NCBI RefSeq assembly: GCF_026248685.1
Contig: NZ_CP111036.1
Span: 1,612,001-1,676,000, forward strand
Origin: Haladaptatus caseinilyticus
GTDB taxonomy: Archaea > Halobacteriota > Halobacteria > Halobacteriales > Haladaptataceae
Length of the DNA: 64,000 bases
Reading direction: 5' to 3'
A program made the position numbers and the translations under genes. Positions 1 to 64,000 of the stretch are shown piece after piece (the stretch's first letter is position 1; each line of letters begins with the position of its first letter). The notes under the pieces were generated by a model. That model saw nothing but the letters and a program-made list of their open reading frames with translations. It was not told where the DNA came from and made no database searches.

Positions 1-130
1 TGTAGCCGTCGAACGTATCGACGGGTCGTATTCGATGGCCGTTCTCGATTCGAACGGAAACACCGTTACTGCGATGGGTTTGGGTGTCGGTCACAGCGAC
101 GGAACCGACAGCAGCTCGGAGTCGTCGTAG
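1..130 (+). CDS. C-terminal end of an unidentified protein (partial)
   Basis: An open frame enters at the left edge (reading from base 2) and ends with TAG at 128-130. The last 42 residues are visible; they include SMAVLDSNGNTVTAMGLGVG and finish in an Asp/Ser/Glu-rich tail typical of haloarchaeal proteins. Codon use matches the downstream genes. It lies 38 bp before mfnA on the same strand, so the two could be cotranscribed. Too little is present to assign a family. Confidence 0.5.
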   Translation, partial: VAVERIDGSYSMAVLDSNGNTVTAMGLGVGHSDGTDSSSESS

Positions 131-168
131 AACGGAACGGATAAACCCGGCGCATCGAATTTTCGGAC

Positions 169-1221
169 ATGCAGGTGGCTGCGCCCCAATCATTCCGCCG
201 GGTCCTTTCCTCGATGTGTACCGAACCCCATCCGGCGGCACGTGACGCCGCGGAACGATTTCTGGCGTCGAATCCGGGCGATCCGACGACATATCCGGCC
301 GTTTCCGCGCTGGAAGACGAAGCAGTCGGGATGCTGGGCGAGATGACCGGATTGGAAAATCCACACGGCTACATCGCCAGCGGTGGCACCGAAGCCAACA
401 TTCAGGCGGTTCGGTCAGCGCGAAATCTTGCGACAACGGACACACCGAACGTCGTCGCGCCGAAAAGCGCGCATTTCAGCTTTCAGAAGGCGGCGGACGT
501 GCTCGGGGTTGAACTGCGACTCGCCGAGGTAGATGCAAACCGGCGGGCGAACCCGGATTCGGTAACCGGAATGGTGGACGAGGACACGGTGCTGGTCGTC
601 GGAATTGCGGGGACGACCGAATACGGACGAGTCGACCCGATTCCGGCCTTGGCCGATATCGCCCACGATGCAGGCGCATTGCTTCACGTAGACGCAGCGT
701 GGGGTGGGTTCGTGCTTCCGTTCACCGACTACGAGTGGAACTTCGGCCACGCGGAGGTGGATACGATGGGCATCGATCCGCACAAAATGGGACAGGCGGC
801 GGTTCCGGCAGGTGGTTTTTTGGCCCGCGAAAAGCGCGTCCTGGACGCGCTGGCGGTCGAAACACCGTATCTCGAATCGACCTCGCAGGCGACGTTGACG
901 GGCACCCGCAGCGGCGCAGGTGTTGCGAGTGCATGGGCCGCGATGGACGAACTCTGGCCTGCGGGCTACCGCAAGCAGTACGAACGTTCGCAGGCCAACG
1001 CCGAATGGATTGCCGATGCTTTCGAATCCTGCGGCTACGATGTGGTCGACCCCGTTTTGCCGTTGGTCGCGGCCGACGTTCCTCGGGAAACGGTCGAAGC
1101 CCTCCAGTCCCGAGGGTGGCGCGTCTCACCGACCGGGTCGGGCGAACTTAGAATCGTCTGCATGCCACACGTTACTCGTTCGATGCTGGAGTCGTTCGCT
1201 GACGACCTCGAATCGATTTGA
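169..1221 (+). CDS. mfnA: PLP-dependent tyrosine/aspartate decarboxylase MfnA
   Basis: 350 residues, normal for archaeal MfnA (group II PLP decarboxylases). The PLP lysine is K206 in DPHKMG and the cofactor-binding Asp is D175 in HVDAAWGG; the N-terminal MCTEPHP segment is typical of the archaeal family. Family members decarboxylate L-tyrosine (methanofuran synthesis in methanogens) or L-aspartate to beta-alanine. Haloarchaea make no methanofuran, so aspartate 1-decarboxylase feeding CoA synthesis is the likelier role here (inference). The ATG at 169 begins at the conserved N-terminus. Confidence 0.88.
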
Positions 1222-1812
1222 TTATTCTTCCGTCTCTTCGACGGGTGCGCCCAGCGCGTTTCGCTTGACGCTTTCGATTCCTTTCTTCGCGGCCTGTTTC
1301 GAGGAGTAGCCCTCGCCACTATCGGCGATGATGTTCCCGTTTCGATGGACGAGTCGCCAGCGCCATTCTCCCGCGTGGTCTTCATACAGTTCGAACGATG
1401 CTTGTGTGGGGGGTCTGAGCGCTTCGACGACGGACCCATCATCCTGCGTGACCGCGATTGGCCACGACTCGGGTTCCGCGGGTTCGGTCGAACCGCTTGG
1501 CAGGTCGGTGAAACGACGTGCGAACTTCGTGAGGGTCGTTCCGTACCGTTCGAGCAGTTCGATCGAAATCTCCTGTTCCAGCAGTGGTGTCCCGTCGCGG
1601 GTTATCGTCAGGCGTTGCCCCGAGCGTTCGCTATCGTGTTCCGATTCTTCCCACTCCCCGTCGCGTCGATACTTCACGGTGAAAGTCACGGCCGCATGGT
1701 CGGCCGTGTATGCGACTTCCATCTGCAGGTTCGGATGGATTCCCACGCGATATTCTCTGTCCGATTGCACACCTTCTTTTTCGAGTCGATTCGGTATGAG
1801 TCTATTTGCCAA
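1222..1812 (-). CDS. HVO_2922-like protein with C-terminal YegP/DUF1508 domain
   Basis: 196 residues if the TTG at 1812 is used; a GTG at codon 15 is an alternative, and there is no ATG before codon 31. The C-terminal part (about residues 135-185), with FELYEDHAGEWRWRLVHRNG followed by an AKKGIESVKRNA helix, matches the UPF0339/YegP (DUF1508) fold of small beta-rich proteins of unknown function. The N-terminal 130 residues form a charged domain seen in haloarchaeal relatives. It converges with mfnA: the stop codon directly abuts the mfnA stop. Molecular function unknown. Confidence 0.65.
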   Translation of the reverse strand: MANRLIPNRLEKEGVQSDREYRVGIHPNLQMEVAYTADHAAVTFTVKYRRDGEWEESEHDSERSGQRLTITRDGTPLLEQEISIELLERYGTTLTKFARRFTDLPSGSTEPAEPESWPIAVTQDDGSVVEALRPPTQASFELYEDHAGEWRWRLVHRNGNIIADSGEGYSSKQAAKKGIESVKRNALGAPVEETEE

Positions 1813-1838
1813 TAGTAATTTCCGTAGACAGATTCGCG

Positions 1839-2456
1839 ATGTTAAAGTTTACATCGGTCGATTACCGAGTGTTTCGTGTGCTAGGGAGTCTCGTTTCGTT
1901 CGCCGACCCAATCGCGAATGCTGTCGTCCTCGGGTCGTTCGGATGGTTGGAGGATGCCGTCCAACATGCCACCGGTTGGGCCGGATTGGCACTCATCGCC
2001 ATCTATTCGTTTCTCATCTCCTTTCTCCTTCCATTACCGAGCGAAGTCGTGCTTTTCGCACCACTCAATCTGGGACTTGGTGAGTTCGGACAGTATGCGC
2101 TCATCATCCTCGTGAGTGGCCTCGGCAAAGCCGGTGGAAGCGTGTTCGCTTTTCACATCGGGCAGGAGGCAAAGCAGTCCGGGCCCGTAATCAAGGCGCT
2201 CCGCCGTTCGAAAATCAACATCGTCGAATGGTCGGAGAGAAAGACGGTCGAACTCGCACGAAAATGGGGCTATCTCGGCCTTGCGATGGCACTGTGTGTG
2301 CCGTTTTTTCCGGACACGATTTCCATCTACGCATTCTCGATTTTGGAGGAGGATTACGCGAAGTTCGCTGCGGCGACGTTCGCCGGAAGTGTCGGGCGAC
2401 TGCTGGTGACCATCGCCCTGGGCGCTGGCGTCATTGCGCTCGAACTCCCGTTTTAG
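1839..2456 (+). CDS. VTT/DedA-like (YqaA-type) integral membrane protein
   Basis: About 205 residues with several hydrophobic segments. The stretch containing ISFLLPLPSEVVLFAP is characteristic of the VTT (SNARE-associated, DedA/YqaA) superfamily, followed by a G-x-G-K-x-G-G segment and a C-terminal amphipathic/TM region. Family members are membrane proteins linked to lipid scrambling or transport and membrane homeostasis; the substrate here is unknown. I prefer the ATG at 1839; the frame stays open to a TTG at 1806, but that overlaps the divergent gene. The 5' ends of the two genes are only about 26 bp apart, so they must share a compact divergent promoter. Confidence 0.72.
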   Translation: MLKFTSVDYRVFRVLGSLVSFADPIANAVVLGSFGWLEDAVQHATGWAGLALIAIYSFLISFLLPLPSEVVLFAPLNLGLGEFGQYALIILVSGLGKAGGSVFAFHIGQEAKQSGPVIKALRRSKINIVEWSERKTVELARKWGYLGLAMALCVPFFPDTISIYAFSILEEDYAKFAAATFAGSVGRLLVTIALGAGVIALELPF

Positions 2457-2525
2457 GAAATCGACGGTACATTTCCCGTTGATACGATGGTTACTCACCT
2501 TCATACCCGCTCCACTGGCCGTAGA

Positions 2526-2556
2526 TTTATATACGGTCACGAACCAACTGTTGGTT
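2526..2556 (+). promoter_or_regulatory. metG promoter: TATA box followed by a perfect 15-bp palindrome
   Basis: A TATA-like element (tttatata, about 2526-2533) lies ahead of AACCAAC-T-GTTGGTT at 2542-2556, a perfect dyad with 7-bp arms. An archaeal start site is expected about 25 bp after TATA (about 2555), so the dyad fills the space between TATA and +1, a usual repressor position. The regulator is unknown. Confidence 0.45.
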
Positions 2557-2763
2557 ATGCGACGGACGACCCACGCCGACGTTCTTGCTATGCGACGCCA
2601 GCCATAGCGTCGGGAGAATCCTTCTGGGTCGACTTTTCGGGGGTGAAACCCGACAGTTCGAGTATCGTTCGGGAGCCACTGCGCTCCCCGTATTCATCAC
2701 ACAATACCATGACGAAATACCGAAACCGGCGGGTTTTACACCCGCAGCAAAGGAGATGAGAGT
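2557..2763 (+). promoter_or_regulatory. Long structured 5' leader of metG with Shine-Dalgarno
   Basis: About 205 nt separate the predicted start of transcription from metG. I see four successive perfect stem-loops: CGACGC/GCGTCG (2593-2612), TCGGG/CCCGA (2637-2653), GGGAGC/GCTCCC (2671-2688) and GCGGGT/ACCCGC (2729-2745). A strong GGAG (2752-2755) then sits 8 nt before the ATG. Most haloarchaeal mRNAs are leaderless, so a long folded leader with SD suggests post-transcriptional control. No known riboswitch class is recognised. Confidence 0.4.
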
Positions 2764-4836
2764 ATGAGCCACGACGACTATCCAACCGAGGAACCTGCGG
2801 TGGTGACCTGCGGGCTTCCCTACGCGAACGGGGACCTGCATATCGGCCACTTGCGAACCTACGTTAGCGGTGACGTGCTGTCCCGCGCATTGAAACAACT
2901 CGGCCAGCAGACGGCCTTCGTCTCCGGGTCGGATATGCACGGGACGCCGGTGGCGGTCAACGCCGAGAAGGAAGGCGTCTCGCCCCGCGAGTTCGCGCTT
3001 CGCCACCACGAACAGTACGAAGCGACGTTCCCGAAGTTCAACATCGAGTTCGACAACTACGGCCACACCGACGACGAGACCAACACGGAACTCACCCGCG
3101 AAATCGTCCGTGAACTGGAAGACGGCGGCTACATCTACGAAAAAGAGATCAAGGTCGCATGGGACCCGACCGAGGAAACGCCGCTTCCCGACCGGTACGT
3201 GGAGGGAACGTGTCCCTACTGTGACGAGCACGCCCGCGGCGACGAATGTGACGAGGGCTGTGGTCGGCACCTCGAACCGGGGGAAATCGAGAACCCTGTC
3301 TCCACCGTCACCGGCAACCCCGCGGAGTACCGTGAGCGGACGCACAAGTTCTTCCGCGTCTCGGAACTTCAGGAGTACCTCCAGGGATTCATCGACCGCC
3401 TCGAAGGGACGAGCAACGCGCAGAACCAGCCCCGCGAATGGATCGAGGGCGAACTCCAAGATTGGTGTATCTCCCGCGACATGGACTGGGGAATCGACTA
3501 TCCGGGCGAAGGTGCCGAGGACCTCGTTCTGTATGTCTGGGTGGACGCACCCATCGAATACGTCTCTTCGACCAAGCAGTACACCGAGCGCGTCGGTTCC
3601 GACGCCTACGACTGGGAGGACGTCTGGAAGGAGAGCGGCGAAATCATCCACATCATCGGCCGAGACATCATCCAACATCACACCGTCTTCTGGCCCGCGA
3701 TGCTCCACGCCGTCGGCTACAACGAACCACGTGCCGTCATGGCCAGCGGCTTCGTCAACCTGAACGACAAAGGTTTCTCGACCAGTCGTAATCGAGCGGT
3801 CTGGGCCGACGACTATCTGGACGAAGGGTTCGATCCCGACCTCCTGCGCTACTATCTCAGTACGACCGGCGGGTTCGAGCGCGACGTGAACTTCTCGTGG
3901 GACCAGTTCCAGGAGCGCGTCAACGGCGAACTCGTCGGCACGGTCGGTAACTTCGTCTATCGAAGCCTGCTCTTCGCCGCGCGAAACTACGACGGTGCGC
4001 CGGACGCCGAAGTCAGCGAGGAAGTACGCCACCGCATCGAATCCGCCATCGACGACTTCGCAGCGGCCGTCAACGACTACTCGCTCAAGGATATCGGCGA
4101 CGCCGCGACCTCGCTCGCCTCCTTCGGCAACGAGTACATTCAACGCAACGAACCATGGAAACTGACCGACGACGACCCCGAACGTGCGGAACAGGTCATC
4201 TACGACTGTGTTCAGCTGTCGAAGGCGCTCGCGGTGCTTTACGCGCCGCTCCTGCCCGGCAAAGCCGAAGCCCTCTGGTCGCAGTTGGACGAAGACGGCT
4301 CGGTTCACGACGCGACCATCGAGGACGCCCTCGCCGCGCCGCGCGGCGACTTCGGCGAACCCGACGAACTGTTCGGCAAAATCGAGGACGAACGGGTCGA
4401 AGAGCTGAACGAGAAGCTGCAAGCGAGCATCGAAGCGGCTACGTCAGACGACGAGGAAGATGGAAGCGAAACCGTGAGCGACGACGAATCAACGACGGAC
4501 GACGAATCGGCTTCGGACGAACGCATCGGCTTCGACGAGTTCCAGAACCTCGACCTACGCGTCGGGCGCATCGAATCGGCAGCGCCGATCGAGGGTGCGG
4601 ACGACCTCCTTCGGCTCGAAGTCGATATCGGCAGCGAGACACGACAGATCGTTGCAGGATTGAAACAGCTTCACGACGTGGACGATCTGGAAGGGAAAAA
4701 CATCGTGGTCGTCGCCAACTTGGAAAAGGCCGAACTGTTCGGCGTCGAGAGTAATGGTATGGTGCTCGCGGCGGGCGAACAGGCCGACCTGCTGACGACC
4801 CACGAAAACGCGGAACCCGGTACGAAGATCAAGTAA
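2764..4836 (+). CDS. metG: Methionyl-tRNA synthetase with C-terminal tRNA-binding domain
   Basis: 690 residues. The class I HIGH motif is at residues 21-24 (DLHIGHLRTY). A zinc-knuckle insertion CPYCDEHARGDECDEGCGRH follows, and the KMSKS equivalent is KGFSTS after FVNLND. An acidic linker (about residues 555-585) leads to an OB-fold EMAP/Trbp111 domain (DLRVGRIESA to MVLAAG). It charges initiator and elongator tRNA-Met in the cytoplasm. The start is fixed by GGAG 8 nt upstream. A 631-codon open frame on the opposite strand is a base-composition shadow. Confidence 0.96.
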   Translation: MSHDDYPTEEPAVVTCGLPYANGDLHIGHLRTYVSGDVLSRALKQLGQQTAFVSGSDMHGTPVAVNAEKEGVSPREFALRHHEQYEATFPKFNIEFDNYGHTDDETNTELTREIVRELEDGGYIYEKEIKVAWDPTEETPLPDRYVEGTCPYCDEHARGDECDEGCGRHLEPGEIENPVSTVTGNPAEYRERTHKFFRVSELQEYLQGFIDRLEGTSNAQNQPREWIEGELQDWCISRDMDWGIDYPGEGAEDLVLYVWVDAPIEYVSSTKQYTERVGSDAYDWEDVWKESGEIIHIIGRDIIQHHTVFWPAMLHAVGYNEPRAVMASGFVNLNDKGFSTSRNRAVWADDYLDEGFDPDLLRYYLSTTGGFERDVNFSWDQFQERVNGELVGTVGNFVYRSLLFAARNYDGAPDAEVSEEVRHRIESAIDDFAAAVNDYSLKDIGDAATSLASFGNEYIQRNEPWKLTDDDPERAEQVIYDCVQLSKALAVLYAPLLPGKAEALWSQLDEDGSVHDATIEDALAAPRGDFGEPDELFGKIEDERVEELNEKLQASIEAATSDDEEDGSETVSDDESTTDDESASDERIGFDEFQNLDLRVGRIESAAPIEGADDLLRLEVDIGSETRQIVAGLKQLHDVDDLEGKNIVVVANLEKAELFGVESNGMVLAAGEQADLLTTHENAEPGTKIK

Positions 4837-4854
4837 CCCGAATCGGTCCCCTTT

Positions 4855-5139
4855 TTATAAATCGTTGACGAGCGTCGCGAACTCTTCCATCGGAATGATT
4901 TCCATCGTCTGCATATCGAGGCCGTATCGTTCGATGCAGAGCGAAGCCTGATACGCCGAGTCCCTGTCCTCGGCGTCGATGATGAGGAGGAAATCGTACT
5001 CGCCCAGGATGGCGTACGTTTCTTCGAGCGTGGCTTCGTGGGATTCCAGTTCGTTTCGAATGTCGCCCCAAATGGAAGCAAGCTCCTGGACGTTCTGATA
5101 GTTCTGTTCGATGGTGACGAGGGACGCGTATGTGGACAT
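4855..5139 (-). CDS. GYD-domain protein
   Basis: 94 residues from the ATG at 5139, beginning MSTYASLVTIEQNYQNVQEL. The small ferredoxin-like alpha/beta fold with LGEYDFLLIIDAEDRDSA in the middle matches the GYD domain family (DUF1330/GYD-like dimeric proteins of unknown function). The frame is open further upstream, but the ATG at 5139 has an AT-rich TATA-like stretch (tatttatttt on the minus strand) about 25 bp before it, consistent with a leaderless start. It converges with metG. Confidence 0.68.
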   Translation of the reverse strand: MSTYASLVTIEQNYQNVQELASIWGDIRNELESHEATLEETYAILGEYDFLLIIDAEDRDSAYQASLCIERYGLDMQTMEIIPMEEFATLVNDL

Positions 5140-5254
5140 ATTTTCCCATTTTGAATGCAAAATAAATAGCGGTTGTGGCCACCCCCGTACCGTCCACGAC
5201 TCGTCCCCGAGGTAACTGCGTGGTTTTTTGGCGGGCACCCACCAACCTTGGCAT

Positions 5255-7003
5255 ATGAGAAATGCGAAAATCGTCTGCACTCTCGGACCCGCATCGAACT
5301 CGCGGAGTATGGTCCGAGAACTGGCCGACACAGGGATGACGGTCGCTCGGGTCAACGCGAGCCACGGCTCGCGCGACGACCGGGCAGACCTCATCGAGAC
5401 GGTTCGACGGGTAGACGACGCGACCGAGAATCCCCTTGCCGCGATGTTGGACCTCCAAGGACCAGAAATCCGGACCGCTGAAATCGAGGAACCGATCACG
5501 CTGGAGACCGGTTCGACGGTTCGATTCGTAAAGGGGGACGATGCGACGCCGGAGGAAGTCGGTCTATCGGTCGCTATCATGAACGCCGAACCCGGCGACT
5601 CGGTGCTTCTGGACGACGGTCGAATCGAGACGACGGTCGAACGAGTCGAGGATGACGCCGTCGTCGCTCACGTCGAAAGCGGCGGCGAACTCAGCAGTCG
5701 GAAGGGAGTAAACGTTCCCGGCGTCGAACTCGATTTGGACGTCGTTACCGAGAAGGATCGCGGTGACCTCCGTCTGGCCGCCGAATCGGACGTCGATTTC
5801 GTCGCGGCGAGCTTCGTCCGCGATGCGGACGACGTGTTCGAAGTCAACAAAGTACTCGAGGAGAACGGGGCAGACATCCCCATTATCGCGAAGATCGAGC
5901 GTCGCGGTGCGGTCGAGAACCTAGAGGAGATCGTGGACGCGGCATACGGCGTGATGGTCGCCCGAGGCGACCTCGGCGTCGAATGTCCGATGGAGGACGT
6001 GCCGATGATTCAAAAGCGCATCATCCGAACGTGTCAACAGGCGGGTGTTCCCGTCATCACGGCGACGGAGATGCTCGATTCGATGGTCCACTCGCGGCGG
6101 CCGACGCGTGCGGAAGCCTCCGACGTTGCGAACGCGGTCCTCGACGGGACTGACGCCGTGATGCTCTCGGGTGAAACGGCGATCGGCGACGACCCAGTTC
6201 GGGTGGTCGAGACGATGGACAGCATCGTCCGCGAAGTCGAGGAGAGCGGCGAATACGCGGAGACGCTCGAACAGCGCGTTCCGACCGGTGACAACACTCG
6301 AACCGACGCCATCGCTCGCTCCGCACGCTACCTCGCCCGCGATATCGGCGCGAGCGCCGTCGTGGCGGCCAGCGAATCCGGCTATACCGCGTTGAAGGTG
6401 GCCAAGTTCCGTCCCGGCGTCCCCGTCGTGGCGACGACGCCGAACGACCACGTTCGTCGAAAGCTCGCGCTCTCGTGGGGTGTCAACGCCCAGTACACCG
6501 ACCTCGGGCACAACGTCGAAACCATCATCGAGGACGGCGTTCAGGCAGCCCTGGATGCCGAAGTCGCGGAAAGCGGCGATACCGTGGTCGTTCTCTCCGG
6601 TATGATGAGCGAACTGGATGGTTCGGACACGGCAAACATGCTGAAAGTCCACGTCGCCTCCGAAACCATCGCGACCGGCCGCGGTGTCGTTCGTGGTCAG
6701 GTCGCCGGACCGGTCGTTCGCAGTTCGACGGGTGACCTCTCCGACCTCTCGGCGGGGACGATACTCGTCCTCGAACCGGAGTTCGACGGCGAGTTTACGG
6801 GCGATACGTCGAACCTCGCCGGTATCGTCGATGCTCGCCCCGGAATGACCGGTTATCCGGCACTGATCGCTCGTGAACTCGACATCCCAATGATAAGCGG
6901 AGCACCGCTCGGACCGGAAGTCGAAAACGGGGACGAAGTGACGATCGATGCGGAGCGCGGCGTCGTCTATCACGGCGACATTCGGTCATACGACCGCTCG
7001 TAG
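5255..7003 (+). CDS. pyk: Pyruvate kinase with C-terminal phosphohistidine-like swivel domain
   Basis: 582 residues from the ATG at 5255 (MRNAKIVCTLGPAS). The TIM-barrel active site includes IIAKIERRGAVENLEEI, the family signature lysine segment, and MVARGDLGVE; ATEMLDSM and SGETAIGDDPV follow. The final about 110 residues add a PEP-utiliser mobile (swivel) domain (RGVVRGQVAGPV to DIPMISGAPLG), as in many Bacillus-type and haloarchaeal pyruvate kinases. It converts PEP and ADP to pyruvate and ATP in glycolysis. The upstream extension to 5228 lacks conserved sequence. Confidence 0.95.
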   Translation: MRNAKIVCTLGPASNSRSMVRELADTGMTVARVNASHGSRDDRADLIETVRRVDDATENPLAAMLDLQGPEIRTAEIEEPITLETGSTVRFVKGDDATPEEVGLSVAIMNAEPGDSVLLDDGRIETTVERVEDDAVVAHVESGGELSSRKGVNVPGVELDLDVVTEKDRGDLRLAAESDVDFVAASFVRDADDVFEVNKVLEENGADIPIIAKIERRGAVENLEEIVDAAYGVMVARGDLGVECPMEDVPMIQKRIIRTCQQAGVPVITATEMLDSMVHSRRPTRAEASDVANAVLDGTDAVMLSGETAIGDDPVRVVETMDSIVREVEESGEYAETLEQRVPTGDNTRTDAIARSARYLARDIGASAVVAASESGYTALKVAKFRPGVPVVATTPNDHVRRKLALSWGVNAQYTDLGHNVETIIEDGVQAALDAEVAESGDTVVVLSGMMSELDGSDTANMLKVHVASETIATGRGVVRGQVAGPVVRSSTGDLSDLSAGTILVLEPEFDGEFTGDTSNLAGIVDARPGMTGYPALIARELDIPMISGAPLGPEVENGDEVTIDAERGVVYHGDIRSYDRS

Positions 7004-7038
7004 CCAGCCTTTTGTCCACCCATCTCCTACCGTGGCGT

Positions 7039-7215
7039 ATGTCCGATTGGAAGTTCGATGTCGAGGAAGTCGGTGACGACGATGATGCTCCGCGTGACCA
7101 TCCCATGGACGAACCGCTCGAACCGGGGTCCCCCTCGGCGGAGAACGTGCTGTTCGTCGTCCTCGGCGCGCTCACGATGTTGTTCGTTTTGCTCCGATTG
7201 ACTGGGTTGGCCTAA
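7039..7215 (+). CDS. Small haloarchaeal single-span membrane protein (DUF7312-like)
   Basis: 58 residues from the ATG at 7039. The N-terminal half is very acidic (VEEVGDDDDAPRDHPMDEP) and the C-terminal half is one transmembrane segment (NVLFVVLGALTMLFVLLRL). It lies 35 bp after pyk and 38 bp before the NfeD gene on the same strand, so it may belong to the NfeD/stomatin transcript. Function unknown; the family name is from memory. Confidence 0.6.
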   Translation: MSDWKFDVEEVGDDDDAPRDHPMDEPLEPGSPSAENVLFVVLGALTMLFVLLRLTGLA

Positions 7216-7253
7216 CCCACAAACCCTTAATCGCTCGACACCAAGTCCCAATC

Positions 7254-7787
7254 ATGGCATCGCCCCTCGATTCGCTCCCGCTCTTGCTCGTTCTCGCGGG
7301 TGCGGGGTTGGCGCTCGCAGAAGCCCTCATTCCCGGTGCACATTTCATCGTTCTCGGCGTTGCGCTCTTGCTCGCCGGATTAGTTGCGCTCGCCTTCCCG
7401 CCGCTGGCCGCGCCGTTCGTCCTCGCCTTCCTCGTTCTCGCGTTCGGTGGTCTCTCGTTGTACGCCTACCGTGAACTCGACTTGTACGGGGGGAAAGGAA
7501 CCGGTCGAACCAAGGATTCCGACTCGCTCAAGGGGACGACCGGGCGAGTCACCGAGCGCGTGACTCCGTCCGAAGGACAGGTAAAACTGTCCAGTGGTGG
7601 ATTCAATCCGCATTACGCGGCCCGCTCCATGGACGGTGAAATCCCGGAGGGAACCGAAGTGATGGTCATCGACCCCGGTGGGGGTAACGTCGTCACCGTC
7701 GAACCGCTCGGACACATCGAGGACAGCATCGACCGGGAACTCGCTCGTGAACGGGCGAAACGGGAGCAAGAGACGGAAGAACTCTGA
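7254..7787 (+). CDS. NfeD-family membrane protein, stomatin operon partner
   Basis: 177 residues. There are two or three N-terminal hydrophobic segments (residues about 5-70), a linker, then an OB-fold NfeD C-terminal domain (LKGTTGRVTERVTPSEGQVKL to GGGNVVTVEPL). It is the short (NfeD1b) form without the ClpP-like protease domain. NfeD proteins are encoded next to SPFH/stomatin proteins, as here (stomatin gene 79 bp downstream), and are thought to act with them in membrane microdomains. Confidence 0.82.
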   Translation: MASPLDSLPLLLVLAGAGLALAEALIPGAHFIVLGVALLLAGLVALAFPPLAAPFVLAFLVLAFGGLSLYAYRELDLYGGKGTGRTKDSDSLKGTTGRVTERVTPSEGQVKLSSGGFNPHYAARSMDGEIPEGTEVMVIDPGGGNVVTVEPLGHIEDSIDRELARERAKREQETEEL

Positions 7788-7795
7788 AATCAGAT

Positions 7796-7812
7796 ATTTT
7801 CTCACAGAAAAT
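7796..7812. repeat. Perfect 17-bp inverted repeat after nfeD
   Basis: ATTTTCT-CAC-AGAAAAT has 7-bp arms and starts 8 bp after the NfeD stop codon, about 20 bp before the TATA-like box of the stomatin gene (gaatacttaa, about 7831-7840). It could be a weak termination hairpin or an operator for the downstream gene. Confidence 0.35.
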
Positions 7813-7866
7813 CCGCGTACAAAGTAGCAGAATACTTAACAGGTAGCTATCCCAACATTCGGATGT

Positions 7867-9024
7867 ATGCTGCCCCTAATACCTCTCCAATCCGCCGCCG
7901 CTGGTGGGATAATCACGATAGTTGCATTGCTGTTTCTGGTCCTCGCGGTCGTCACCGTCTGGTCCGCAGTCGAAATCGTTCAAGCGACCGAGAAGCGCGC
8001 ACTGACGGTGTTCGGTGAGTACCGAAAACTACTCGAACCGGGTATCAACTTCGTGCCACCGTTCGTCAGCAAGACGTACCGCTTCGATATGCGGACACAG
8101 ACGCTCGATGTGCCCCGGCAGGAAGCGATCACGCGCGACAACTCGCCCGTGACCGCGGACGCCGTCGTCTACATCAAAGTGATGAACGCGAAGAAGGCGT
8201 TCCTCGAAGTCGAGGATTACAAACGCGCCGTCTCGAACCTCGCCCAGACGACGCTCCGTGCAGTGCTCGGTGACATGGAACTCGACGACACGCTCAACAA
8301 GCGCCAGGAAATCAACGCGAAAATCCGCCGCGAACTCGACGAACCCACGGACGAGTGGGGGATTCGCGTCGAGAGCGTCGAAGTCCGTGAGGTCAACCCA
8401 TCCAAAGACGTGCAGCAAGCGATGGAACAGCAGACTTCCGCGGAACGTAAACGCCGTGCCATGATTCTCGAAGCACAGGGTGAACGCCGCAGTGCGATCG
8501 AGACGGCGGAAGGTGACAAGCAATCCAACATCATTCGCGCACAGGGTGAAAAACAGAGTCAGATCCTCGAAGCGCAGGGTGACGCAGTTTCGACCGTCCT
8601 TCGAGCGAAATCCGCCGAATCGATGGGCGAACGCGCCGTCATCGAGAAGGGAATGGAGACGCTCGAAAGCATCGGACAGGGCGAGTCCACGACGTTCGTC
8701 CTCCCGCAGGAACTCTCGTCGCTCGTCGGTCGGTACGGCAAACATCTGACCGGAAGCGACGTGAAAGCGGACAACCAGCAGTTGGATAGTCTCGATTTCG
8801 ACTCGGAAACCCGGGAACTGCTCGGACTCGACGATATCGACGAAATCCTCGGCCAAATCGACGAGGAGGCGGAGATGGATGTGGAAGCGATGGAAAAGGA
8901 GGCACAAGCCATCAAAGAGGGCGAGGACAAAGCGCAGATCAAAAGCGCAGACGAAGTCATCGAGGAGATGGACTCCGAGATGGAAGAAGGCGCCGAAACC
9001 GAGATGGAAACCGAAGTCGAGTAA
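7867..9024 (+). CDS. SPFH/band-7 domain stomatin-like protein
   Basis: 385 residues. An N-terminal membrane anchor (about residues 8-38) is followed by the SPFH core (ALTVFGEYRKLLEPGINFVPPFV, FDMRTQTLDVPRQEAITRDN), a coiled coil rich in A/E/R/Q with repeats of AQGE and EAQG, and a highly acidic C-terminal tail of about 90 residues. SPFH proteins oligomerise on membranes and modulate proteases or transporters; the NfeD gene just upstream is the usual partner. A TATA-like box about 30 bp upstream supports leaderless translation from this ATG. Confidence 0.85.
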   Translation: MLPLIPLQSAAAGGIITIVALLFLVLAVVTVWSAVEIVQATEKRALTVFGEYRKLLEPGINFVPPFVSKTYRFDMRTQTLDVPRQEAITRDNSPVTADAVVYIKVMNAKKAFLEVEDYKRAVSNLAQTTLRAVLGDMELDDTLNKRQEINAKIRRELDEPTDEWGIRVESVEVREVNPSKDVQQAMEQQTSAERKRRAMILEAQGERRSAIETAEGDKQSNIIRAQGEKQSQILEAQGDAVSTVLRAKSAESMGERAVIEKGMETLESIGQGESTTFVLPQELSSLVGRYGKHLTGSDVKADNQQLDSLDFDSETRELLGLDDIDEILGQIDEEAEMDVEAMEKEAQAIKEGEDKAQIKSADEVIEEMDSEMEEGAETEMETEVE

Positions 9025-9059
9025 CGCCTCCTCCGGTATTTCGTTTGTAACTGTCTACC

Positions 9060-9089
9060 AAGCGAAGCTATTTTACGTTCCCCTCGCTT
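9060..9089. promoter_or_regulatory. Inverted repeat flanking TATA of the wHTH gene
   Basis: AAGCGA (9060-9065) and TCGCTT (9084-9089) form a perfect 6-bp inverted repeat around a TATA-like tattttac (9069-9076), which lies 26-33 bp before the ATG at 9102. The flanking bases (CTACCAA left, TTGGTGTAG right) extend the symmetry imperfectly. Autoregulation by the encoded HTH protein is plausible but untested. Confidence 0.35.
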
Positions 9090-9101
9090 ACGTTGGTGTA
9101 G

Positions 9102-9716
9102 ATGGTTCAGCCCGGTAACGTGGATGAAAATAAGCGTGCTACCCTCCGTCGGTTCGCGGTTTTGGGTGCAGCCACGCCACTGACGAAACTCGCAGATGCG
9201 GATCGTACGGGCGAGCGAAGCGAGGCCCGGGATGCGATTGCCGGGTACGTCACCACCACTCCGGGCGCCCACTTTTCGAAGGTACGCGACGACCTCCAAC
9301 TCGGGACTGGCGAGACACAGCATCACCTCCGGAACCTCGTGGAACTCGGCGTCGTCGAAAGCCACCGTGACGGTGATTACCGTCGATTTTTCCCCGCAGG
9401 GAAGTTCTCCGCGTTCGAGCAGGTTGCACTCAGCTATCTCCGCCGGGAAACGCCACGCGGGATGCTCATCGAACTGCTTCGTACCCCGGACGCGACCGGA
9501 AGCGACCTCGCGTCCACGCTCGACGTTTCACGCCCGACCGTGAGCAAATACGCCGCGGATTTGGACGAGAAAGGACTGCTTTCACGCGAGAACGGCTACA
9601 CTGCACGCCACCCCGAGACGCTCATCACCTTGCTCGTTCGCTACGCCGATTCGTTCGACGCGAACGCCGAACGGTTCGCAAGCGAGGCCGCGAACCTGAT
9701 CTCGTTCGATCCATAA
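9102..9716 (+). CDS. Two-domain winged-helix transcriptional regulator
   Basis: 204 residues. It contains two wHTH-like units: one around residues 45-100 (AIAGYVTTTPGAHFSKVRDD to HHLRNLVELGVVESHRDGDY) and a second around residues 115-165 (LIELLRTPDATGSDLASTLD, PTVSKYAADLDEKGLLSREN). The layout resembles haloarchaeal MarR/ArsR-like regulators of unknown target. An inverted repeat around its own promoter suggests autoregulation. It converges with the DUF7123 gene; 182 bp between them hold no gene, only a TTTCAC/GTGAAA hairpin at 9791-9822 that may help end transcription. Confidence 0.7.
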   Translation: MVQPGNVDENKRATLRRFAVLGAATPLTKLADADRTGERSEARDAIAGYVTTTPGAHFSKVRDDLQLGTGETQHHLRNLVELGVVESHRDGDYRRFFPAGKFSAFEQVALSYLRRETPRGMLIELLRTPDATGSDLASTLDVSRPTVSKYAADLDEKGLLSRENGYTARHPETLITLLVRYADSFDANAERFASEAANLISFDP

Positions 9717-9898
9717 ACTGCACCGGACGGTCCTGTTCCCGTTTTCGTTCTGACGTTCGCTCGCCGACAGTGGAACGCCGTGTACAGCCTTTTCACTGCA
9801 GGTGTGGTACCGCGGTGTGAAATCGCAACTCCGAAACTCCCCGCAACAAAAATTCTCAGCAACCAACTGGAACGACGCACATACGACGAGTCGCCCGC

Positions 9899-10138
9899 TC
9901 AGGCGCTGACTTTCCACGTCGTAGACGAGGAGTAGCCCCATTTCTCGACGTCCACATCGAAATCCCCGTCGGCGATGGCGGTCATGTTCGTTCCGACTTC
10001 CTTCGCGGTCAGGCCGAGTTCGCTTCCGATGAGACGAGATTTGAAATACGTCTTCGTCTCGCCGTTCTCACGAAGGTACCGCAGAATTCGCTGTTGCTTG
10101 TCGGTGAGGGTGGTCGTGCCAGCAGTGGTGGTGCTCAT
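9899..10138 (-). CDS. DUF7123-family small protein
   Basis: 79 residues from the ATG at 10138 (MSTTTAGTTTLTDKQQRIL). The body KQQRILRYLRENGETKTYFKSR resembles a winged-helix unit (helices, then a polar wing), and it ends with SSSTTWKVSA. The family is restricted to haloarchaea; a DNA-binding role is suggested by the fold but not shown. It is divergent from aglD across a 196-bp region with two 19-bp direct repeats. Confidence 0.65.
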   Translation of the reverse strand: MSTTTAGTTTLTDKQQRILRYLRENGETKTYFKSRLIGSELGLTAKEVGTNMTAIADGDFDVDVEKWGYSSSTTWKVSA

Positions 10139-10172
10139 ATCCACATAGAGGAAGGTATCGACCTTAGTGGGT

Positions 10173-10271
10173 TTGGTACGAGTGGTTAACGCAACGCTTG
10201 CTTGTGATTTCTCACTCAATCCGGATGAATATAACCGCCCCCGTGGGGAGGGTTGGTACGGTTGGTTAACG
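10173..10271. repeat. Two 19-bp direct repeats exactly 80 bp apart
   Basis: TTGGTACGnnTGGTTAACG occurs at 10173-10191 (nn = ag) and 10253-10271 (nn = gt). Both copies have the same orientation and lie in the divergent region between the DUF7123 gene and aglD. Each contains the palindromic hexamer GTTAAC. They look like protein-binding sites. Confidence 0.5.
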
Positions 10272-10334
10272 TCCCGTTTCGTGACGGCCGTGGCCCAGAA
10301 GCTACTTACGGCGAGAGGATGAGATGACTGCATA

Positions 10335-12158
10335 ATGAGCGGTGGTTCCGTAGAGGTGAGTGTCGTCCTTCCAGCGTACAACGAGGAGGCGACCATCGAG
10401 AACACCGTCGAGACGACCCTCGACACGTTAGAATCGTTTTTACCCTCCGATAGCTTCGAGGTCATCGTCGCAGAAGATGGCTGTGACGACCGAACGCCGG
10501 AAATCGCAGACAGAATGGCAGAACAGGACAGCCGAGTTCGCCACTTCCACAGCGACGAACGACTGGGGCGGGGAGGAGCATTAAATCACGCATTCGAAGC
10601 CGCCGACGGAGAGACGCTAGTCTACTTCGATACGGATTTGGCGACGGATATGCGGCATCTGGAAGAACTGGTCGAAAGCGTCCGCTCCGGCGAGTACGAC
10701 TTCGCAACCGGTTCGCGGTGGATGCCGGAGAACGTGGCTGACCGCCCGGCGAAACGTGACGTTGCGAGCCGCGGATTCAACGGGCTGACACGTTTATTCC
10801 TTCGTTCCGACCTGCGCGATCATCAGTGTGGGTTCAAGGCGTTCGACCGGACGGCGCTGTTCGACGTGCTGTCGAACGTGGAGGACAAACACTGGTTCTG
10901 GGACACCGAGGTGCTCGTGCGGGCCCAGCGCAAGGGCTACCGGATCAAGGAGTTCTCAGTTGATTGGACGCCCAAAGGGGATACGAAAGTCGACCTCGTC
11001 CGCGACATATTCGGAATGGGGAGCCAAATCAGCCGCTGTTGGTGGGAGTTCTCCGTCGAACCGCGAATCACTCGTCGGGTGTCGATGGCAGTCGGGGTTT
11101 TACTGACCATCATCGCTGTCGCGCTGATGAGCCAGTATCTACCGATGCAGAGCGTCTTGAAACAGATGAGCGAGGCGAACCCCGCACTGATCGGTATTGC
11201 GGCGCTCATCTACGTCGTCTCGTGGCCACTCCGTGGCGTACGCTACAAGGACATCCTCGAAGAACTCGGCTTTACCGAATCGACGCAGTTCCTCACCGGC
11301 GCGATATTCATCAGCCAAACCGGAAACCTCGTGTTTCCAGCGCGTGCCGGTGACGCCGTCCGCGCCTACGTCGTGAAAGCTCGCAGGGGCATTCCGTATC
11401 CCTCCGGCTTTGCGTCGTTAGCGATCGAGCGCGTGTTCGACCTGCTCACGATTACCGTGATGGCCGGAACCGTACTGCTCGGCTTGACGGTCACCGGACA
11501 GGCTGCGGACATCGTGCAGGCGATCACGGGTGCGGAGCAACGGGAGGCCGCTCGAACGGCCGTGTTCGTTGCGGCGGGTGTCGGTGGGGCCGCAATCGCG
11601 GCCGTCGCGGTCATCATCGCCAGCGCGCGATCCGACCGAAATCTCGTCCGTGAAGCCGTCACCAAGGTCAGTTCCGACTCCTACGCTACTTACATCGCTG
11701 GTCTCATCGAGCAGTTTACTGGCGACGTACAGACCGTCGCAAGCGACCGAGCGGCCTTCGCTCGTGTCGGCGCGAGTAGCCTTGCCATCTGGACGCTCGA
11801 CGTGTTGACCGCGATCCTCGTGTTGGTTGCCTTCCCCAGCGTCTCGCTCGATCCCGTGACGTTGATCGCCGTCGGCTTCTTCGCGGTGAGTGTGGGCAAC
11901 CTCGCGAAGGTGCTCCCGCTCTCGCCCGGCGGTGTCGGCCTATACGAAGCTGCGTTCACCGTCTTCGTTGCTGGTCTGACGCCTATCGCGTGGCCAGTCG
12001 CGCTCGGTGCGGCGATTCTCGACCACGCGGTAAAGAACATCGTGACGCTCGTCGGCGGTGTCGGGTCGATGTTCTCGCTCAACGTCTCGCTCACGCAGGC
12101 AGTCGAGGAGGGACGTGACGTGTCGGTCGAATCCGAAACCCCATCGCTCGACGACTGA
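10335..12158 (+). CDS. aglD: AglD-like glycosyltransferase: GT2 domain fused to a multispanning flippase-like domain
   Basis: 607 residues. Residues 1-235 are a GT-A family 2 glycosyltransferase (VSVVLPAYNEEATIENTVE, DTDLATDMRHLEELV, HQCGFKAFDRTALF). Residues about 250-590 have 7-8 hydrophobic segments of the lysylphosphatidylglycerol-synthase TM/UPF0104 family (LSPGGVGLYEAAFTVFVAG). Haloferax AglD, with the same architecture, makes the dolichyl-phosphate-mannose used for the last sugar of the S-layer N-glycan. It acts at the membrane. A TATA-like element about 27 bp before the ATG suggests leaderless translation. Confidence 0.85.
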   Translation: MSGGSVEVSVVLPAYNEEATIENTVETTLDTLESFLPSDSFEVIVAEDGCDDRTPEIADRMAEQDSRVRHFHSDERLGRGGALNHAFEAADGETLVYFDTDLATDMRHLEELVESVRSGEYDFATGSRWMPENVADRPAKRDVASRGFNGLTRLFLRSDLRDHQCGFKAFDRTALFDVLSNVEDKHWFWDTEVLVRAQRKGYRIKEFSVDWTPKGDTKVDLVRDIFGMGSQISRCWWEFSVEPRITRRVSMAVGVLLTIIAVALMSQYLPMQSVLKQMSEANPALIGIAALIYVVSWPLRGVRYKDILEELGFTESTQFLTGAIFISQTGNLVFPARAGDAVRAYVVKARRGIPYPSGFASLAIERVFDLLTITVMAGTVLLGLTVTGQAADIVQAITGAEQREAARTAVFVAAGVGGAAIAAVAVIIASARSDRNLVREAVTKVSSDSYATYIAGLIEQFTGDVQTVASDRAAFARVGASSLAIWTLDVLTAILVLVAFPSVSLDPVTLIAVGFFAVSVGNLAKVLPLSPGGVGLYEAAFTVFVAGLTPIAWPVALGAAILDHAVKNIVTLVGGVGSMFSLNVSLTQAVEEGRDVSVESETPSLDD

Positions 12159-12183
12159 AATATTCCGGTTTGCGCTTTTAGTG

Positions 12184-12768
12184 TCAGTAAAATTCCGTGA
12201 CGAACGGGGCGAGCGCCCCAGCGACTGCGTGCTCTAACGCTTCCTGTCGGTCGATGATTCCACTCGTGAGTGCGCCTGCTGCACCCTTCTTTTTCGCTAC
12301 CTCGGACTCGCCGAGAACGTCGTCCATGATCGGTCCGAGCTCCTCACCGTCTCGAATCCGACGGGCGACGGAATCCGGGAGTTGGAGGCGTGAGCCTGCT
12401 CCTCGTCCGACCGTCTCGCCGTCCGTCACCGCGGCCCACATTATAAGGAAGAGGCCGTTCGAACCGGGTACGTCTGCAACGCCACCTTCCAGTCCGATTC
12501 CGAGATCGAACTCGGACGCACTACGACGAGCGCGACGTGCACGGGTTTCCGCCCCTTCGACCGTCTCCGCTTCACCGAACGGTTGTTCCGCGACACCGGA
12601 CTCGACGGCCACCGACTCGACGATGACTCGTTCGGACATGACTCGTTCGGACATGACTCGTTCGGACATGACTCGTTCGGACGTTTCACCGAGGTTGTCG
12701 AACACGGCCTCGACTGCGGCGATTTTCACTGGGTTCCGACTACCGACACCGACTCGCATGGTTCCCAT
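12184..12768 (-). CDS. Inosine/xanthosine triphosphatase (YjjX/DUF84 family)
   Basis: 194 residues from the ATG at 12768; an internal ATG at 12759 (MRVGVGSRNPVKIAAVEAVF) is equally possible. The conserved blocks are GSRNPVKI, VESGVAEQPFGEAETVEGA, GIGLEGGV and KKKGAAGALTSGIIDR. The family hydrolyses deaminated purine nucleoside triphosphates to keep them out of nucleic acids. A four-copy SERV(M/I) repeat, encoded by a 15-bp tandem repeat, is inserted between the first helix and the VESVAVESGV strand. It converges with aglD. Confidence 0.87.
   Translation of the reverse strand: MGTMRVGVGSRNPVKIAAVEAVFDNLGETSERVMSERVMSERVMSERVIVESVAVESGVAEQPFGEAETVEGAETRARRARRSASEFDLGIGLEGGVADVPGSNGLFLIMWAAVTDGETVGRGAGSRLQLPDSVARRIRDGEELGPIMDDVLGESEVAKKKGAAGALTSGIIDRQEALEHAVAGALAPFVTEFY
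12623..12682. repeat. Four perfect tandem copies of a 15-bp unit inside the NTPase gene
   Basis: The unit ATGACTCGTTCGGAC is repeated exactly at 12623, 12638, 12653 and 12668. Being a multiple of 3, it keeps the minus-strand frame and encodes SERVM repeats. Copies are identical at synonymous sites, which suggests recent expansion by slippage or unequal recombination. Confidence 0.9.
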
Positions 12769-12794
12769 CTGTCGTCCGCCGGATTTGGTGTTTT

Positions 12795-13544
12795 CTACTT
12801 CATCGCCGATGGATGGAGCGTCGCGGCCATCGTCTCGATTCCTTCGATGAGTCGCGGACTCGGCTGGTTCAGGAGGGAGTCATCGAGTACGTGAACCGCA
12901 CCGCGATTTATCGCGGGAATCGACCAATCGCGGTTCAGCACGATTTCGGGGTCGCTTCGCTCACCGTGGCCACAGACGTGGAGAAAAACGTGTTCTGGTT
13001 GGCTTTCTTCGAGCAGGAAGCGCTCGACTTCGGACGACCGCTCACCGGGTGACAAAAACGGATACCGACCCCCTGCGGCACGAACCGCGTCCGGAACCCA
13101 ATTTCCAGCGGCCGTCGGCGGGTCCGACCACTCCTCGCAGTAGACGACTGGTCGCGGACAGTCCGCGACCAGTCGTCGAACATGCTCGATGCGACTTCGC
13201 GCACGCCGGGCGAGGTTGGCTCCCTCCTGTGGACGACCGATCGCGTGTCCGAGCGTGGCGAACGACTCTATCACGTCACCCAATGTTCGTGGTTCCACGT
13301 GGACGACTCGATGGCCTCGTTTCTGCAACTCGTCACGAACGTCCACCTGTAGCGGGTCAGCAGTGAGTACGAGGGTGGGGTCGTGCGCTTCGATCGCTTC
13401 GAAATCCGGATTCAACCAACCGCCGACTACCGGAGCATCGACCGGGCAATGATGCGTGACGCCGACGACTCGCTCCGTTGCATCGAGTTCACGAAGCGTT
13501 TCGCTCGCACTCGGCGCGAGTGAGACGATGCGGTCTGCTGTCAT
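12795..13544 (-). CDS. BtuF/TroA-type metal or corrinoid-binding protein without signal peptide
   Basis: 249 residues. RIVSLAPSASETLRELDATERVVGVTHHC is the hallmark N-terminus of helical-backbone periplasmic binding proteins (BtuF/FhuD-like); DPTLVLTADPLQ, the long backbone helix and GIETMAATLHP are also present. Such proteins normally deliver vitamin B12 or Fe-siderophores to an ABC importer, yet here there is neither a Sec/Tat signal nor a lipobox, and no permease or ATPase is adjacent. A cytoplasmic corrinoid-binding or salvage role is possible. It is divergent from TFB. Confidence 0.7.
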   Translation of the reverse strand: MTADRIVSLAPSASETLRELDATERVVGVTHHCPVDAPVVGGWLNPDFEAIEAHDPTLVLTADPLQVDVRDELQKRGHRVVHVEPRTLGDVIESFATLGHAIGRPQEGANLARRARSRIEHVRRLVADCPRPVVYCEEWSDPPTAAGNWVPDAVRAAGGRYPFLSPGERSSEVERFLLEESQPEHVFLHVCGHGERSDPEIVLNRDWSIPAINRGAVHVLDDSLLNQPSPRLIEGIETMAATLHPSAMK

Positions 13545-13733
13545 CGGTATCCCCTTGTTTCGAACTGGAGTAAATGTTGTCTTACCGTGCGGAAATGGGG
13601 GCTTAAATATTTCGCTCGCCTGACGCTGGATGGCTATTTCACGCCCCGTGTGACTGTTTCACGAACTCCCCGTCGTCCAAAAACGAATTCTTTAAGTATG
13701 TTTCGTCCTAACGGCAGGTTAAGAGTAGCGGCC

Positions 13734-13790
13734 CCGGGTTTTTCAGGTTTTTCCCTGCCCGGTAGCCGACGCGCCCTCCCCAGGGAGGAG
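13734..13790 (+). promoter_or_regulatory. Structured leader of the TFB gene with sequestered Shine-Dalgarno
   Basis: A TATA-like tttaagta (about 13691-13698) would start a transcript about 80 nt before the ATG. That leader folds into CCGGG(13734)...CCCGG(13758) enclosing CAGG/CCTG, then CCTCC (13775-13779) paired with GGAGG (13784-13788). The second hairpin hides the only Shine-Dalgarno, 10 nt before the ATG. Confidence 0.35.
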
Positions 13791-13798
13791 TGTTTCAC

Positions 13799-14761
13799 AT
13801 GCCAAAAACGTCAATCAGAACGAGAACCGACGAATCCGAAGTAGAAGAGCAACGAAACGAGGGTCAAAGCTGTCCGGAATGCGGTGGCAAACTCGTCGCC
13901 GATTCGGGTCACGGCGAAACCCTTTGTGAGGACTGTGGACTGGTCGTCGATGAAGACAATGTCGACCGTGGACCGGAGTGGCGTGCCTTCGACGCCAAGG
14001 AGAAAAACGAGAAGTCCCGCGTCGGTGCGCCGACGACGAACACGATGCACGACAAGGGACTGTCGACCAACATCGACTGGCGGAACAAGGACGCCTACGG
14101 GAATTCACTCGGCTCTCGCCAGCGCGAGAAGATGCAGCGACTTCGCAAGTGGAACGAGCGGTTCCGCACCCGCGACAGCAAGGAGCGCAACCTCAAGCAG
14201 GCGCTCGGCGAAATCGACCGGATGGCCTCCGCACTCGGTCTGCCAAACAACGTGCGCGAGATGGCGAGCGTCATCTATCGGCGCGCGCTGAACGAGGACC
14301 TCCTGCCGGGACGTTCCATCGAGGGCGTCTCGACGGCCTGTGTCTACGCCGCGGCGCGACAGGCCGGTGTTCCGCGCAGTTTGGACGAAATCACGGACGT
14401 GAGCCGCGTGGAAAAAAGCGAAGTGGCGCGGACCTACCGATACGTGGTGCGCGAACTCAAACTGGAAGTTCGGCCTGCCGACCCCGAGAGCTACGTCCCG
14501 CGATTCGCGTCCGGTCTCGACCTCTCGGACGAAGCGGAACACCGCGCCCGCGAACTCCTGAAGAACGCGAAAGAACAGGGCGTCCACAGCGGCAAGTCGC
14601 CGGTCGGCCTCGCGGCCGCCGCGGTGTACGCCGCCGCCCTCCTGACCAACGAAAAAACGACGCAGGCGGAAGTCAGCGACGTCGCCGACATCAGCGAAGT
14701 TACGATTCGTAACCGCTACCACGAACTACTCGAAGCTGAAGAAGGCACCGTCGCGCTGTAA
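13799..14761 (+). CDS. tfb: Transcription initiation factor IIB
   Basis: 320 residues from the ATG at 13799. The N-terminal zinc ribbon is CPEC...CEDC (about residues 22-43). The B-finger/linker contains GPEWRAFDAKEKNEKSRVGAP, followed by two cyclin-like repeats (about residues 125-215 and 220-315). TFB bridges TBP/TATA and RNA polymerase and reads the BRE. Haloarchaea carry several TFB paralogues; I cannot say which one this is. A GTG at 13790 is in frame, but the SD (GGGAGG, 13783-13788) is well spaced for the ATG. Confidence 0.94.
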   Translation: MPKTSIRTRTDESEVEEQRNEGQSCPECGGKLVADSGHGETLCEDCGLVVDEDNVDRGPEWRAFDAKEKNEKSRVGAPTTNTMHDKGLSTNIDWRNKDAYGNSLGSRQREKMQRLRKWNERFRTRDSKERNLKQALGEIDRMASALGLPNNVREMASVIYRRALNEDLLPGRSIEGVSTACVYAAARQAGVPRSLDEITDVSRVEKSEVARTYRYVVRELKLEVRPADPESYVPRFASGLDLSDEAEHRARELLKNAKEQGVHSGKSPVGLAAAAVYAAALLTNEKTTQAEVSDVADISEVTIRNRYHELLEAEEGTVAL

Positions 14762-14824
14762 TTTCTCCCGAACGATTTGAAAAGATGTTTTGCGGTGCGC
14801 CGATATGTCCACATAGCGACTGCT

Positions 14825-15853
14825 ATGGAAACAGAGCACGAGATTCACGTCGGGAACGCCAGTGAGAGTCATCTTCCCGACGATTCGATCGACCTCGTCG
14901 TTACCTCGCCGCCGTACCCGATGATCGAGATGTGGGACGACTTGTTTTCGCGGCTGAATTCGGACATCGGGGATGCGCTGGCGCGCGAGGACGGCGACAC
15001 CGCGTTCGAGTTGATGCACGACGAACTCGACGCCGTCTGGGCCGAAGTCACCCGCGTGTTGAAACCCGGTGGGATTGCGGTGATAAACGTCGGCGATGCG
15101 ACTCGGAAGGTCGATGGGACGTTTCAGCTCTTTCCGAATCACTCGCAGGTGCTCCACAAAATGCGAAATCGGGGGTTCCGACCGCTTCCGGACATCCTCT
15201 GGCGCAAACCCTCGAACCGTCTGACGAAGTTCATGGGGTCGGGGATGCTGCCGCCGAACGCCTACACCGCTCTCGAACACGAGTATCTCCTCGTCTTTCG
15301 AAACGGCGATTCGCGGCAGTTCGAACCCGGTGCCAATCGACGATACGAGGCCGCGTACTTCTGGGAGGAAAGAAACGAGTGGTTTTCGGACCTTTGGACC
15401 GAGGTTCGCGGCGAGGGACAAGAGTTGGATCACGGCGACCTGCGCGAACGGTCGGCGGCGTTTCCCTTCGAACTGCCGTATCGACTCATCTCGATGTTCT
15501 CCGTCTACGGTGACACCGTCCTCGACCCATTTTGGGGCACCGGTACGACCTCGCTCGCCGCGATGGTTGCAGGGCGAAACTCCGTCGGCTACGAACTCGA
15601 ACCCGACTTCATGGACCTGTTCGAGGAGCGGGTCGAGACGGTGGACGAACTGTCCACCGAGATACTCCGCACGCGACTCGACGACCACCGCGAGTTCGTC
15701 GGCGAGCACGATGGATCGCTTGCGTACGACTCCGAAAACTACGACTTTCCGGTCAAAACGGCGCAAGAACGGGACATCCAGTTCTACGAAGTGATAGACG
15801 TAACCCGTGACGGAACCAGATTTTTCGCCACGCACGAACCGTATCGCGAGTAG
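14825..15853 (+). CDS. Orphan N4-cytosine DNA methyltransferase (beta class)
   Basis: 342 residues from the ATG at 14825. The catalytic motif IV TSPPYPMIEMWDD lies near the N-terminus and the SAM-binding motif I DPFWGTGTTSLAAMVAGRNSVGYELE near residue 235; this IV-before-I order defines the beta class, and the SPPY form favours N4-methylcytosine. No restriction endonuclease is adjacent, so it is an orphan modification enzyme. Conserved haloarchaeal enzymes of this kind methylate CTAG; that specificity here is an inference. Upstream in-frame ATG codons lack conserved sequence. Confidence 0.82.
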   Translation: METEHEIHVGNASESHLPDDSIDLVVTSPPYPMIEMWDDLFSRLNSDIGDALAREDGDTAFELMHDELDAVWAEVTRVLKPGGIAVINVGDATRKVDGTFQLFPNHSQVLHKMRNRGFRPLPDILWRKPSNRLTKFMGSGMLPPNAYTALEHEYLLVFRNGDSRQFEPGANRRYEAAYFWEERNEWFSDLWTEVRGEGQELDHGDLRERSAAFPFELPYRLISMFSVYGDTVLDPFWGTGTTSLAAMVAGRNSVGYELEPDFMDLFEERVETVDELSTEILRTRLDDHREFVGEHDGSLAYDSENYDFPVKTAQERDIQFYEVIDVTRDGTRFFATHEPYRE

Positions 15854-15901
15854 TCGATCCGATCCGAGTAGCCTTTTGTGCTGTCGGGGTGACCATCCGC
15901 C

Positions 15902-16573
15902 ATGGAGTTCGATTCGTTCGCCCTTATGGCGAGCACGGCAACCCTCGGGGATGAACCCCGGGTCCGTGATCACGCCGATATGGTGGAGTTTCGGATGGAC
16001 TTGGCGACCGACCCGCTCGACCAACTCGCGGCCTACGACGGCGAACTACCGATTCTCGCCACGAACCGCGCTTCGTGGGAAGGAGGCAAGGCGACCGGTG
16101 GCGAGACCAGACTGGACGCGCTCGAAACCGCCGTACAAAACGACGCCGTGGCCGCAATCGACCTCGAACTGGAGACGCTCCTTTCGGGCGACGGAAAGCG
16201 AGTGATTGAGCAGGCCCGCCAACACGACGCGGCAGTCGTGGCCTCGATTCACGACTTCGAAACGACACCCCCCAAAAAGCGAATGTACGAACTGCTCGAA
16301 CGGGCGACCGACCACGCCGATGTGGGAAAACTGGCGGTGACCGCCAACTCCCGCTCCGATGTGCTCGATCTGTTCTCGGTGACGGACCGACTCACGGAAG
16401 ACGGACGTCGGGTCGCGACCATAGCAATGGGTGAAATCGGTCGCCATTCGCGGGCTGTCGCGCCGGTTTATGGGTCAAAAATCGGCTACGCTCCACTGGA
16501 TTCGGCTGATGCCACTGCACCCGGGCAATACGATTTGGCAACCTTGTCCCACCTCGTGCAAGAGCTGTCGTGA
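15902..16573 (+). CDS. aroD: 3-dehydroquinate dehydratase, type I
   Basis: 223 residues, a class I aldolase-type barrel. VEFRMDL follows the first strand, the general base is the His in VVASIHDFETTP, and the Schiff-base lysine is in VGKLAVTANS. It dehydrates 3-dehydroquinate to 3-dehydroshikimate in the shikimate pathway. It lies about 1.8 kb from the AroB' gene and heads the aromatic block. The start has a short spacer (48 bp) from the methyltransferase stop. Confidence 0.92.
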   Translation: MEFDSFALMASTATLGDEPRVRDHADMVEFRMDLATDPLDQLAAYDGELPILATNRASWEGGKATGGETRLDALETAVQNDAVAAIDLELETLLSGDGKRVIEQARQHDAAVVASIHDFETTPPKKRMYELLERATDHADVGKLAVTANSRSDVLDLFSVTDRLTEDGRRVATIAMGEIGRHSRAVAPVYGSKIGYAPLDSADATAPGQYDLATLSHLVQELS

Positions 16574-16779
16574 TGAGTTTGCGTGGGGCTTCGTACCGTC
16601 GTTTGTTGCGATTGGAATGTAGTCGGCCCGGACTTGGCAAACGCCGGGGGTCACGTTCGCCGGAAAAATCCAGCAGCGAATCGTTCTTCGAAAATGTCAG
16701 AAAAGCACCACGGAATAGCTACCTTGCAAGAAAGCCGTATTGCAAGGATTTAACACCGCTCGCCAACAACCCTCGGAAA

Positions 16780-17193
16780 ATGACACAACGGCGTCCGTGG
16801 CTTGCGGCCGGACTGGCGTTCATCTATCCCGGTTTGGGGCACGCCTACCTCCGCCAGTGGCTTCGCGCGCTTCTCTGGTTCGGATTCGCCCTCGTCACCG
16901 CGATGGTGTTCATCCCTCCCGAGACGTTTCAGGCGGTCGAAACCGGTGGTTTTACGGCCTATTCGCAGGCAGTACAGGGACTCAAAACGAGCGTCGTCCT
17001 TCCGATTCTCGTCGTCCAATTGTGTAACATCTTGGATGCCTACTGGACGGCTTTGCGTGGTAACCGCGCACCGACGACCGGATCCTCCGGCGACGGAGAA
17101 CTTCGCTGTCCACACTGCAATCGAAGCGTAGACGACGACCTTGAGTTCTGTCACTGGTGTACGAACCCGATAGACAAAGAGACGTCCGCATAG
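16780..17193 (+). CDS. Membrane protein with C-terminal zinc ribbon
   Basis: 137 residues from the ATG at 16780. Two or three hydrophobic segments (AAGLAFIYPGLGHAYL, ALLWFGFALVTAMVFI, TSVVLPILVVQLCNILDAYW) are followed by a zinc ribbon CPHC...CHWC (about residues 108-127). The GLAFIYPGLGHAYL segment is TM2-like (PGLGHxYxG motif). This architecture recurs in haloarchaea; function unknown. Confidence 0.7.
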   Translation: MTQRRPWLAAGLAFIYPGLGHAYLRQWLRALLWFGFALVTAMVFIPPETFQAVETGGFTAYSQAVQGLKTSVVLPILVVQLCNILDAYWTALRGNRAPTTGSSGDGELRCPHCNRSVDDDLEFCHWCTNPIDKETSA

Positions 17194-17197
17194 CAAC

Positions 17198-17214
17198 CAA
17201 CCGTCGGCCGGTTG
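17198..17214. terminator. Hairpin between convergent genes
   Basis: CAACCG-TCGGC-CGGTTG is a perfect 6-bp stem with a 5-nt loop. It lies in the 37-bp gap between the zinc-ribbon gene and the convergent AroB' gene, so it could serve transcripts from both sides. Confidence 0.45.
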
Positions 17215-17230
17215 CGTTTGGCTGTTCGGA

Positions 17231-18400
17231 CTACTGTTCGATGATGCTCTCTTCGATGCTCTCGCCGAAGTGGCGCGCACCGCCCTCCAAATAGAGTTTC
17301 AGTTCGTCGCCAACTTCGAGGTCGGTGACCGCTTTTCGGCCGTCTCGCGTGGGGACTTTGATCGTCTCCGCATTCTGGAGCAGGGTCTCTACCCGGTCGC
17401 CCTCCGCCGTTTCGACCTCGACGCGGAACATCGGACGCTTTTCGATTTTCACCCGCCCGACCACTGCTTCGCGGGTGTTGCCATCGGTATCGACGAGTTG
17501 GACCTCGTCACCGCTCGTGAGTTCCGAGAGGTACTTCGTCCCGCCGTCGGGAACACGAACGTAGGCGTGGACCGCTCCCGCGTTCACCCGGAAGGGCCGC
17601 GAAGCGACGTAGGGTGACTCCGCGGTTTCCGCGTGGACGAAAAAGAGACCCCGCGACATCGAACCGATGAGCATCCCCTCGTCGTGTTCCATCAACGACC
17701 CTGTATCGACACAGACGCGGTCCGCGCTTCCCGTCTGTTCGATGGTCAGTACTTCGCCCCACTCCAAATCGAGCGTTTCGCGCTCCGCGGCGTCCCGAAC
17801 GTCAACGGTTGCGCGAATCTCGTCCGGATTATCGCTGTCGAGCAGGACGGCGTCGGCTCCCAGTTCCAGCGTCTCGAACGCGGTTCGGGCTTCGTCCGCG
17901 CTCGTGACTCCGGCCACGAGTTCCGTCTCCTCGCCGATTCGGGCGATGAGGTTTTCGAGCGGGATGATGGTCCAGTCCTCGCCGACGACGATGGTGTAGT
18001 CGGCTGCTTCTGCCGCGGCTTCGGCGAACGCCTCGTACTCCTCGCTCAGGATACGGACGAACGCTCCCTCGGCTTCGTCTTCACGGCGGAGCGTTGAAAG
18101 GTCGGCCGACCCCGAGAAATCCGATGGGAGGTCAACCGTGCCGTCACCTTCGCCATCCTTGCCCACGATTCTGGCGTCCGGTTCGGGCGCGAACTCCTCT
18201 TCGACGTCGATGACGTGGACGTCGCCGTCGGTACGAAACGCCGCGACGTCGACTTCGCCGAGCTTTCGTACGCGCTCTACGTCGCGTTCGTCGACGAGAA
18301 CCCAGTCTACACCGGCTTCCAGTCCGGCGGTGATTCGTTTACGACGGTCGTCCCAGTCGCCGACCTCGGAATCGGCTTTGAGCCACACGGAGCGTGTCAT
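17231..18400 (-). CDS. aroB': 3-dehydroquinate synthase II (AroB')
   Basis: 389 residues, the length of archaeal DHQS-II. The conserved stretches are SVWLKADSEVGDWDDRRKRI, VVGEDWTIIPLENLIA, GSMSRGLFFVHAE, SRPFRVNAGAVHAYV and TYGG-like PDGGTKYLSEL. It oxidatively deaminates and cyclises 2-amino-3,7-dideoxy-D-threo-hept-6-ulosonate to 3-dehydroquinate, replacing the bacterial DAHP route. It is the last gene of the minus-strand aromatic block. Confidence 0.93.
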   Translation of the reverse strand: MTRSVWLKADSEVGDWDDRRKRITAGLEAGVDWVLVDERDVERVRKLGEVDVAAFRTDGDVHVIDVEEEFAPEPDARIVGKDGEGDGTVDLPSDFSGSADLSTLRREDEAEGAFVRILSEEYEAFAEAAAEAADYTIVVGEDWTIIPLENLIARIGEETELVAGVTSADEARTAFETLELGADAVLLDSDNPDEIRATVDVRDAAERETLDLEWGEVLTIEQTGSADRVCVDTGSLMEHDEGMLIGSMSRGLFFVHAETAESPYVASRPFRVNAGAVHAYVRVPDGGTKYLSELTSGDEVQLVDTDGNTREAVVGRVKIEKRPMFRVEVETAEGDRVETLLQNAETIKVPTRDGRKAVTDLEVGDELKLYLEGGARHFGESIEESIIEQ

Positions 18401-18473
18401 ATTTTCACGGTCGAATCGTGGTGGCTTGAACGTGGCGGATACGGCGATGTCTCCGCCCTCGATTGTTTATTTC

Positions 18474-19262
18474 TCAACAGATCTGCCATCCACCATCCAC
18501 ATGGAGGAGTTCGCCGGTCACGTATCCAGCGGCCTCGCTCGTGAGGAACAGTGCCGCACCTGCGATATCTTCGGGATATCCCGGCCTACCGAGGGGTATC
18601 GGTTTCAAAAACCCGCCGGTTCGGGCGTCTTCTTTCATTTGCTCGGCGAGCCCGTCAACGAACTCGGTCGCGATTTGGCCGGGGGCAACGGCGTTTACCC
18701 GAATCCCGTGTTCGGCAAGCTCGAGCGCGGTACCGCGTGTAATCATTCGCACTGCACCCTTCGTCGCATCGTACTGCACCTGTCCATGTTGGGCGACGTT
18801 CGAGGAGATGGACGCCGTATTGAGGATGTTTCCGGGCTCGCCCCGTTCCAACATGTCGCTTGCGGCGGCCTGTGTCCCGAAGAAAACACCCTTCGTGTTG
18901 ACGGCGAATATTCGGTCGAAGTCCTCGGGCGAAACATCGACGAAGTCACCCTCGACGAACAGTCCAGCGTTGTTGACCATCACATCCACGCCCCCGAACT
19001 CGTGGGCTGCCGCCACGACCGATTCTATTTCGTCTGGGTCTGAGACGTCCGTTTCGACGAATTCTGCCTCGCCACCCTGCTCGATGATTCGCTCGTGTGT
19101 CGGAATCGTCTCACCCACGTCCTTCGGGTTTTCGCGCACATCGGCGACGATAACCGTCGCGCCCGCGGCGCCGTACCGTGTGGCAATTGCCCTCCCGATA
19201 CCGGAACTGCCGCCCGTTACGATGACCGTCTCGTCACTGTAGTCGTATGTCGGCGAACCCAT
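18474..19262 (-). CDS. Short-chain dehydrogenase/reductase
   Basis: 262 residues from the ATG at 19262. The Rossmann motif is VTGGSSGIGRAIA (TGxxxGIG), with NNAG at about residue 90, the catalytic Ser in TASISSN and YxxxK as YDATK, then PLGRPGYPEDIAGAALFLTSEAAGYVTGE and a C-terminal VDGG. It is a classical SDR of the glucose-1-dehydrogenase/3-oxoacyl reductase type; the substrate is not predictable. It sits between aroA' and aroB' on the same strand, 73 and 81 bp from its neighbours. Confidence 0.83.
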   Translation of the reverse strand: MGSPTYDYSDETVIVTGGSSGIGRAIATRYGAAGATVIVADVRENPKDVGETIPTHERIIEQGGEAEFVETDVSDPDEIESVVAAAHEFGGVDVMVNNAGLFVEGDFVDVSPEDFDRIFAVNTKGVFFGTQAAASDMLERGEPGNILNTASISSNVAQHGQVQYDATKGAVRMITRGTALELAEHGIRVNAVAPGQIATEFVDGLAEQMKEDARTGGFLKPIPLGRPGYPEDIAGAALFLTSEAAGYVTGELLHVDGGWQIC

Positions 19263-19343
19263 AGAAAAGGGTCGGGCGGAGTGGTAGGTAATTGATTTGG
19301 CCAACGGAGTTCGAGAACGAGTCGCCGAGACGAACGTCAACAG

Positions 19344-20138
19344 TTACGCGTTGGCCAGTAGCCCGACTTCATCGAGCGCGTCTTCGGCGGACAGATCATC
19401 GTGAACGACGCTGGAAACCGCGCGTGCAATCGCTTCCGGATTCTCGTGTTGGAAGACGGAGCGGCCGATCGAGACGCCCGCCGCGCCCGCATCCATCGCA
19501 CCGCGAACCGCGTCGAGGGTTGCTTCGTCGCCTCCGGGAGCGCCCCCTGCGATAACCACCGGGAGGCGCGTCGATTCGACGACGTGTTCGAAACTTTCGC
19601 TGTCCCCGCTGTAGGCCGTTTTCACCACGTCCGCACCGACCTCTTCCGCAAGCCGAACTGCGTGGCCGAGGCTCTCTGCATCGTGTTCGTCTACGCCCGG
19701 TCCGCGGGCGTAGGACATGGCGAGAACGGGCATACCGAACTTGTCCGCCTTGCTGCACACCTCCGCGAGGTCGGTGATCTGGTCGGGTTCGTGGTCGCTC
19801 CCGACGTTGATATGGAACGAAACGGCGTCGGCCCCGACGCGAATGGCTTCCTCGACGGTACCGGTCATTCGTTTGTCGTTCGCGTCCGGGCCGATGGTCG
19901 TCGAAGCGTTCAGATGGACGATGTACCCCGCGCCGTTTTTGTCCGGATGGACGCGTGGTGCGATCCCTTTCTGTGTGAGAACGGCGTCCGCCCCCCCACG
20001 TGTTACCGCGTCGATCGTGGCTTCGATGTTTTTCAGGCCGCGTACTGCACCCAATGTAATCCCATGGTCCATCGGAACGATGACGAACCGCCCGTCACGT
20101 CCGATGCGGTCGAGTCGTGCTGAAATTCCCGTGTTCAT
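19344..20138 (-). CDS. aroA': 2-amino-3,7-dideoxy-D-threo-hept-6-ulosonate synthase (AroA')
   Basis: 264 residues, a class I aldolase of the DeoC/LacD/FbaB type. VIVPMDHGITLG is the N-terminal hallmark, the Schiff-base lysine is in ADVVKTAYSGD, and PVVIAGGAPGGD binds phosphate. It joins L-aspartate semialdehyde to a 6-deoxy-5-ketofructose phosphate to start archaeal aromatic biosynthesis. The gene is 33 bp from trpA on the same strand. Confidence 0.92.
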   Translation of the reverse strand: MNTGISARLDRIGRDGRFVIVPMDHGITLGAVRGLKNIEATIDAVTRGGADAVLTQKGIAPRVHPDKNGAGYIVHLNASTTIGPDANDKRMTGTVEEAIRVGADAVSFHINVGSDHEPDQITDLAEVCSKADKFGMPVLAMSYARGPGVDEHDAESLGHAVRLAEEVGADVVKTAYSGDSESFEHVVESTRLPVVIAGGAPGGDEATLDAVRGAMDAGAAGVSIGRSVFQHENPEAIARAVSSVVHDDLSAEDALDEVGLLANA

Positions 20139-20171
20139 TGTATGTGAATATGTGGCAAGCTAGTTTGAAAT

Positions 20172-20990
20172 TCATTCCGGTTGCGGCACTTCCTCTTCGC
20201 CGCTGAGTGCCCCAGATTTAAGTTCCGTGGCTTTCGATTCGAGTCGCTCCGCGACGTTCTCCCCGGAGGCGATGATATCCACGAGGGCACTCCCGACGAC
20301 GACGCCGTCAGCGCCTCCCGCAACGATCTCCTTCGCGTGATCTCCCTCGCTCACGCCGAAACCGACCGCCTTCGGCAGGTCGGTTTCGGCGAGGCGCCCG
20401 AGACTGTCGTGGGTTGCGCTGCTCACGTTCGCCTGAGCACCAGTCGTTCCCATTCGGGCCTGTACGTAGACGAATCCGGACGCTTGCGCAAGGATTTTCG
20501 CTTCACGCTCGTCCGTGGTCGTCGGTGCGACGATGAACACGAGGTCGAGGCCGTGTTCGTCGCAGGCCTCTCTGAGCGGGTCGCTTTCCTCGACCGGGAG
20601 GTCGGGGACGATAAGACCGGATATGCCAGCATCTCCCGCGGCGGCAACGAACGCCTCGACGCCCTCCGAATCACCGTACTGATAGATGAGGTTGTAGTAA
20701 GTCATACAGACGATCGGTACGTCCACGTCCAGCTCGGCGACGAGGTCGAGGTAGCGCTCGGGCGTCATTCCGCCGGAAAGCGCGCGCTGAATGGCGTTCT
20801 GGATCGTCGGCCCGTCCGCAATCGGTTCCGAGAACGGCAATCCGAGTTCGATGACGTCGGCCCCGCCTCGTGCGAGTGCGTTGACGTACTCCTTCGTCGC
20901 CTCCTGGTTCGGGTCACCAGCGACGACGTAGGGAACCAGTGCCGGTTCGTCGCGGAACGCGGGTCCGAGGGCTGATCGTCGGTCGCTCAT
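20172..20990 (-). CDS. trpA: Tryptophan synthase alpha subunit
   Basis: 272 residues. The catalytic Glu is in [21 protein letters not shown], the second acidic residue follows in [11 protein letters not shown], and [13 protein letters not shown] and VVGSALVD bind phosphate. It cleaves indole-3-glycerol phosphate to indole, which channels to TrpB. Its start overlaps the trpB stop by 4 bp, indicating translational coupling. Confidence 0.95.
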
Positions 20991-22234
20991 TCGAATACCT
21001 CCATACTCGGCGCGGCATCGATGCCGCGTTTCTCGCTCTCCTCGATGACCGTATCGAGATCCTTGTCCCCCCGTCCGGAGACGTTGACGACGACGAGGTC
21101 GCCCAATTCCTCCGCCGCTTCCAGATATGCGATCGCGTGGCTCGACTCCAGTGCAGGGATGATCCCTTCCAGTTTCGAAAGACGGTGGAACGCCTCGAGT
21201 GCGGCATCGTCTCCGACGCTGACTGGTGTTACGCGACCCGTTTCGGCGAGATGTGCGAGCTCCGGCCCGACGCCGGAGTAATCGAGTCCCGCGCTCACGC
21301 TGTGGGATTCGAGGATTTGTCCGTCCTCGCTCTGAAGCAGTTTCGTCCGCGCACCGTGAAGTACGCCGTTCTCGCCCGTCGAAAGCGAGGCTGAATGCGG
21401 GGCGAGGCCTTCGTCTTCGTCGATCGTCAGGCCGGACCCGCCCGCTTCGACTGCGAACAGCGAGACGTCCTCATCTCCGACGAATTCGTGAAACGCGCCC
21501 ATCGTGTTCGACCCGCCACCCGCGCAGGCGACGACGCTGTCGGGCAGTCTTCCCGCTTGCTCCTGAATCTGCTCCCTCGCTTCCTCACTGATGACCGCCT
21601 GAAAATCCCTCACCATTCGTGGGAAGGGATGGGGCCCGACGACGCTCCCGATGACGTAGTGGGTGTCCTCCACGTTGGTCGCCCAGTCGCGCATCGTCTC
21701 GTTGATGGCTTCTTTCAGCGTTCCGGAGCCGACATCCACGGGATTCACGTCCGCGTCGTGGGTTCGCATCCGGAAGACGTTCGGGCGCTGACGGTTGATG
21801 TCGGTTCGCCCCATGTACACCTCGCAGTCGATGCCGAGGTACGTCGCGGCCATCGCGGTCGCGGTGCCGTGCTGGCCCGCGCCAGTTTCCGCGACGATTC
21901 GGTCCTTGCCCATGTACTTCGCCAGCAAGACCTGCCCGAGCGCGTTGTTCAACTTGTGTGCTCCACCGTGAACCAGATCCTCGCGCTTCAGGTAGATGTC
22001 GCGATCGTATCGTTCGCTGAGTGCATCCGCGTACTGCAAGGGGGTCGGTCGGCCACCGAAATCACGGAGATGGCGACGGAATTCGTCCATGAAGTCGTCC
22101 TCGTTTTCCAAGACGTATCGCTCGTACGCCGACTGGAGTTCTTCGATAGCGGGCATGAGCACTTCCGGTACGTACTGGCCGCCATATTCGCCGAATTTTG
22201 CGTCGTTTTCGGTATCGCTCCCGTTCGCGCTCAT
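20987..22234 (-). CDS. trpB: Tryptophan synthase beta subunit
   Basis: 415 residues, TrpB1 type. [21 protein letters not shown] opens the protein; the PLP lysine is in [12 protein letters not shown], and [13 protein letters not shown] and [15 protein letters not shown] bind PLP. It condenses indole and serine to tryptophan. It overlaps trpA downstream and trpC upstream by 4 bp each. Confidence 0.96.
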
Positions 22235-22983
22235 GCGGAAACCAGCCTCCGTGTATTTTCGGCTACATCCCCGTCCATGATCGCACTCCCGACGAGGAGA
22301 GCGTCTGCGCCTGCCTCGCGCATCCGCCGTGCATCGTCGGGCGTCGTGATCCCACTTTCGGCGACGAGGGTCACGTCGTTCGGCACGTCGGGTGCGACCG
22401 TTTCGAAGGTGTCCAGATCCACCGTCAGTTCGGTGAGGTCACGATTGTTCACGCCGACGATGTCCGCGCCGGCGTCCACCGCGATTTTCAGTTCGTCACT
22501 CGTGTGGACTTCCACGAGCACCTGAAAACCGCGGTCACGGGCCGACGTGACCAGTCGTTCGAGGTCGTCCACGAATCGGGCAATGAGCAAAACGAGGTCG
22601 GCAGCCACCGTGTCGAATTGTGCCTCCTCCACGATGAAATCCTTGCGGAGTACGGGAACGTCCACCGCCTCGCGAACCCGGCGGAGGGTCTCCGCCGAAC
22701 CGCCGAAATGCGTCGGTTCGGTCAGCACTGAGAGAGCAGTTGCACCCCCCTCAACCATTCCTTCGGCTAGTTCTACCGGATCATCTGATCGGTTCCCGTC
22801 CGTCGTCGGACTTGTCGGCTTTATTTCCGCGATGACTGGCACCCGCCCGTCCGCCTCCGCGTGTGCGATCGCCTCCGGAAGCGAGCGAGCATCTACGGAC
22901 ACGTGCTCGTCGGGTGTGTCTCGGTTTCTCGCATCCCGAAGTATGGACTGCACCGCGGGTGCGAGTTCGTCTCCTGCGTTCAT
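22231..22983 (-). CDS. trpC: Indole-3-glycerol phosphate synthase
   Basis: 250 residues. [13 protein letters not shown] carries the catalytic Lys (IKxxSP motif), with [17 protein letters not shown] and ESGI in order along the barrel. It closes carboxyphenylamino-deoxyribulose phosphate to indole-3-glycerol phosphate. It is first in the trpCBA operon, behind a promoter with an inverted repeat around the TATA element. Confidence 0.94.
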
Positions 22984-22986
22984 TAT

Positions 22987-23030
22987 CGTACATCAACGGA
23001 CTAGTTTGTACATAAGGCTTGCGTCCGTTG
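22987..23030 (-). promoter_or_regulatory. trpCBA promoter with inverted repeat and TGTACA motifs
   Basis: On the minus strand a TATA-like cttatgta (about 23009-23016) lies about 30 bp before the trpC ATG. CAACGGAC (22994-23001) and GTCCGTTG (23023-23030) are perfect inverted repeats flanking it. A palindromic TGTACA (23007-23012) overlaps TATA, and a near copy CGTACA lies at 22987-22992. The region must also serve the divergent gene at 23071. Confidence 0.45.
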
Positions 23031-23070
23031 GACACGAATGTTGATGTTTCCGAGGTGCGTTCTCCCCGAT

Positions 23071-23532
23071 ATGGACGAGAATGCCGGTATCTACGCGCAG
23101 GAGTCGCCCTATCTGGAGCGGTTCGTGCAGATGGGGGTCGCAAGCGGTCGCATTTTGCGGGTCACGTTCCCTCGCGAGGCCGACGACGATACCGAGGAAG
23201 ACCACGCGGTCCTAGACCGAATCATCGCGTATTTGGAAGGCGTGGAGGATAATTTCGACGACGTGCAGGTCGCTCTGACGCTCCCGACCGACCAACGAAA
23301 CGTCCTCGAAGCGGTGCGAAAAATCCCCTACGGCGAGCAGGTAAACGTCGAAACGCTGACCCGAATGACCTCCGACCTCGACCACACCGAGGACGCGGAT
23401 TTGGATCTCGTTCGGACTGCCTTGGACAGCAACCCAGCGCCCCTCCTCGTTCCCGACCACCGGGTTCGTGACGGTCCAAGTGCGGCACCACCGGACGTAG
23501 AGCAGAAACTGCGGTCGTTGGAAGGACTGTAA
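23071..23532 (+). CDS. Alkyltransferase-like (MGMT-fold) protein lacking the acceptor cysteine
   Basis: 153 residues from the ATG at 23071. The C-terminal half aligns by eye with the O6-alkylguanine-DNA methyltransferase DNA-binding domain: VLEAVRKIPYGEQVNVETLT, then ALDSNPAPLLVPDHRV. The universal PCHRV is PDHRV here (Asp codon 23455-23457), so the alkyl-acceptor Cys is absent and the Gly-rich tail is cut short. Alkyltransferase-like proteins of this kind bind damaged guanine and recruit nucleotide excision repair; that role is an inference. It is divergent from trpC. Confidence 0.78.
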   Translation: MDENAGIYAQESPYLERFVQMGVASGRILRVTFPREADDDTEEDHAVLDRIIAYLEGVEDNFDDVQVALTLPTDQRNVLEAVRKIPYGEQVNVETLTRMTSDLDHTEDADLDLVRTALDSNPAPLLVPDHRVRDGPSAAPPDVEQKLRSLEGL

Positions 23533-23621
23533 TCGATTCGCCCCACCGTCCCGTTTCACCTCGAACGTTCCTTGCTATCGCGGTGGATGACTTTTTGACG
23601 ACTGCCAACGTATCTTCCCGC

Positions 23622-24221
23622 ATGTACGTCCGGGATGCCAAAAACAGGGAGGAAGTCTGGCTGCTCGACAACATCGAGGCGATGGGGTTAGACGAAACCG
23701 CCTTTCGGTCCCGCGACTACGTCATCGCCATCGACGAAGAGTCAGGCGAAAAAGCCGGGTTCGGTCGGATTCGAATCCACAAACCCGACGATGCACCGGA
23801 AATCTGTGAGCTGACCAGCATCGGTGTCGTAAAAGCGTGGCGCGAACAGGGGGTCGGCGCGCACGTCATCGAACGCCTCATCGACAAAGCTGGGGACGAC
23901 GGTTTCGAGGCGGTGTACGCCCTCGTCGGTGTCCCCGATTTCCTCGCGCAGTTCGGATTCGAAGCCATCGAGGTCGACGATTTGCCCGGAAAACTTCGGG
24001 AGCGACTCGGCGCGAAGCGCGAGCGGACCGAACCGGACGCTATCCCGATGATGCTCTCAGTCGGTGAGTTCGAGATGCCCGACCGCCTGCGCGAGCGGTT
24101 CAAAAGCGCCAGACCGCAGGAGACTACACCGTCGGACACGGACGATGCCGACGACATGGCAGAGGAGTTCGGTATCGACCCTGACGAGGCGACATACAAA
24201 TACGACACCGGGCGACAGTAG
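23622..24221 (+). CDS. GNAT-family acetyltransferase
   Basis: 199 residues from the ATG at 23622 (MYVRDAKNREEVWLLDNIEA). Acetyl-CoA-binding motif A is LTSIGVVKAWREQGVGAHVIERLID, followed by YALVGVPDFLAQFGFEAI. The C-terminal about 60 residues form an acidic, probably disordered tail ending in TYKYDTGRQ. The substrate is unknown. It is 89 bp after the alkyltransferase-like gene on the same strand. Confidence 0.8.
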   Translation: MYVRDAKNREEVWLLDNIEAMGLDETAFRSRDYVIAIDEESGEKAGFGRIRIHKPDDAPEICELTSIGVVKAWREQGVGAHVIERLIDKAGDDGFEAVYALVGVPDFLAQFGFEAIEVDDLPGKLRERLGAKRERTEPDAIPMMLSVGEFEMPDRLRERFKSARPQETTPSDTDDADDMAEEFGIDPDEATYKYDTGRQ

Positions 24222-24610
24222 TTCGACGTGACTATGGTGTGGGTTTGGAGTTCTTTTCCACTGGTCCCGCTGCTACGGTGACGCAGCTTTGGAAACTCCT
24301 GCCGTCTGAATGGAGGACGGTGGTCCCTTTCGTTTTCCCCACGGCCGCTACCGCGTAGACCACCCCCTCCCCAACCGACTTCCCTTCGGTCGTCCCTCGC
24401 GCGCTGTCAGCACCGACCCTCGGACGACTGCCCTCCTCGGGCCGATGCCAGCGCGCGCCACATGGAACATCCAGAGTGCGCGAATCGATATGAGCTACCC
24501 CGGCGCGTGGGGTTCGGAGTCGACGGTAGCTGGCAATACCGCGGAAAATTCCCGTGCTGGCCGAAGTCGTCCGTCAACTCTTAAGGCTCAGCCCCGCAAC
24601 AATCCAGACA
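24222..24610. other. 389-bp intergenic region with one long bulged hairpin
   Basis: I find no credible gene. At 24247-24299 the sequence can fold into a nested stem: GGAGTT/AACTCC outside, TCCA/TGGA next, GCTGC/GCAGC (24269-24287) at the tip. The rest is C-rich with mixed frames. A TATA-like cttaag at about 24580 would start a leaderless transcript at the mutase ATG. The hairpin could end the GNAT transcript or be part of a small RNA. Confidence 0.3.
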
Positions 24611-26293
24611 ATGTTCGACGCGGACGACCTCGAAGAAATCCGCCGGGGGAAAGACGACTGGGAGGACGAGACGCTCTCCCCGACAATCGACCGATTCGGT
24701 GAACGAAAGGACGAGTTCACGACCGATACGGACGGGCAGTCGGTAGACCGTCTCTACACGCCAAACGACGTGGCCGATCTGGAGTACGAGGAGGACCTCG
24801 GCTTCCCGGGCGAGGATCCCTACACGCGCGGCGTCTACCCGACGATGTACCGCGGGCGACTGTGGACCATGCGCCAGTACGCCGGCTTCGGAACGGCGGA
24901 CGAGACGAACGAACGCTATCACTACCTGCTCGACAACGGCCAGAGCGGTCTCTCGATGGCGTTCGACCTCCCGACCCAGATGGGCTACACCTCCGACGAC
25001 GAGATGTCGGCGGGCGAAGTCGGAAAGTCGGGCGTGGCCATCGACACGCTGGCCGACATGGAAACCGTCTTCGACGGGATTCCATTGGACGAGGTGAGCA
25101 CGTCGATGACGATCAACGCACCCGCATCCGTCCTGCTGGCGATGTACATCGCGGTTGGCGACGAGCAGGGCGTCCCCCGCGAACGACTTCGCGGCACGAT
25201 TCAGAACGACCTGCTGAAGGAGTACATCGCGCGAAACACGTACATCTACCCGCCGGAACCATCGATGCGGGTCATCACGGATATCTTCGAGTTCTGCGCC
25301 GAGGAGACGCCGAAGTTCAACACCATCTCGATTTCGGGGTATCACGTCCGTGAGGCCGGTGCGACGGCGGCGCAAGAACTGGCGTTCACACTCGGCGATG
25401 GTATCGCGTACGTCGAGGCCGCACTCGACGCCGGACTGGACGTGGACGAGTTCGCGCCCCAACTCTCCTTCTTCTTCAACGCCCACAACGACATACTGGA
25501 GGAAGTCGCGAAGTTCCGTGCGGCCCGACGAATGTGGGCCACCATCATGGAGGAGCGATTCGGCGCGGAGAACCCGAAATCGAAACAGCTCAAGTTCCAC
25601 ACGCAGACGGCAGGTTCTACCCTGACCGCCCAGCAGATCGACAACAACGTGGTTCGCGTCGCGTATCAAGCGTTGGCCGCCGTTCTCGGCGGCACGCAGA
25701 GCCTTCATACGAACGGGAAGGACGAAGCGCTCGCGCTCCCGACCGAAAAGAGCGTGCGAACCGCGCTCCGAACCCAGCAAATCCTCGCCCACGAAAGCGG
25801 GGCCGCGGACACGATCGATCCGCTCGCCGGAAGCTACTACGTCGAGGCACTCACGGACGACCTGGAAGCGGAAGCCTTCGACCTCCTCGATACCATCGAC
25901 GAGAAGGGCGGAATGCCTTCGGCAATCGAAAGCCAGTGGGTGCAGCGCCAGATTCAGGACGTTGCCTACGACCGCCAGCAGGAAGTCGAGGCTGGCGAGC
26001 GGATCATCGTCGGCGTCAACGAGTTCGAGGTGGACGAAGAACCCGAGATGGACATCCAGGAGGTCACCGAAGAGGACGAACGCCGCCAAATCGAGAGCCT
26101 GAACGAGGTTCGAGCGGAACGTGACGACGAACGCGTCGAGGAGGTACTTTCCGCACTCCGCACTGCTGCGGAAGGCGACGACAACCTGATGCCGTACATC
26201 ATCGACGCCGTGAAGGCCTACGCCACGGTCGGCGAAATCTGCAACGTCCTCCGGGACGTATTCGGCGAATACCGCCCCGGAACTGCGGTTTAG
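24611..26293 (+). CDS. mcmA1: Methylmalonyl-CoA mutase large (catalytic) subunit
   Basis: 560 residues from the ATG at 24611; the separate B12-binding domain of full-length mutases is absent, as in other archaea where a small subunit supplies it. The conserved features are [62 protein letters not shown] and [10 protein letters not shown]. It interconverts methylmalonyl-CoA and succinyl-CoA. The matching epimerase lies 1.4 kb downstream. A very long antisense frame across this gene is a compositional shadow. Confidence 0.93.
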
Positions 26294-26368
26294 GGATTCG
26301 ATTACCGCACCGAATTCACTTTCGTCGTGGCGAAAAGCCTCACCCGTCTCCAGTACAACGACTAGGCA

Positions 26369-27640
26369 ATGACCTCCCTCACCTCTTCTCGTCGCGGATT
26401 CGTTCCGTTCTATCGGCGCTACACGAAGACGTGGATACACGCGCTTGCGACGGCGGGATTGACCGCGTTCGGGATGCTCACGTTCGCGCATCGAGGGTTC
26501 GCGGTCGTCGCCGTCGCCGTCTACGTTCTCCCGCCACTCATCCTCTATTTCCGCGGTGCGGACGTTTCCGGTGTCGAATCGAGCGCCGACGGAACTGGGA
26601 CATCGGACGTCACTTCGAATTCGAAGCCGAATCCGGAGGCCACTGCAGGTGTGGATACGTCCGATGAGGCAGTCGCCGCGAAGGATTCCGACGAACCGAC
26701 CGAAACGACGCCAGCGAAAAAACCGCATTGGGCGACAGCCGAGACACCGACCGACAGAACGCTGTTCGACGCCGTCGCCACGGCTGAGGGTGCCTATGCG
26801 GTCGGTGAAGACGGGGTCGTGCTCGCCGACGATACAACGTCGGACTCCGAGTGGCAGGTCCTCCTTTCGGACGGTCCGGGCGCGGACGGAAATACCCTCC
26901 GCGGCGCGGACACGACGGCGGACGGAGGGAGCGTCTGGTTCGCCGGTAACAGCGGTTCCCTCGGTCGTCTCGATTCGGAAACCGCCCGACACACGGATTA
27001 CTCGGCCCCCTCGGGAATCACCGACAACTGGGCGGATATCGCCGTCTCCGGAACGGATGACGACGCGACGATACTGCTCGTCAACGGTTCCGGTCACGTG
27101 CTACGAGGTCGCTATCGGGATAGCGACCTCGCATGGGTCGGGCCCACGAAACCCGGAAGCGGGTCGAGCCTCTGTGCCGTGACGTTCGTGGACCGGTCCG
27201 TCGGCTACTGCTGTGATACGAACGATTCAGTGTTCGAAACGACCGACGGCGGAGAGACGTTCCGGGAAATCGGCGTCGGTGGTGTAAACGGAACCCTCAC
27301 GGATATCGCGGCGATCGCCCGTGGTGACTGCGCCGTTACCGACGACGACGGCGTTCTCCACAGGTACGCCGATGGAAACTGGACGCCGACCCGACTCGGA
27401 GACGACCCCCTCCGGGGGCTCGCACGGAATGATGATCGGGTAGTCGTCTGTGGAGCGAACGGAGTCGTCTACGAACGCGCAAGGGCCGATTCGACGGCGG
27501 AGTGGGAGCGAATCGTGACGACAGCGAACGAGTTTCGAGGGGTCACCGTCGGCGCCAATCGCGGGATAGCCGTCGGGGCCGGAGGGACGATAGTCGAGCG
27601 GGTCCTGCCTGAGTCGCGGGGAAACCCCAGCGACCGGTAG
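26369..27640 (+). CDS. Membrane-anchored Ycf48/BNR-like beta-propeller protein
   Basis: 423 residues. Two hydrophobic segments lie at residues about 22-40 and 45-62, then a Ser/Thr/Glu-rich linker (about 65-130), then repeated blades with patterns such as AYAVGEDGVVLADD, VWFAGNSGSLGRLD, GYCCDTNDSVFETTDGGETFREIG and VVVCGANGVVYER. These resemble the photosystem-stability/BNR repeat propellers. The repeats probably face out of the cell or bind a partner. It lies between the mutase and epimerase genes, 75 and 64 bp from them. Function unknown. Confidence 0.65.
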   Translation: MTSLTSSRRGFVPFYRRYTKTWIHALATAGLTAFGMLTFAHRGFAVVAVAVYVLPPLILYFRGADVSGVESSADGTGTSDVTSNSKPNPEATAGVDTSDEAVAAKDSDEPTETTPAKKPHWATAETPTDRTLFDAVATAEGAYAVGEDGVVLADDTTSDSEWQVLLSDGPGADGNTLRGADTTADGGSVWFAGNSGSLGRLDSETARHTDYSAPSGITDNWADIAVSGTDDDATILLVNGSGHVLRGRYRDSDLAWVGPTKPGSGSSLCAVTFVDRSVGYCCDTNDSVFETTDGGETFREIGVGGVNGTLTDIAAIARGDCAVTDDDGVLHRYADGNWTPTRLGDDPLRGLARNDDRVVVCGANGVVYERARADSTAEWERIVTTANEFRGVTVGANRGIAVGAGGTIVERVLPESRGNPSDR

Positions 27641-27704
27641 ATCGTCGCCAGCGCCGCTCGTCACGATTCACCGAAACTATACCCCCTCCCGATGAGTTCC
27701 GATC

Positions 27705-28088
27705 ATGCACATCGACCATCTCGGTATCGCAACAGACGACGCGAGCGAACTGGCGACCCTCTACGCCGATCTTTTCGACGCACCAGTCGCCCACGAGGAG
27801 GAGTTCGACGGCCTGCGCGTCGTCTTCCTCGAATTCGGCGAGAGCTACTTCGAACTGCTGGAGCCGATGGAGAAGGGAACCATCTCCCGCTATCTGGACA
27901 GCCGCGGAGCCGGAATTCACCACGTCGCGCTTCGAACCGACGACATCGAGGACGCGCTCGAAACGGCCCGCGAACACGGCGTCGAACTCATCGATGACGA
28001 ACCTCGCCTCGGCGCGTGGGGGCACGACGTTGCCTTTTTGCATCCGAAATCGACGGGTGGCGTGCTCATCGAGTTCGTCGAGCATTGA
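27705..28088 (+). CDS. mce: Methylmalonyl-CoA epimerase
   Basis: 127 residues, VOC fold. HIDHLGIATDDASELATLY gives the first metal His, FLEFGESYFELLEP and GIHHVALRTDDIEDAL the second half, and VAFLHPKSTGGVLIEFVE the final Glu ligand. It interconverts (S)- and (R)-methylmalonyl-CoA for the mutase encoded upstream, part of propionyl-CoA use or the methylaspartate route. Confidence 0.92.
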   Translation: MHIDHLGIATDDASELATLYADLFDAPVAHEEEFDGLRVVFLEFGESYFELLEPMEKGTISRYLDSRGAGIHHVALRTDDIEDALETAREHGVELIDDEPRLGAWGHDVAFLHPKSTGGVLIEFVEH

Positions 28089-28120
28089 AGGCCGACGAAA
28101 GGGAAGGGGAATGCGGAAGG

Positions 28121-28669
28121 TCACTCCTCGCTGTGAGCCCAAGCTTCGACTTTCGGTTCGAGGAAGTCGAATACGGGTTCGGGTGGATTCGTGAACCACT
28201 TCGCCTCCAGAACCTCTTCGTCGTCGGTCGATGTTCCCGCCGTTTCCATCGCCCGTGCGTCGAAGTGAACAGTTAGCGCGTGCAGTCGCTGTTCCCGATC
28301 TGTCTCCAACACGATCGTTTTACGTCGGGCGCACCAGACGCCGGTTATCTCGCATTCGATACCCGTCTCCTCTCGAACTTCCCGGAGTGCCGTTTCCGTG
28401 TGGCTCTCACCCGGTTCGTGGCCGCCGCCCGGAACGCCCCACGTTTCGGGGGCGTTCGGATGGCGAATGAACAATGCCCGTCCGTCGCCATCGGTTACGA
28501 ATGCACCTGCATCGCCGAGCCAACCGTCTTCGGCGAGCTCGCGGCCGTGGGCGAAAAATTCGGGATCGTTTTCGACGGTCGTCTCGCAAACCGAAACGTC
28601 GCCGTATCGGTTTCGCAACCGTTCGGCTCGGTCGTCTATCTCAACTCGCATCCGCTCGGCCAGCGACAT
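28121..28669 (-). CDS. NUDIX hydrolase
   Basis: 182 residues. The Nudix box is GGGHEPGESHTETALREVREETGIEC (G-x5-E-x7-REUxEExGU). About 55 residues N-terminal to it form a helical extension rich in Arg/Glu; the C-terminal part is ordinary. It probably hydrolyses a nucleoside diphosphate derivative; substrate unknown. It converges with mce and is 78 bp downstream of FttA on the same strand. Confidence 0.87.
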   Translation of the reverse strand: MSLAERMRVEIDDRAERLRNRYGDVSVCETTVENDPEFFAHGRELAEDGWLGDAGAFVTDGDGRALFIRHPNAPETWGVPGGGHEPGESHTETALREVREETGIECEITGVWCARRKTIVLETDREQRLHALTVHFDARAMETAGTSTDDEEVLEAKWFTNPPEPVFDFLEPKVEAWAHSEE

Positions 28670-28746
28670 GGCACCGAATCAAAAAGCCGTACTCACATCA
28701 GGGTATCGCTCGAAGCGGAATGAATTCCAGTGAAGCGACGGCGATA

Positions 28747-30663
28747 CTACTTGAACCGGAACGTTTCCAGGTTCTTCGGCGCGAAGGTTCGGATGTTGAA
28801 CTCGTGGTAGAGCGATGAGGAGAGGTCTTGGGTCGAACTCTCGTCACCGTGGACACAGAGCACCTTCTCGGGGCGCGGGTTCATCGTCTTCACGAAGTTC
28901 ATCAGACCGGCGCGGTCGGCGTGACCGGAGAAGCCATCGACCGTCTCGACGTCCATTTCGAGGCTGAGCGTCTTGTTGCGCCCGCCACGTCCGTTGAGTG
29001 GAATCTCGTCCCATCCTGTCTGGATGCGCCGACCGAGCGTCCCCTGTGCCTGGTAGCCGACGAAGACCATCGTGTTGTCCGGGTCGCCGCCGAGATGTTC
29101 GAGCCACGACATGATGGGGCCGCCGGTGACCATCCCGGAGGTGGAGAGGATGATCGCCGGGTCGCCGTCGGCGACGTCCTGTCGCTCGTCCTCGCCGCCG
29201 TCGATGTGGTTGAACTGTGGCGCGAGGAACGGGTTCTCGTCGTCGTGGAAGATCCGGTCGCGAAGGTCGTCACGGAGATACTCGGGGTACGTCGTGTGAA
29301 TGGCAGTCGCCTCCCAAATCATTCCGTCCAGATGTACCGGCATGGTCGGAATGTCGCCGTTTCGCATCGCTTCTTCGATGACGAGCATCATCTCCTGTGA
29401 GCGCCCCACCGCGAACGCGGGGATGACGACTTTGCCGCCTTTCTCGTACGTCTCGTTGATGACCTCCTTGAGTCGCTCCTCGGAGTCCGCTTGGTCGGTC
29501 TGGTAGTCGTTTCGTCCACCGTAGGTCGATTCGAGGACGAGGGTTTCCACGCGTGGGAAGTCATTGACCGCGCCGTTAAACAGGCGAGTGTCCTCGTAGT
29601 GAATGTCACCCGAGAACGCGACGTTGTACAGCCCATCTCCGATGTGGAAATGCGTGACCGACGACCCCAGAATGTGGCCAGCGTTATGGAACGTGAGTTT
29701 CACGTCTGGTGCGATGTCCGTCACGTCGCCATATTCGAGCGGGATGGTGTGTTTGATCGCTTCCCGAACCATCTCGCTTTCGTACGGGGGAACGCGGCCT
29801 TCCTTTGCGGCCACGTCGAGGTAATCGAGTTGGAGCAGCCCCATCAGGTCTCTGCTCGGTTCGGTCGTGTAAATCGGGCCGTCGTAGCCGTATTTGAACA
29901 GGAGGGGAAGGAGGGCGCTGTGGTCCAAGTGAGCGTGGGTGAGCACCACCGCGTCGATGGTGCTCGCACCCGCGCCGAGCGCTTCCTCGACTTGGAGGTA
30001 CGGCACGTCGTCGGAACCGGGTTTGTCTCCACAGTCGATGAGAATTCGCGTCTCCGGTGTCGAGAGAATGAAACTCGCGCGACCGACTTCACGACAGCAG
30101 CCGAGTGTGGTGATACGAACCCACTCCTCGTTGCTCATCTCCTCGCGGTGAATCTGCCGACCGACCTTCTCCAAAATGTCGCGCCGGTCTTCGCGTTCCT
30201 GTTTCAGGAAGTTTCGAACGTTCGACACCGTCGAGGATTCGATCGGCGGCGTCCGAACGACTTCGGGCGTCCAGCCGACTTCCTGCGTGATTTGCCGGAG
30301 CGTACTGCCGTGTTTGCCGATGACCATTCCCGGCTTTTCGGCTTCGATAACGACTTCGCCGGTATCGACGTGGAAATCGAGGTCAGTGACGCCCGCTTCG
30401 TCCGGGATCACTTCGAGGATATCCTGTCGGGCAGTGTTGGGTCGTGAAAGTACGTCCGGGTCGGGGCGAACCGTAATTCGCTTTCGAAGTTGGCTCGCTA
30501 GTTTCCGAATCAGGTCTCCGTTCTGCGCGAACTTTTTCGGATCGCGCGTGTAGACGACGAGTTCGGGTCCTTCGTATTTTACGTCCGACACCGAAATGTC
30601 GCTCGGCAGTTCGCTCGTAATCGTTGCTTTGAGGTCTTCGAGTTGTTGCTCTACTTTACTCAT
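28747..30663 (-). CDS. fttA: Transcription termination factor FttA (aCPSF1 beta-CASP ribonuclease)
   Basis: 638 residues. Two N-terminal KH domains (residues about 1-145, including KPGMVIGKHGSTLRQITQE) precede the metallo-beta-lactamase core with HAHLDHS and GDIHYEDTRLF. The beta-CASP motifs follow: LVLESTYGG, AFAVGRSQE, FVGYQAQGTLGRRIQ and GFSGHADR. This ribonuclease cleaves nascent RNA and releases RNA polymerase in archaea. A TATA-like tgtataag at about 30766-30773 on the minus strand implies a leader of about 80 nt. Confidence 0.95.
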   Translation of the reverse strand: MSKVEQQLEDLKATITSELPSDISVSDVKYEGPELVVYTRDPKKFAQNGDLIRKLASQLRKRITVRPDPDVLSRPNTARQDILEVIPDEAGVTDLDFHVDTGEVVIEAEKPGMVIGKHGSTLRQITQEVGWTPEVVRTPPIESSTVSNVRNFLKQEREDRRDILEKVGRQIHREEMSNEEWVRITTLGCCREVGRASFILSTPETRILIDCGDKPGSDDVPYLQVEEALGAGASTIDAVVLTHAHLDHSALLPLLFKYGYDGPIYTTEPSRDLMGLLQLDYLDVAAKEGRVPPYESEMVREAIKHTIPLEYGDVTDIAPDVKLTFHNAGHILGSSVTHFHIGDGLYNVAFSGDIHYEDTRLFNGAVNDFPRVETLVLESTYGGRNDYQTDQADSEERLKEVINETYEKGGKVVIPAFAVGRSQEMMLVIEEAMRNGDIPTMPVHLDGMIWEATAIHTTYPEYLRDDLRDRIFHDDENPFLAPQFNHIDGGEDERQDVADGDPAIILSTSGMVTGGPIMSWLEHLGGDPDNTMVFVGYQAQGTLGRRIQTGWDEIPLNGRGGRNKTLSLEMDVETVDGFSGHADRAGLMNFVKTMNPRPEKVLCVHGDESSTQDLSSSLYHEFNIRTFAPKNLETFRFK

Positions 30664-30967
30664 GGTGAAAACAGTCCGCTTCGTCCGTCGTGAGAGCGAA
30701 TGCTGTTTGTCCGATATCTCGGATGTTGTCGTAAACGGTGCGTTCGAACACCGTAATCACTACGACTTATACAGCACAGCATAGATTGTCTCGCTTATTT
30801 TTGCGGGATTTTGATGTCGCGCGCACTGATGCGCATAGTATGGTCCCGGTCTCCGAAAGCCAACTGCTCATAGGGGACTCAGGAAAACCCGCTTATCACT
30901 CAGTAAACGGTGCGATTATAAAAGCCTTCTCAAAACTGCTAAATCCGTTCTTCCCGATGTGTGTCGT
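30664..30967. other. 304-bp divergent intergenic region between fttA and a hypothetical gene
   Basis: It contains the fttA promoter (TATA-like at about 30766 on the minus strand) and, on the plus strand, gattataaaa (30914-30923) about 45 bp before the next ATG. A small dyad GCGCA-CTGA-TGCGC lies at 30821-30834. No gene is evident. Confidence 0.4.
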
Positions 30968-31444
30968 ATGAACCTCTCCCCGTCCCGCGTTGCCGACGAG
31001 CGCGAGTGGGTGCGTAGCCGAGCGGAGGTCGTGACGCTCATCAACCTCGTCCGTGAGGAACTTGGCAAAGCGTTCGATACGACCGTCGCCGAAGTCGGTG
31101 AAGCCGAGTACCGCGACGAAGTGGATGTATTGTTCGCTACTGGTGACCTCGCGGTGAACGTCGCCGGATTGGTCGCCATCCTCCGTGAGCTGGACGTTGA
31201 AAACGACTATCCCGGATTCGTCGTGGATGAACTCCTCGGCAGGGAACTCGCAGGCATGATCGCGGGTAACCAACCGCTTCGCTTGCTCGGGGAGGCAACG
31301 TTTCATTTCGCCGACGTACACCACCACGCGGCGGATGAGGTTGCCGGTGTCGATGACTTGGACGCCGCCCTCGCCGCCGGATTTCAGACTCGACTCCCCG
31401 GATGGAAGTGGACGGAGACGGAAAGCCCGTTTTCGGTCGAGTAG
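30968..31444 (+). CDS. Hypothetical protein
   Basis: 158 residues from the ATG at 30968 (MNLSPSRVADEREWVRSRAE). It is soluble, mainly helical and acidic, with VDVLFATGDLAVNVAGLVAILREL in the middle and a short His cluster (FHFADVHHHAADE) near residue 118, which might bind a metal. I do not recognise the family. A clear TATA box lies about 45 bp before the ATG. It is divergent from fttA. Confidence 0.6.
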   Translation: MNLSPSRVADEREWVRSRAEVVTLINLVREELGKAFDTTVAEVGEAEYRDEVDVLFATGDLAVNVAGLVAILRELDVENDYPGFVVDELLGRELAGMIAGNQPLRLLGEATFHFADVHHHAADEVAGVDDLDAALAAGFQTRLPGWKWTETESPFSVE

Positions 31445-31463
31445 TCGAGTTACAGGAGTCGAG

Positions 31464-31700
31464 TCAGCTGTCCGTGCTGACATCGAAACGACGCCCGCCG
31501 CGTGTGATGTCGAATCCCATGTATCCCAGGGAGAGTGCACCGATGGTCGTTACGACAACCCACCAGGGGGCGTCTCCGGCGAACAGATTGGAGAGGAGAT
31601 ACGACACCGTATAACAGATGACGCCGATTCCGGCCAGTCGATACCACTCAATGGTCCACTGGTCTTTCGTTCCGACACCGACGTAACCATCGACTACTAC
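31464..31700 (-). pseudogene. Two-span membrane protein frame without a canonical start
   Basis: On the minus strand a frame ending in TGA at 31464-31466 encodes TKDQWTIEWYRLAGIGVICY, two transmembrane segments, a Trp-Trp pair and TRGGRRFDVSTDS. The pattern is clearly that of a small membrane protein. I find no ATG, GTG or TTG in frame upstream of the first span; the first GTG is inside it and the only ATG is near the end. It may be a decayed gene, use an unusual start, or be truncated. Confidence 0.35.
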
Positions 31701-31773
31701 TTGGACGACGGTAACGGCACGACCGGTAGCGAAACGTTCACGCTGTCGCCGTAATCGGTTCTCCCCGGAGTTT

Positions 31774-31800
31774 ACCCGCGACGAACACCGCGGGTTTATT
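31774..31800 (+). promoter_or_regulatory. Inverted repeat overlapping the proS promoter
   Basis: ACCCGCG (31774-31780) and CGCGGGT (31789-31795) form a perfect 7-bp inverted repeat with an 8-nt spacer. Its right arm runs into the TATA-like tttatt (31795-31800), 24-29 bp before the proS ATG. It could be an operator covering the BRE. Confidence 0.45.
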
Positions 31801-31823
31801 ATTCTCGTGGCTGACCTCCGAGT

Positions 31824-33278
31824 ATGAGCAACGACCAGGAACTCGGCATCACCGAGTCGAAGTCACACAGTCCCGGCGACTGGTACGCCGAAGTGGTACA
31901 GAAGGCAGGGCTCGCGGATTACGCCCCCATGGGTGGGTTCATCGTCACTCGCCCCCGCGGGTACGCCCTCTGGGAGGGAGTCCAGAACCACCTCGACGCG
32001 TGGTTCAAAGACACGGGTGCACAGAACGCCTACTTCCCCGCACTCATCCCCGAGAGCTACCTCGAACGCGAGAGCGACATCGTGGAAGGGTTCGACCCCG
32101 AGGTGGCGTGGGTAACACACGGTGGGCACGACGAACTCGAAGAGCGACTCGCCTTCCGGCCGACGAGCGAGAGCATCATCACGCCGTTCATGAGCCAGTG
32201 GGTGCGTAGCCATCGCGATCTGCCACTGCGACTCAACCAATGGTGTAGCGTGATTCGATGGGAGGCGACCGACACGAAGCCGTTCTTCCGCACCAAGGAG
32301 TTCCTCTGGCAGGAGGGACACACCGCCCACGAAACTGAAGACGAAGCATGGGACGAGACGATGACTCGCCTCTCTCAGTACGAACGGCTCTACGAGGACG
32401 TGCTGGGAATCCCGGTCATTCGCGGCCGAAAACCGGAACACGACAAGTTCCCCGGTGCACATACCACGACGACGGTGGAGGCGCTGATGCCCGACGGAAA
32501 ATCGGTGCAGGGTGGTACGAGCCACTATCTCGGACAGGGATTCGCGGAGGCATACGACCTCACGTTTACCGACGAGAACGAGGACGAAAGCCCTGCACAC
32601 ACCACCTCGTGGGGACTGTCGTGGCGTGCACTCGGCGCGCTCATCATGACCCACAGCGACGAGCAAGGGTTCGTCTGCCCACCCGCGCTTGCCCCCGAAC
32701 AGGTCGTTATCGTCCCGATCTGGCAGGAAGAGAACCGCGAGGAGGTTCTCTCCTACGCCGAAGGCATCGCGAACGACCTCGAAGCCGCTGGCGTCCGCGT
32801 CGAATTGGACGACCGCGACGAGCGCAACCCCGGCTTCAAGTTCAACGAGTGGGAACTGAAAGGTGTCCCGGTCCGCTTCGAAATCGGCCCCCACGAGGTC
32901 GAAGACGACGAAGTGACCGTCGTTCATCGCCCCGACGGCGAATCGGTCGTGGAGGATCGCGTCGGGATCGCAGACGCGATGGCGGACCACTTCACCGTCG
33001 TGTACGACAAGATGTACGAGGCGGCCGAGGAGAACCTCGAAGACAACATTCGTGAAGCCGACTCCCGTGAGGACATTCTCGGGACCATCGGCCAACATGG
33101 CGGTTACGTGAAAGCGCCGTGGTGTGGCGACGAGGAGTGTGAGGAAGCTATCAAAGAGCCGATTTCGGCGGAAATCGTGATGGTTCCCCTCGACCGTGAC
33201 GAGAAACCGATCGGCGACGAGTGTGCGATTTGTGGCGATGTGGCCGAGGAGACGGCGTACTTCGCCAAATCGTACTAG
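31824..33278 (+). CDS. proS: Prolyl-tRNA synthetase (archaeal/eukaryotic type)
   Basis: 484 residues, the short class without an editing insertion. Class II motif 2 is LRLNQWCSVIRWEATDTKPFFRTKEFLWQEGHTAH; the adenylate pocket includes GTSHYLGQGFAEAYDLTF and motif 3 is TSWGLSWRALGALIMTHSDEQG. A C-terminal zinc-binding domain follows (CGDEEC, CAICGD), and the protein ends in Tyr as in the archaeal ProS type. It is probably leaderless. Confidence 0.96.
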   Translation: MSNDQELGITESKSHSPGDWYAEVVQKAGLADYAPMGGFIVTRPRGYALWEGVQNHLDAWFKDTGAQNAYFPALIPESYLERESDIVEGFDPEVAWVTHGGHDELEERLAFRPTSESIITPFMSQWVRSHRDLPLRLNQWCSVIRWEATDTKPFFRTKEFLWQEGHTAHETEDEAWDETMTRLSQYERLYEDVLGIPVIRGRKPEHDKFPGAHTTTTVEALMPDGKSVQGGTSHYLGQGFAEAYDLTFTDENEDESPAHTTSWGLSWRALGALIMTHSDEQGFVCPPALAPEQVVIVPIWQEENREEVLSYAEGIANDLEAAGVRVELDDRDERNPGFKFNEWELKGVPVRFEIGPHEVEDDEVTVVHRPDGESVVEDRVGIADAMADHFTVVYDKMYEAAEENLEDNIREADSREDILGTIGQHGGYVKAPWCGDEECEEAIKEPISAEIVMVPLDRDEKPIGDECAICGDVAEETAYFAKSY

Positions 33279-33524
33279 CGATTACGGAATAACTGCCGTT
33301 CGACATCGATTTTTGAGACCGGTGTGTGACCAACGGTATCGAGCGTACCGATGTTCGTTGTAGCGACGATTTCTTGGTCGGATTTTCTTCCAGATTACGG
33401 CTATGTACCGGTATATATCGATCAGACCGTTACTGACGAATATTATAAATAGTTTATGTCGCCGAGCGGGTTTCTGTCACCGACGAAGTCGTTCACCTTG
33501 CTAACCACGGCTTCCGTACATACA

Positions 33525-34214
33525 ATGGCCTCGAATCCGATATTCGCCGACGAAGTGCCGCACCGCCGAATCGACGCGGAGGAATGGAAAGACATCTACG
33601 TCGTCGGTGACGTTCACGGCTGTCGGACCGAACTGGAAGCGCTTCTCGATACGCTCTCGGTCGGTGACGACGACCTCGTGGTGTTCGTCGGCGACCTGAT
33701 TCGAAAAGGCCCGGACAGTCTCGGGGTTCTCGAACTGGTTCGGTCGAACGACAACCTGCTCTCGGTTCGGGGAAACAACGAGGAAAAGCTCCTTCGAGGT
33801 GACACCGTCCTTTCCGAATTCGGCCCGGCCGAACGCGAGTACGTGGCGTCGCTCCCCGTGGCGATTTCGTGGGACGATTCGCTCGTCGTTCACGGCGGTG
33901 TCGATCCGCGAAAATCACTTTCAGACCATTCTATCGACGACCTCCAGACGACGCGCTCCCTGCGACCCGATGGCAGTTACGACCGTCCGTTCTGGTTCGA
34001 ACGGTACGACGGGCCTCGACGGGTTTTCTTCGGGCACACGGTGCTCGAACAGCCAATCGAGCGCACGCTGACAGTCGGCCTCGACACCGGATGCGTCTAC
34101 GGTGGGTCGCTTACTGCCTACGATTACCGGCACGACGAATTCGTCGTCCAACCCTCAGTCGGCACCGGGAAGGAACGAAGCGACGATTCCATCGTCACAC
34201 CCCAGTCCTCGTGA
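33525..34214 (+). CDS. ApaH-like/PPP-superfamily metallophosphatase
   Basis: 229 residues from the ATG at 33525. The metal motifs are VGDVHGC (GDxHG), FVGDLIRKGPDS (GDLxxKGP, the ApaH-like form rather than GDxVDRG), RGNNEE and VVHGGVDP, and FGHT near the end. The general-acid His of the usual GNHE/D motif is Asn here. ApaH-like enzymes split dinucleoside polyphosphates or related pyrophosphates. The gene ends 21 bp before ppk1, so the two probably share a transcript from the TATA box at 33441-33451. Confidence 0.8.
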   Translation: MASNPIFADEVPHRRIDAEEWKDIYVVGDVHGCRTELEALLDTLSVGDDDLVVFVGDLIRKGPDSLGVLELVRSNDNLLSVRGNNEEKLLRGDTVLSEFGPAEREYVASLPVAISWDDSLVVHGGVDPRKSLSDHSIDDLQTTRSLRPDGSYDRPFWFERYDGPRRVFFGHTVLEQPIERTLTVGLDTGCVYGGSLTAYDYRHDEFVVQPSVGTGKERSDDSIVTPQSS

Positions 34215-34235
34215 GTCCGCCCTCCGTGACGTAGT

Positions 34236-36392
34236 ATGTCAGAACACGAGCTTCCAGCAGATGACGGGTACAGCGAGAATCGACAGAACCGCGACGAGAG
34301 CGAGAATCGAGGGAAAAACGAGCAACTACCGAAGGATATCGACCTCTCCGACTCGGAATATTATTTAAATCGCGAACTGAGCCAACTGGAATTTCAAAAA
34401 CGTGTGCTCCACGAGGCACTCGACGAGCGAAACCCACTGCTCGAGCGCGTGAAGTTTCTCGCTATCTTCACGACGAACATGGACGAGTTCTTCCGCAAGC
34501 GTGTCGGCGGACTGAAACAGCAGATGGCCGCAAACGTAACCGAAACGACACCAGTCGGCCGAACGCCAGTAGAACAGTGGGAGGAAGTCCTCGGCATTGC
34601 ACGCGAAATGTTCACCACACAGTCGGCGGTTTACGCTGACGAGATTCACGACGCACTCGCAGACGAAGGAATCGATATCGTTCCGCACGACGACCTTGCT
34701 CCCGGCGAGCGGCAGGAACTTCGGGAGTATTTCCAGAGTTCGGTTCTCCCGACGCTGACGCCGCTCACGTTCGACCCAGCACATCCGTTCCCGTTCATTT
34801 CCAACCTCAGTCTATCGCTCGCGGTGTTGACTCGGGAGTCGAACGACGACGAACCGGTTTTTTCGCGGGTGAAAATTCCGGGCAACCGACCACGCTTGGT
34901 GCAAATCGGGACCGACACGACGCTCGTTCCTCTGGAGGAAGTCGTCGCCGCGAACCTCGATTTGCTCTTTCCGAACACCGAGATAATCCACCACTCCACG
35001 TTTCGAGTGACGCGAAACGCGGAAGTCGCGAAAAACGAGGAGGTCGCGGAAGATCTCATCGACATGATCGAATCGGTGTTGCGCGAACGCCGATTCGCGA
35101 CGGTCGTCCGGCTCGAAATCGAGGCGGACATGCCGGATCGAGTTCGCGAACTGCTGGTGGAACAGCTCGGCGTCGACGAACGTGAAGTGTTCGAGCGACC
35201 GACTCCACTCGGATTCGACGATTTCATGCCGCTCGTCGAGCTGGACGAACCGGGGTTGAAACTCGACACGTGGACGCCACAACCACATCCCCGGCTGTCG
35301 CCGACGGATGACGAACTCGACATCTTCGAGGAGATTCGGTCGGACGATGTGCTCGTCCATCTTCCCTATCACTCGTTCGATGAAACCGTCCAGAAGTTCT
35401 TAGAACAGGCCGCCACGGACCCGAATGTGCTGGCTATCAAACTCTCACTCTATCGTACTGCCAGCGATTCGAAGGTCGTCCAGAGCCTCATCGAAGCGGC
35501 ACGAAACGGCAAACAGGTCGCCGTGATGGTCGAACTGAAAGCGCGATTCGACGAGCAGAACAACTTGGATTGGGGCAAGCGTCTCGAAGAGGAGGGGATT
35601 CACGTTGCATACGGAACCCTCGGTTACAAAACCCATAGCAAGACTGCACTCGTCGTCCGTGAGGAGGCGGATGGAGTGCGGTTATATTCACATATTGCGA
35701 CCGGAAACTATCACTCCGAAACCGCGAAGACGTACACCGACCTCGGATTGTTTACGGCCGACCGGGAAATCGGTCAGGATCTGACTGACCTGTTTAACTT
35801 CTTCACCGGACACACCCATCACGAGGATTATAGATCGCTCCTCATTGCACCTGGCAACATGCGCGAGCAATTTACGTGGCTAATTCGCAATGAGGCCGAA
35901 CTCGCCCGTGAGGGGAAGGACGCGAGAATCATCGTGAAAATGAACGCGCTCGAGGATCCGAAAATGGTCGAAGAGCTCTATCGGGCAGGAATGGCAGGTG
36001 TGGATATCGACCTCATCGTTCGAGATATCTGTCGCCTCCGACCCGGAGTGAAAGCGGTCAGCGAGACGGTGAACGTGTACAGCATCGTCGGCCGTTTCCT
36101 CGAGCATTCCCGAATCTATTACTTCGGAAACGATGGCGACCCACGCTATTTCATCGGCTCTGCCGACTGGATGACGCGGAACTTGGACGACCGGGTCGAG
36201 ACCATCGCCCCCGTTACCGACCCGGACCTCCGCTCGGAACTCCAAACGATTCTCGACGTGATGCGTAACGACAATCGAAAATGCTGGGAGATGAATTCGG
36301 ATGGTACCTATCGGCAGCGCCAACCGGGGGACGAACGATCCCGGGACACGCATCGAACCCTCATAAAACGTGTACAACATGTAGATGAGTAG
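34236..36392 (+). CDS. ppk1: Polyphosphate kinase 1
   Basis: 718 residues, full length. It contains the helical N-domain (YYLNRELSQLEFQKRVLHEAL, TTNMDEFFRKRV) and phospholipase-D-like core domains. The autophosphorylated His is in GTLGYKTHSKTALVVRE and the second catalytic His in LEHSRIYYFGNDGDP; MVELKARFDEQNNLDW and GSADWMTRNLDDRVE are also present. It reversibly makes polyphosphate from ATP. The gene follows an ApaH-like phosphatase gene. A strongly charged 40-residue N-terminal extension precedes the domain. Confidence 0.94.
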   Translation: MSEHELPADDGYSENRQNRDESENRGKNEQLPKDIDLSDSEYYLNRELSQLEFQKRVLHEALDERNPLLERVKFLAIFTTNMDEFFRKRVGGLKQQMAANVTETTPVGRTPVEQWEEVLGIAREMFTTQSAVYADEIHDALADEGIDIVPHDDLAPGERQELREYFQSSVLPTLTPLTFDPAHPFPFISNLSLSLAVLTRESNDDEPVFSRVKIPGNRPRLVQIGTDTTLVPLEEVVAANLDLLFPNTEIIHHSTFRVTRNAEVAKNEEVAEDLIDMIESVLRERRFATVVRLEIEADMPDRVRELLVEQLGVDEREVFERPTPLGFDDFMPLVELDEPGLKLDTWTPQPHPRLSPTDDELDIFEEIRSDDVLVHLPYHSFDETVQKFLEQAATDPNVLAIKLSLYRTASDSKVVQSLIEAARNGKQVAVMVELKARFDEQNNLDWGKRLEEEGIHVAYGTLGYKTHSKTALVVREEADGVRLYSHIATGNYHSETAKTYTDLGLFTADREIGQDLTDLFNFFTGHTHHEDYRSLLIAPGNMREQFTWLIRNEAELAREGKDARIIVKMNALEDPKMVEELYRAGMAGVDIDLIVRDICRLRPGVKAVSETVNVYSIVGRFLEHSRIYYFGNDGDPRYFIGSADWMTRNLDDRVETIAPVTDPDLRSELQTILDVMRNDNRKCWEMNSDGTYRQRQPGDERSRDTHRTLIKRVQHVDE

Positions 36393-36602
36393 ATGATATG
36401 CGTCTCGGATCGTTCCTGTCTGGCTTCGAGTAGATTTGAAAAAGGAAAATATTTGCCTCATTATTCATAAATTTCAAGCACTTTTATACGATGTGGTGGA
36501 ACAATCACGATTTCGACACGTATTGAAATTTGTCGCATATAAATTTATCCAAGCCACGAAATCTTAGCAAAGTTTTAGAAACCTGACTACGATCGGTTAG
36601 GT

Positions 36603-37103
36603 ATGGCCGAAGTCAATCTCGATGGAAAGGACTTCAAAATCCTGCGCTGGCTCGACCGGGAGGGTGATATCGATGTGGACGAAGTGAGTGAGGAACTGGG
36701 TATCAGTACCTCGACCGTCTACTACCGACTCGATAAATATCGAAAACAAGGGATTCTTTCAGGAACGGTCTCGAAACTCGACGCTCGTGAACTGGGCCTC
36801 GAACTCACCGCTATCACGGAAATTCGGAGCGACTACGGACCGGGATACGAGGGAATTGGAGACGATCTCTGCGAAATTTCGGGGGTACAGACCGTTTACT
36901 TCATGCTCGGGGATAAATCGTTTACCGTCGTTGCTCACCTGCGAGATCACGACCATCTACAGGAGTACATCGACGACATCATCCACACCGAAGGCGTCGA
37001 ACACTCCTCGACACAGGTCGTGCTACAGACGTTCAAAGACGAATCGAGATTGCTGGTCAACTACGACGACGACGACTTACAGCAGCTCATCGACAGCGAA
37101 TAA
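36603..37103 (+). CDS. Lrp/AsnC-family transcriptional regulator
   Basis: 166 residues. The N-terminal HTH (DFKILRWLDREGDIDVDEVSEELGISTSTVYYRLDKY, residues 8-45) is followed by a RAM-like ligand domain (ELTAITEIRS, VYFMLGDKSFTVVAHLRD, VEHSSTQVVLQTFK) and a C-terminal helix. Haloarchaeal Lrp proteins sense amino acids and control glutamate, glutamine and peptide genes. It precedes gltB by 200 bp on the same strand and is a candidate regulator of it. The AT-rich 210 bp upstream hold several TATA-like elements. Confidence 0.85.
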   Translation: MAEVNLDGKDFKILRWLDREGDIDVDEVSEELGISTSTVYYRLDKYRKQGILSGTVSKLDARELGLELTAITEIRSDYGPGYEGIGDDLCEISGVQTVYFMLGDKSFTVVAHLRDHDHLQEYIDDIIHTEGVEHSSTQVVLQTFKDESRLLVNYDDDDLQQLIDSE

Positions 37104-37216
37104 CGATCGGGGTGACCGTTCGTACTCGTTTTATTGGAAAAACATGGTGTATGTTGGCTACTACCTCATCTATTTCCAAATTATTTCGATTCTTGCCCAA
37201 AAATGTTCTGTTCGAC

Positions 37217-37252
37217 AAATATATAAGGAACACATATTGACAATGATGTTCC
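37217..37252 (+). promoter_or_regulatory. gltB promoter with overlapping imperfect dyad
   Basis: TATA-like aaatatataagg lies at 37217-37228. Immediately after, GGAACA (37227-37232) and TGTTCC (37247-37252) form an inverted repeat, with ATTG/CAAT (37236-37239, 37241-37244) symmetrical inside it. The dyad covers the interval from TATA to the expected start site (about 37250), a position that suits a repressor. Confidence 0.45.
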
Positions 37253-37302
37253 CTTAGTCCTTCAGGAGAAACCTCTTATGCATCTTTGTCATGCGATCGC
37301 AC

Positions 37303-40300
37303 ATGACGATGAACCTCGCCGACCCGACCGACCACCGGTCGAACTGCGGCGTCGGCGTCGTACTTAACCTCGACGCTGACGCCACCGCCGACCACGAAAC
37401 CGTCTCCGACGGCCTTTCACTTCTCGCAAATCTCGAACATCGTGGAACGACGGGTGCAGAACCGAACACCGGAGACGGTGCTGGTATCCTCGTCCGACGG
37501 CCGGACGAGTTTTTTGCGGCGATTCTCGACTCCGAACTACCCGAAACCTACGCAGTCGGGCAGTTGTTTCTCCCTCGCGAGAACGCTACGCGCCAGTCCT
37601 TGCAACGAACCGTCGAGGACGTTCTCGAATCGGAAGGCCTGTCGGTCTTCCACTGGCGCACGGTCCCGACCGAGAATGCCGAACTCGGCGAGACGGCCCT
37701 CGACTCCGAACCCGCTGTCGTCCAATGTTTCGTCGAACCTGAGACCGACCTGTCGACGGATGATTTCGACCGAACGCTCTACGTTGCCCGACGCGTCCTC
37801 GAACGGGAAATCGGAAGTCCGGAAACGGACGACGGTGAGCGATTCTACGTTTGCTCGCTCGATCGCAAAACGCTCGTTTACAAAGGACTACTGACCTGCG
37901 AACAACTTTCGGACTACTATCCGGACCTGACCGACGCTCGATTCAAATCCACCCTCGCCATGGTTCACGCCCGATTTTCGACCAATACGCTCGGCGCATG
38001 GCATCTCGCACACCCCTATCGCAGAACCATCCACAACGGGGAAATCAACACTATTCGTGGGAACGTCAACTGGATGACCGCTCGCGAAAGCGACCTCGAA
38101 AGCGACCGACTGGGATCGGATGTCTCCCGAATCACGCCCGTGACGCGGGATGACCAGAGCGATACGGCCAGCCTCGACAACGTCCTCGAACTGCTTTTGC
38201 AGGACGGACGAAGCCTTCCACACGCACTCAGGATGCTCGTTCCTGAGGCGTGGCGCTCACGAACCGACGGGGACCGACAAGCATGGTACGATTTTCACGC
38301 CTCGCTCGTCGAACCGTGGGACGGCCCCGCGCTCGTCGCCGCAACCGACGGGGAGCGAATCGGCGCAGTGCTCGACCGAAACGGACTGCGTCCCTGTCGC
38401 TACGACGTGACCGCCGACGACCGTCTCGTCATGGCGAGCGAAGCGGGTGCACTCGACGTTCCCGAGGACGAAATCGTGGAGCGCGGCCGACTCCAACCGG
38501 GACAACTGTTTCTCGCGGATCCAGCGGCTGGCGGTGTCGTCTCCGACGAAGAAGTCTTCGCGGACCTGACCGACGAGAAGTACGCCGAGTGGGTGGAAAA
38601 TGAGCAACTACGACTGCCCGAAACTGAACTCGCGACTTCGAGCAGTTCGCAAAAAACCGCGGGCACCAGCGTGCCACTCCGCGCTCAACAAGCGGTGTGG
38701 GGTTACACGGACGACGAACTGACCGAACTCATCGAACCGATGGCTCGGCAGGGGAAAGACCCGGTCGGTTCGATGGGCGACGATACGCCCCTTTCGGTGC
38801 TTTCCGACTTCGACCGTCCGCTGTTCTCGTATTTCAAACAGCTGTTCGCACAGGTGACGAACCCGCCGATAGATTACATCCGCGAGGAACTGGTGACGAG
38901 CCTCGAAACTCGACTCGGCCGCCAGCGAAATCTCCTCGGCGAATCTGCGGACCACGCCCGACAACTCGTCCTCGATTCGCCGGTGGTGTCCGATGGGGAA
39001 CTGTCCGCAATGCACGAGACCGACCTCGCGGTCGAGGTGGTGGACATCACCTTCGATCCGGGGATCGGTCTGCGGAACGCCATCGAACACGTCCGTTCCG
39101 AGGTCCGAAATGCGGTCGAGACGGGTGCCGAAATCGTCGTTCTCTCCGACCGCAACACCGACGAAAACCGGGTTCCGATCCCCTCCTTGCTGGCGACGGG
39201 TGCGGTTCACCACCATCTCGTCCGTGAGGGTCTGCGAACCAAAACCGGACTGGTGGTCGAGTCCGGCGATCCCAGAACCGTCCATCACTTGGCGACGCTC
39301 GTCGGGTACGGCGCGGGTGCCGTCAATCCGTATCTCGCGTACGAGACCATCGCTGATTTGGTGGCCGGACCGGAGGGTGCGGACGAGGCTGCAGCCCTCG
39401 ACGCCTACGGTACCGCGCTGGAGACGGGACTGCTGAAAACGATGGCGAAGATGGGAATCTCGACCGTCGAGAGTTACCGCGGTGCCCAGATTTTCGAGGC
39501 GGTTGGGCTGAACGGTGATGTCGTAGACGAATACTTCACGGGCACCGAAAATCGTACCGAGGGCATCGGCATCGAGGAGATCGAGTCCGACCTGCTCGCC
39601 CGTCACGAGGCAGCGTTCGACGGAAACGACGAACCGAAACTCGCCCGGCAGGGTGAGTACGAACACCGCTCGAACGGGATTCACCATCAGTGGAACCCGA
39701 AGACGGTCGGCGCGCTTCAGCGCGCCGTCAGACAAGGGAGCGAGGAGGAATACCGATCGTTCGCGGCCGAAATCAACGACCAGAACGAGCGACTCCAGAC
39801 GCTGCGTGGACTGATAGATTTCGACACCACCGTGCGCGAGTCGATCCCGATCGAGACGGTCGAACCGGTGGAGAAAATCGTGGAGCGATTTTCGACTGCC
39901 GCGATGAGCCTCGGGTCGCTGTCGCCGGAAGCCCACGAGAACAACGCCATCGCGATGAATCGAATCGGCGGCAAATCGAATACGGGTGAAGGTGGCGAAC
40001 CGCCGGAGCGATTCGATACCGAGCGTGAATGTTCGGTAAAGCAGGTCGCGAGCGGTCGGTTCGGCGTCACGAGCAGGTATCTCCAGTCCGCCGACGAACT
40101 ACAAATCAAGATGGCGCAAGGGTCGAAACCCGGCGAAGGTGGTCATCTTCCCGGTGGGAAGGTGAACGAAGCGATAGCACACGTTCGTCACGCCACGCCC
40201 GGTGTAGGGCTCATCTCGCCGCCGCCACAGCACGACATCTACAGCATCGAAGACCTGAAACAACTCATCTACGACCTGAAGACGGCCAGTGACGGGTCCG

Positions 40301-41811
40301 ACATCAACGTCAAACTCGTCTCGGAGGCCGGTATCGGGACGATTGCCGCGGGCGTCGCCAAGGCGAACGCGGACGTGGTTCACATTTCAGGTCACTCCGG
40401 TGGAACCGGTGCGAGTCCGCGAACGTCCATCAAAAACGCCGGACTGCCGTGGGAACTCGGCCTGGCGGAGGCGAACCAGATGCTTAGACGGACGGGGCTT
40501 CGCTCCCGTATCCGAGTCAGCGTCGATGGTGGGCTGAAAACGGGTCGCGACGTCGCCGTCGCGGCCCTGTTGGGCGCGGAGGAGTTCTCGTTCGGGACCG
40601 CCAGCCTCGTCACCAGCGGGTGTGTGATGGCCCGGCAGTGTCACAAGAACACCTGTCCGGTCGGCATCGCCACGCAGGACGAAGACCTCCGCGCACGGTT
40701 CCCCGGCGAACCCGACCACGTCATCAACTACATGACGTTCATCGCGACTGAACTGCGGGAAATCATGGCCGAACTCGGCGTCCGAACCGTCGAGGAGATG
40801 GTCGGCCGCGTCGAGTTGCTCCGTCAACGCGAGACGGACCACCCGAAAGCGCGCCGCCTCGACCTCTCCGCGGTGTTGGCCGACCCGGCCGATGGTGAGG
40901 GTGCTGACGACAATCGAACCAAGACCCGAGACCAGGACCACGCGCTGGATGACCATATCGACCACATCCTGTTGACCGCCGCTCGGTCGGCAATCGAGGG
41001 CGACGATACGGTCGAAATCGAGGGATCGATTTCGAACCGGGACCGGGCAGTTGGTTCCATGCTCTCCGGTCGGGTTTCGGCAGTTCACGGGGAATCCGGC
41101 CTCCCGGACGGAACGATCACGTGCCGGTTCGACGGTACCGCCGGACAGAGTTTCGGCGCGTTCGCTCAATCGGGCGTCGATCTGTTTCTGACCGGAACGG
41201 CGAACGACTACGTCGGAAAGGGCCTCTCGGGCGGTCGTATCGTCTTACAAACCCCTGATGATGCCGGGTACGACGCCGGAAACGTCGTCGTCGGAAACGT
41301 CGCGCTCTACGGTGCAACCGAGGGTGAAGCCTACGTTAACGGCGTCGCTGGCGAGCGATTCGCGGTTCGAAACAGCGGCGCCAAAGCGGTCGTCGAGGGC
41401 GTCGGCGATCACGGTTGCGAGTACATGACCGGCGGTGTGGTGGCGGTGCTCGGTGAGATCGGCGAGAACTTCGCCGCAGGCATGACCGGCGGCGTTGCCT
41501 ACGTCCGCGATAACAGTGGGATCCGGGAGCGTATCAACGGCGAAACGGTATCGCTTTCGTCCGAACTGGAGGACCGCGACGAAGCGGTGCTTCGCCGCTT
41601 GGTGGAAAATCACGCCACGGCGACCGACAGCGAGGTTGCGCGGTCACTGCTGGAACGCTGGAAGTCGGCGAAAGAAACCTTCGTGAAAGTCATGCCCGAC
41701 GCCTATCGGCAGGCCATCGAGGCCGGGCAGGAAGACGTTCGGACGACGCCACCCAGTGCGGTTCCGACGTCCGGAGAACCCTCGCGGATCGAAATCGTTT
41801 CGGACGACTGA
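37303..41811 (+). CDS. gltB: Glutamate synthase large subunit
   Basis: About 1500 residues, full length with all domains in one chain. The class II amidotransferase nucleophile is C15 in RSNCGVGV, so a short propeptide is cut off. The central and FMN domains follow (IGGKSNTGEGGEPPERF, MAQGSKPGEGGHLPGGKV, GHSGGTGASPRTS). The 3Fe-4S cysteines are in CVMARQCHKNTCPVG, and the C-terminal GXGXG-type helix is last. It makes two glutamates from glutamine and 2-oxoglutarate with reduced ferredoxin or NAD(P)H; no small subunit is adjacent. Starts at 37291 or 37303 are both possible; the two ATGs lie in a GTCATG/CATGAC repeat. Confidence 0.95.
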   Translation: MTMNLADPTDHRSNCGVGVVLNLDADATADHETVSDGLSLLANLEHRGTTGAEPNTGDGAGILVRRPDEFFAAILDSELPETYAVGQLFLPRENATRQSLQRTVEDVLESEGLSVFHWRTVPTENAELGETALDSEPAVVQCFVEPETDLSTDDFDRTLYVARRVLEREIGSPETDDGERFYVCSLDRKTLVYKGLLTCEQLSDYYPDLTDARFKSTLAMVHARFSTNTLGAWHLAHPYRRTIHNGEINTIRGNVNWMTARESDLESDRLGSDVSRITPVTRDDQSDTASLDNVLELLLQDGRSLPHALRMLVPEAWRSRTDGDRQAWYDFHASLVEPWDGPALVAATDGERIGAVLDRNGLRPCRYDVTADDRLVMASEAGALDVPEDEIVERGRLQPGQLFLADPAAGGVVSDEEVFADLTDEKYAEWVENEQLRLPETELATSSSSQKTAGTSVPLRAQQAVWGYTDDELTELIEPMARQGKDPVGSMGDDTPLSVLSDFDRPLFSYFKQLFAQVTNPPIDYIREELVTSLETRLGRQRNLLGESADHARQLVLDSPVVSDGELSAMHETDLAVEVVDITFDPGIGLRNAIEHVRSEVRNAVETGAEIVVLSDRNTDENRVPIPSLLATGAVHHHLVREGLRTKTGLVVESGDPRTVHHLATLVGYGAGAVNPYLAYETIADLVAGPEGADEAAALDAYGTALETGLLKTMAKMGISTVESYRGAQIFEAVGLNGDVVDEYFTGTENRTEGIGIEEIESDLLARHEAAFDGNDEPKLARQGEYEHRSNGIHHQWNPKTVGALQRAVRQGSEEEYRSFAAEINDQNERLQTLRGLIDFDTTVRESIPIETVEPVEKIVERFSTAAMSLGSLSPEAHENNAIAMNRIGGKSNTGEGGEPPERFDTERECSVKQVASGRFGVTSRYLQSADELQIKMAQGSKPGEGGHLPGGKVNEAIAHVRHATPGVGLISPPPQHDIYSIEDLKQLIYDLKTASDGSDINVKLVSEAGIGTIAAGVAKANADVVHISGHSGGTGASPRTSIKNAGLPWELGLAEANQMLRRTGLRSRIRVSVDGGLKTGRDVAVAALLGAEEFSFGTASLVTSGCVMARQCHKNTCPVGIATQDEDLRARFPGEPDHVINYMTFIATELREIMAELGVRTVEEMVGRVELLRQRETDHPKARRLDLSAVLADPADGEGADDNRTKTRDQDHALDDHIDHILLTAARSAIEGDDTVEIEGSISNRDRAVGSMLSGRVSAVHGESGLPDGTITCRFDGTAGQSFGAFAQSGVDLFLTGTANDYVGKGLSGGRIVLQTPDDAGYDAGNVVVGNVALYGATEGEAYVNGVAGERFAVRNSGAKAVVEGVGDHGCEYMTGGVVAVLGEIGENFAAGMTGGVAYVRDNSGIRERINGETVSLSSELEDRDEAVLRRLVENHATATDSEVARSLLERWKSAKETFVKVMPDAYRQAIEAGQEDVRTTPPSAVPTSGEPSRIEIVSDD

Positions 41812-41828
41812 ACCAAGGGTGCGCGGTC

Positions 41829-42563
41829 TCAGAGGTACGCCGCGTCCCACCGCGCCGCTTTTCGCTTGTTATCGCAGTTGTTGCACTGGATCCGCTCCAT
41901 GCTGTCCATCGAGTTGTCGAAGGATTCGCAGTTCGAACAGAAGTAGCCGTAGCGTTCCTCCGCGTCCTCGTCGCTGAAGACGGCGAAGAAGGGTGCTTTC
42001 GACCCACGACTGCTCTCCGCACGGTTGATGTACAGCGTTCTGTCCTCGTACTCGCGGGGTTCCAACACCGTCTCGTCGGTTTCCGCATAGACGTTTTCGG
42101 TGTACGTTCGGTCGCCGATTTCGGCGGTTCGTTCGCTGACCTTGGTGAACCCGTGGTCCCGGTAGAACTCGTTCCCTTCCTCGTTGTCGGCGAGGACCAG
42201 TCCCATCAAGGTCTCGACCTCCTTCTCCCTGAGTTCCTCCTGCGTGCGCCCGAGGAGTGCCGTTCCGACCCCCTTTCCACGGTGGTCCGGATCGACGTGC
42301 AACCAGAGGATGTTGCCCTCCGGAACGTCGGGAAGCATGTCACTCTGCGTAAACCCGACCACGTCGCCGTCCTCGAGTGCGACGAGGAACAACATCCCAC
42401 GGCTTTGGAACTCCGATTCCAGGTTCTCGTCCGAGTACCACTCCGATATCGCGTGTTCGATGACCTCTTCGTCCAAAAACTTCGAGTAGGTTGCCGAAAG
42501 CGACCGCTCTGCCACGTCTTGCATTCCGGCGATGTCTTCCGTTCTCGCTTCGCGTACCTGCAT
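41829..42563 (-). CDS. GNAT acetyltransferase with C-terminal DUF5816-type zinc domain
   Basis: 244 residues. The GNAT domain (residues 1-160) shows ILWLHVDPDHRGKGVGTALL (motif A) and NEEGNEFYRDHGFTKV. The C-terminal 80 residues carry a predicted zinc site, CSNCESFDNSMDSMERIQCNNC, as in haloarchaeal DUF5816 proteins. Acetyl-acceptor unknown; the zinc module may bind a protein or nucleic acid partner. It converges with gltB across a 17-bp gap. Confidence 0.82.
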   Translation of the reverse strand: MQVREARTEDIAGMQDVAERSLSATYSKFLDEEVIEHAISEWYSDENLESEFQSRGMLFLVALEDGDVVGFTQSDMLPDVPEGNILWLHVDPDHRGKGVGTALLGRTQEELREKEVETLMGLVLADNEEGNEFYRDHGFTKVSERTAEIGDRTYTENVYAETDETVLEPREYEDRTLYINRAESSRGSKAPFFAVFSDEDAEERYGYFCSNCESFDNSMDSMERIQCNNCDNKRKAARWDAAYL

Positions 42564-42709
42564 ACTTGGACTACTGTGGCATGAGGGATAAACATTCTAC
42601 CGGCCATCGCAATTTCTTGTCCGACAAACCGACGAGAACGACCTCGTTCCGTGTCTCCATCCTTCCGCCTTCGGTAGCATTTTGCGCCACGACTCGAAAC
42701 CACCCAGGC

Positions 42710-43699
42710 ATGGACAGCGCACTCGTCATCGGTGGCACCCGATTCATCGGTCGGCACCTCGTCACCGACCTGCTCGACAACGGTTACGACGTGACCATCT
42801 TCAATCGCGGCAACCACGACAACCCCTTCGCGGACACTGACGGTGTCTCCCACTTCGAGGGGGACCGAACGAACGACTCCGCCCTCGAAGCGGCGCGAGC
42901 GGAAGTGGTTCCCGACATCGTCATCGACTGTGTGGCGTACGAACCCCGCGAGGTTCGCGCCGCTACCGAAATATTTGCCGACGTGGACGGTTACGTCTAC
43001 ATCTCGAGCGGGAGCGCCTACGAAGCCGAAGTGATTCCCAAGCGCGAAAACGAAACCGAACTCCGTGACTGCACGCCCGAACAGGCGATGGACGACTCCC
43101 ACGACTCGTACGGAGCACGGAAAGCGGAGGGCGACCGCGCGATCTTCGAAGCTGCAGAACGTGGCGTGAACGCGATGAGCGTCCGCCCCTGCATCGTTTA
43201 CGGTCCGTACGACTATACCGAGCGTCTCGACTTCTGGCTTGACCGGGTGAATCGCTACGACCGCCTGCTCGTTCCCGGCGACGGACAGAACCTCTGGCAC
43301 CGTGCCTACGTCGAGGACGTTGCGAGCGCACTACGGGTCGTAGCCGAGGAGGGTGACCCTGGCGAGTCGTACAACGTCGGCGACGAGCAGCTCGTCACGA
43401 TGGATGAGATGATTTCCCTCATCGCGGACGCGTTCGAGACCGACGTGGAACTCGTCCACGCCAGCGACCGCGAACTATCGACCGGCGGCCTCTCGGTGGA
43501 CGATTACATCCTCTATCGGGACTACCCACACGTTCTCGACACGAACAAGCTTGCTTCGCTTGGTTGGGAATCGACCCCGGTAAACGAAGCGATGGCCCGA
43601 ACCGCCGAAGAGCATCTGGAAAGCGACCGCGATGGCAGCGACCACGACCCCGGTCGGGAGTCGGAGGAGCGAGTGCTGGGTGTTCTCGACACGATATGA
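42710..43699 (+). CDS. NAD-dependent epimerase/dehydratase family protein
   Basis: 329 residues from the ATG at 42710. The Rossmann motif is VIGGTRFIGRHLV (GGTxFIG, as in CSP41-like extended SDRs), then VYISSGSAYEA, SYGARKAEGDRAIFEA (YxxxK variant with YGARK), VRPCIVYGPYDYTERLDFW and WHRAYVEDVASAL. It probably acts on nucleotide sugars, though the plant relatives bind RNA. The frame is open upstream, but no conserved residues lie before this ATG. Confidence 0.85.
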   Translation: MDSALVIGGTRFIGRHLVTDLLDNGYDVTIFNRGNHDNPFADTDGVSHFEGDRTNDSALEAARAEVVPDIVIDCVAYEPREVRAATEIFADVDGYVYISSGSAYEAEVIPKRENETELRDCTPEQAMDDSHDSYGARKAEGDRAIFEAAERGVNAMSVRPCIVYGPYDYTERLDFWLDRVNRYDRLLVPGDGQNLWHRAYVEDVASALRVVAEEGDPGESYNVGDEQLVTMDEMISLIADAFETDVELVHASDRELSTGGLSVDDYILYRDYPHVLDTNKLASLGWESTPVNEAMARTAEEHLESDRDGSDHDPGRESEERVLGVLDTI

Positions 43700-43894
43700 T
43701 CTCTTGAACGTCGGTTCGAAGGATGATGTTGTGTTCCGATGGATTCGTTCTTTGCCGATGTTGCGGTTGCCGCCGACACGTGACTACCACCGCGATAACC
43801 GTACCCTCCTGCAATCACGGTTCTTGTAAAATCACACCGCGTCCCTCTCCGATGGAGAGTAAACTGTTTCACGGCCGCATAACGAATTGGTGGT

Positions 43895-44944
43895 ATGTTC
43901 GAGAAATCTACGTGGATCCGTCTCCCGCGGAACGTGGTTGTGGGCCACGGTGTTCTTTCGGAGACGGTGGACGCTATCTCCGAACTGCATCTCCATGGCG
44001 TTCCCCTCATCGTCACCAGTCCGACACCGAACGACGTGGCGGGAAAACGCGTCGAAGCACAGTTCGAGGAGGCAGGTATCGATGTCGAAACGACCGTCAT
44101 CGAGGAAGCGAGTTTCGACTCCGTCCAGCGCGTCATCGAAACCGCTCGCGAAGTGAACGCAGGCTATCTCGTCGGCGTGGGCGGTGGAAAAGCGATCGAT
44201 ATCGCGAAGATGGCGAGCGACGAAATCAAGCGGGGCTTCGTCTCTATTCCAACTGCGGCGAGTCACGACGGTATCGTCAGCGGTCGCGGGTCGATTCCCG
44301 AGAAGGACACCCGACACAGCGTCGCCGCGGAACCACCACTCGCCGTCGTCGCGGACACGGAAATCCTCGCGGACGCCCCATGGCGACTTACGACGGCGGG
44401 GTGTGCCGACATCATCAGTAACTACACTGCGGTCAAGGATTGGCGACTCGCGAATCGACTGCAGAACGTCGAATACTCCGGCTACTCCGCCGCGCTCGCG
44501 GAGATGACTGCCGAAATGCTGGTCGATAACGCCGATTCGATCAAACCCGGGCTGGAAGAGTCGGCCTGGGTCGTCACCAAGGCGCTCGTCTCCTCCGGGG
44601 TCGCCATGAGTATCGCCGATTCGTCGCGCCCGGCCAGTGGGGCAGAACACCTCTTTTCGCACCAACTCGACCGAATCGCGCCCGACGCCGCCCTTCACGG
44701 TCACCAAGTCGGCGTCGGTTCCATTATTACCGAATATCTTCACGGGGGAAACTGGCGGGGAATCCGAGACGCGCTGGAAACTATCGGTGCACCGACAACT
44801 GCGGACGAGCTCGGGATCGACGCCGAAACCGTCGTCGAAGCGCTCACCACGGCCCACGAAATTCGCGATCGCTACACGATTTTGGGAAGCGGTATGAACG
44901 AAGCTGCGGCAATCGAGGCCGTAACTGCGACCGGAATCGTCTGA
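43895..44944 (+). CDS. egsA: sn-Glycerol-1-phosphate dehydrogenase
   Basis: 349 residues, family of iron/zinc alcohol dehydrogenases. GVGGGKAIDIAKMAS binds NAD(P); metal-site residues are in PTAASHDGIVSGRGS, SGAEHLFSHQLD and HGHQVGVGSIITEY. It reduces dihydroxyacetone phosphate to sn-glycerol-1-phosphate, giving the archaeal lipid backbone its stereochemistry. TATA-like cataacg about 18 bp before the ATG is weak. Confidence 0.95.
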   Translation: MFEKSTWIRLPRNVVVGHGVLSETVDAISELHLHGVPLIVTSPTPNDVAGKRVEAQFEEAGIDVETTVIEEASFDSVQRVIETAREVNAGYLVGVGGGKAIDIAKMASDEIKRGFVSIPTAASHDGIVSGRGSIPEKDTRHSVAAEPPLAVVADTEILADAPWRLTTAGCADIISNYTAVKDWRLANRLQNVEYSGYSAALAEMTAEMLVDNADSIKPGLEESAWVVTKALVSSGVAMSIADSSRPASGAEHLFSHQLDRIAPDAALHGHQVGVGSIITEYLHGGNWRGIRDALETIGAPTTADELGIDAETVVEALTTAHEIRDRYTILGSGMNEAAAIEAVTATGIV

Positions 44945-45017
44945 ATGAGTAAAAGATCACGCCAGCAGTAACTTTCAAGGTTCTCCCGTGAAAGGGTGCG
45001 GGTGTGGCACTGATTAT

Positions 45018-45668
45018 ATGAGTACTATCGTGGAGATCTCCATACCCGCAGACGAGTTCGCGCTCGGTCGTGCACTGCGTGACGGTTCGCAGCTGCAGAT
45101 CGAACTTGAGCGGATTATCCCCACCGGAACTGCCGTGTTTCCCTTCTTCTGGGCATGGGGCGACAACGTTCGTCAGTTCGAGGCCGCCGTCCGTGCCGAA
45201 CCGGTGATACAAGACCTCACGAAACTCGATTCCTTCTCCGATGGGACGCTGTTTCGCGCCGTTTGGAACGACGAAATTTCCGGATTCGTACAAGGGATCG
45301 AAGAAGCCGATGCAACGGTGATGGAGGCAAACGGAACGGTGGATGGGTGGACGTTCCATCTTCGATTCCCGGGACAGGAACAGATGTCCGTGTTTCAGTC
45401 CTTCTGCCGCCGGGAAGACGTTCCCATTGAAATTCACCGTGTCTATTCCTTACAGGAGATGGCGGTTCAGCAGTTGGGCGACCTCACGCCTGCACAGCAA
45501 GAAACCCTCATCACGGCCTACGAAGAAGGATATTTCGAACGGCCACGGGATATTACGCTGGAAGAACTGGCCGACGAACTGAAAATATCTCCGCAAGCGG
45601 TCGGTGGTCGGCTTCGGCGTGGCTTCGCGAATCTCATCGCTGGATCGTTTCGTTCACTAGATGGATAG
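45018..45668 (+). CDS. Bat/HTH-10 family transcriptional regulator
   Basis: 216 residues from the ATG at 45018. The N-terminal 150 residues (STIVEISIPADEFALGRAL to FQSFCRREDVPIEIHRVY) are the bacterioopsin-activator GAF/HTH-associated domain; the C-terminus LTPAQQETLITAYEEGYFERPRDITLEELADELKISPQAVGGRLRRG is the HTH-10 DNA-binding domain. These regulators respond to redox, light or metabolites; the target is unknown. Confidence 0.88.
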   Translation: MSTIVEISIPADEFALGRALRDGSQLQIELERIIPTGTAVFPFFWAWGDNVRQFEAAVRAEPVIQDLTKLDSFSDGTLFRAVWNDEISGFVQGIEEADATVMEANGTVDGWTFHLRFPGQEQMSVFQSFCRREDVPIEIHRVYSLQEMAVQQLGDLTPAQQETLITAYEEGYFERPRDITLEELADELKISPQAVGGRLRRGFANLIAGSFRSLDG

Positions 45669-45973
45669 TTGAACGGTGACGAATCGAAGTGTAGTATTTA
45701 AGCGTGTTTCGTAGGAAACATGTGACCTCAACTATTTTCAGTCAGTACACCTTGGCGTGAACAGTTGGACGGGAACGTATTTCCGCCACTGCTGAGAACC
45801 GCGGTCTCGGCGCGTCCGACGACCTCGTCTCTCTCCGGAATACTCTGACGAACTGCTGACTACCGAACCCCCACCAATACCGATGGACACGCCAAGCACG
45901 AACCAAGAATTCCCCCGAACGGATTTGAATCGACGACCGACGGACGACCGTCCGTCGAGTGGAGTGTAATTTC
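45669..45973. other. 305-bp intergenic region with TATA box and a TGTTTC/GAAACA hairpin
   Basis: TATA-like gtatttaagc (about 45694-45703) is followed by TGTTTC-GTAG-GAAACA (45705-45720). If it drives the response regulator, the leader would be about 240 nt. I find no small gene in it. Confidence 0.35.
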
Positions 45974-46546
45974 GTGACCAATCATACGATTCTGGTTGCC
46001 GACGACGAGCGACCGATAGCTGACCTCTACACCCGATGGCTCGGCGAGGAGTACGACGTCTACACCGCATACGATGGCGTCGAAGCGATGGAGTACCTCG
46101 ACGACACGCTCGATATCGCACTTCTCGATAGGGATATGCCGCGTGCGAGCGGTGACGACGTTCTCAATACCATCCGTGACCGGAAACTCGACTGCCGGGT
46201 CGGCATGATTACGGCCGTCGAACCCAACTTCGACGTCCTCGAACTGGGCTACGACGATTACGTCGTGAAACCGATAAACTCCCCCGACCAGTTGCACGGC
46301 ATCGTTTCGACGCTGATACAGCGAGCGACGTATTCAACCGACGTTCAGAGGTTGCTCACCCTTTCCTCGAAGCGAGCCACGCTCGAAACACGGATGGAAC
46401 GCGAGGAACTCGAAAGTCGTGATGAGTATCGAGAACTCGTCTCCAAAATTCAGTCGTTAAAAACGTCTCTCTCGACCACGTTGGACGAATTGGATAATAC
46501 CGACTTGCAGGGTGAACTGACGGAAAGTTACGTCCCGTCGGAATGA
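45974..46546 (+). CDS. Response regulator with HalX domain
   Basis: 190 residues from GTG 45974 (a GTG at 45959 is also in frame). The receiver domain (TILVADDERPIADLYTRWL) has the acidic pocket DDE, the phospho-acceptor Asp in IALLDRDMPRASG and Lys in YVVKPI. The C-terminal coiled-coil HalX domain covers VQRLLTLSSKRATLETRMER to TTLDEL. No histidine kinase is adjacent. HalX regulators have no DNA-binding domain, so output is by protein contact. Confidence 0.88.
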   Translation: MTNHTILVADDERPIADLYTRWLGEEYDVYTAYDGVEAMEYLDDTLDIALLDRDMPRASGDDVLNTIRDRKLDCRVGMITAVEPNFDVLELGYDDYVVKPINSPDQLHGIVSTLIQRATYSTDVQRLLTLSSKRATLETRMEREELESRDEYRELVSKIQSLKTSLSTTLDELDNTDLQGELTESYVPSE

Positions 46547-46561
46547 AGACACAGCGATCGA

Positions 46562-47389
46562 TCAGTAGAGGTCCACCGTCCGGAATCGGAGGTAACCCAG
46601 CGAGACTGGAACGATGGGCCAAACGGCGAGCACGACCAGTGCGAACCAACCGTCGAGATAGAACGGCGTGTCACCTGCGACGAGGGACGCATAGATGGTT
46701 TGCTGGTCGGGCATCGACAGATATCGGGACCCGATTTTGTACGCTTCGACAGGGTTCAGCATCCACGTGAGAAAGTACCATTTCGGAAACGGCTCCGCCG
46801 GCATACTCCCTTCCAGTAGATAGTAAACGGCCAGCGAGGGCAGTTTCCACCCGAGTTGGAAGAAGAAAAAGAGGCCGAACGCACCGGAAACGGCCCGCGG
46901 ACGACTGGTGGTCACCGCCGAGAATCCGAGGGCAATACTCACGAATACCAGTGCAAAGAGGAGTGCCAGCGCCGACTGTGCCAGAAATCCGACCACGGAG
47001 AACGACCCATATTCGATGAGCAATACGAGTGCGGATGCGCCGAATGCGGCGGTGGTCGCGACGGCAACGACACCCGAGCGACCGACGAATTTCCCAATCA
47101 CCACGTCTCGACGACTGTGTGGTAGGCCGAGCAGCAGTTTGATGCTTCCCGAATCACGTTCGCCGACGATGGCGAGATAGGTGACGACGAGTGCGGTGAG
47201 GGGGATGACGCTCGTCGAAGACCAATTGATGATATCCATCGCCTTCTGGGGTGTGTACCCCCCATCGATCCACTTGTGGAGGAAAATGAAGCCAGCGGTG
47301 ACGAACACGAACAGTGCTGTAACTGCCCAGAGCATCCTCGAGCGGATCGCATCCTCGAAATCCTTGCGTGCAACGACGACCCAACTCAC
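46562..47389 (-). CDS. ABC-2 type permease (third of the array, no own ATPase)
   Basis: About 275 residues from GTG 47389 (SWVVVARKDFEDAIRSRMLW), matching the paralogues' N-termini; an ATG at 47497 would add a 36-residue polar extension. There are six hydrophobic segments, with the intracellular signature VGERDSGSIKLLLGLPHSRRDVVIGKFVGR. It is the exporter type of ABC-2 (NosY-like) membrane subunit. It follows the permease at 47580-48413 but is separated by about 190 bp, with its own TATA-like region and an inverted repeat. Confidence 0.82.
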   Translation of the reverse strand: MSWVVVARKDFEDAIRSRMLWAVTALFVFVTAGFIFLHKWIDGGYTPQKAMDIINWSSTSVIPLTALVVTYLAIVGERDSGSIKLLLGLPHSRRDVVIGKFVGRSGVVAVATTAAFGASALVLLIEYGSFSVVGFLAQSALALLFALVFVSIALGFSAVTTSRPRAVSGAFGLFFFFQLGWKLPSLAVYYLLEGSMPAEPFPKWYFLTWMLNPVEAYKIGSRYLSMPDQQTIYASLVAGDTPFYLDGWFALVVLAVWPIVPVSLGYLRFRTVDLY

Positions 47390-47506
47390 GCTCTTGCTCC
47401 CCGATCGGGTCCCCTCGTTTGTCCGGGTTTTCGGCCGTCCCGACCCTGCGTATCGGACTCCGCCGCGGCGGTAGCTATCCGAAATTCGTTCATACACGCT
47501 AGTTGA

Positions 47507-47527
47507 AGATTCTGGTACTTAGAATCT
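47507..47527. promoter_or_regulatory. Perfect 7-7-7 inverted repeat upstream of the orphan permease
   Basis: AGATTCT (47507-47513) and AGAATCT (47521-47527) are separated by 7 bp. A TATA-like ataattattttg on the minus strand (47541-47552) lies about 25 bp upstream, so the dyad covers the expected start of transcription for the permease gene. Confidence 0.45.
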
Positions 47528-47579
47528 GTTACTACTGGCGCAAAATAATTATGCCGTGTATCGAAACGCAGTCGCGCAG

Positions 47580-48413
47580 TTAGCCGAGGTCCGCGCGCTT
47601 GAATGACTGGTAGCCGATAGCCAGCGGCACGACGAGCCACGCACCGAGGATAACCAGTGCAAACCAGCCGTCGAGATAGAACGGTGCATCTCCCGCGACG
47701 AGCGTTTGGTACATGTTCTGGCTGCTCGGGTTCGTCAAGAACTGAGCCACGATCGCATAAGCATTCACTGGGTTGAGCAGGTTGAGCAGGAAGTACCATG
47801 CAGGAAGTTTCCCCATCGGGCTCGGAAAACCGCCTTCGAGCAGATAGTAGGCACCCATCGGAACCACGTTCCAAACGAGTTGAAAGAGGAAGTACAGGCC
47901 AATTGCACCCGCCATCGCCCGCGAACGGGTGGCAGTCATGGACGAGAATCCGACGGCGATACCCACGAACACCAGTCCGAAGAGGAGCGTCACGACTCCT
48001 TGCACGAGGAAGTCCGTTACCGGGAACGAACCGTATTGGACGATGAGGACGATTGCACCCGCGATGAACGCGATAACGGTTGCAACCGCGACGACGCCTG
48101 CACGACCGATGAGTTTACCGAGAACCACGTCTCGGCGAGTGTGTGGCAGGCCGAGCAGCAGCTTGATGCTTCCCGATTCTCGCTCACCCGCGATAGAGAG
48201 ATATGCGATGACGAGCGCCGCAAGCGGAACGATGAGGGTCGCGGGGGAACTGAGGAATCCGACCGTCTGTTTCGCGGTAAAATCGTCGTTGAGCGAACTT
48301 ATAGCGTACATTCCACCCGCAGTTGCTAACACGAACAGGGTCGTGATGGCCCACAGCATTTTCGACCGTGCGGCGTCTTCGAAATCCTTGCGTGCGACGA
48401 CGGCGAAACTCAT
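47580..48413 (-). CDS. ABC-2 type permease
   Basis: 277 residues, beginning MSFAVVARKDFEDAARSKMLW. Six predicted spans; the cytoplasmic loop is AGERESGSIKLLLGLPHTRRDVVLGKLIGRAGVVAVAT, nearly identical to the other paralogues here. Its start overlaps the ATPase stop by 4 bp. Together they form an exporter of unknown substrate. Confidence 0.88.
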   Translation of the reverse strand: MSFAVVARKDFEDAARSKMLWAITTLFVLATAGGMYAISSLNDDFTAKQTVGFLSSPATLIVPLAALVIAYLSIAGERESGSIKLLLGLPHTRRDVVLGKLIGRAGVVAVATVIAFIAGAIVLIVQYGSFPVTDFLVQGVVTLLFGLVFVGIAVGFSSMTATRSRAMAGAIGLYFLFQLVWNVVPMGAYYLLEGGFPSPMGKLPAWYFLLNLLNPVNAYAIVAQFLTNPSSQNMYQTLVAGDAPFYLDGWFALVILGAWLVVPLAIGYQSFKRADLG

Positions 48414-49345
48414 GCTCGCACCTCCGATTCGATACGCTGGTCGTCTGAACCGGTCGTGTAAGCAGTGAACAGGTCTTCGAGGGAGGACTCCTTCGTTGCG
48501 ATGTCGGTGACGGTCGCACCGGCCTTCTCGACACAGTTGATGACTTTCGCTTTCGCGCTCGATTTGGAGTACGTTACCGTAATTCGGTTACCGTCGACGA
48601 CAACGTCCGTGACGCCCGGTATCGTCGTTAGGTCCACTTCTGGAACGGTGCTAACAGTTAGTTCCAACGTCTCGTTCGTGCCGCTCGTCTCTCGCAACCC
48701 ATCGATGGTATCCACCGTGACGAGTTCGCCCTGGTTCATGATGGCGACGCGGTCACAGATGGCTTCGACCTGGTCTAAGATGTGGCTAGAGAAGAAGACG
48801 GCAGTTCCTCGATCCGCCTCCGCACGGATGATGTCGCGCATCTCGCGGACACCGTGCGGGTCGAGGCCGGAGGAGGGTTCGTCGAGGATGAGCAGGTCGG
48901 GATCGCCCACGAGTGCCATCCCGAGGGTGACTCGCTGACGCATCCCTTTGGAGTAGTCGCCCGCGGGACGGTCTGCATCCTCAGCGGAGAGACCGACTCG
49001 TTCCAAGATGTCGTCCGCGTCCTCACCTGTTTTCTTGGAGTCGATAGCGAACTGGATGTGCTTTCGGCCCGACAGTCGTCCGTAGAGGTCGAACGCGTCG
49101 GGGAGGATGCCGATGCGTTCGTGAATCGTTTGCGTCTCTTCCTGTGCATCGTATCCGAGGACTGTTACCGACCCCGTGGTCGGGCGAATGTAGTCCATCA
49201 ACATGTTGATGGTGGTGGACTTACCCGACCCGTTCGGGCCGAGGAAGCCGAAAATCTCGCCTTTTTTAACGGTCAAATCGAGGTTGGAAACCGCAACCAC
49301 CTCGCCGAACTGTTTCGTGAGACCGTTCGTCTGGATGGCGGCCAT
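48410..49345 (-). CDS. ABC transporter ATP-binding protein
   Basis: 311 residues. Walker A is GPNGSGKST, the Q-loop/signature is YSKGMRQRVTL, Walker B LLILDEPSSGLDP, and the His loop SSHILDQV. The C-terminal about 90 residues form the DUF4162-type regulatory domain common in CcmA/NatA-like exporters (SLEDLFTAY). Paired with the permease overlapping it. A TATA-like tttaaa on the minus strand (about 49369-49374) is about 25 bp before the ATG, so this pair has its own promoter. Confidence 0.92.
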   Translation of the reverse strand: MAAIQTNGLTKQFGEVVAVSNLDLTVKKGEIFGFLGPNGSGKSTTINMLMDYIRPTTGSVTVLGYDAQEETQTIHERIGILPDAFDLYGRLSGRKHIQFAIDSKKTGEDADDILERVGLSAEDADRPAGDYSKGMRQRVTLGMALVGDPDLLILDEPSSGLDPHGVREMRDIIRAEADRGTAVFFSSHILDQVEAICDRVAIMNQGELVTVDTIDGLRETSGTNETLELTVSTVPEVDLTTIPGVTDVVVDGNRITVTYSKSSAKAKVINCVEKAGATVTDIATKESSLEDLFTAYTTGSDDQRIESEVRA

Positions 49346-49388
49346 AACTACCCATTGTGTTACAGCCCATTTAAATCTTCACTGGCAT

Positions 49389-49418
49389 GATAAATCACGC
49401 CAGTCTGGTTGATTTATC
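49389..49418. repeat. Perfect 9-bp inverted repeat between two ABC gene pairs
   Basis: GATAAATCA (49389-49397) and TGATTTATC (49410-49418), spacer 12 bp; a second dyad ACTGGC/GCCAGT (49381-49404) interlocks with it. It includes the stop codon of the upstream permease and lies before the next ATPase promoter; a terminator or operator. Confidence 0.45.
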
Positions 49419-50253
49419 CCAGATCTGCACGTTCGAACGATAGATAGCCGATAGCCAGCGGCACGACGAGCCACATGGCGAGAATGACGAACATGAACGA
49501 CTCCTCCAAGTAGAACGGAACGTTCGCCTCCCACGGGATGTATCGCGGCGAGTATATCGGTCGCTCAGTGAAGATGAGTCCAGCGGCGCGTTGGAACGCG
49601 TAGGGGGGACTGACGAGGAACACGAACTCGTAGATTTCCGGGCCAAGGCTCATCCCGAGTTTGTCTTCGGCGACGTACTGGAGGATGCCGGACGGAGATA
49701 TCTGTGGAATCAGCCAGAGGACGTTAAACACGAAGAACACGCCGACCGAACTCGCCATCGCACGGGAGCGCGAGGCACAGGTCGCCGACAGTCCCACCGC
49801 GATACCGATGTACGTCAGCGTGAAGAACAGCATCAGCAGGAAGAACTGTGCGAACACGACGAAATCGATCGTGTCGAGCAGGACAATCCCCAGTGCGCCA
49901 GCGACGCCGAACGCAAACAGGAGACCGACGCTCACGACGACGGAGCGACCGACGAACTTTCCAAGGACGAGATCGAGACGCGTGTTCGGCAGTCCGAGCA
50001 GGTATTTGATGCTCCCTGATTCGCGTTCACCGGCGATGGAGAGATACGCGACGATGAGCGCGCTGAGTGGTATGATAAAAATACCGACCACCGAAACCAG
50101 CCGGAGTACGTCCGTCATCGCACTTCGTGGGCTCTCGCCCGCGAAGTAGACGATAAGCACCAGCAGAAGGGCGTACAGCGATACGAGTCCCAACAAACCC
50201 TTGGACCGTCGGGAGTCAATGAAGTCCTTTTTCGCCACCGAGAGCCAACTCAT
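49414..50253 (-). CDS. ABC-2 type permease
   Basis: 279 residues starting MSWLSVAKKDFIDSRRSKGLLG. Six spans and the loop AGERESGSIKYLLGLPNTRLDLVLGKFVGRSVVVSVG. It is more diverged than the other permeases here. Its start overlaps the upstream ATPase stop by 4 bp. Confidence 0.88.
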   Translation of the reverse strand: MSWLSVAKKDFIDSRRSKGLLGLVSLYALLLVLIVYFAGESPRSAMTDVLRLVSVVGIFIIPLSALIVAYLSIAGERESGSIKYLLGLPNTRLDLVLGKFVGRSVVVSVGLLFAFGVAGALGIVLLDTIDFVVFAQFFLLMLFFTLTYIGIAVGLSATCASRSRAMASSVGVFFVFNVLWLIPQISPSGILQYVAEDKLGMSLGPEIYEFVFLVSPPYAFQRAAGLIFTERPIYSPRYIPWEANVPFYLEESFMFVILAMWLVVPLAIGYLSFERADLG

Positions 50254-51197
50254 GCCGACACCTCCGCGGGCGCTTCGGATGCCTCGTCGGCGGATTCGTC
50301 ACCCCTCGTGTAGGAGGTGAACAGTTCTTCGAGCGACGCCTCCTCGGACTCGATATCGGTAATGTTCGTCGCGGCATCCACGCGCTTGACCACTCGCGCT
50401 TTCTTGCCGGGGTCGGAGAACGACACGCGGAGCGTGGTATCCTCGATGGAAACATCGGACACGCCGCCGATGCTCGTTAGGTTCAGTTCGGAGGGTACGC
50501 GTTCGACCGCCAGTAGCAACTGCGAACTCGTGCCGGACAGGTTGCGGAGCCCTTCGACGGTGTTTTCGGCGACCAATCGACCGTCGTTCATGATGCCGAC
50601 GCGGTCACAGACCGCCTCGACCTCCGAGAGGATATGGCTCGAAAAGAAGACGGCCGTACCCTGGTCGGCTTCGGTCCGGATGAGCTCGCGCATCTCCGCG
50701 ATTCCGTGCGGGTCGAGGCCGGAGGAGGGTTCGTCCAAGATGAGTAGGTCTGGGTCGCCGACCAGCGCGGACGCCAGCGCGAGCCGTTGTTTCATTCCCT
50801 TCGAATAGCCGCCGACTTTTCGGTCGGCGTCCTCCTGCATGAGGCCGACGCGGGAGATGAGGTCCATCGGCCGTTCGTCCGCGTTTTTCGCGCCGATCGC
50901 AAATTCGAGGTGTTCACGCGCCGTGAGGCGGTCATAAAGCTCGTATCCTTCCGGAAGGATCCCGATTCGATTCCGGATGGTTCGCGGTTCCTGCTGTGCG
51001 TCGTGTCCGAGGACCTCCGCGGTTCCTTCGCTCGGGCGCATGAAATCCAACAACATGTTGATCGTCGTGGATTTCCCCGCGCCGTTGGGACCGAGAAAGC
51101 CGAAGATTTCGCCCTCCTCGACTGTTAAGCTCACGTCCCGAACTGCGACGACATCGCCGAACCGCTTGGTGAGGGACTTCGTTCTGATGGCGGCCAT
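50250..51197 (-). CDS. ABC transporter ATP-binding protein
   Basis: 315 residues. Walker A GPNGAGKST, signature YSKGMKQRLAL, Walker B LLILDEPSSGLDP, switch region SSHILSEV, then the DUF4162-like C-terminal domain (SLEELFTSYTRGDES). It heads the five-gene minus-strand ABC array. Two TGACAA half-sites 10 bp apart (51240 and 51250) lie about 45 bp before the ATG. Confidence 0.92.
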   Translation of the reverse strand: MAAIRTKSLTKRFGDVVAVRDVSLTVEEGEIFGFLGPNGAGKSTTINMLLDFMRPSEGTAEVLGHDAQQEPRTIRNRIGILPEGYELYDRLTAREHLEFAIGAKNADERPMDLISRVGLMQEDADRKVGGYSKGMKQRLALASALVGDPDLLILDEPSSGLDPHGIAEMRELIRTEADQGTAVFFSSHILSEVEAVCDRVGIMNDGRLVAENTVEGLRNLSGTSSQLLLAVERVPSELNLTSIGGVSDVSIEDTTLRVSFSDPGKKARVVKRVDAATNITDIESEEASLEELFTSYTRGDESADEASEAPAEVSA

Positions 51198-51316
51198 GAC
51201 GGAGCGTTCGAAGCCCGACTACATGTGTTTTCTGCTCATTGACAAGTTATGACAATGGGAGATATCGGCCACCCGTTCCGAGAAATGTTTTTGACAGTTG
51301 ACGGAGGAATAGTTTC

Positions 51317-51808
51317 ATGACTGAATCCACCATTCGAACCGCCGAACCGACCGACTCGACGGCAATCCAACGCGTCGCTCGCGAGTCGTGGCATGCCGTG
51401 TACGACGACATCATCGGTGCCGGCACCGTGGACGAAACCATCGATCAGTGGTACGATATGGAGGGTCTCCGTGAGGATGCGACTCGTTCCGAACACGAAT
51501 TTTACGTCTCGGAACGGGACGACATCGTCGGATTCGCCCACGCTGGTCCCGGTGACGGGGACGATATCTTCCAACTGATTCGACTCTACGTCGTCCCCGA
51601 CGCGTGGGGTTCGGGGTTGGGCGGTCGTCTCCTCGACCGCGTTGAAGAACGGTTGCGCGCTCGTACTGTCGAGAGGGTTCGACTGAGCGTCTTCGCGGAC
51701 AACGACGTCGGGGTGGGATTCTACGAGTCACGCGGTTTCGAGCGCGTCGAAGAACGCGAAGCTACGGGATTCGATGCCGGGGAGTACGTGTACGAGAAGG
51801 TGCTGTAA
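51317..51808 (+). CDS. GNAT-family acetyltransferase
   Basis: 163 residues. Motif A is LIRLYVVPDAWGSGLGGRLLDRVEERL, preceded by YVSERDDIVGFAHAGPGDGDD and followed by VFADNDVGVGFYESRGFERV. The N-terminus TIRTAEPTDSTAIQRVARESWHAVYDDI is typical of RimI-like enzymes. Substrate unknown. It is divergent from the ABC array. Confidence 0.85.
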   Translation: MTESTIRTAEPTDSTAIQRVARESWHAVYDDIIGAGTVDETIDQWYDMEGLREDATRSEHEFYVSERDDIVGFAHAGPGDGDDIFQLIRLYVVPDAWGSGLGGRLLDRVEERLRARTVERVRLSVFADNDVGVGFYESRGFERVEEREATGFDAGEYVYEKVL

Positions 51809-51964
51809 GCTGTCCGTCGATTCACGTCTCCCCCGAACCTCGCTACACGATTGAAGTGGCGAGCGAAACTCATTTCGGTAAGGTGTGAATTTCGTTCAGG
51901 ATGGTGGAGTACGCCGAGACAGATATATGCTACCACATGACGTACATTGGTATGGGTGATAGTG

Positions 51965-52411
51965 ATGGCCGAAGCAGAGCGTCGCCCACAGGCAAACGAA
52001 GAGATCGTCCGTCGGTTCATCGAGGAGAGCTTCGACGAGGAAAAATCCCACCTCATCGACGAACTCCTCGCTGACGACTTCGTCGCATACGAACCGGAAC
52101 AACCCGAGCCGATTCGCGGTCGCGATGGATACAGACGGACGGTGGAACTCTACCGGTCCGCGTTCCCGGACATCTCGTTCACCATCCACGACTTGGTCTC
52201 CGAGGGGGACCGGGTTGCGGTCCACTGGACCGCGAGCGGAACTCACGACGGTGAACTGATGGGAATCGAGCCGACCGGAAAGCGGGTCGAAAACGAGGGA
52301 ATGGAGTTCAACTACCTTCGTGATGGAAAGATCGTCGAAATGCGCGTCGTCTGGGATGCACTCGGCATGCTCCGACAGCTGGACGCCATGCCCGACGAAC
52401 GGTCGGCATAG
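51965..52411 (+). CDS. SnoaL-like (NTF2-fold) protein
   Basis: 148 residues from the ATG at 51965. NEEIVRRFIEESFDEEKSHLIDELLADDFVAYEP and FPDISFTIHDLVSEGDRVAVHWTASGTHDGELMGIEPTGK, then a conserved-looking MEFNYLRDGKIVEMRVVWD, are typical of the SnoaL-like ester-cyclase superfamily. Such single-domain NTF2-fold proteins may be enzymes or small-molecule binders. No pathway context. Confidence 0.8.
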   Translation: MAEAERRPQANEEIVRRFIEESFDEEKSHLIDELLADDFVAYEPEQPEPIRGRDGYRRTVELYRSAFPDISFTIHDLVSEGDRVAVHWTASGTHDGELMGIEPTGKRVENEGMEFNYLRDGKIVEMRVVWDALGMLRQLDAMPDERSA

Positions 52412-52499
52412 CCCGACCGGTTTTTTGAAACGAAACAGCCGAACAGCTAGTGGTGGGACCGTAGTGACTCCGCCGGATGTACCCCGAAATGGTTCATAC

Positions 52500-52539
52500 A
52501 CTACTGTCCAAGCAGTAAATATGAATCCTGTTCAGTAGT
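52500..52539. promoter_or_regulatory. Inverted repeat ACTACTG...CAGTAGT around a TATA-like element
   Basis: ACTACTG (52500-52506) and CAGTAGT (52533-52539) are perfect inverted repeats. A third half-site CAGTA (52513-52517) and a TATA-like gtaaatatga lie between them, about 45 bp ahead of the ATG at 52570. Confidence 0.35.
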
Positions 52540-52569
52540 TTTGTCATTTCACTACAACTATCGTTATAC

Positions 52570-52968
52570 ATGTCGAACTCCCCCGCTTCACTGGAACTGA
52601 AACTCTTCGGACGAAGGGACGCGTCGGTGACTGCCATTGTCGTCGGCGTCATGCTGGCGTTTTTCGTTTCACGACAGGTCGCCACGACGAATTCGTACCT
52701 GTCCATCGAACGGTCACTTCCGACGTACGACGGTACTATTTCCGGACCGTTTGCGGTCATGGCCGCCGTCCTCGTCACGCTCGCCGCGCTGAGCACGTAC
52801 TTCGGAGCTGGTATGATTCCCGCGATACATCTCACCGGGGGACCGGTGTTCGGTTGGGCGATCATCCACCGAGCGAGCCCTATCACACCCCCGTACGCGT
52901 CCACGTTCCCCCTCGAAATGGTCATCCTGTACGGCGGTATTTTCGGGGTGACGGGCTACCTCCTCTGA
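52570..52968 (+). CDS. Hypothetical haloarchaeal membrane protein
   Basis: 132 residues. Three or four hydrophobic segments: AIVVGVMLAFFVSRQV, GPFAVMAAVLVTLAALSTYFGAG, HLTGGPVFGWAIIH and FPLEMVILYGGIFGVTGYLL. No soluble domain and no recognised family. An inverted repeat lies in its promoter. It converges with the S9 peptidase gene. Confidence 0.62.
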   Translation: MSNSPASLELKLFGRRDASVTAIVVGVMLAFFVSRQVATTNSYLSIERSLPTYDGTISGPFAVMAAVLVTLAALSTYFGAGMIPAIHLTGGPVFGWAIIHRASPITPPYASTFPLEMVILYGGIFGVTGYLL

Positions 52969-53040
52969 CGAATGCTTCGAAGGACGGCTCCCCCCATCAA
53001 CCCCGCTTCGACGGCTGTATAGAACGGGTGCGTCCTCGTT

Positions 53041-54846
53041 TTAGACGTACTTCTCCAAGAATTCCGCCGTTTTGGTGTATGCCTCGATTCTGTTTTCGAG
53101 TTTCGAAAAACCGTGCCCCTCGTCCGGGAAGACCAGTTTTTCGACGGGGACGTCCTGTGTTTTCGCTTCCTCCACGATTTGTTCGGCTTCGCCAACCGGC
53201 ACACGAGGGTCGTTCGCACCGTGGAGGACGAGCAGTGGAGCTTCGATGTTCCGAATGTTGTTGATCGGACTGATCGATTCCAAAAACTCGCGGTCGTCGG
53301 ACAGCGACCCGTATTCGGCTTCGCGGAGCTTTCGCCGCCAATCACCCGTGTTTTCGAGGAACGTGACGAAGTTGGCGATACCGACGATGTCCACCCCGGC
53401 GGCCCATCGATCGGGATACTCCGTCAGCGCTGCGAGAACCATGAACCCTCCGTACGAGCCGCCCATGGCGACGATTCGGTCGGGATCCACGACACGCTGG
53501 TCGTGCAACCACTCGACGCCCGCTTCGATGTCGGCGACTGAATCCATCCGGTTTTCCACGTCGTCTAGATGTGTGTACTCCTTGCCGTAGCCGGACGATC
53601 CGCGGACGTTCGGCTCGAAGTAGGCGTAGCCACGGTTCAGAAAATACTGTTTGGTCGGGCTAAACGAGGGACGGCGCTGTGATTCGGGCCCGCCGTGGAT
53701 GTCCACGATGACCGGCGTTTCACCGGCGTTCGCCCCGTCCGGTATCGAGAAGAACGCCGGAATTTTCCGCCCATCGAAACTCTCGAAATGGACGAGTTTC
53801 GGGGAAACGAAGGTTTTCGGCGGGATTCCGGCGGTCGATGCCGCGGTCCAGCGTTCCGCTTCACCCGTCTCGGTTTCGACGACGTAGACGTTGGTGTTGT
53901 TCGTGCTCCCGGTGACCGTGATGGCGAATCGGTCCGCGTTAGGGTCGAAGCTGACGCCGCCAGCAACCCCCCGAGGTAGGTTCGGCGTCGGAAACTCGCG
54001 GATGGTCGTTTCGCCGGTCAACTCCCCGACCGTGAGTTCCGTGTATCCGTCTTCGTTGCGCGAGTAGACGAGTCTCCCCGACTCTTCGTCCAACGCGACG
54101 CCATCGACGTTCCAGTTACCGCCCTCCGCTACGGTTTCGATGTCGCCCCTGTCGAGGTCGAGTCGTGCGAGGTACATCGTATCGCTTCCCTCGTCCGTGA
54201 CGAGATAGAGTGCGTCACCGTCCGGCCCCCAGTTGACGCCTTGATAACGGACGTTCCCCTCGTGGGGCGTCACGTGTTCGAGTTCGCCAGATTCGATATC
54301 GAGAGTATATAGGTCCTGGTCGAACGAGGATTGTGCTTCGACTACGACGAGTTGATTGTCATCGGGGCTCCATCCAGCGAGTGACAGCCAGCCGTCGCCC
54401 TCGTACACCATCTCGGCTTCATCTCCAGTTGCGTCCCGATCTTGGACGTACACGTCGAAAACCGCGTCCTCGCGTCGGTTCGACGTGAACGCGAACTGCG
54501 ATCCGTCCGAGTTCCAGCCGCCCCAACGATGTTTCGCATCGGGCATTTCCGTGAGTGCGGTGATGGTTTCGCCGTCCCCGTCGAGGCGGAAGAACTGTTC
54601 ACGCTCGTTCCCCCCTTCGTCCATGCCGAACGCGAGTTCGTCCCGTTCCGGTGACCACGTGGCGAACGTGATGCGTTCGTCGTCGAACGTGAGTTGCGTG
54701 GGCCAGGTTCGTGGTTCGTCCATCTGCCACACTTGTGGGACACCGGTCGTATTCAGCAGGAAACTCAGTTTGTCACCGTCCGGGCCGAAGGAGGCACTGT
54801 GTGCACTCCGAACGTTCAGATACCGCTCGAAATCATACGTACTCAT
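53041..54846 (-). CDS. S9-family (acylaminoacyl/prolyl oligopeptidase-like) peptidase
   Basis: 601 residues from the ATG at 54846. The N-terminal beta-propeller (about residues 15-340) shows WD-like repeats such as LSLAGWSPDDNQLVVVEA. The C-terminal alpha/beta hydrolase carries the catalytic triad: Ser in GGSYGGFM, Asp in HGANDPRVP, His in PDEGHGFSK; the oxyanion segment is DIHGGPESQ. No signal peptide, so cytoplasmic. An 11-residue in-frame extension upstream (to 54879) lacks conservation. Confidence 0.92.
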   Translation of the reverse strand: MSTYDFERYLNVRSAHSASFGPDGDKLSFLLNTTGVPQVWQMDEPRTWPTQLTFDDERITFATWSPERDELAFGMDEGGNEREQFFRLDGDGETITALTEMPDAKHRWGGWNSDGSQFAFTSNRREDAVFDVYVQDRDATGDEAEMVYEGDGWLSLAGWSPDDNQLVVVEAQSSFDQDLYTLDIESGELEHVTPHEGNVRYQGVNWGPDGDALYLVTDEGSDTMYLARLDLDRGDIETVAEGGNWNVDGVALDEESGRLVYSRNEDGYTELTVGELTGETTIREFPTPNLPRGVAGGVSFDPNADRFAITVTGSTNNTNVYVVETETGEAERWTAASTAGIPPKTFVSPKLVHFESFDGRKIPAFFSIPDGANAGETPVIVDIHGGPESQRRPSFSPTKQYFLNRGYAYFEPNVRGSSGYGKEYTHLDDVENRMDSVADIEAGVEWLHDQRVVDPDRIVAMGGSYGGFMVLAALTEYPDRWAAGVDIVGIANFVTFLENTGDWRRKLREAEYGSLSDDREFLESISPINNIRNIEAPLLVLHGANDPRVPVGEAEQIVEEAKTQDVPVEKLVFPDEGHGFSKLENRIEAYTKTAEFLEKYV

Positions 54847-54965
54847 TGCCATTTCCTTCCCATGCAGGTGTGAAAGCATTTTGGTAAGCGGTAGCTATCG
54901 GCACCCGATATCAACTGCCGCATTGGTAACAAAAATTATATTTCATTGTACTTAAAGAACGGAGA

Positions 54966-54986
54966 TACAAAGCCACAGACTTTGTA
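54966..54986. promoter_or_regulatory. Perfect 7-7-7 inverted repeat in the S9 peptidase/HalOD1 divergent region
   Basis: TACAAAG (54966-54972) and CTTTGTA (54980-54986) are separated by 7 bp. It lies 40 bp before the HalOD1 ATG and about 120 bp from the peptidase start, in an AT-rich promoter stretch. It has the same geometry as the dyad at 47507-47527 but a different sequence. Confidence 0.4.
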
Positions 54987-55026
54987 GAATCGATATCTTG
55001 ATTTGATATACGATACGTGATATAAT

Positions 55027-55359
55027 ATGGATGTGACATCTCGGAACTCGAACACTAATTCGGATCTGATACATCAATTCTCGTTTGCCGAGGGGGAGAC
55101 GGATAGTATCGTCGTTACCGTGAGCGAGGCCGTTTCTAGCGTTACCGATACGCCCATAGAAGAGATGCCACCGCTGCAAGAAACCGTTGACTGCGACGCA
55201 CTCCAAGCGCTCATCGATTCGTTTCGTATCGACGACGACCCCGGTGTCGGGCAGGTACAGTTCCCGTTTTACGACTGTACGGTGCGCGTCGATACGACGG
55301 GAACTGTCCAGGTATACGACAACCAACGTCGATTCACTCCCGATGGTTCCGGGTGTTAG
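55027..55359 (+). CDS. Stand-alone HalOD1 output-domain protein
   Basis: 110 residues. After a polar N-terminus (about 15 residues), SIVVTVSEAVSSVTDTPIEEMPPLQETVDCDALQALIDSF and QVQFPFYDCTVRVDTTGTVQVYD match the HalOD1 domain, a haloarchaeal module often found at the end of signalling proteins. No receiver or kinase domain is attached. Its stop overlaps the next frame. Confidence 0.75.
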   Translation: MDVTSRNSNTNSDLIHQFSFAEGETDSIVVTVSEAVSSVTDTPIEEMPPLQETVDCDALQALIDSFRIDDDPGVGQVQFPFYDCTVRVDTTGTVQVYDNQRRFTPDGSGC

Positions 55360-55547
55360 TTGTGACGAGTGAAATAGACCTCCTTTCGTTGGACGAGTTC
55401 GAAAAACAGCTCGGCGAACTGATCGAAGTAAGTGCCCGGAACGGAATCCGGTTCGACCGTTCGTGGACGTTCCGTCGTCCCAACGGCGACACCCCGGACG
55501 TGATGGTGGAAATCACACGTTTACGGGACAGTCCCGACGACTCCTGA
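55353..55547 (+). CDS. Small acidic/basic hypothetical protein overlapping HalOD1
   Basis: 64 residues from GTG 55353, or 61 from GTG 55362 (VTSEIDLLSLDEFEKQLGEL). The first start overlaps the HalOD1 stop by 7 bp, which suggests translational coupling. It carries a helix with EFEKQLGELIEVSARNGI and a strand-rich C-terminus. Family not recognised; it may be a partner of HalOD1. Confidence 0.55.
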   Translation: MLVVTSEIDLLSLDEFEKQLGELIEVSARNGIRFDRSWTFRRPNGDTPDVMVEITRLRDSPDDS

Positions 55548-55639
55548 GTCGGTAACGCGACCGTTCGCCTTTCGTAGTTGCCGTTACTGCCCTGTATCTG
55601 GCACATAACAAAATCCCCTGCGTGTGACCGGCAGTCGCT

Positions 55640-56107
55640 ATGCACGTTGTCAACAACGCACGGCGAGCGGCAGCGGTCGTCGTCGTCTGCTTGCTCGTCG
55701 CCGGAAGCGGAGTCGTTACTGACGTGAAAGGCGGCCACGCTACGCCCGAAACCAACGCACCGACAGATACAATCGAGCACTCTAGCGCCCCTGATCGGAC
55801 CGCGGGTGAGGACCTTCGAGTCGAATTCGACAACTGCTCTGCCGTATCCGTGTACGGATCGGCGGAGCGTGTCGCCGTCGGTACGACGTGGTTCGCTTCG
55901 GACGGCGTGGCAACGTCGTACTTCGAGTACGGCCCAGTGAACGGCACGACGGACGTGACACCGCCGAATCAGGGCAAAGCCGGAACGCTCGTCACCTACG
56001 TCAGAGTGTACGACGACCACCAAGCGACGCCGGTTCTCAGTCGTCGCCACCCGAACGCAACCGCCTGTCACCGACGTATCGACTCGGGTAACTCGAGCGA
56101 CCGATAG
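55640..56107 (+). CDS. Putative secreted protein
   Basis: 155 residues. An N-terminal stretch ARRAAAVVVVCLLVAGSGVVTDV looks like a Sec signal peptide or anchor. The rest is beta-rich, with Tyr/Thr-rich segments (YGSAERVAVGTTWFASDG, FEYGPVNGTTDVTPP) and two N-glycosylation sequons (NGT, NSS). A long frame on the opposite strand exists, but it lacks hydrophobic or domain signals. Function unknown. Confidence 0.5.
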   Translation: MHVVNNARRAAAVVVVCLLVAGSGVVTDVKGGHATPETNAPTDTIEHSSAPDRTAGEDLRVEFDNCSAVSVYGSAERVAVGTTWFASDGVATSYFEYGPVNGTTDVTPPNQGKAGTLVTYVRVYDDHQATPVLSRRHPNATACHRRIDSGNSSDR

Positions 56108-56371
56108 TCCCGCATCGACGCGCTCCGAACGGACGGTAACGAAGATGTAATGCCGACATTTTTGATCCCGGACATCATGGTAACGCTCGGTTGAATCGAC
56201 GGCGCAGTACAGTACGCAGCGTAATCGTCGTGTCCTTCCATCGACGGCGTAATTCTCGGTTTGTCCGTCGGGGGATCGTTCATACGGAATGGATATCATT
56301 GGCTACGGACTGAACGGAGTTGCTGATTTATGCGGATAGTTGGCGTGCGGATAGTATCAGGGGGGAGAGGA

Positions 56372-56971
56372 ATGAACACGACACGAACCAGAGAGCGCCC
56401 CGACCAGACACGATCACGCGCGTTCTCAAAGCAGGAGGTGTACGATGCGGTAAAAAATCTTCGTCGCAGATACGTTCTGTACTATCTCAATCGGGAAGAG
56501 CGACCCATCGAATTGGGGGAACTCGCCGAGCGAATCGCGGCGTGGGAGAACAACATCGACGTCGATCAGGTATCCCCGGAGCAGCGAAAGTCGGTGTACA
56601 GCGCGCTGTACCAGACGCATCTCCCGAAGCTGGAGAACATCGGTATCGTCACCTACAATCGCGAGTCGAAACAGGTGTCCTTCACTGATGGGGCACAGAA
56701 CTTCGAGCTGTACCTTGCGACGGATTCACAGACGACGGTCCCGTGGCACAAACTGTACGTCGCCCTCTCGGGAGTCAGTGCAGCACTCGTCGTCCTCGGA
56801 TGGGCCGGAATCATCCCGCTTTCCGGCTTTCAGATCGCGGTGTTCGTGCTGATGCTGTTCGGGATTACGGCGTTCGCGCATTTCTACGACCGACACAGTT
56901 GGCAGAGACGATTTCAGGGTGCGACACCCGACCTCGCGTTAGAGTTCGGCGATAGTCGTCGGTTCCAATGA
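56372..56971 (+). CDS. DUF7344-type HTH protein with two C-terminal membrane spans
   Basis: 199 residues from the ATG at 56372, behind GGGGGAGAGG. The N-terminal wHTH (AFSKQEVYDAVKNLRRRYVLYYLNREERPIELGELAERIA, YSALYQTHLPKLENIGIVTYN) matches DUF7344 haloarchaeal regulators. Two transmembrane segments (KLYVALSGVSAALVVLGWAG and FQIAVFVLMLFGITAFAHF) anchor it. It may be a membrane-tethered regulator. It is 37 bp before the GT4 gene on the same strand. Confidence 0.78.
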   Translation: MNTTRTRERPDQTRSRAFSKQEVYDAVKNLRRRYVLYYLNREERPIELGELAERIAAWENNIDVDQVSPEQRKSVYSALYQTHLPKLENIGIVTYNRESKQVSFTDGAQNFELYLATDSQTTVPWHKLYVALSGVSAALVVLGWAGIIPLSGFQIAVFVLMLFGITAFAHFYDRHSWQRRFQGATPDLALEFGDSRRFQ

Positions 56972-57008
56972 AAGAAGACTTTTACTAACTCGTTTCGTGG
57001 CGGCAGGT

Positions 57009-58085
57009 ATGCGCGTCGCGTTCGTCGCCGAGGTGACGGCTCAACACGAGGAAACGGGGGCAACTCGCCGACTTCGTCGTACTGCAGAACTCCTCGCTAC
57101 CCGTGGCTACGAGGTGACTATTTTCTGTGCCCAGTGGTGGGACGGTGAGCATGAGTCGTTCGAGCAGACGGACGTGACGTACCGTGCAGTGACGACTGAT
57201 CCCCCCCGAAAGACACCATCGCGACGCTTCGCGCTCTCGCTCCCCGGCGAACTCCGACGAATGAGGCCAGACGTGATTCACGCCACAGCGGTTCCAAAGC
57301 ACGTTCTGGCGGCGAAAACGGCGAGCAAGTTCGCACGCGCTCCGCTCGTCGTGGACTGGTACGAGGTACCGCCTGCCGGTGCTGGCACTGCCTCGAAATC
57401 GCTCCGAATGGCCGCTCGCGCACCGGACGAGGTCATCACGCCGTCGGAGACGGTCAAAACCCGTATCCGGGAACTCGGTGCGAGTAGCGACGACGTGCGC
57501 GTCATTCCGAACAGTATCGACGTGGACGCAATCCACAACGCACAGGTGGTCGATGGCGCGGATATCGTCTACTCCCGGCGTCTCGACGAAGATGCGAACT
57601 TGGAGAGTCTCCTGCTCGCGCTGGCCGAACTACGCGACAGAGGATGGCATGCGGTCGTCATCGGGGATGGTCCCACGCGCAAGCAGTACGAACGACAGGT
57701 CGCCGACCTCCGCATCGAGGACCGCGTCGAATTCACCGGTGCACAACCCCCCGAAAAGCGAGTTCCCGTGTTCCGTGGGGCGAACGTCTACGTTCAAACG
57801 GCCCGAAAGGAAGCGTTCCCGACCGATCTCCTTCGCGCGCTGGCATGCGGTTGTGCTGGTGTCATGGAGTACCACGTCGAATCGAGTGCACACGAACTGG
57901 TCGAACGCGAGGAACGAACGTTCCGAACGACCAGCGAGCAGGAACTCACCGACGCGCTTCGGTCGGCCGCCGACCTGCCGGAACTCACGGAGAACGATGC
58001 GTTCGAAAAATACGGTCATCGACCCGTGTTGGAGCAGTATCTCGATTGCTACCGGGACGTTCGGGATTCGTTCGGATTTTTCTAA
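57009..58085 (+). CDS. Glycosyltransferase family 4
   Basis: 358 residues from the ATG at 57009. Rossmann-like GT-B protein: MRVAFVAEVTAQHEETGATRRLRRTAELL, RPDVIHATAVPKHVLAA, VIPNSIDVDAI, VVIGDGPTRKQYERQVADL, then RVEFTGAQPPEKRVPVFRGANVYVQTARKEAFPTDLLRALACGC (EAFP in place of the E-x7-E motif). It adds sugars to lipids, proteins or polysaccharide; acceptor unknown. It follows DUF7344 and precedes an ABC-2 pair. Confidence 0.85.
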   Translation: MRVAFVAEVTAQHEETGATRRLRRTAELLATRGYEVTIFCAQWWDGEHESFEQTDVTYRAVTTDPPRKTPSRRFALSLPGELRRMRPDVIHATAVPKHVLAAKTASKFARAPLVVDWYEVPPAGAGTASKSLRMAARAPDEVITPSETVKTRIRELGASSDDVRVIPNSIDVDAIHNAQVVDGADIVYSRRLDEDANLESLLLALAELRDRGWHAVVIGDGPTRKQYERQVADLRIEDRVEFTGAQPPEKRVPVFRGANVYVQTARKEAFPTDLLRALACGCAGVMEYHVESSAHELVEREERTFRTTSEQELTDALRSAADLPELTENDAFEKYGHRPVLEQYLDCYRDVRDSFGFF

Positions 58086-58141
58086 CCTCGTTCGTCCCGT
58101 TTTTAGACGTTACAGCGGCTGAGAGTAGCACTCAGTGCATG

Positions 58142-58170
58142 TTTATATAGTAATCGTGCGTATAAATTGT
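58142..58170 (+). promoter_or_regulatory. Promoter of the second ABC-2 operon
   Basis: TATA box tttatata (58142-58149), 22-29 bp before the ATG at 58171, indicates leaderless translation. A perfect 11-bp palindrome GCACT-C-AGTGC (58128-58138) lies over the BRE position. Confidence 0.5.
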
Positions 58171-59106
58171 ATGGTCGCTATTGAGTTAAACAGTGTAACC
58201 AAACGGTTCGGAGATGTAACTGCACTCCGGGACGTCACCCTCGTGGTGAAGGATGGGGAAATCTTCGGCTTCCTCGGTCCCAACGGCGCGGGGAAATCCA
58301 CGACTATCGATATCCTGCTCGATTTCGTCCGCCCGACGTCGGGGACCGCAAGCGTTCTCGGCTTCGACGCCCAGAGCGAGAGCCTCGACGTTCACGAGCG
58401 CGTCGGCGTCCTGCCTGACGGCTACCACCTCTACGACCGATTGACGGGCCGACAACACGTCGAGTTCGCGATTCGATCGAAGGGCGCGGACGACGACCCG
58501 GAGGCGATCCTTGAGCGCGTCGGCATCGCGGATGCCGCCGACAGGAAAACCGGCGGCTACTCGAAAGGGATGAAACAACGGCTCGTCCTCGGGATGGCAC
58601 TCGTCGGGAAACCGGATCTGCTCATCCTCGACGAGCCATCGACCGGACTCGATCCGAAGGGTGCCCGCGAGATGCGCGAGATAATCATGGAAGAACGCGA
58701 CCGCGGTGCGACCGTGTTCTTCTCCAGTCACATCTTGGAGCAAGTCGAAGCGGTCTGTGACCGCGTCGGTATCCTGATGGGCGGCGAACTCGTCGCCGTG
58801 GACACCATCGAGGGACTGCGAAGCGCGGTCAGCACCGAGCAGACGCTCTCGATCACCACCGACCGGCCGATCGACGAGCGAACGCTCGATGCGGTTCGTG
58901 CAGTCGAGGGCGTTTCGCGGGCAACTGCGGCGGACACGGCGGTCGCCGTGACGCTCGAATCCCGCTCGAAATCGGCGGTGTTGAACGCTCTCGAAGCACG
59001 GGGCGTAACAGTCGAAGACTTCAGCACCGAAGAAGCCTCGCTGGAGGAACTGTTCATGGCCTACACGGCCGATAACACGACCGGCAAAACGGCGGTGTCA
59101 GCATGA
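58171..59106 (+). CDS. ABC transporter ATP-binding protein
   Basis: 311 residues from the ATG at 58171. Walker A GPNGAGKST, signature YSKGMKQRLVL, Walker B LLILDEPSTGLDP, His loop SSHILEQV, then a DUF4162-like domain (SLEELFMAYTAD). Close paralogue of the two ATPases at 48.4-51.2 kb. Its stop overlaps the permease start by 4 bp. Confidence 0.93.
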   Translation: MVAIELNSVTKRFGDVTALRDVTLVVKDGEIFGFLGPNGAGKSTTIDILLDFVRPTSGTASVLGFDAQSESLDVHERVGVLPDGYHLYDRLTGRQHVEFAIRSKGADDDPEAILERVGIADAADRKTGGYSKGMKQRLVLGMALVGKPDLLILDEPSTGLDPKGAREMREIIMEERDRGATVFFSSHILEQVEAVCDRVGILMGGELVAVDTIEGLRSAVSTEQTLSITTDRPIDERTLDAVRAVEGVSRATAADTAVAVTLESRSKSAVLNALEARGVTVEDFSTEEASLEELFMAYTADNTTGKTAVSA

Positions 59107-59948
59107 GCTGGGCCGTCGTCGCGCGCAAGGATTTCCAGGACGCGCGTCTATCGAAGTCACTCTGGGCGCTCTCGGCGCTGTTCGTCCTCTTCGCGGCAGG
59201 GATGGCGTACATCTACGCCGAACTCCCCGCACTCGGGGGCGAAGCCGGAGAACTCTCCGCACTCGGATTGATCTTCTTCCTCGCCGCCCCCGCGACCCTG
59301 TTCGTTTCCATCACGGCGGTCGTCGTCGCGGCGAAATCCCTCGCTGGCGAACGCGAAAGCGGGAGCATGAAACTCCTGCTCTCGTACCCACACACTCGTC
59401 GAGACGTGGTTCTCGGGAAGGTCGCCGGCCGTGCCGTCGTCCTTGCGCTCCCCATCGTCATCGGGTTCGCCGTGGCGGCAATAGTGGTGCTTGCCAAGTA
59501 TGCCACCTTCACGCCGGTCGATTACGTGGTGTTCGTCCTGCTGACGGTACTGTACGCCGTCGCCTACATCAGCCTCGTTGTCGGACTCTCGGCCACGACC
59601 GACTCGGGAACCCGTGCAACCGCGATGGCGGTCGGACTGTTCGTCGTCCTCGAACTCCTCTGGGACGTCGTGCCGCTCGGCGCGCTGTACCTACTTGAGG
59701 GCCGTCTCGTCCCGATTCAGGAGTACCCCAACTGGGCGTTGTTCCTGTCGGGACTGACCCCGAGTGCCGCCTACACGACCGCTATGGGTGCGGTGCTCCC
59801 TGAGTCACCTAATGCGGTTCTCGGTATCGGGCCTGCCGGTGACGTTCCGTTCTACCTCGCCGACTGGTTCGGCCTCGTGCTGTTGGTCGCGTGGACTGTC
59901 GTTCCGGTCAGTCTGGGATACCTCAGATTCCGTACTGCTGACCTCTGA
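59103..59948 (+). CDS. ABC-2 type permease
   Basis: 281 residues starting MSWAVVARKDFQDARLSKSLW. Six spans with the loop AGERESGSMKLLLSYPHTRRDVVLGKVAGRAVVLALP, paralogous to the permeases at 46.5-50.3 kb. Together with the overlapping ATPase it forms an exporter of unknown cargo. It ends 108 bp before the first M23 gene. Confidence 0.9.
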   Translation: MSWAVVARKDFQDARLSKSLWALSALFVLFAAGMAYIYAELPALGGEAGELSALGLIFFLAAPATLFVSITAVVVAAKSLAGERESGSMKLLLSYPHTRRDVVLGKVAGRAVVLALPIVIGFAVAAIVVLAKYATFTPVDYVVFVLLTVLYAVAYISLVVGLSATTDSGTRATAMAVGLFVVLELLWDVVPLGALYLLEGRLVPIQEYPNWALFLSGLTPSAAYTTAMGAVLPESPNAVLGIGPAGDVPFYLADWFGLVLLVAWTVVPVSLGYLRFRTADL

Positions 59949-60038
59949 CCCGACCATCCATCGGCAAAAAATATACTATTTCTTTCATATATTCCCATTT
60001 ATCCGCATTAGAAAAGTATTTTATTAACCAGAATACAT

Positions 60039-60048
60039 TATAATTTGC
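60039..60048 (+). promoter_or_regulatory. TATAATTTGC element of the first M23 gene
   Basis: TATAATTTGC sits 8 bp before the ATG, at 60039-60048. The identical 10-mer occurs 9 bp before the second M23 gene (61226-61235), which argues for shared control. Further upstream ttttatt at about 60020 may be the true TATA. Confidence 0.45.
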
Positions 60049-60056
60049 GAAAATTA

Positions 60057-61010
60057 ATGAACGAGAAAAATACACGACGAACTTTCCTGCGAGCCGTTGG
60101 CGCGACTGCGCTCACCGTTCCGACCATTGCCGCAACCGCCAGTGCGGCGTCCGACCAGTTCTACTGGCCAACGACCGGTGAGGTCACCTCCGGCTACTAC
60201 GACGACCGAGACGGTGGCACGCGAACCCACCGTGCCGTCGATATCGACTGGGAAACCGGACAGCCGGTTTACGCGGCACAATCCGGAACGGTGGCGTACG
60301 CGGACTACGCCAGCGGGTACGGCTATCACGTGAAAATCGACCACGAAGGTGGCTACCAGACGCGCTACGCGCATTGCCAATCGGACCTCAGAGTGTCCGA
60401 AGGGGAGTACGTTAGCCGCGGTCAGCACATCGCCGACCTCGGTGGCAGTGGCGGGTACGAACCGCACCTTCACTTCGACATCAAGCGGTACGGGGACTAC
60501 GTCTACGTTCCCGGTAGTCCCGGTGACTGGGTGGACAAGGACAACCCGATTCCGGAGGACTACCCCGGCCTCGGCGGCGGTAACGGCAGTTCGTACAGCT
60601 GGCCCGCCCGCGTCCGCGGAGACACCGGCGAGTCGGTATACTCGATCCAGTTCCTGCTCGAACACCACGGCTATGACCTCGCACACGACGGAAGCTACGG
60701 TCCGGAAACCGAGAGCACGGTCGAGAGCTTCCAGTCCGCGAACGGTCTCACCGTCGATGGGATGACCGGGCCGAACACGTGGAGTGAGCTCATCGTCTAC
60801 GTCACGAGTTCCAGTGACGATCCCTACTGGCCGACGTATGCCGTTCAGCATCAGCTGTACTACGACGAGGGGTACGACATCTCCGTGGACGGCTACTACG
60901 GCCCTGAAACCGAGAGCGCCATCGAGAGCTTCCAATCGAGTGCAGGGCTCACAGTCGACGGGATGGCTGGACCGAACACGTGGCAAGCGCTCGTCGATAT
61001 CGGCAACTGA
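60057..61010 (+). CDS. Tat-exported M23 peptidase with two peptidoglycan-binding domains
   Basis: 317 residues from the ATG at 60057. Residues 1-35 are a Tat signal (NTRRTFLRAVGATALTVP, then SAAS). Residues about 36-165 are a LytM/M23 domain with zinc ligands HRAVD (HxxxD) and HLH in EPHLHFD, and the catalytic His in RYAHCQS. A Gly-rich linker leads to two PG_binding_1 repeats (GPETESTVESFQSANGLTVDG and its second copy). M23 enzymes cut peptidoglycan cross-bridges; haloarchaea lack peptidoglycan, so an antibacterial or scavenging role is likely (inference). Confidence 0.88.
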   Translation: MNEKNTRRTFLRAVGATALTVPTIAATASAASDQFYWPTTGEVTSGYYDDRDGGTRTHRAVDIDWETGQPVYAAQSGTVAYADYASGYGYHVKIDHEGGYQTRYAHCQSDLRVSEGEYVSRGQHIADLGGSGGYEPHLHFDIKRYGDYVYVPGSPGDWVDKDNPIPEDYPGLGGGNGSSYSWPARVRGDTGESVYSIQFLLEHHGYDLAHDGSYGPETESTVESFQSANGLTVDGMTGPNTWSELIVYVTSSSDDPYWPTYAVQHQLYYDEGYDISVDGYYGPETESAIESFQSSAGLTVDGMAGPNTWQALVDIGN

Positions 61011-61225
61011 GAGAACAGTCGTTCTATGAAATCGATTCGTAGAACACGTTGTATCGATCGAGGAGTGGGATTTGTCCAAAAGTAAGCCGGTCCTTTCGGA
61101 CACCCGGAGCAGACTGAACTCCAATGTACGATTTTGCTCCTCAATTTATAATTCTTATTTGTTATTTACTAAATATAATTATTTCCCACAACTCTTAGAA
61201 AACTTTTTTATCTATTGATTTATGA

Positions 61226-61235
61226 TATAATTTGC
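61226..61235 (+). promoter_or_regulatory. TATAATTTGC element of the second M23 gene
   Basis: TATAATTTGC identical to 60039-60048, 9 bp before the ATG at 61245. The 234 bp between the two M23 genes is markedly AT-rich and contains no gene, so each has its own promoter. Confidence 0.45.
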
Positions 61236-61244
61236 AGATAAAAT

Positions 61245-62192
61245 ATGACGAAAAAACTTACGCGACGAAACTTGCTCCGTACCGTTGGAGCGTCTGCGGT
61301 CTCGCTTCCAGTCATCTCATCGACCGTCAGCGCGGCGAGCGACTTCGACTGGCCGATTACGGGCTACATCACGTCACCGTACGGTGCCCGCCCCGGACAT
61401 TACGCGGTTGACATCGGCGCCAACGGCAATATCGGCGAGCCGATTTACGCGGCCCGTGGCGGCGTCGTCGACGTTCGAAGCTACGAATCCGGCGGCTGTG
61501 GCAACTATCTGAAGCTCGGTCACGAAAACGGCTACCAGACGATGTACTGCCACCTCAACAGCTTCGACGTGGTACAGGGCGAGAGCGTCTCCCGCGGCCA
61601 GAAGATCGGCGGCATGGGCAACACCGGGAACTCATCCGGTCCCCACCTCCACTTCACTATCGAGCAGAACGGAAGTCACCTCTCGATTCCCGGTTCCGAC
61701 GGGGAGAACGTCACTGCCGGTACCGCGATTCCGAAAGACTACTCTGGCATCGGTGGCGGCGGTGGCGGTAGCTACAGTTGGCCGATTTACTCCCGAGGCG
61801 ACCAAGCAGAAGCAGTCTACTCCATCCAATACCTACTCGAAGAACACGGTTACTCGCTGAACTACCACGACGGTATCTACGGCTCCGAAGTCGAAAGTAC
61901 GGTCGAGAGCTTCCAGAGTGCGAACGGTCTCTCCGTCGATGGTGTCGTCGGCCCGAACACGTGGGAGGAACTGTACGTGCCGGTCGTAAGCTCGAGCAAC
62001 GATCCGTACTGGGCGACCTACGGTGCACAACACCACCTGCGCTACGACGAAGGATACAGTATCTCCGTGGACGGTTACTACGGTCCGGAGACCGAAAGTG
62101 CCATCGAGAGCTTCCAGTCCAGTGCAGGCATCGCAGTGGACGGTATCGTCGGCCACGACACGTGGCAAGCGCTCGTCGATATCGGCAACTGA
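61245..62192 (+). CDS. Tat-exported M23 peptidase with two peptidoglycan-binding domains (paralogue)
   Basis: 315 residues, same architecture as its neighbour: Tat signal TRRNLLRTVGASAV with SAAS, M23 domain with HYAVD, MYCHLNS and GPHLHFT (complete zinc site), Gly-rich linker (GIGGGGGGS) and two PG_binding_1 repeats (VDGVVGPNTWEEL, VDGIVGHDTWQAL). The first substrate-site segment differs (GYQTMYCHL against GYQTRYAHC), so bond preference may differ. It probably arose by tandem duplication with strong divergence in the M23 domain but conserved C-terminal repeats. Confidence 0.88.
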   Translation: MTKKLTRRNLLRTVGASAVSLPVISSTVSAASDFDWPITGYITSPYGARPGHYAVDIGANGNIGEPIYAARGGVVDVRSYESGGCGNYLKLGHENGYQTMYCHLNSFDVVQGESVSRGQKIGGMGNTGNSSGPHLHFTIEQNGSHLSIPGSDGENVTAGTAIPKDYSGIGGGGGGSYSWPIYSRGDQAEAVYSIQYLLEEHGYSLNYHDGIYGSEVESTVESFQSANGLSVDGVVGPNTWEELYVPVVSSSNDPYWATYGAQHHLRYDEGYSISVDGYYGPETESAIESFQSSAGIAVDGIVGHDTWQALVDIGN

Positions 62193-62348
62193 GCGAAAAC
62201 GGCGCTTCGTAAATAACCGTCTTCCTTCGTTTTTTACAGCCCGTCCGGAGAAAGCGAACACGCAGGGACGGTCCGAAAACCGTACTGATCCCTCGATTCG
62301 AGGGTGTAAACGTTCATGCCGGATGTTTCGGATCCCCTGGCTATGATT

Positions 62349-64000
62349 TTATGGTTCGTCGATAGTTGTGGGGGCTTCGATGGCTTCGACGGCGCGGACG
62401 GCGGCGACGTTCGCTTTCACGTCGTGAACTCGGACGATGTCGGCCCCACGTTCCGCGGCGATGGTGGTTCCGGCGACCGTCGCAGGGCCTCGTTCGCCCG
62501 CCTTTCGGCCGATGAGGTCGAACATGGATTTGTGGGAGTGTCCGATGAGAACGGGACAGTCGAGCCCGTGGAGTTCGCCCGTTCGACCGAGCAGTTCGAA
62601 GTTCTCAGTGGCGTGTTTGCCAAAGCCGAGTCCGGGGTCCACGATGATTTGATCCCTGTCTAACCCGGCTTTCTCGGCGAGGAGAACGCGCTCTTCGAGC
62701 TCCGCGATAACGTCCTCAACCACGTCGTCGTACTCCACTTCGTGCTCCGGAACGACGGGTGCATCGAGGCTGTGCATCACCACGAGTGGTGCGTCGTACT
62801 CGGCCGCTACGAAGCGCATTTCCGGGTCCGCGAGGCCGGACACGTCGTTTATGATGTCCGCACCGGCATCGAGGGCGGCACGAGCGACCTCGGCTTTCCT
62901 CGTATCGACCGAAATCATCGCGTCCAAATCCCGGATCGCCTCGATGACCGGGACGATACGCTCGATTTCTTCCTCGTTCGAGATTTCGTCAGCTCCGGGT
63001 CGGGTGCTCTCGCCGCCGATATCGATGATATCCGCACCTGATTCGACCATCCCGTTTGCCCGTTCGATTGCATCCTCGTGAGCTTCGTACTCACCACCGT
63101 CGTGGAAACTGTCCGGGGTAACGTTGAGAATACCCATTACCGCCGTCCGGTCTTCCCACGGGTAGCCGCGTTCGTTCTCCGCCTGTTGAATTCCGAGGGT
63201 CTTCCGAAGCTCGTCGGCGAACACCGACAGGCCGTAGGGTTTCGCTTCTATCGTCTCGGCGAGCTGTTTGTACTGTGCCAGCGTTCCCATGAGTAGCACG
63301 TCGATGTTTCCGTCATCGCGGTCGTTCAGCCCCGACCGTGCACATTCACCACCGATGCTCAGCATCTCCTCTTTGATATGCTGGGCTTGCTGAACCTGTA
63401 CCCGCGTTTTCAGCACGCGGTGAACGGCTTTCTCCCGCATTCTCCACACACCGGGTTCCGTGACGTGCGTCCCCTCCAAGGCGTCGCGTGCTTCCTCCAG
63501 ATTTCCGATCTGCTTCGGAATCTCGGCTCGCGTCCAGCGCGATCGAGCCTCCGCCACCGCGAACAACGACCCCGTGACGAGAATCAAATCGTCGGCCTCT
63601 GCTTCCTCGAGCGCGCTTTCGAGCGCACTTTCGACTGAACTCACCCGGACTACGTCGTTCGAACCGCGTTCTTCGAACGCGCGTGCAACGACTTCCTCGT
63701 CCTCCGAACGGTCGAGGTTCGGATGCGTAGCGACGACGCGGTCCGGTTTCGGGAGCGCATCGGCCATCGACTGAACGTCCTTGTCGTGCATCGCGCCGAA
63801 CACGAGATGGAGCTCGTCGTAGTCGAACTCGGCGACGGTTTCGGCGAGCGCCTCACACGCACCGGGGTTGTGCGCCCCGTCGAGGACGACGAGCGGGTCG
63901 GTCCTCATCACTTCGAATCGGCCGGGCCAGAACCCCTTCCGAAGCCCGCTGGCGAGATCATTCTCGCTTACGTCGGCAACTTGTCGGGCCAGTACTGCCG
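62349..64000 (-). CDS. folCP: Folylpolyglutamate synthase / dihydropteroate synthase fusion (partial)
   Basis: The frame runs off the right edge; about 550 residues are seen. The FolC C-terminal domain comes first (FWPGRFEV, VVLDGAHNPGACEALAETV, LVFGAMHDKDV), then a linker and the DHPS barrel: MGILNVTPDSFHDGG (pterin/phosphate), DIIDIGGESTRPGA, SVDTRKAEVA, IINDVSGLADPE, VLIGHSHKSMFD and VRVHDV. It makes dihydropteroate and adds glutamate. Such fusions are known from haloarchaea. A GTG/ATG pair near 63911 is internal, since homology continues upstream. Confidence 0.94.
   Translation of the reverse strand, partial: AVLARQVADVSENDLASGLRKGFWPGRFEVMRTDPLVVLDGAHNPGACEALAETVAEFDYDELHLVFGAMHDKDVQSMADALPKPDRVVATHPNLDRSEDEEVVARAFEERGSNDVVRVSSVESALESALEEAEADDLILVTGSLFAVAEARSRWTRAEIPKQIGNLEEARDALEGTHVTEPGVWRMREKAVHRVLKTRVQVQQAQHIKEEMLSIGGECARSGLNDRDDGNIDVLLMGTLAQYKQLAETIEAKPYGLSVFADELRKTLGIQQAENERGYPWEDRTAVMGILNVTPDSFHDGGEYEAHEDAIERANGMVESGADIIDIGGESTRPGADEISNEEEIERIVPVIEAIRDLDAMISVDTRKAEVARAALDAGADIINDVSGLADPEMRFVAAEYDAPLVVMHSLDAPVVPEHEVEYDDVVEDVIAELEERVLLAEKAGLDRDQIIVDPGLGFGKHATENFELLGRTGELHGLDCPVLIGHSHKSMFDLIGRKAGERGPATVAGTTIAAERGADIVRVHDVKANVAAVRAVEAIEAPTTIDEP

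Follow-up and report, generated by a model that had tools for sequence, protein, structure and literature searches.

The pheST and trp attenuators of Escherichia coli combine a short open reading frame (ORF), in which a run of cognate codons stands close to the end, and a hairpin that follows it. Bacterial T-box riboswitches control synthetase genes by tRNA charging and bind the tRNA directly, without an ORF, and the E. coli thrS operator carries an anticodon-like hairpin that is bound by ThrRS. The literature suggests that leader-peptide control of synthetase genes, known in bacteria, has not been described in archaea. A 2021 study knew of no archaeal example of transcription attenuation or antitermination (PMC8448881), and our literature search found no archaeal leader-peptide attenuation. 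In Haloferax volcanii, dRNA-seq placed upstream ORFs (uORFs) in long 5'-UTRs, among them those of pheS (26 aa) and a tryptophan--tRNA ligase gene (23 aa) (Babski et al., 2016, PMC4983044, Table 2). That table does not list metG, and the part of the report that deals with these uORFs gives no reading in terms of cognate codons, hairpins or attenuation.

Here we describe the region upstream of metG in the window (the whole 64,000-nt stretch of DNA that was analysed). The gene (2764-4836, plus strand) encodes a methionine--tRNA ligase of 690 aa, which scores above the cut-off of the NCBIfam models NF001100 (842 bits) and TIGR00398 and has its nearest relatives in Haladaptatus. Its leader resembles the bacterial attenuators in its short ORF, late cognate codons, RNA hairpin and cognate synthetase gene downstream, and the haloarchaeal pheS leaders share with them the runs of Phe codons at the end of the ORF. 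Unlike the bacterial attenuators, the metG leader ORF would be read from a leaderless mRNA, a second putative leaderless promoter lies between leader and gene, and no intrinsic terminator (a GC stem with a U-run) was found in 2450-2900; this absence excludes only a bacterial-type terminator, because archaeal termination differs. We also know of no bacterial attenuators that share a GGA/GAA hairpin. With the T-boxes the leader would have in common the control of a synthetase gene by tRNA charging, but it contains an ORF and gives no T-box match. It is comparable to the thrS operator as a synthetase leader RNA, and the UCAUA loop of some metG leaders resembles the Met anticodon loop, yet the metG loop is not conserved across haloarchaea and the leader includes an ORF with cognate codons.

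The upstream ORF and the conserved hairpin

A preliminary description of this DNA presented the 207 nt before metG as a folded leader with four consecutive perfect stem-loops. All four are present on the plus strand: stem 1, or hairpin A (2593-2612), pairs CGACGC (2593-2598) with GCGTCG (2607-2612) and has a folding energy of -9.7 kcal/mol; stem 2 pairs TCGGG (2637-2641) with CCCGA (2649-2653); stem 3 pairs GGGAGC (2671-2676) with GCTCCC (2683-2688); and stem 4 is the palindrome GCGGG-TTTTACA-CCCGC (arms 2729-2733 and 2741-2745), with the motif TTTTA (2734-2738) inside. As a functional unit the set does not hold up, for the region is barely more stable than its shuffles (fold z = -1.59, with 13 of 200 shuffles folding as well) and evolution keeps a different pairing, P1 (2609-2614/2649-2654). 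The 5' arm of P1 shares positions with stem 1, which also covers the tail and stop codon of an upstream ORF that the preliminary description lacked, and stem 2 is a competitor for the 3' arm. Stem 3, not seen in relatives when metG leaders were compared, is likely a chance folding of the GC-rich spacer, and stem 4 lies at -35 to -19 relative to metG. The summed stems are weak evidence, and the signal emerged from the comparison of metG upstream regions. The sample comprised 80 named haloarchaeal loci and about 50 further genomes, from which simple custom scripts extracted ORFs and hairpins. The genomes are related, so that the counts given below are not independent events, and the pattern recurs across several families and three genes.

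The upstream ORF spans 2557-2607 (plus strand) and encodes in 16 codons the peptide MRRTTHADVLAMRRQP, ending at a TAG stop codon (2605-2607). It is preceded by a TATA box, TTTATATA (2526-2533, plus strand), whose spacing from the ATG at 2557 is similar to that of the metG TATA; relatives have a TATA-like box at the same spacing. We call the corresponding promoter P(u) and predict its transcription start at or beside position 2557, which would make the ORF leaderless. A near-terminal Met codon (2590-2592, plus strand), the predicted stall codon, is conserved and lies 19 nt before P1. An in-frame ORF with a Met-containing end was found at 26 of 29 loci of the Haladaptatus-type family and in other haloarchaeal families as well, with homologues in Haladaptataceae, Natrialbaceae, Haloferacales and others, for example MTATGLPDNMRMRAFF, MTVAVVPDARSMRT and MPVTVRTRSEPDRSARAMRMRMQSDA (GTG starts are rendered as M). 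These ORFs drift in their N-terminal part and retain, close to the end, between one and three Met codons. An ORF finder that was blind to the peptide sequence, using start, stop and TATA spacing only, returned leaderless ORFs at 82 of 120 metG loci; roughly one in three metG loci in haloarchaea has no upstream ORF. The start placed by the TATA box is in frame with the last Met codon at 46 metG loci, against one locus in each of the other two frames. The distance from the last Met codon to P1 has a median of 19 nt (54 metG loci), and that from the stop codon to P1 varies.

The ORF is followed by the conserved leader hairpin (2609-2654, plus strand), identified from covariation and family sequences. 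Its outer helix, P1, pairs GUCGGG (2609-2614) with CCCGAC (2649-2654) and encloses an internal loop, GAA/GAA here (2616-2618/2645-2647) and GGA/GAA in most relatives, then a short P2 (2619-2621/2641-2643) and a terminal stem-loop. Covariation among the metG leaders of relatives, which the preliminary description had proposed as a check, was found in this hairpin: an alignment of 17 diverse sequences, made without reference to structure, has 81.6% of its cells paired versus 31-47% in slid controls, and 11 of 19 hairpin pairs have changes on both sides. RNAalifold recovers the same helices. Within the Haladaptatus-type family, P1 ranges from GUCGGG/CCCGAC through GCCGGG/CCCGGC to GCCGAG/CUCGGC. 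The idea of a regulatory leader on metG is borne out in that a conserved leader with covariation exists, with this hairpin in place of the four stems. The helix at 2609-2614/2649-2654 is not in itself unusually stable.

A scan of 391 genomes with a covariance model of the hairpin (R1) gave 51 matches, never more than one in a genome, and 48 of the 50 examined lie directly upstream of metG on the metG strand; the two away from metG (L129 and L130) are chance matches inside coding genes. The model is tuned to Natrialbaceae, so that 51 is a lower bound for the hairpin class, and the hairpin at 2609-2654 itself scores weakly (18.9 bits, E 0.4). The hairpin seems to represent an undescribed RNA family, and several of the micro-ORFs seem to be unannotated. 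Its loop reads GUCAUA in many Natrialbaceae and Halobacteriales (including L041, L045 and L060), GUAACG or GUGACG in Haloferacales, and is different again in Haladaptatus; the first resembles the Met anticodon loop and the GUAACG and GUGACG loops do not. We dropped tRNA mimicry through the UCAUA loop as a candidate mechanism, since Haloferacales and Haladaptatus have other loops.

Parallel leaders at pheS and trpS2

The uORFs listed for H. volcanii by Babski et al. (PMC4983044) led us to examine pheS and the tryptophan--tRNA ligase gene, and at both genes we found upstream ORFs as in that list. In the genome under study, pheS (L142, G000:C1, about 1288900) is preceded by a leaderless ORF, MPSESHRGSIAVESRPATGFGFFTAA, and then by a GGA/GAA hairpin. 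This layout is common to many haloarchaea, in which the pheS ORFs end in a Phe run (GFGFFFAR, GFDFFFAA, AFRPFFA). The trpS2-type gene of the same genome (L162; G000:C2, 77920) has the upstream ORF MYPSATAGGRFWPTTAH. Other trpS2 loci (L163-L174) likewise have ORFs with Trp codons, and RWRWR and PWRWW are among the trpS2 motifs. The Trp codons lie in a loop that is closed by a strong stem within the ORF. The peptide-blind finder returned leaderless ORFs at 21 of 28 pheS and 10 of 13 trpS2 loci, compared with 1 of 20 for hisS, 3 of 20 for ileS and 4 of 20 for thrS as control genes. Each set of peptides is rich in its own amino acid. Met makes up 9.6% of the residues in metG ORFs versus 0.5% in pheS and 0.9% in trpS2 ORFs; Phe accounts for 11.8% in pheS ORFs versus 3.1 and 2.6% in the other two sets; and Trp reaches 9.0% in trpS2 ORFs versus 0.6 and 0.0%.

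The pheS leaders also match those of metG in geometry. The TATA-placed start is in frame with a Phe codon at 16 loci versus one in each of the other frames, and the last Phe codon precedes P1 by a median of 18 nt. The model built on metG detects pheS leaders (best E 7e-4), and the P1 of the pheS hairpin covaries; in the reciprocal search, a pheS-built model (R2) of only seven pairs found no metG leaders. These results are suggestive of a common origin of the two hairpins. By eye, several pheS leaders also contain a hairpin overlapping a P1 arm, such as GCCCGG-UGAC-CCGGGC. A pattern scan of the genome under study for further copies of the leader was too unspecific to be useful.

Proposed leader-peptide control and its alternatives

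The comparison thus recovers several parts of a leader-peptide attenuator: an ORF with cognate codons, agreement between its amino acid and the synthetase downstream (Met for metG, Phe for pheS, Trp for trpS2) and a downstream structure at a distance relevant to the ribosome. We think it likely that the metG leader is under leader-peptide control, in which a stalling ribosome senses the cognate codons. Comparative sequence evidence supports the existence of the ORF and its reading frame, the presence of cognate codons at a fixed distance from the hairpin, the covariation of that hairpin, and the Phe and Trp parallels. RNA polymerase would start at P(u), and the leaderless transcript would open with an ORF of 13-40 codons that has Met codons at its end. 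With ample charged tRNA-Met, the ribosome would reach the stop codon by the hairpin and cover the 5' arm of the hairpin. With too little, it would stall about 19 nt before P1, at the Met codon, leaving P1 (2609-2614/2649-2654) free to form with its GGA/GAA internal loop. Judged by the usual ribosome footprint, a ribosome at that Met codon would end just short of P1, and one at the stop codon would cover the P1 5' arm. The formation of P1 would then alter either the continuation of the transcript into metG or the translation of metG, and a second promoter (2729-2745) would supply a basal leaderless metG mRNA. We infer the stalling itself, P1 as the ON state and the level of control (transcription versus translation or mRNA stability). 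Our preference is for transcription, through coupling and premature termination; archaeal attenuation could proceed by factor-dependent termination, and hairpin A could compete with P1 when no ribosome is present.

Extended to haloarchaea at large, the proposal is one of translation-coupled attenuators in which leaderless Met, Phe or Trp peptides, with a common GGA/GAA hairpin in metG and pheS, control the matching synthetases; we regard its prospects as evenly balanced. If true, this would be the first archaeal attenuation or antitermination system and would imply that ribosome and RNA polymerase are functionally coupled in these organisms. The candidate is widespread, has parallel Met, Phe and Trp cases, and occurs in a group with a genetically tractable member, Haloferax. 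It makes two questions accessible to codon swaps: does the ribosome guide RNA polymerase in archaeal regulation, and by what means is tRNA charging sensed in archaea?

Alternatively, the hairpin itself could be the receptor, for methionine, SAM, uncharged tRNA-Met or MetRS, with an anticodon-like UCAUA loop as a possible contact. The restriction of the covarying hairpin to metG in the R1 scan and the GUCAUA loop of many Natrialbaceae and Halobacteriales are consistent with such binding, which is nevertheless improbable: Haloferacales have a GUAACG-like loop and Haladaptatus yet another one, pheS carries the same hairpin type, and the cognate codons of the ORF are left unexplained. Further, an Rfam scan gave no riboswitch or T-box match at the leader, its lone match being a chance sR51 elsewhere on the opposite strand. 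The preliminary description had named methionine, SAM or uncharged tRNA as the signal; sensing of the charged tRNA-Met supply is the most likely of such readings, and the Met codons in the ORF and the same hairpin type at pheS speak against a methionine or SAM aptamer. Equally hard to credit is the view that the ORF is a gene in its own right, which encodes a small functional peptide, carries its own conserved 3' hairpin (for stability, for example) and adjoins metG only incidentally. The ORF and metG each appear to have a leaderless promoter, and small proteins are common in haloarchaea, as the H. volcanii report notes (PMC4983044). However, the peptide is unconserved except for its Met-containing end, pheS and trpS2 share the layout with the cognate residue substituted, and 48 of the 50 inspected matches adjoin metG.

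The predicted metG-proximal promoter and a Shine-Dalgarno-like sequence

Among 116 non-identical haloarchaeal metG upstream regions, the distance from TTTTA to the ATG is exactly 26 nt in 83 and between 25 and 31 nt in 108, the constant TATA-to-start spacing expected of a leaderless gene. The spacing is also kept at loci that lack a leader or upstream ORF and where the palindrome has decayed. TTWT is the TATA motif reported for haloarchaea (PMC4983044). Given the fixed distance to the ATG and the variable sequence between, we read stem 4 (2729-2745) as most likely the TATA region for a leaderless metG mRNA and as its predicted core promoter. The preliminary description had set a transcription start just before the ATG against its leader; such a start probably exists for one of the two promoters, as stem 4 looks like a promoter. 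Some H. volcanii genes are reported to have both leaderless and long transcripts (PMC4983044). With a leaderless promoter that is probably its own, metG need not depend on the leader for most of its expression.

These elements also invite a purely DNA-level explanation: two promoters, an operator formed by the palindrome that spans the metG TATA, and nothing regulated by RNA. The palindrome and the TATA box at a fixed distance do occur in genomes without the ORF, but the conservation of the reading frame, the cognate codons and the compensatory changes in the hairpin would go unaccounted for, and we judge this explanation quite improbable. Chance folding of a GC-rich spacer, for which the modest fold z of the region might speak, is very improbable given the cross-species covariation and conservation, which already refute it for the P1 hairpin. 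The palindrome itself has compensatory changes in many genomes, including some without the leader, and is a possible operator. Two 28-nt arms, one on the 3' side of the hairpin (2638-2665) and one at the metG promoter element (2717-2744), are 75% complementary, with no covariation to back their pairing. Pairing of the P1 3' arm with the promoter palindrome was rejected, since P1 changes from GGGU/ACCC to GAGU/ACUC in L007, L064 and L073 with the promoter element unchanged.

Leader-peptide control presupposes transcripts that run from P(u) into metG, and a Shine-Dalgarno-like GGAG (2752-2755, plus strand), seen here and at relatives' loci, bears on these. GGAG or GAGG precedes metG at 24 of 27 leader-bearing loci of the Haladaptatus-type family and at neither of the two without a leader, against a background of 30 in 261 windows. 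Because a leaderless mRNA would not include it, only a long read-through transcript could make use of it; read-through from the upstream promoter is thus probably real here. Within this family, a second, divergent metG copy (L310, G393:C2:444178-444708) and the metG locus L293 have neither the leader nor a Shine-Dalgarno-like sequence. Farther upstream of metG, positions 1806-2456 hold a 216-aa ORF without an NCBIfam match, a homologue of which, judged by eye, apparently also lies upstream of metG in L057, L058 and L077.
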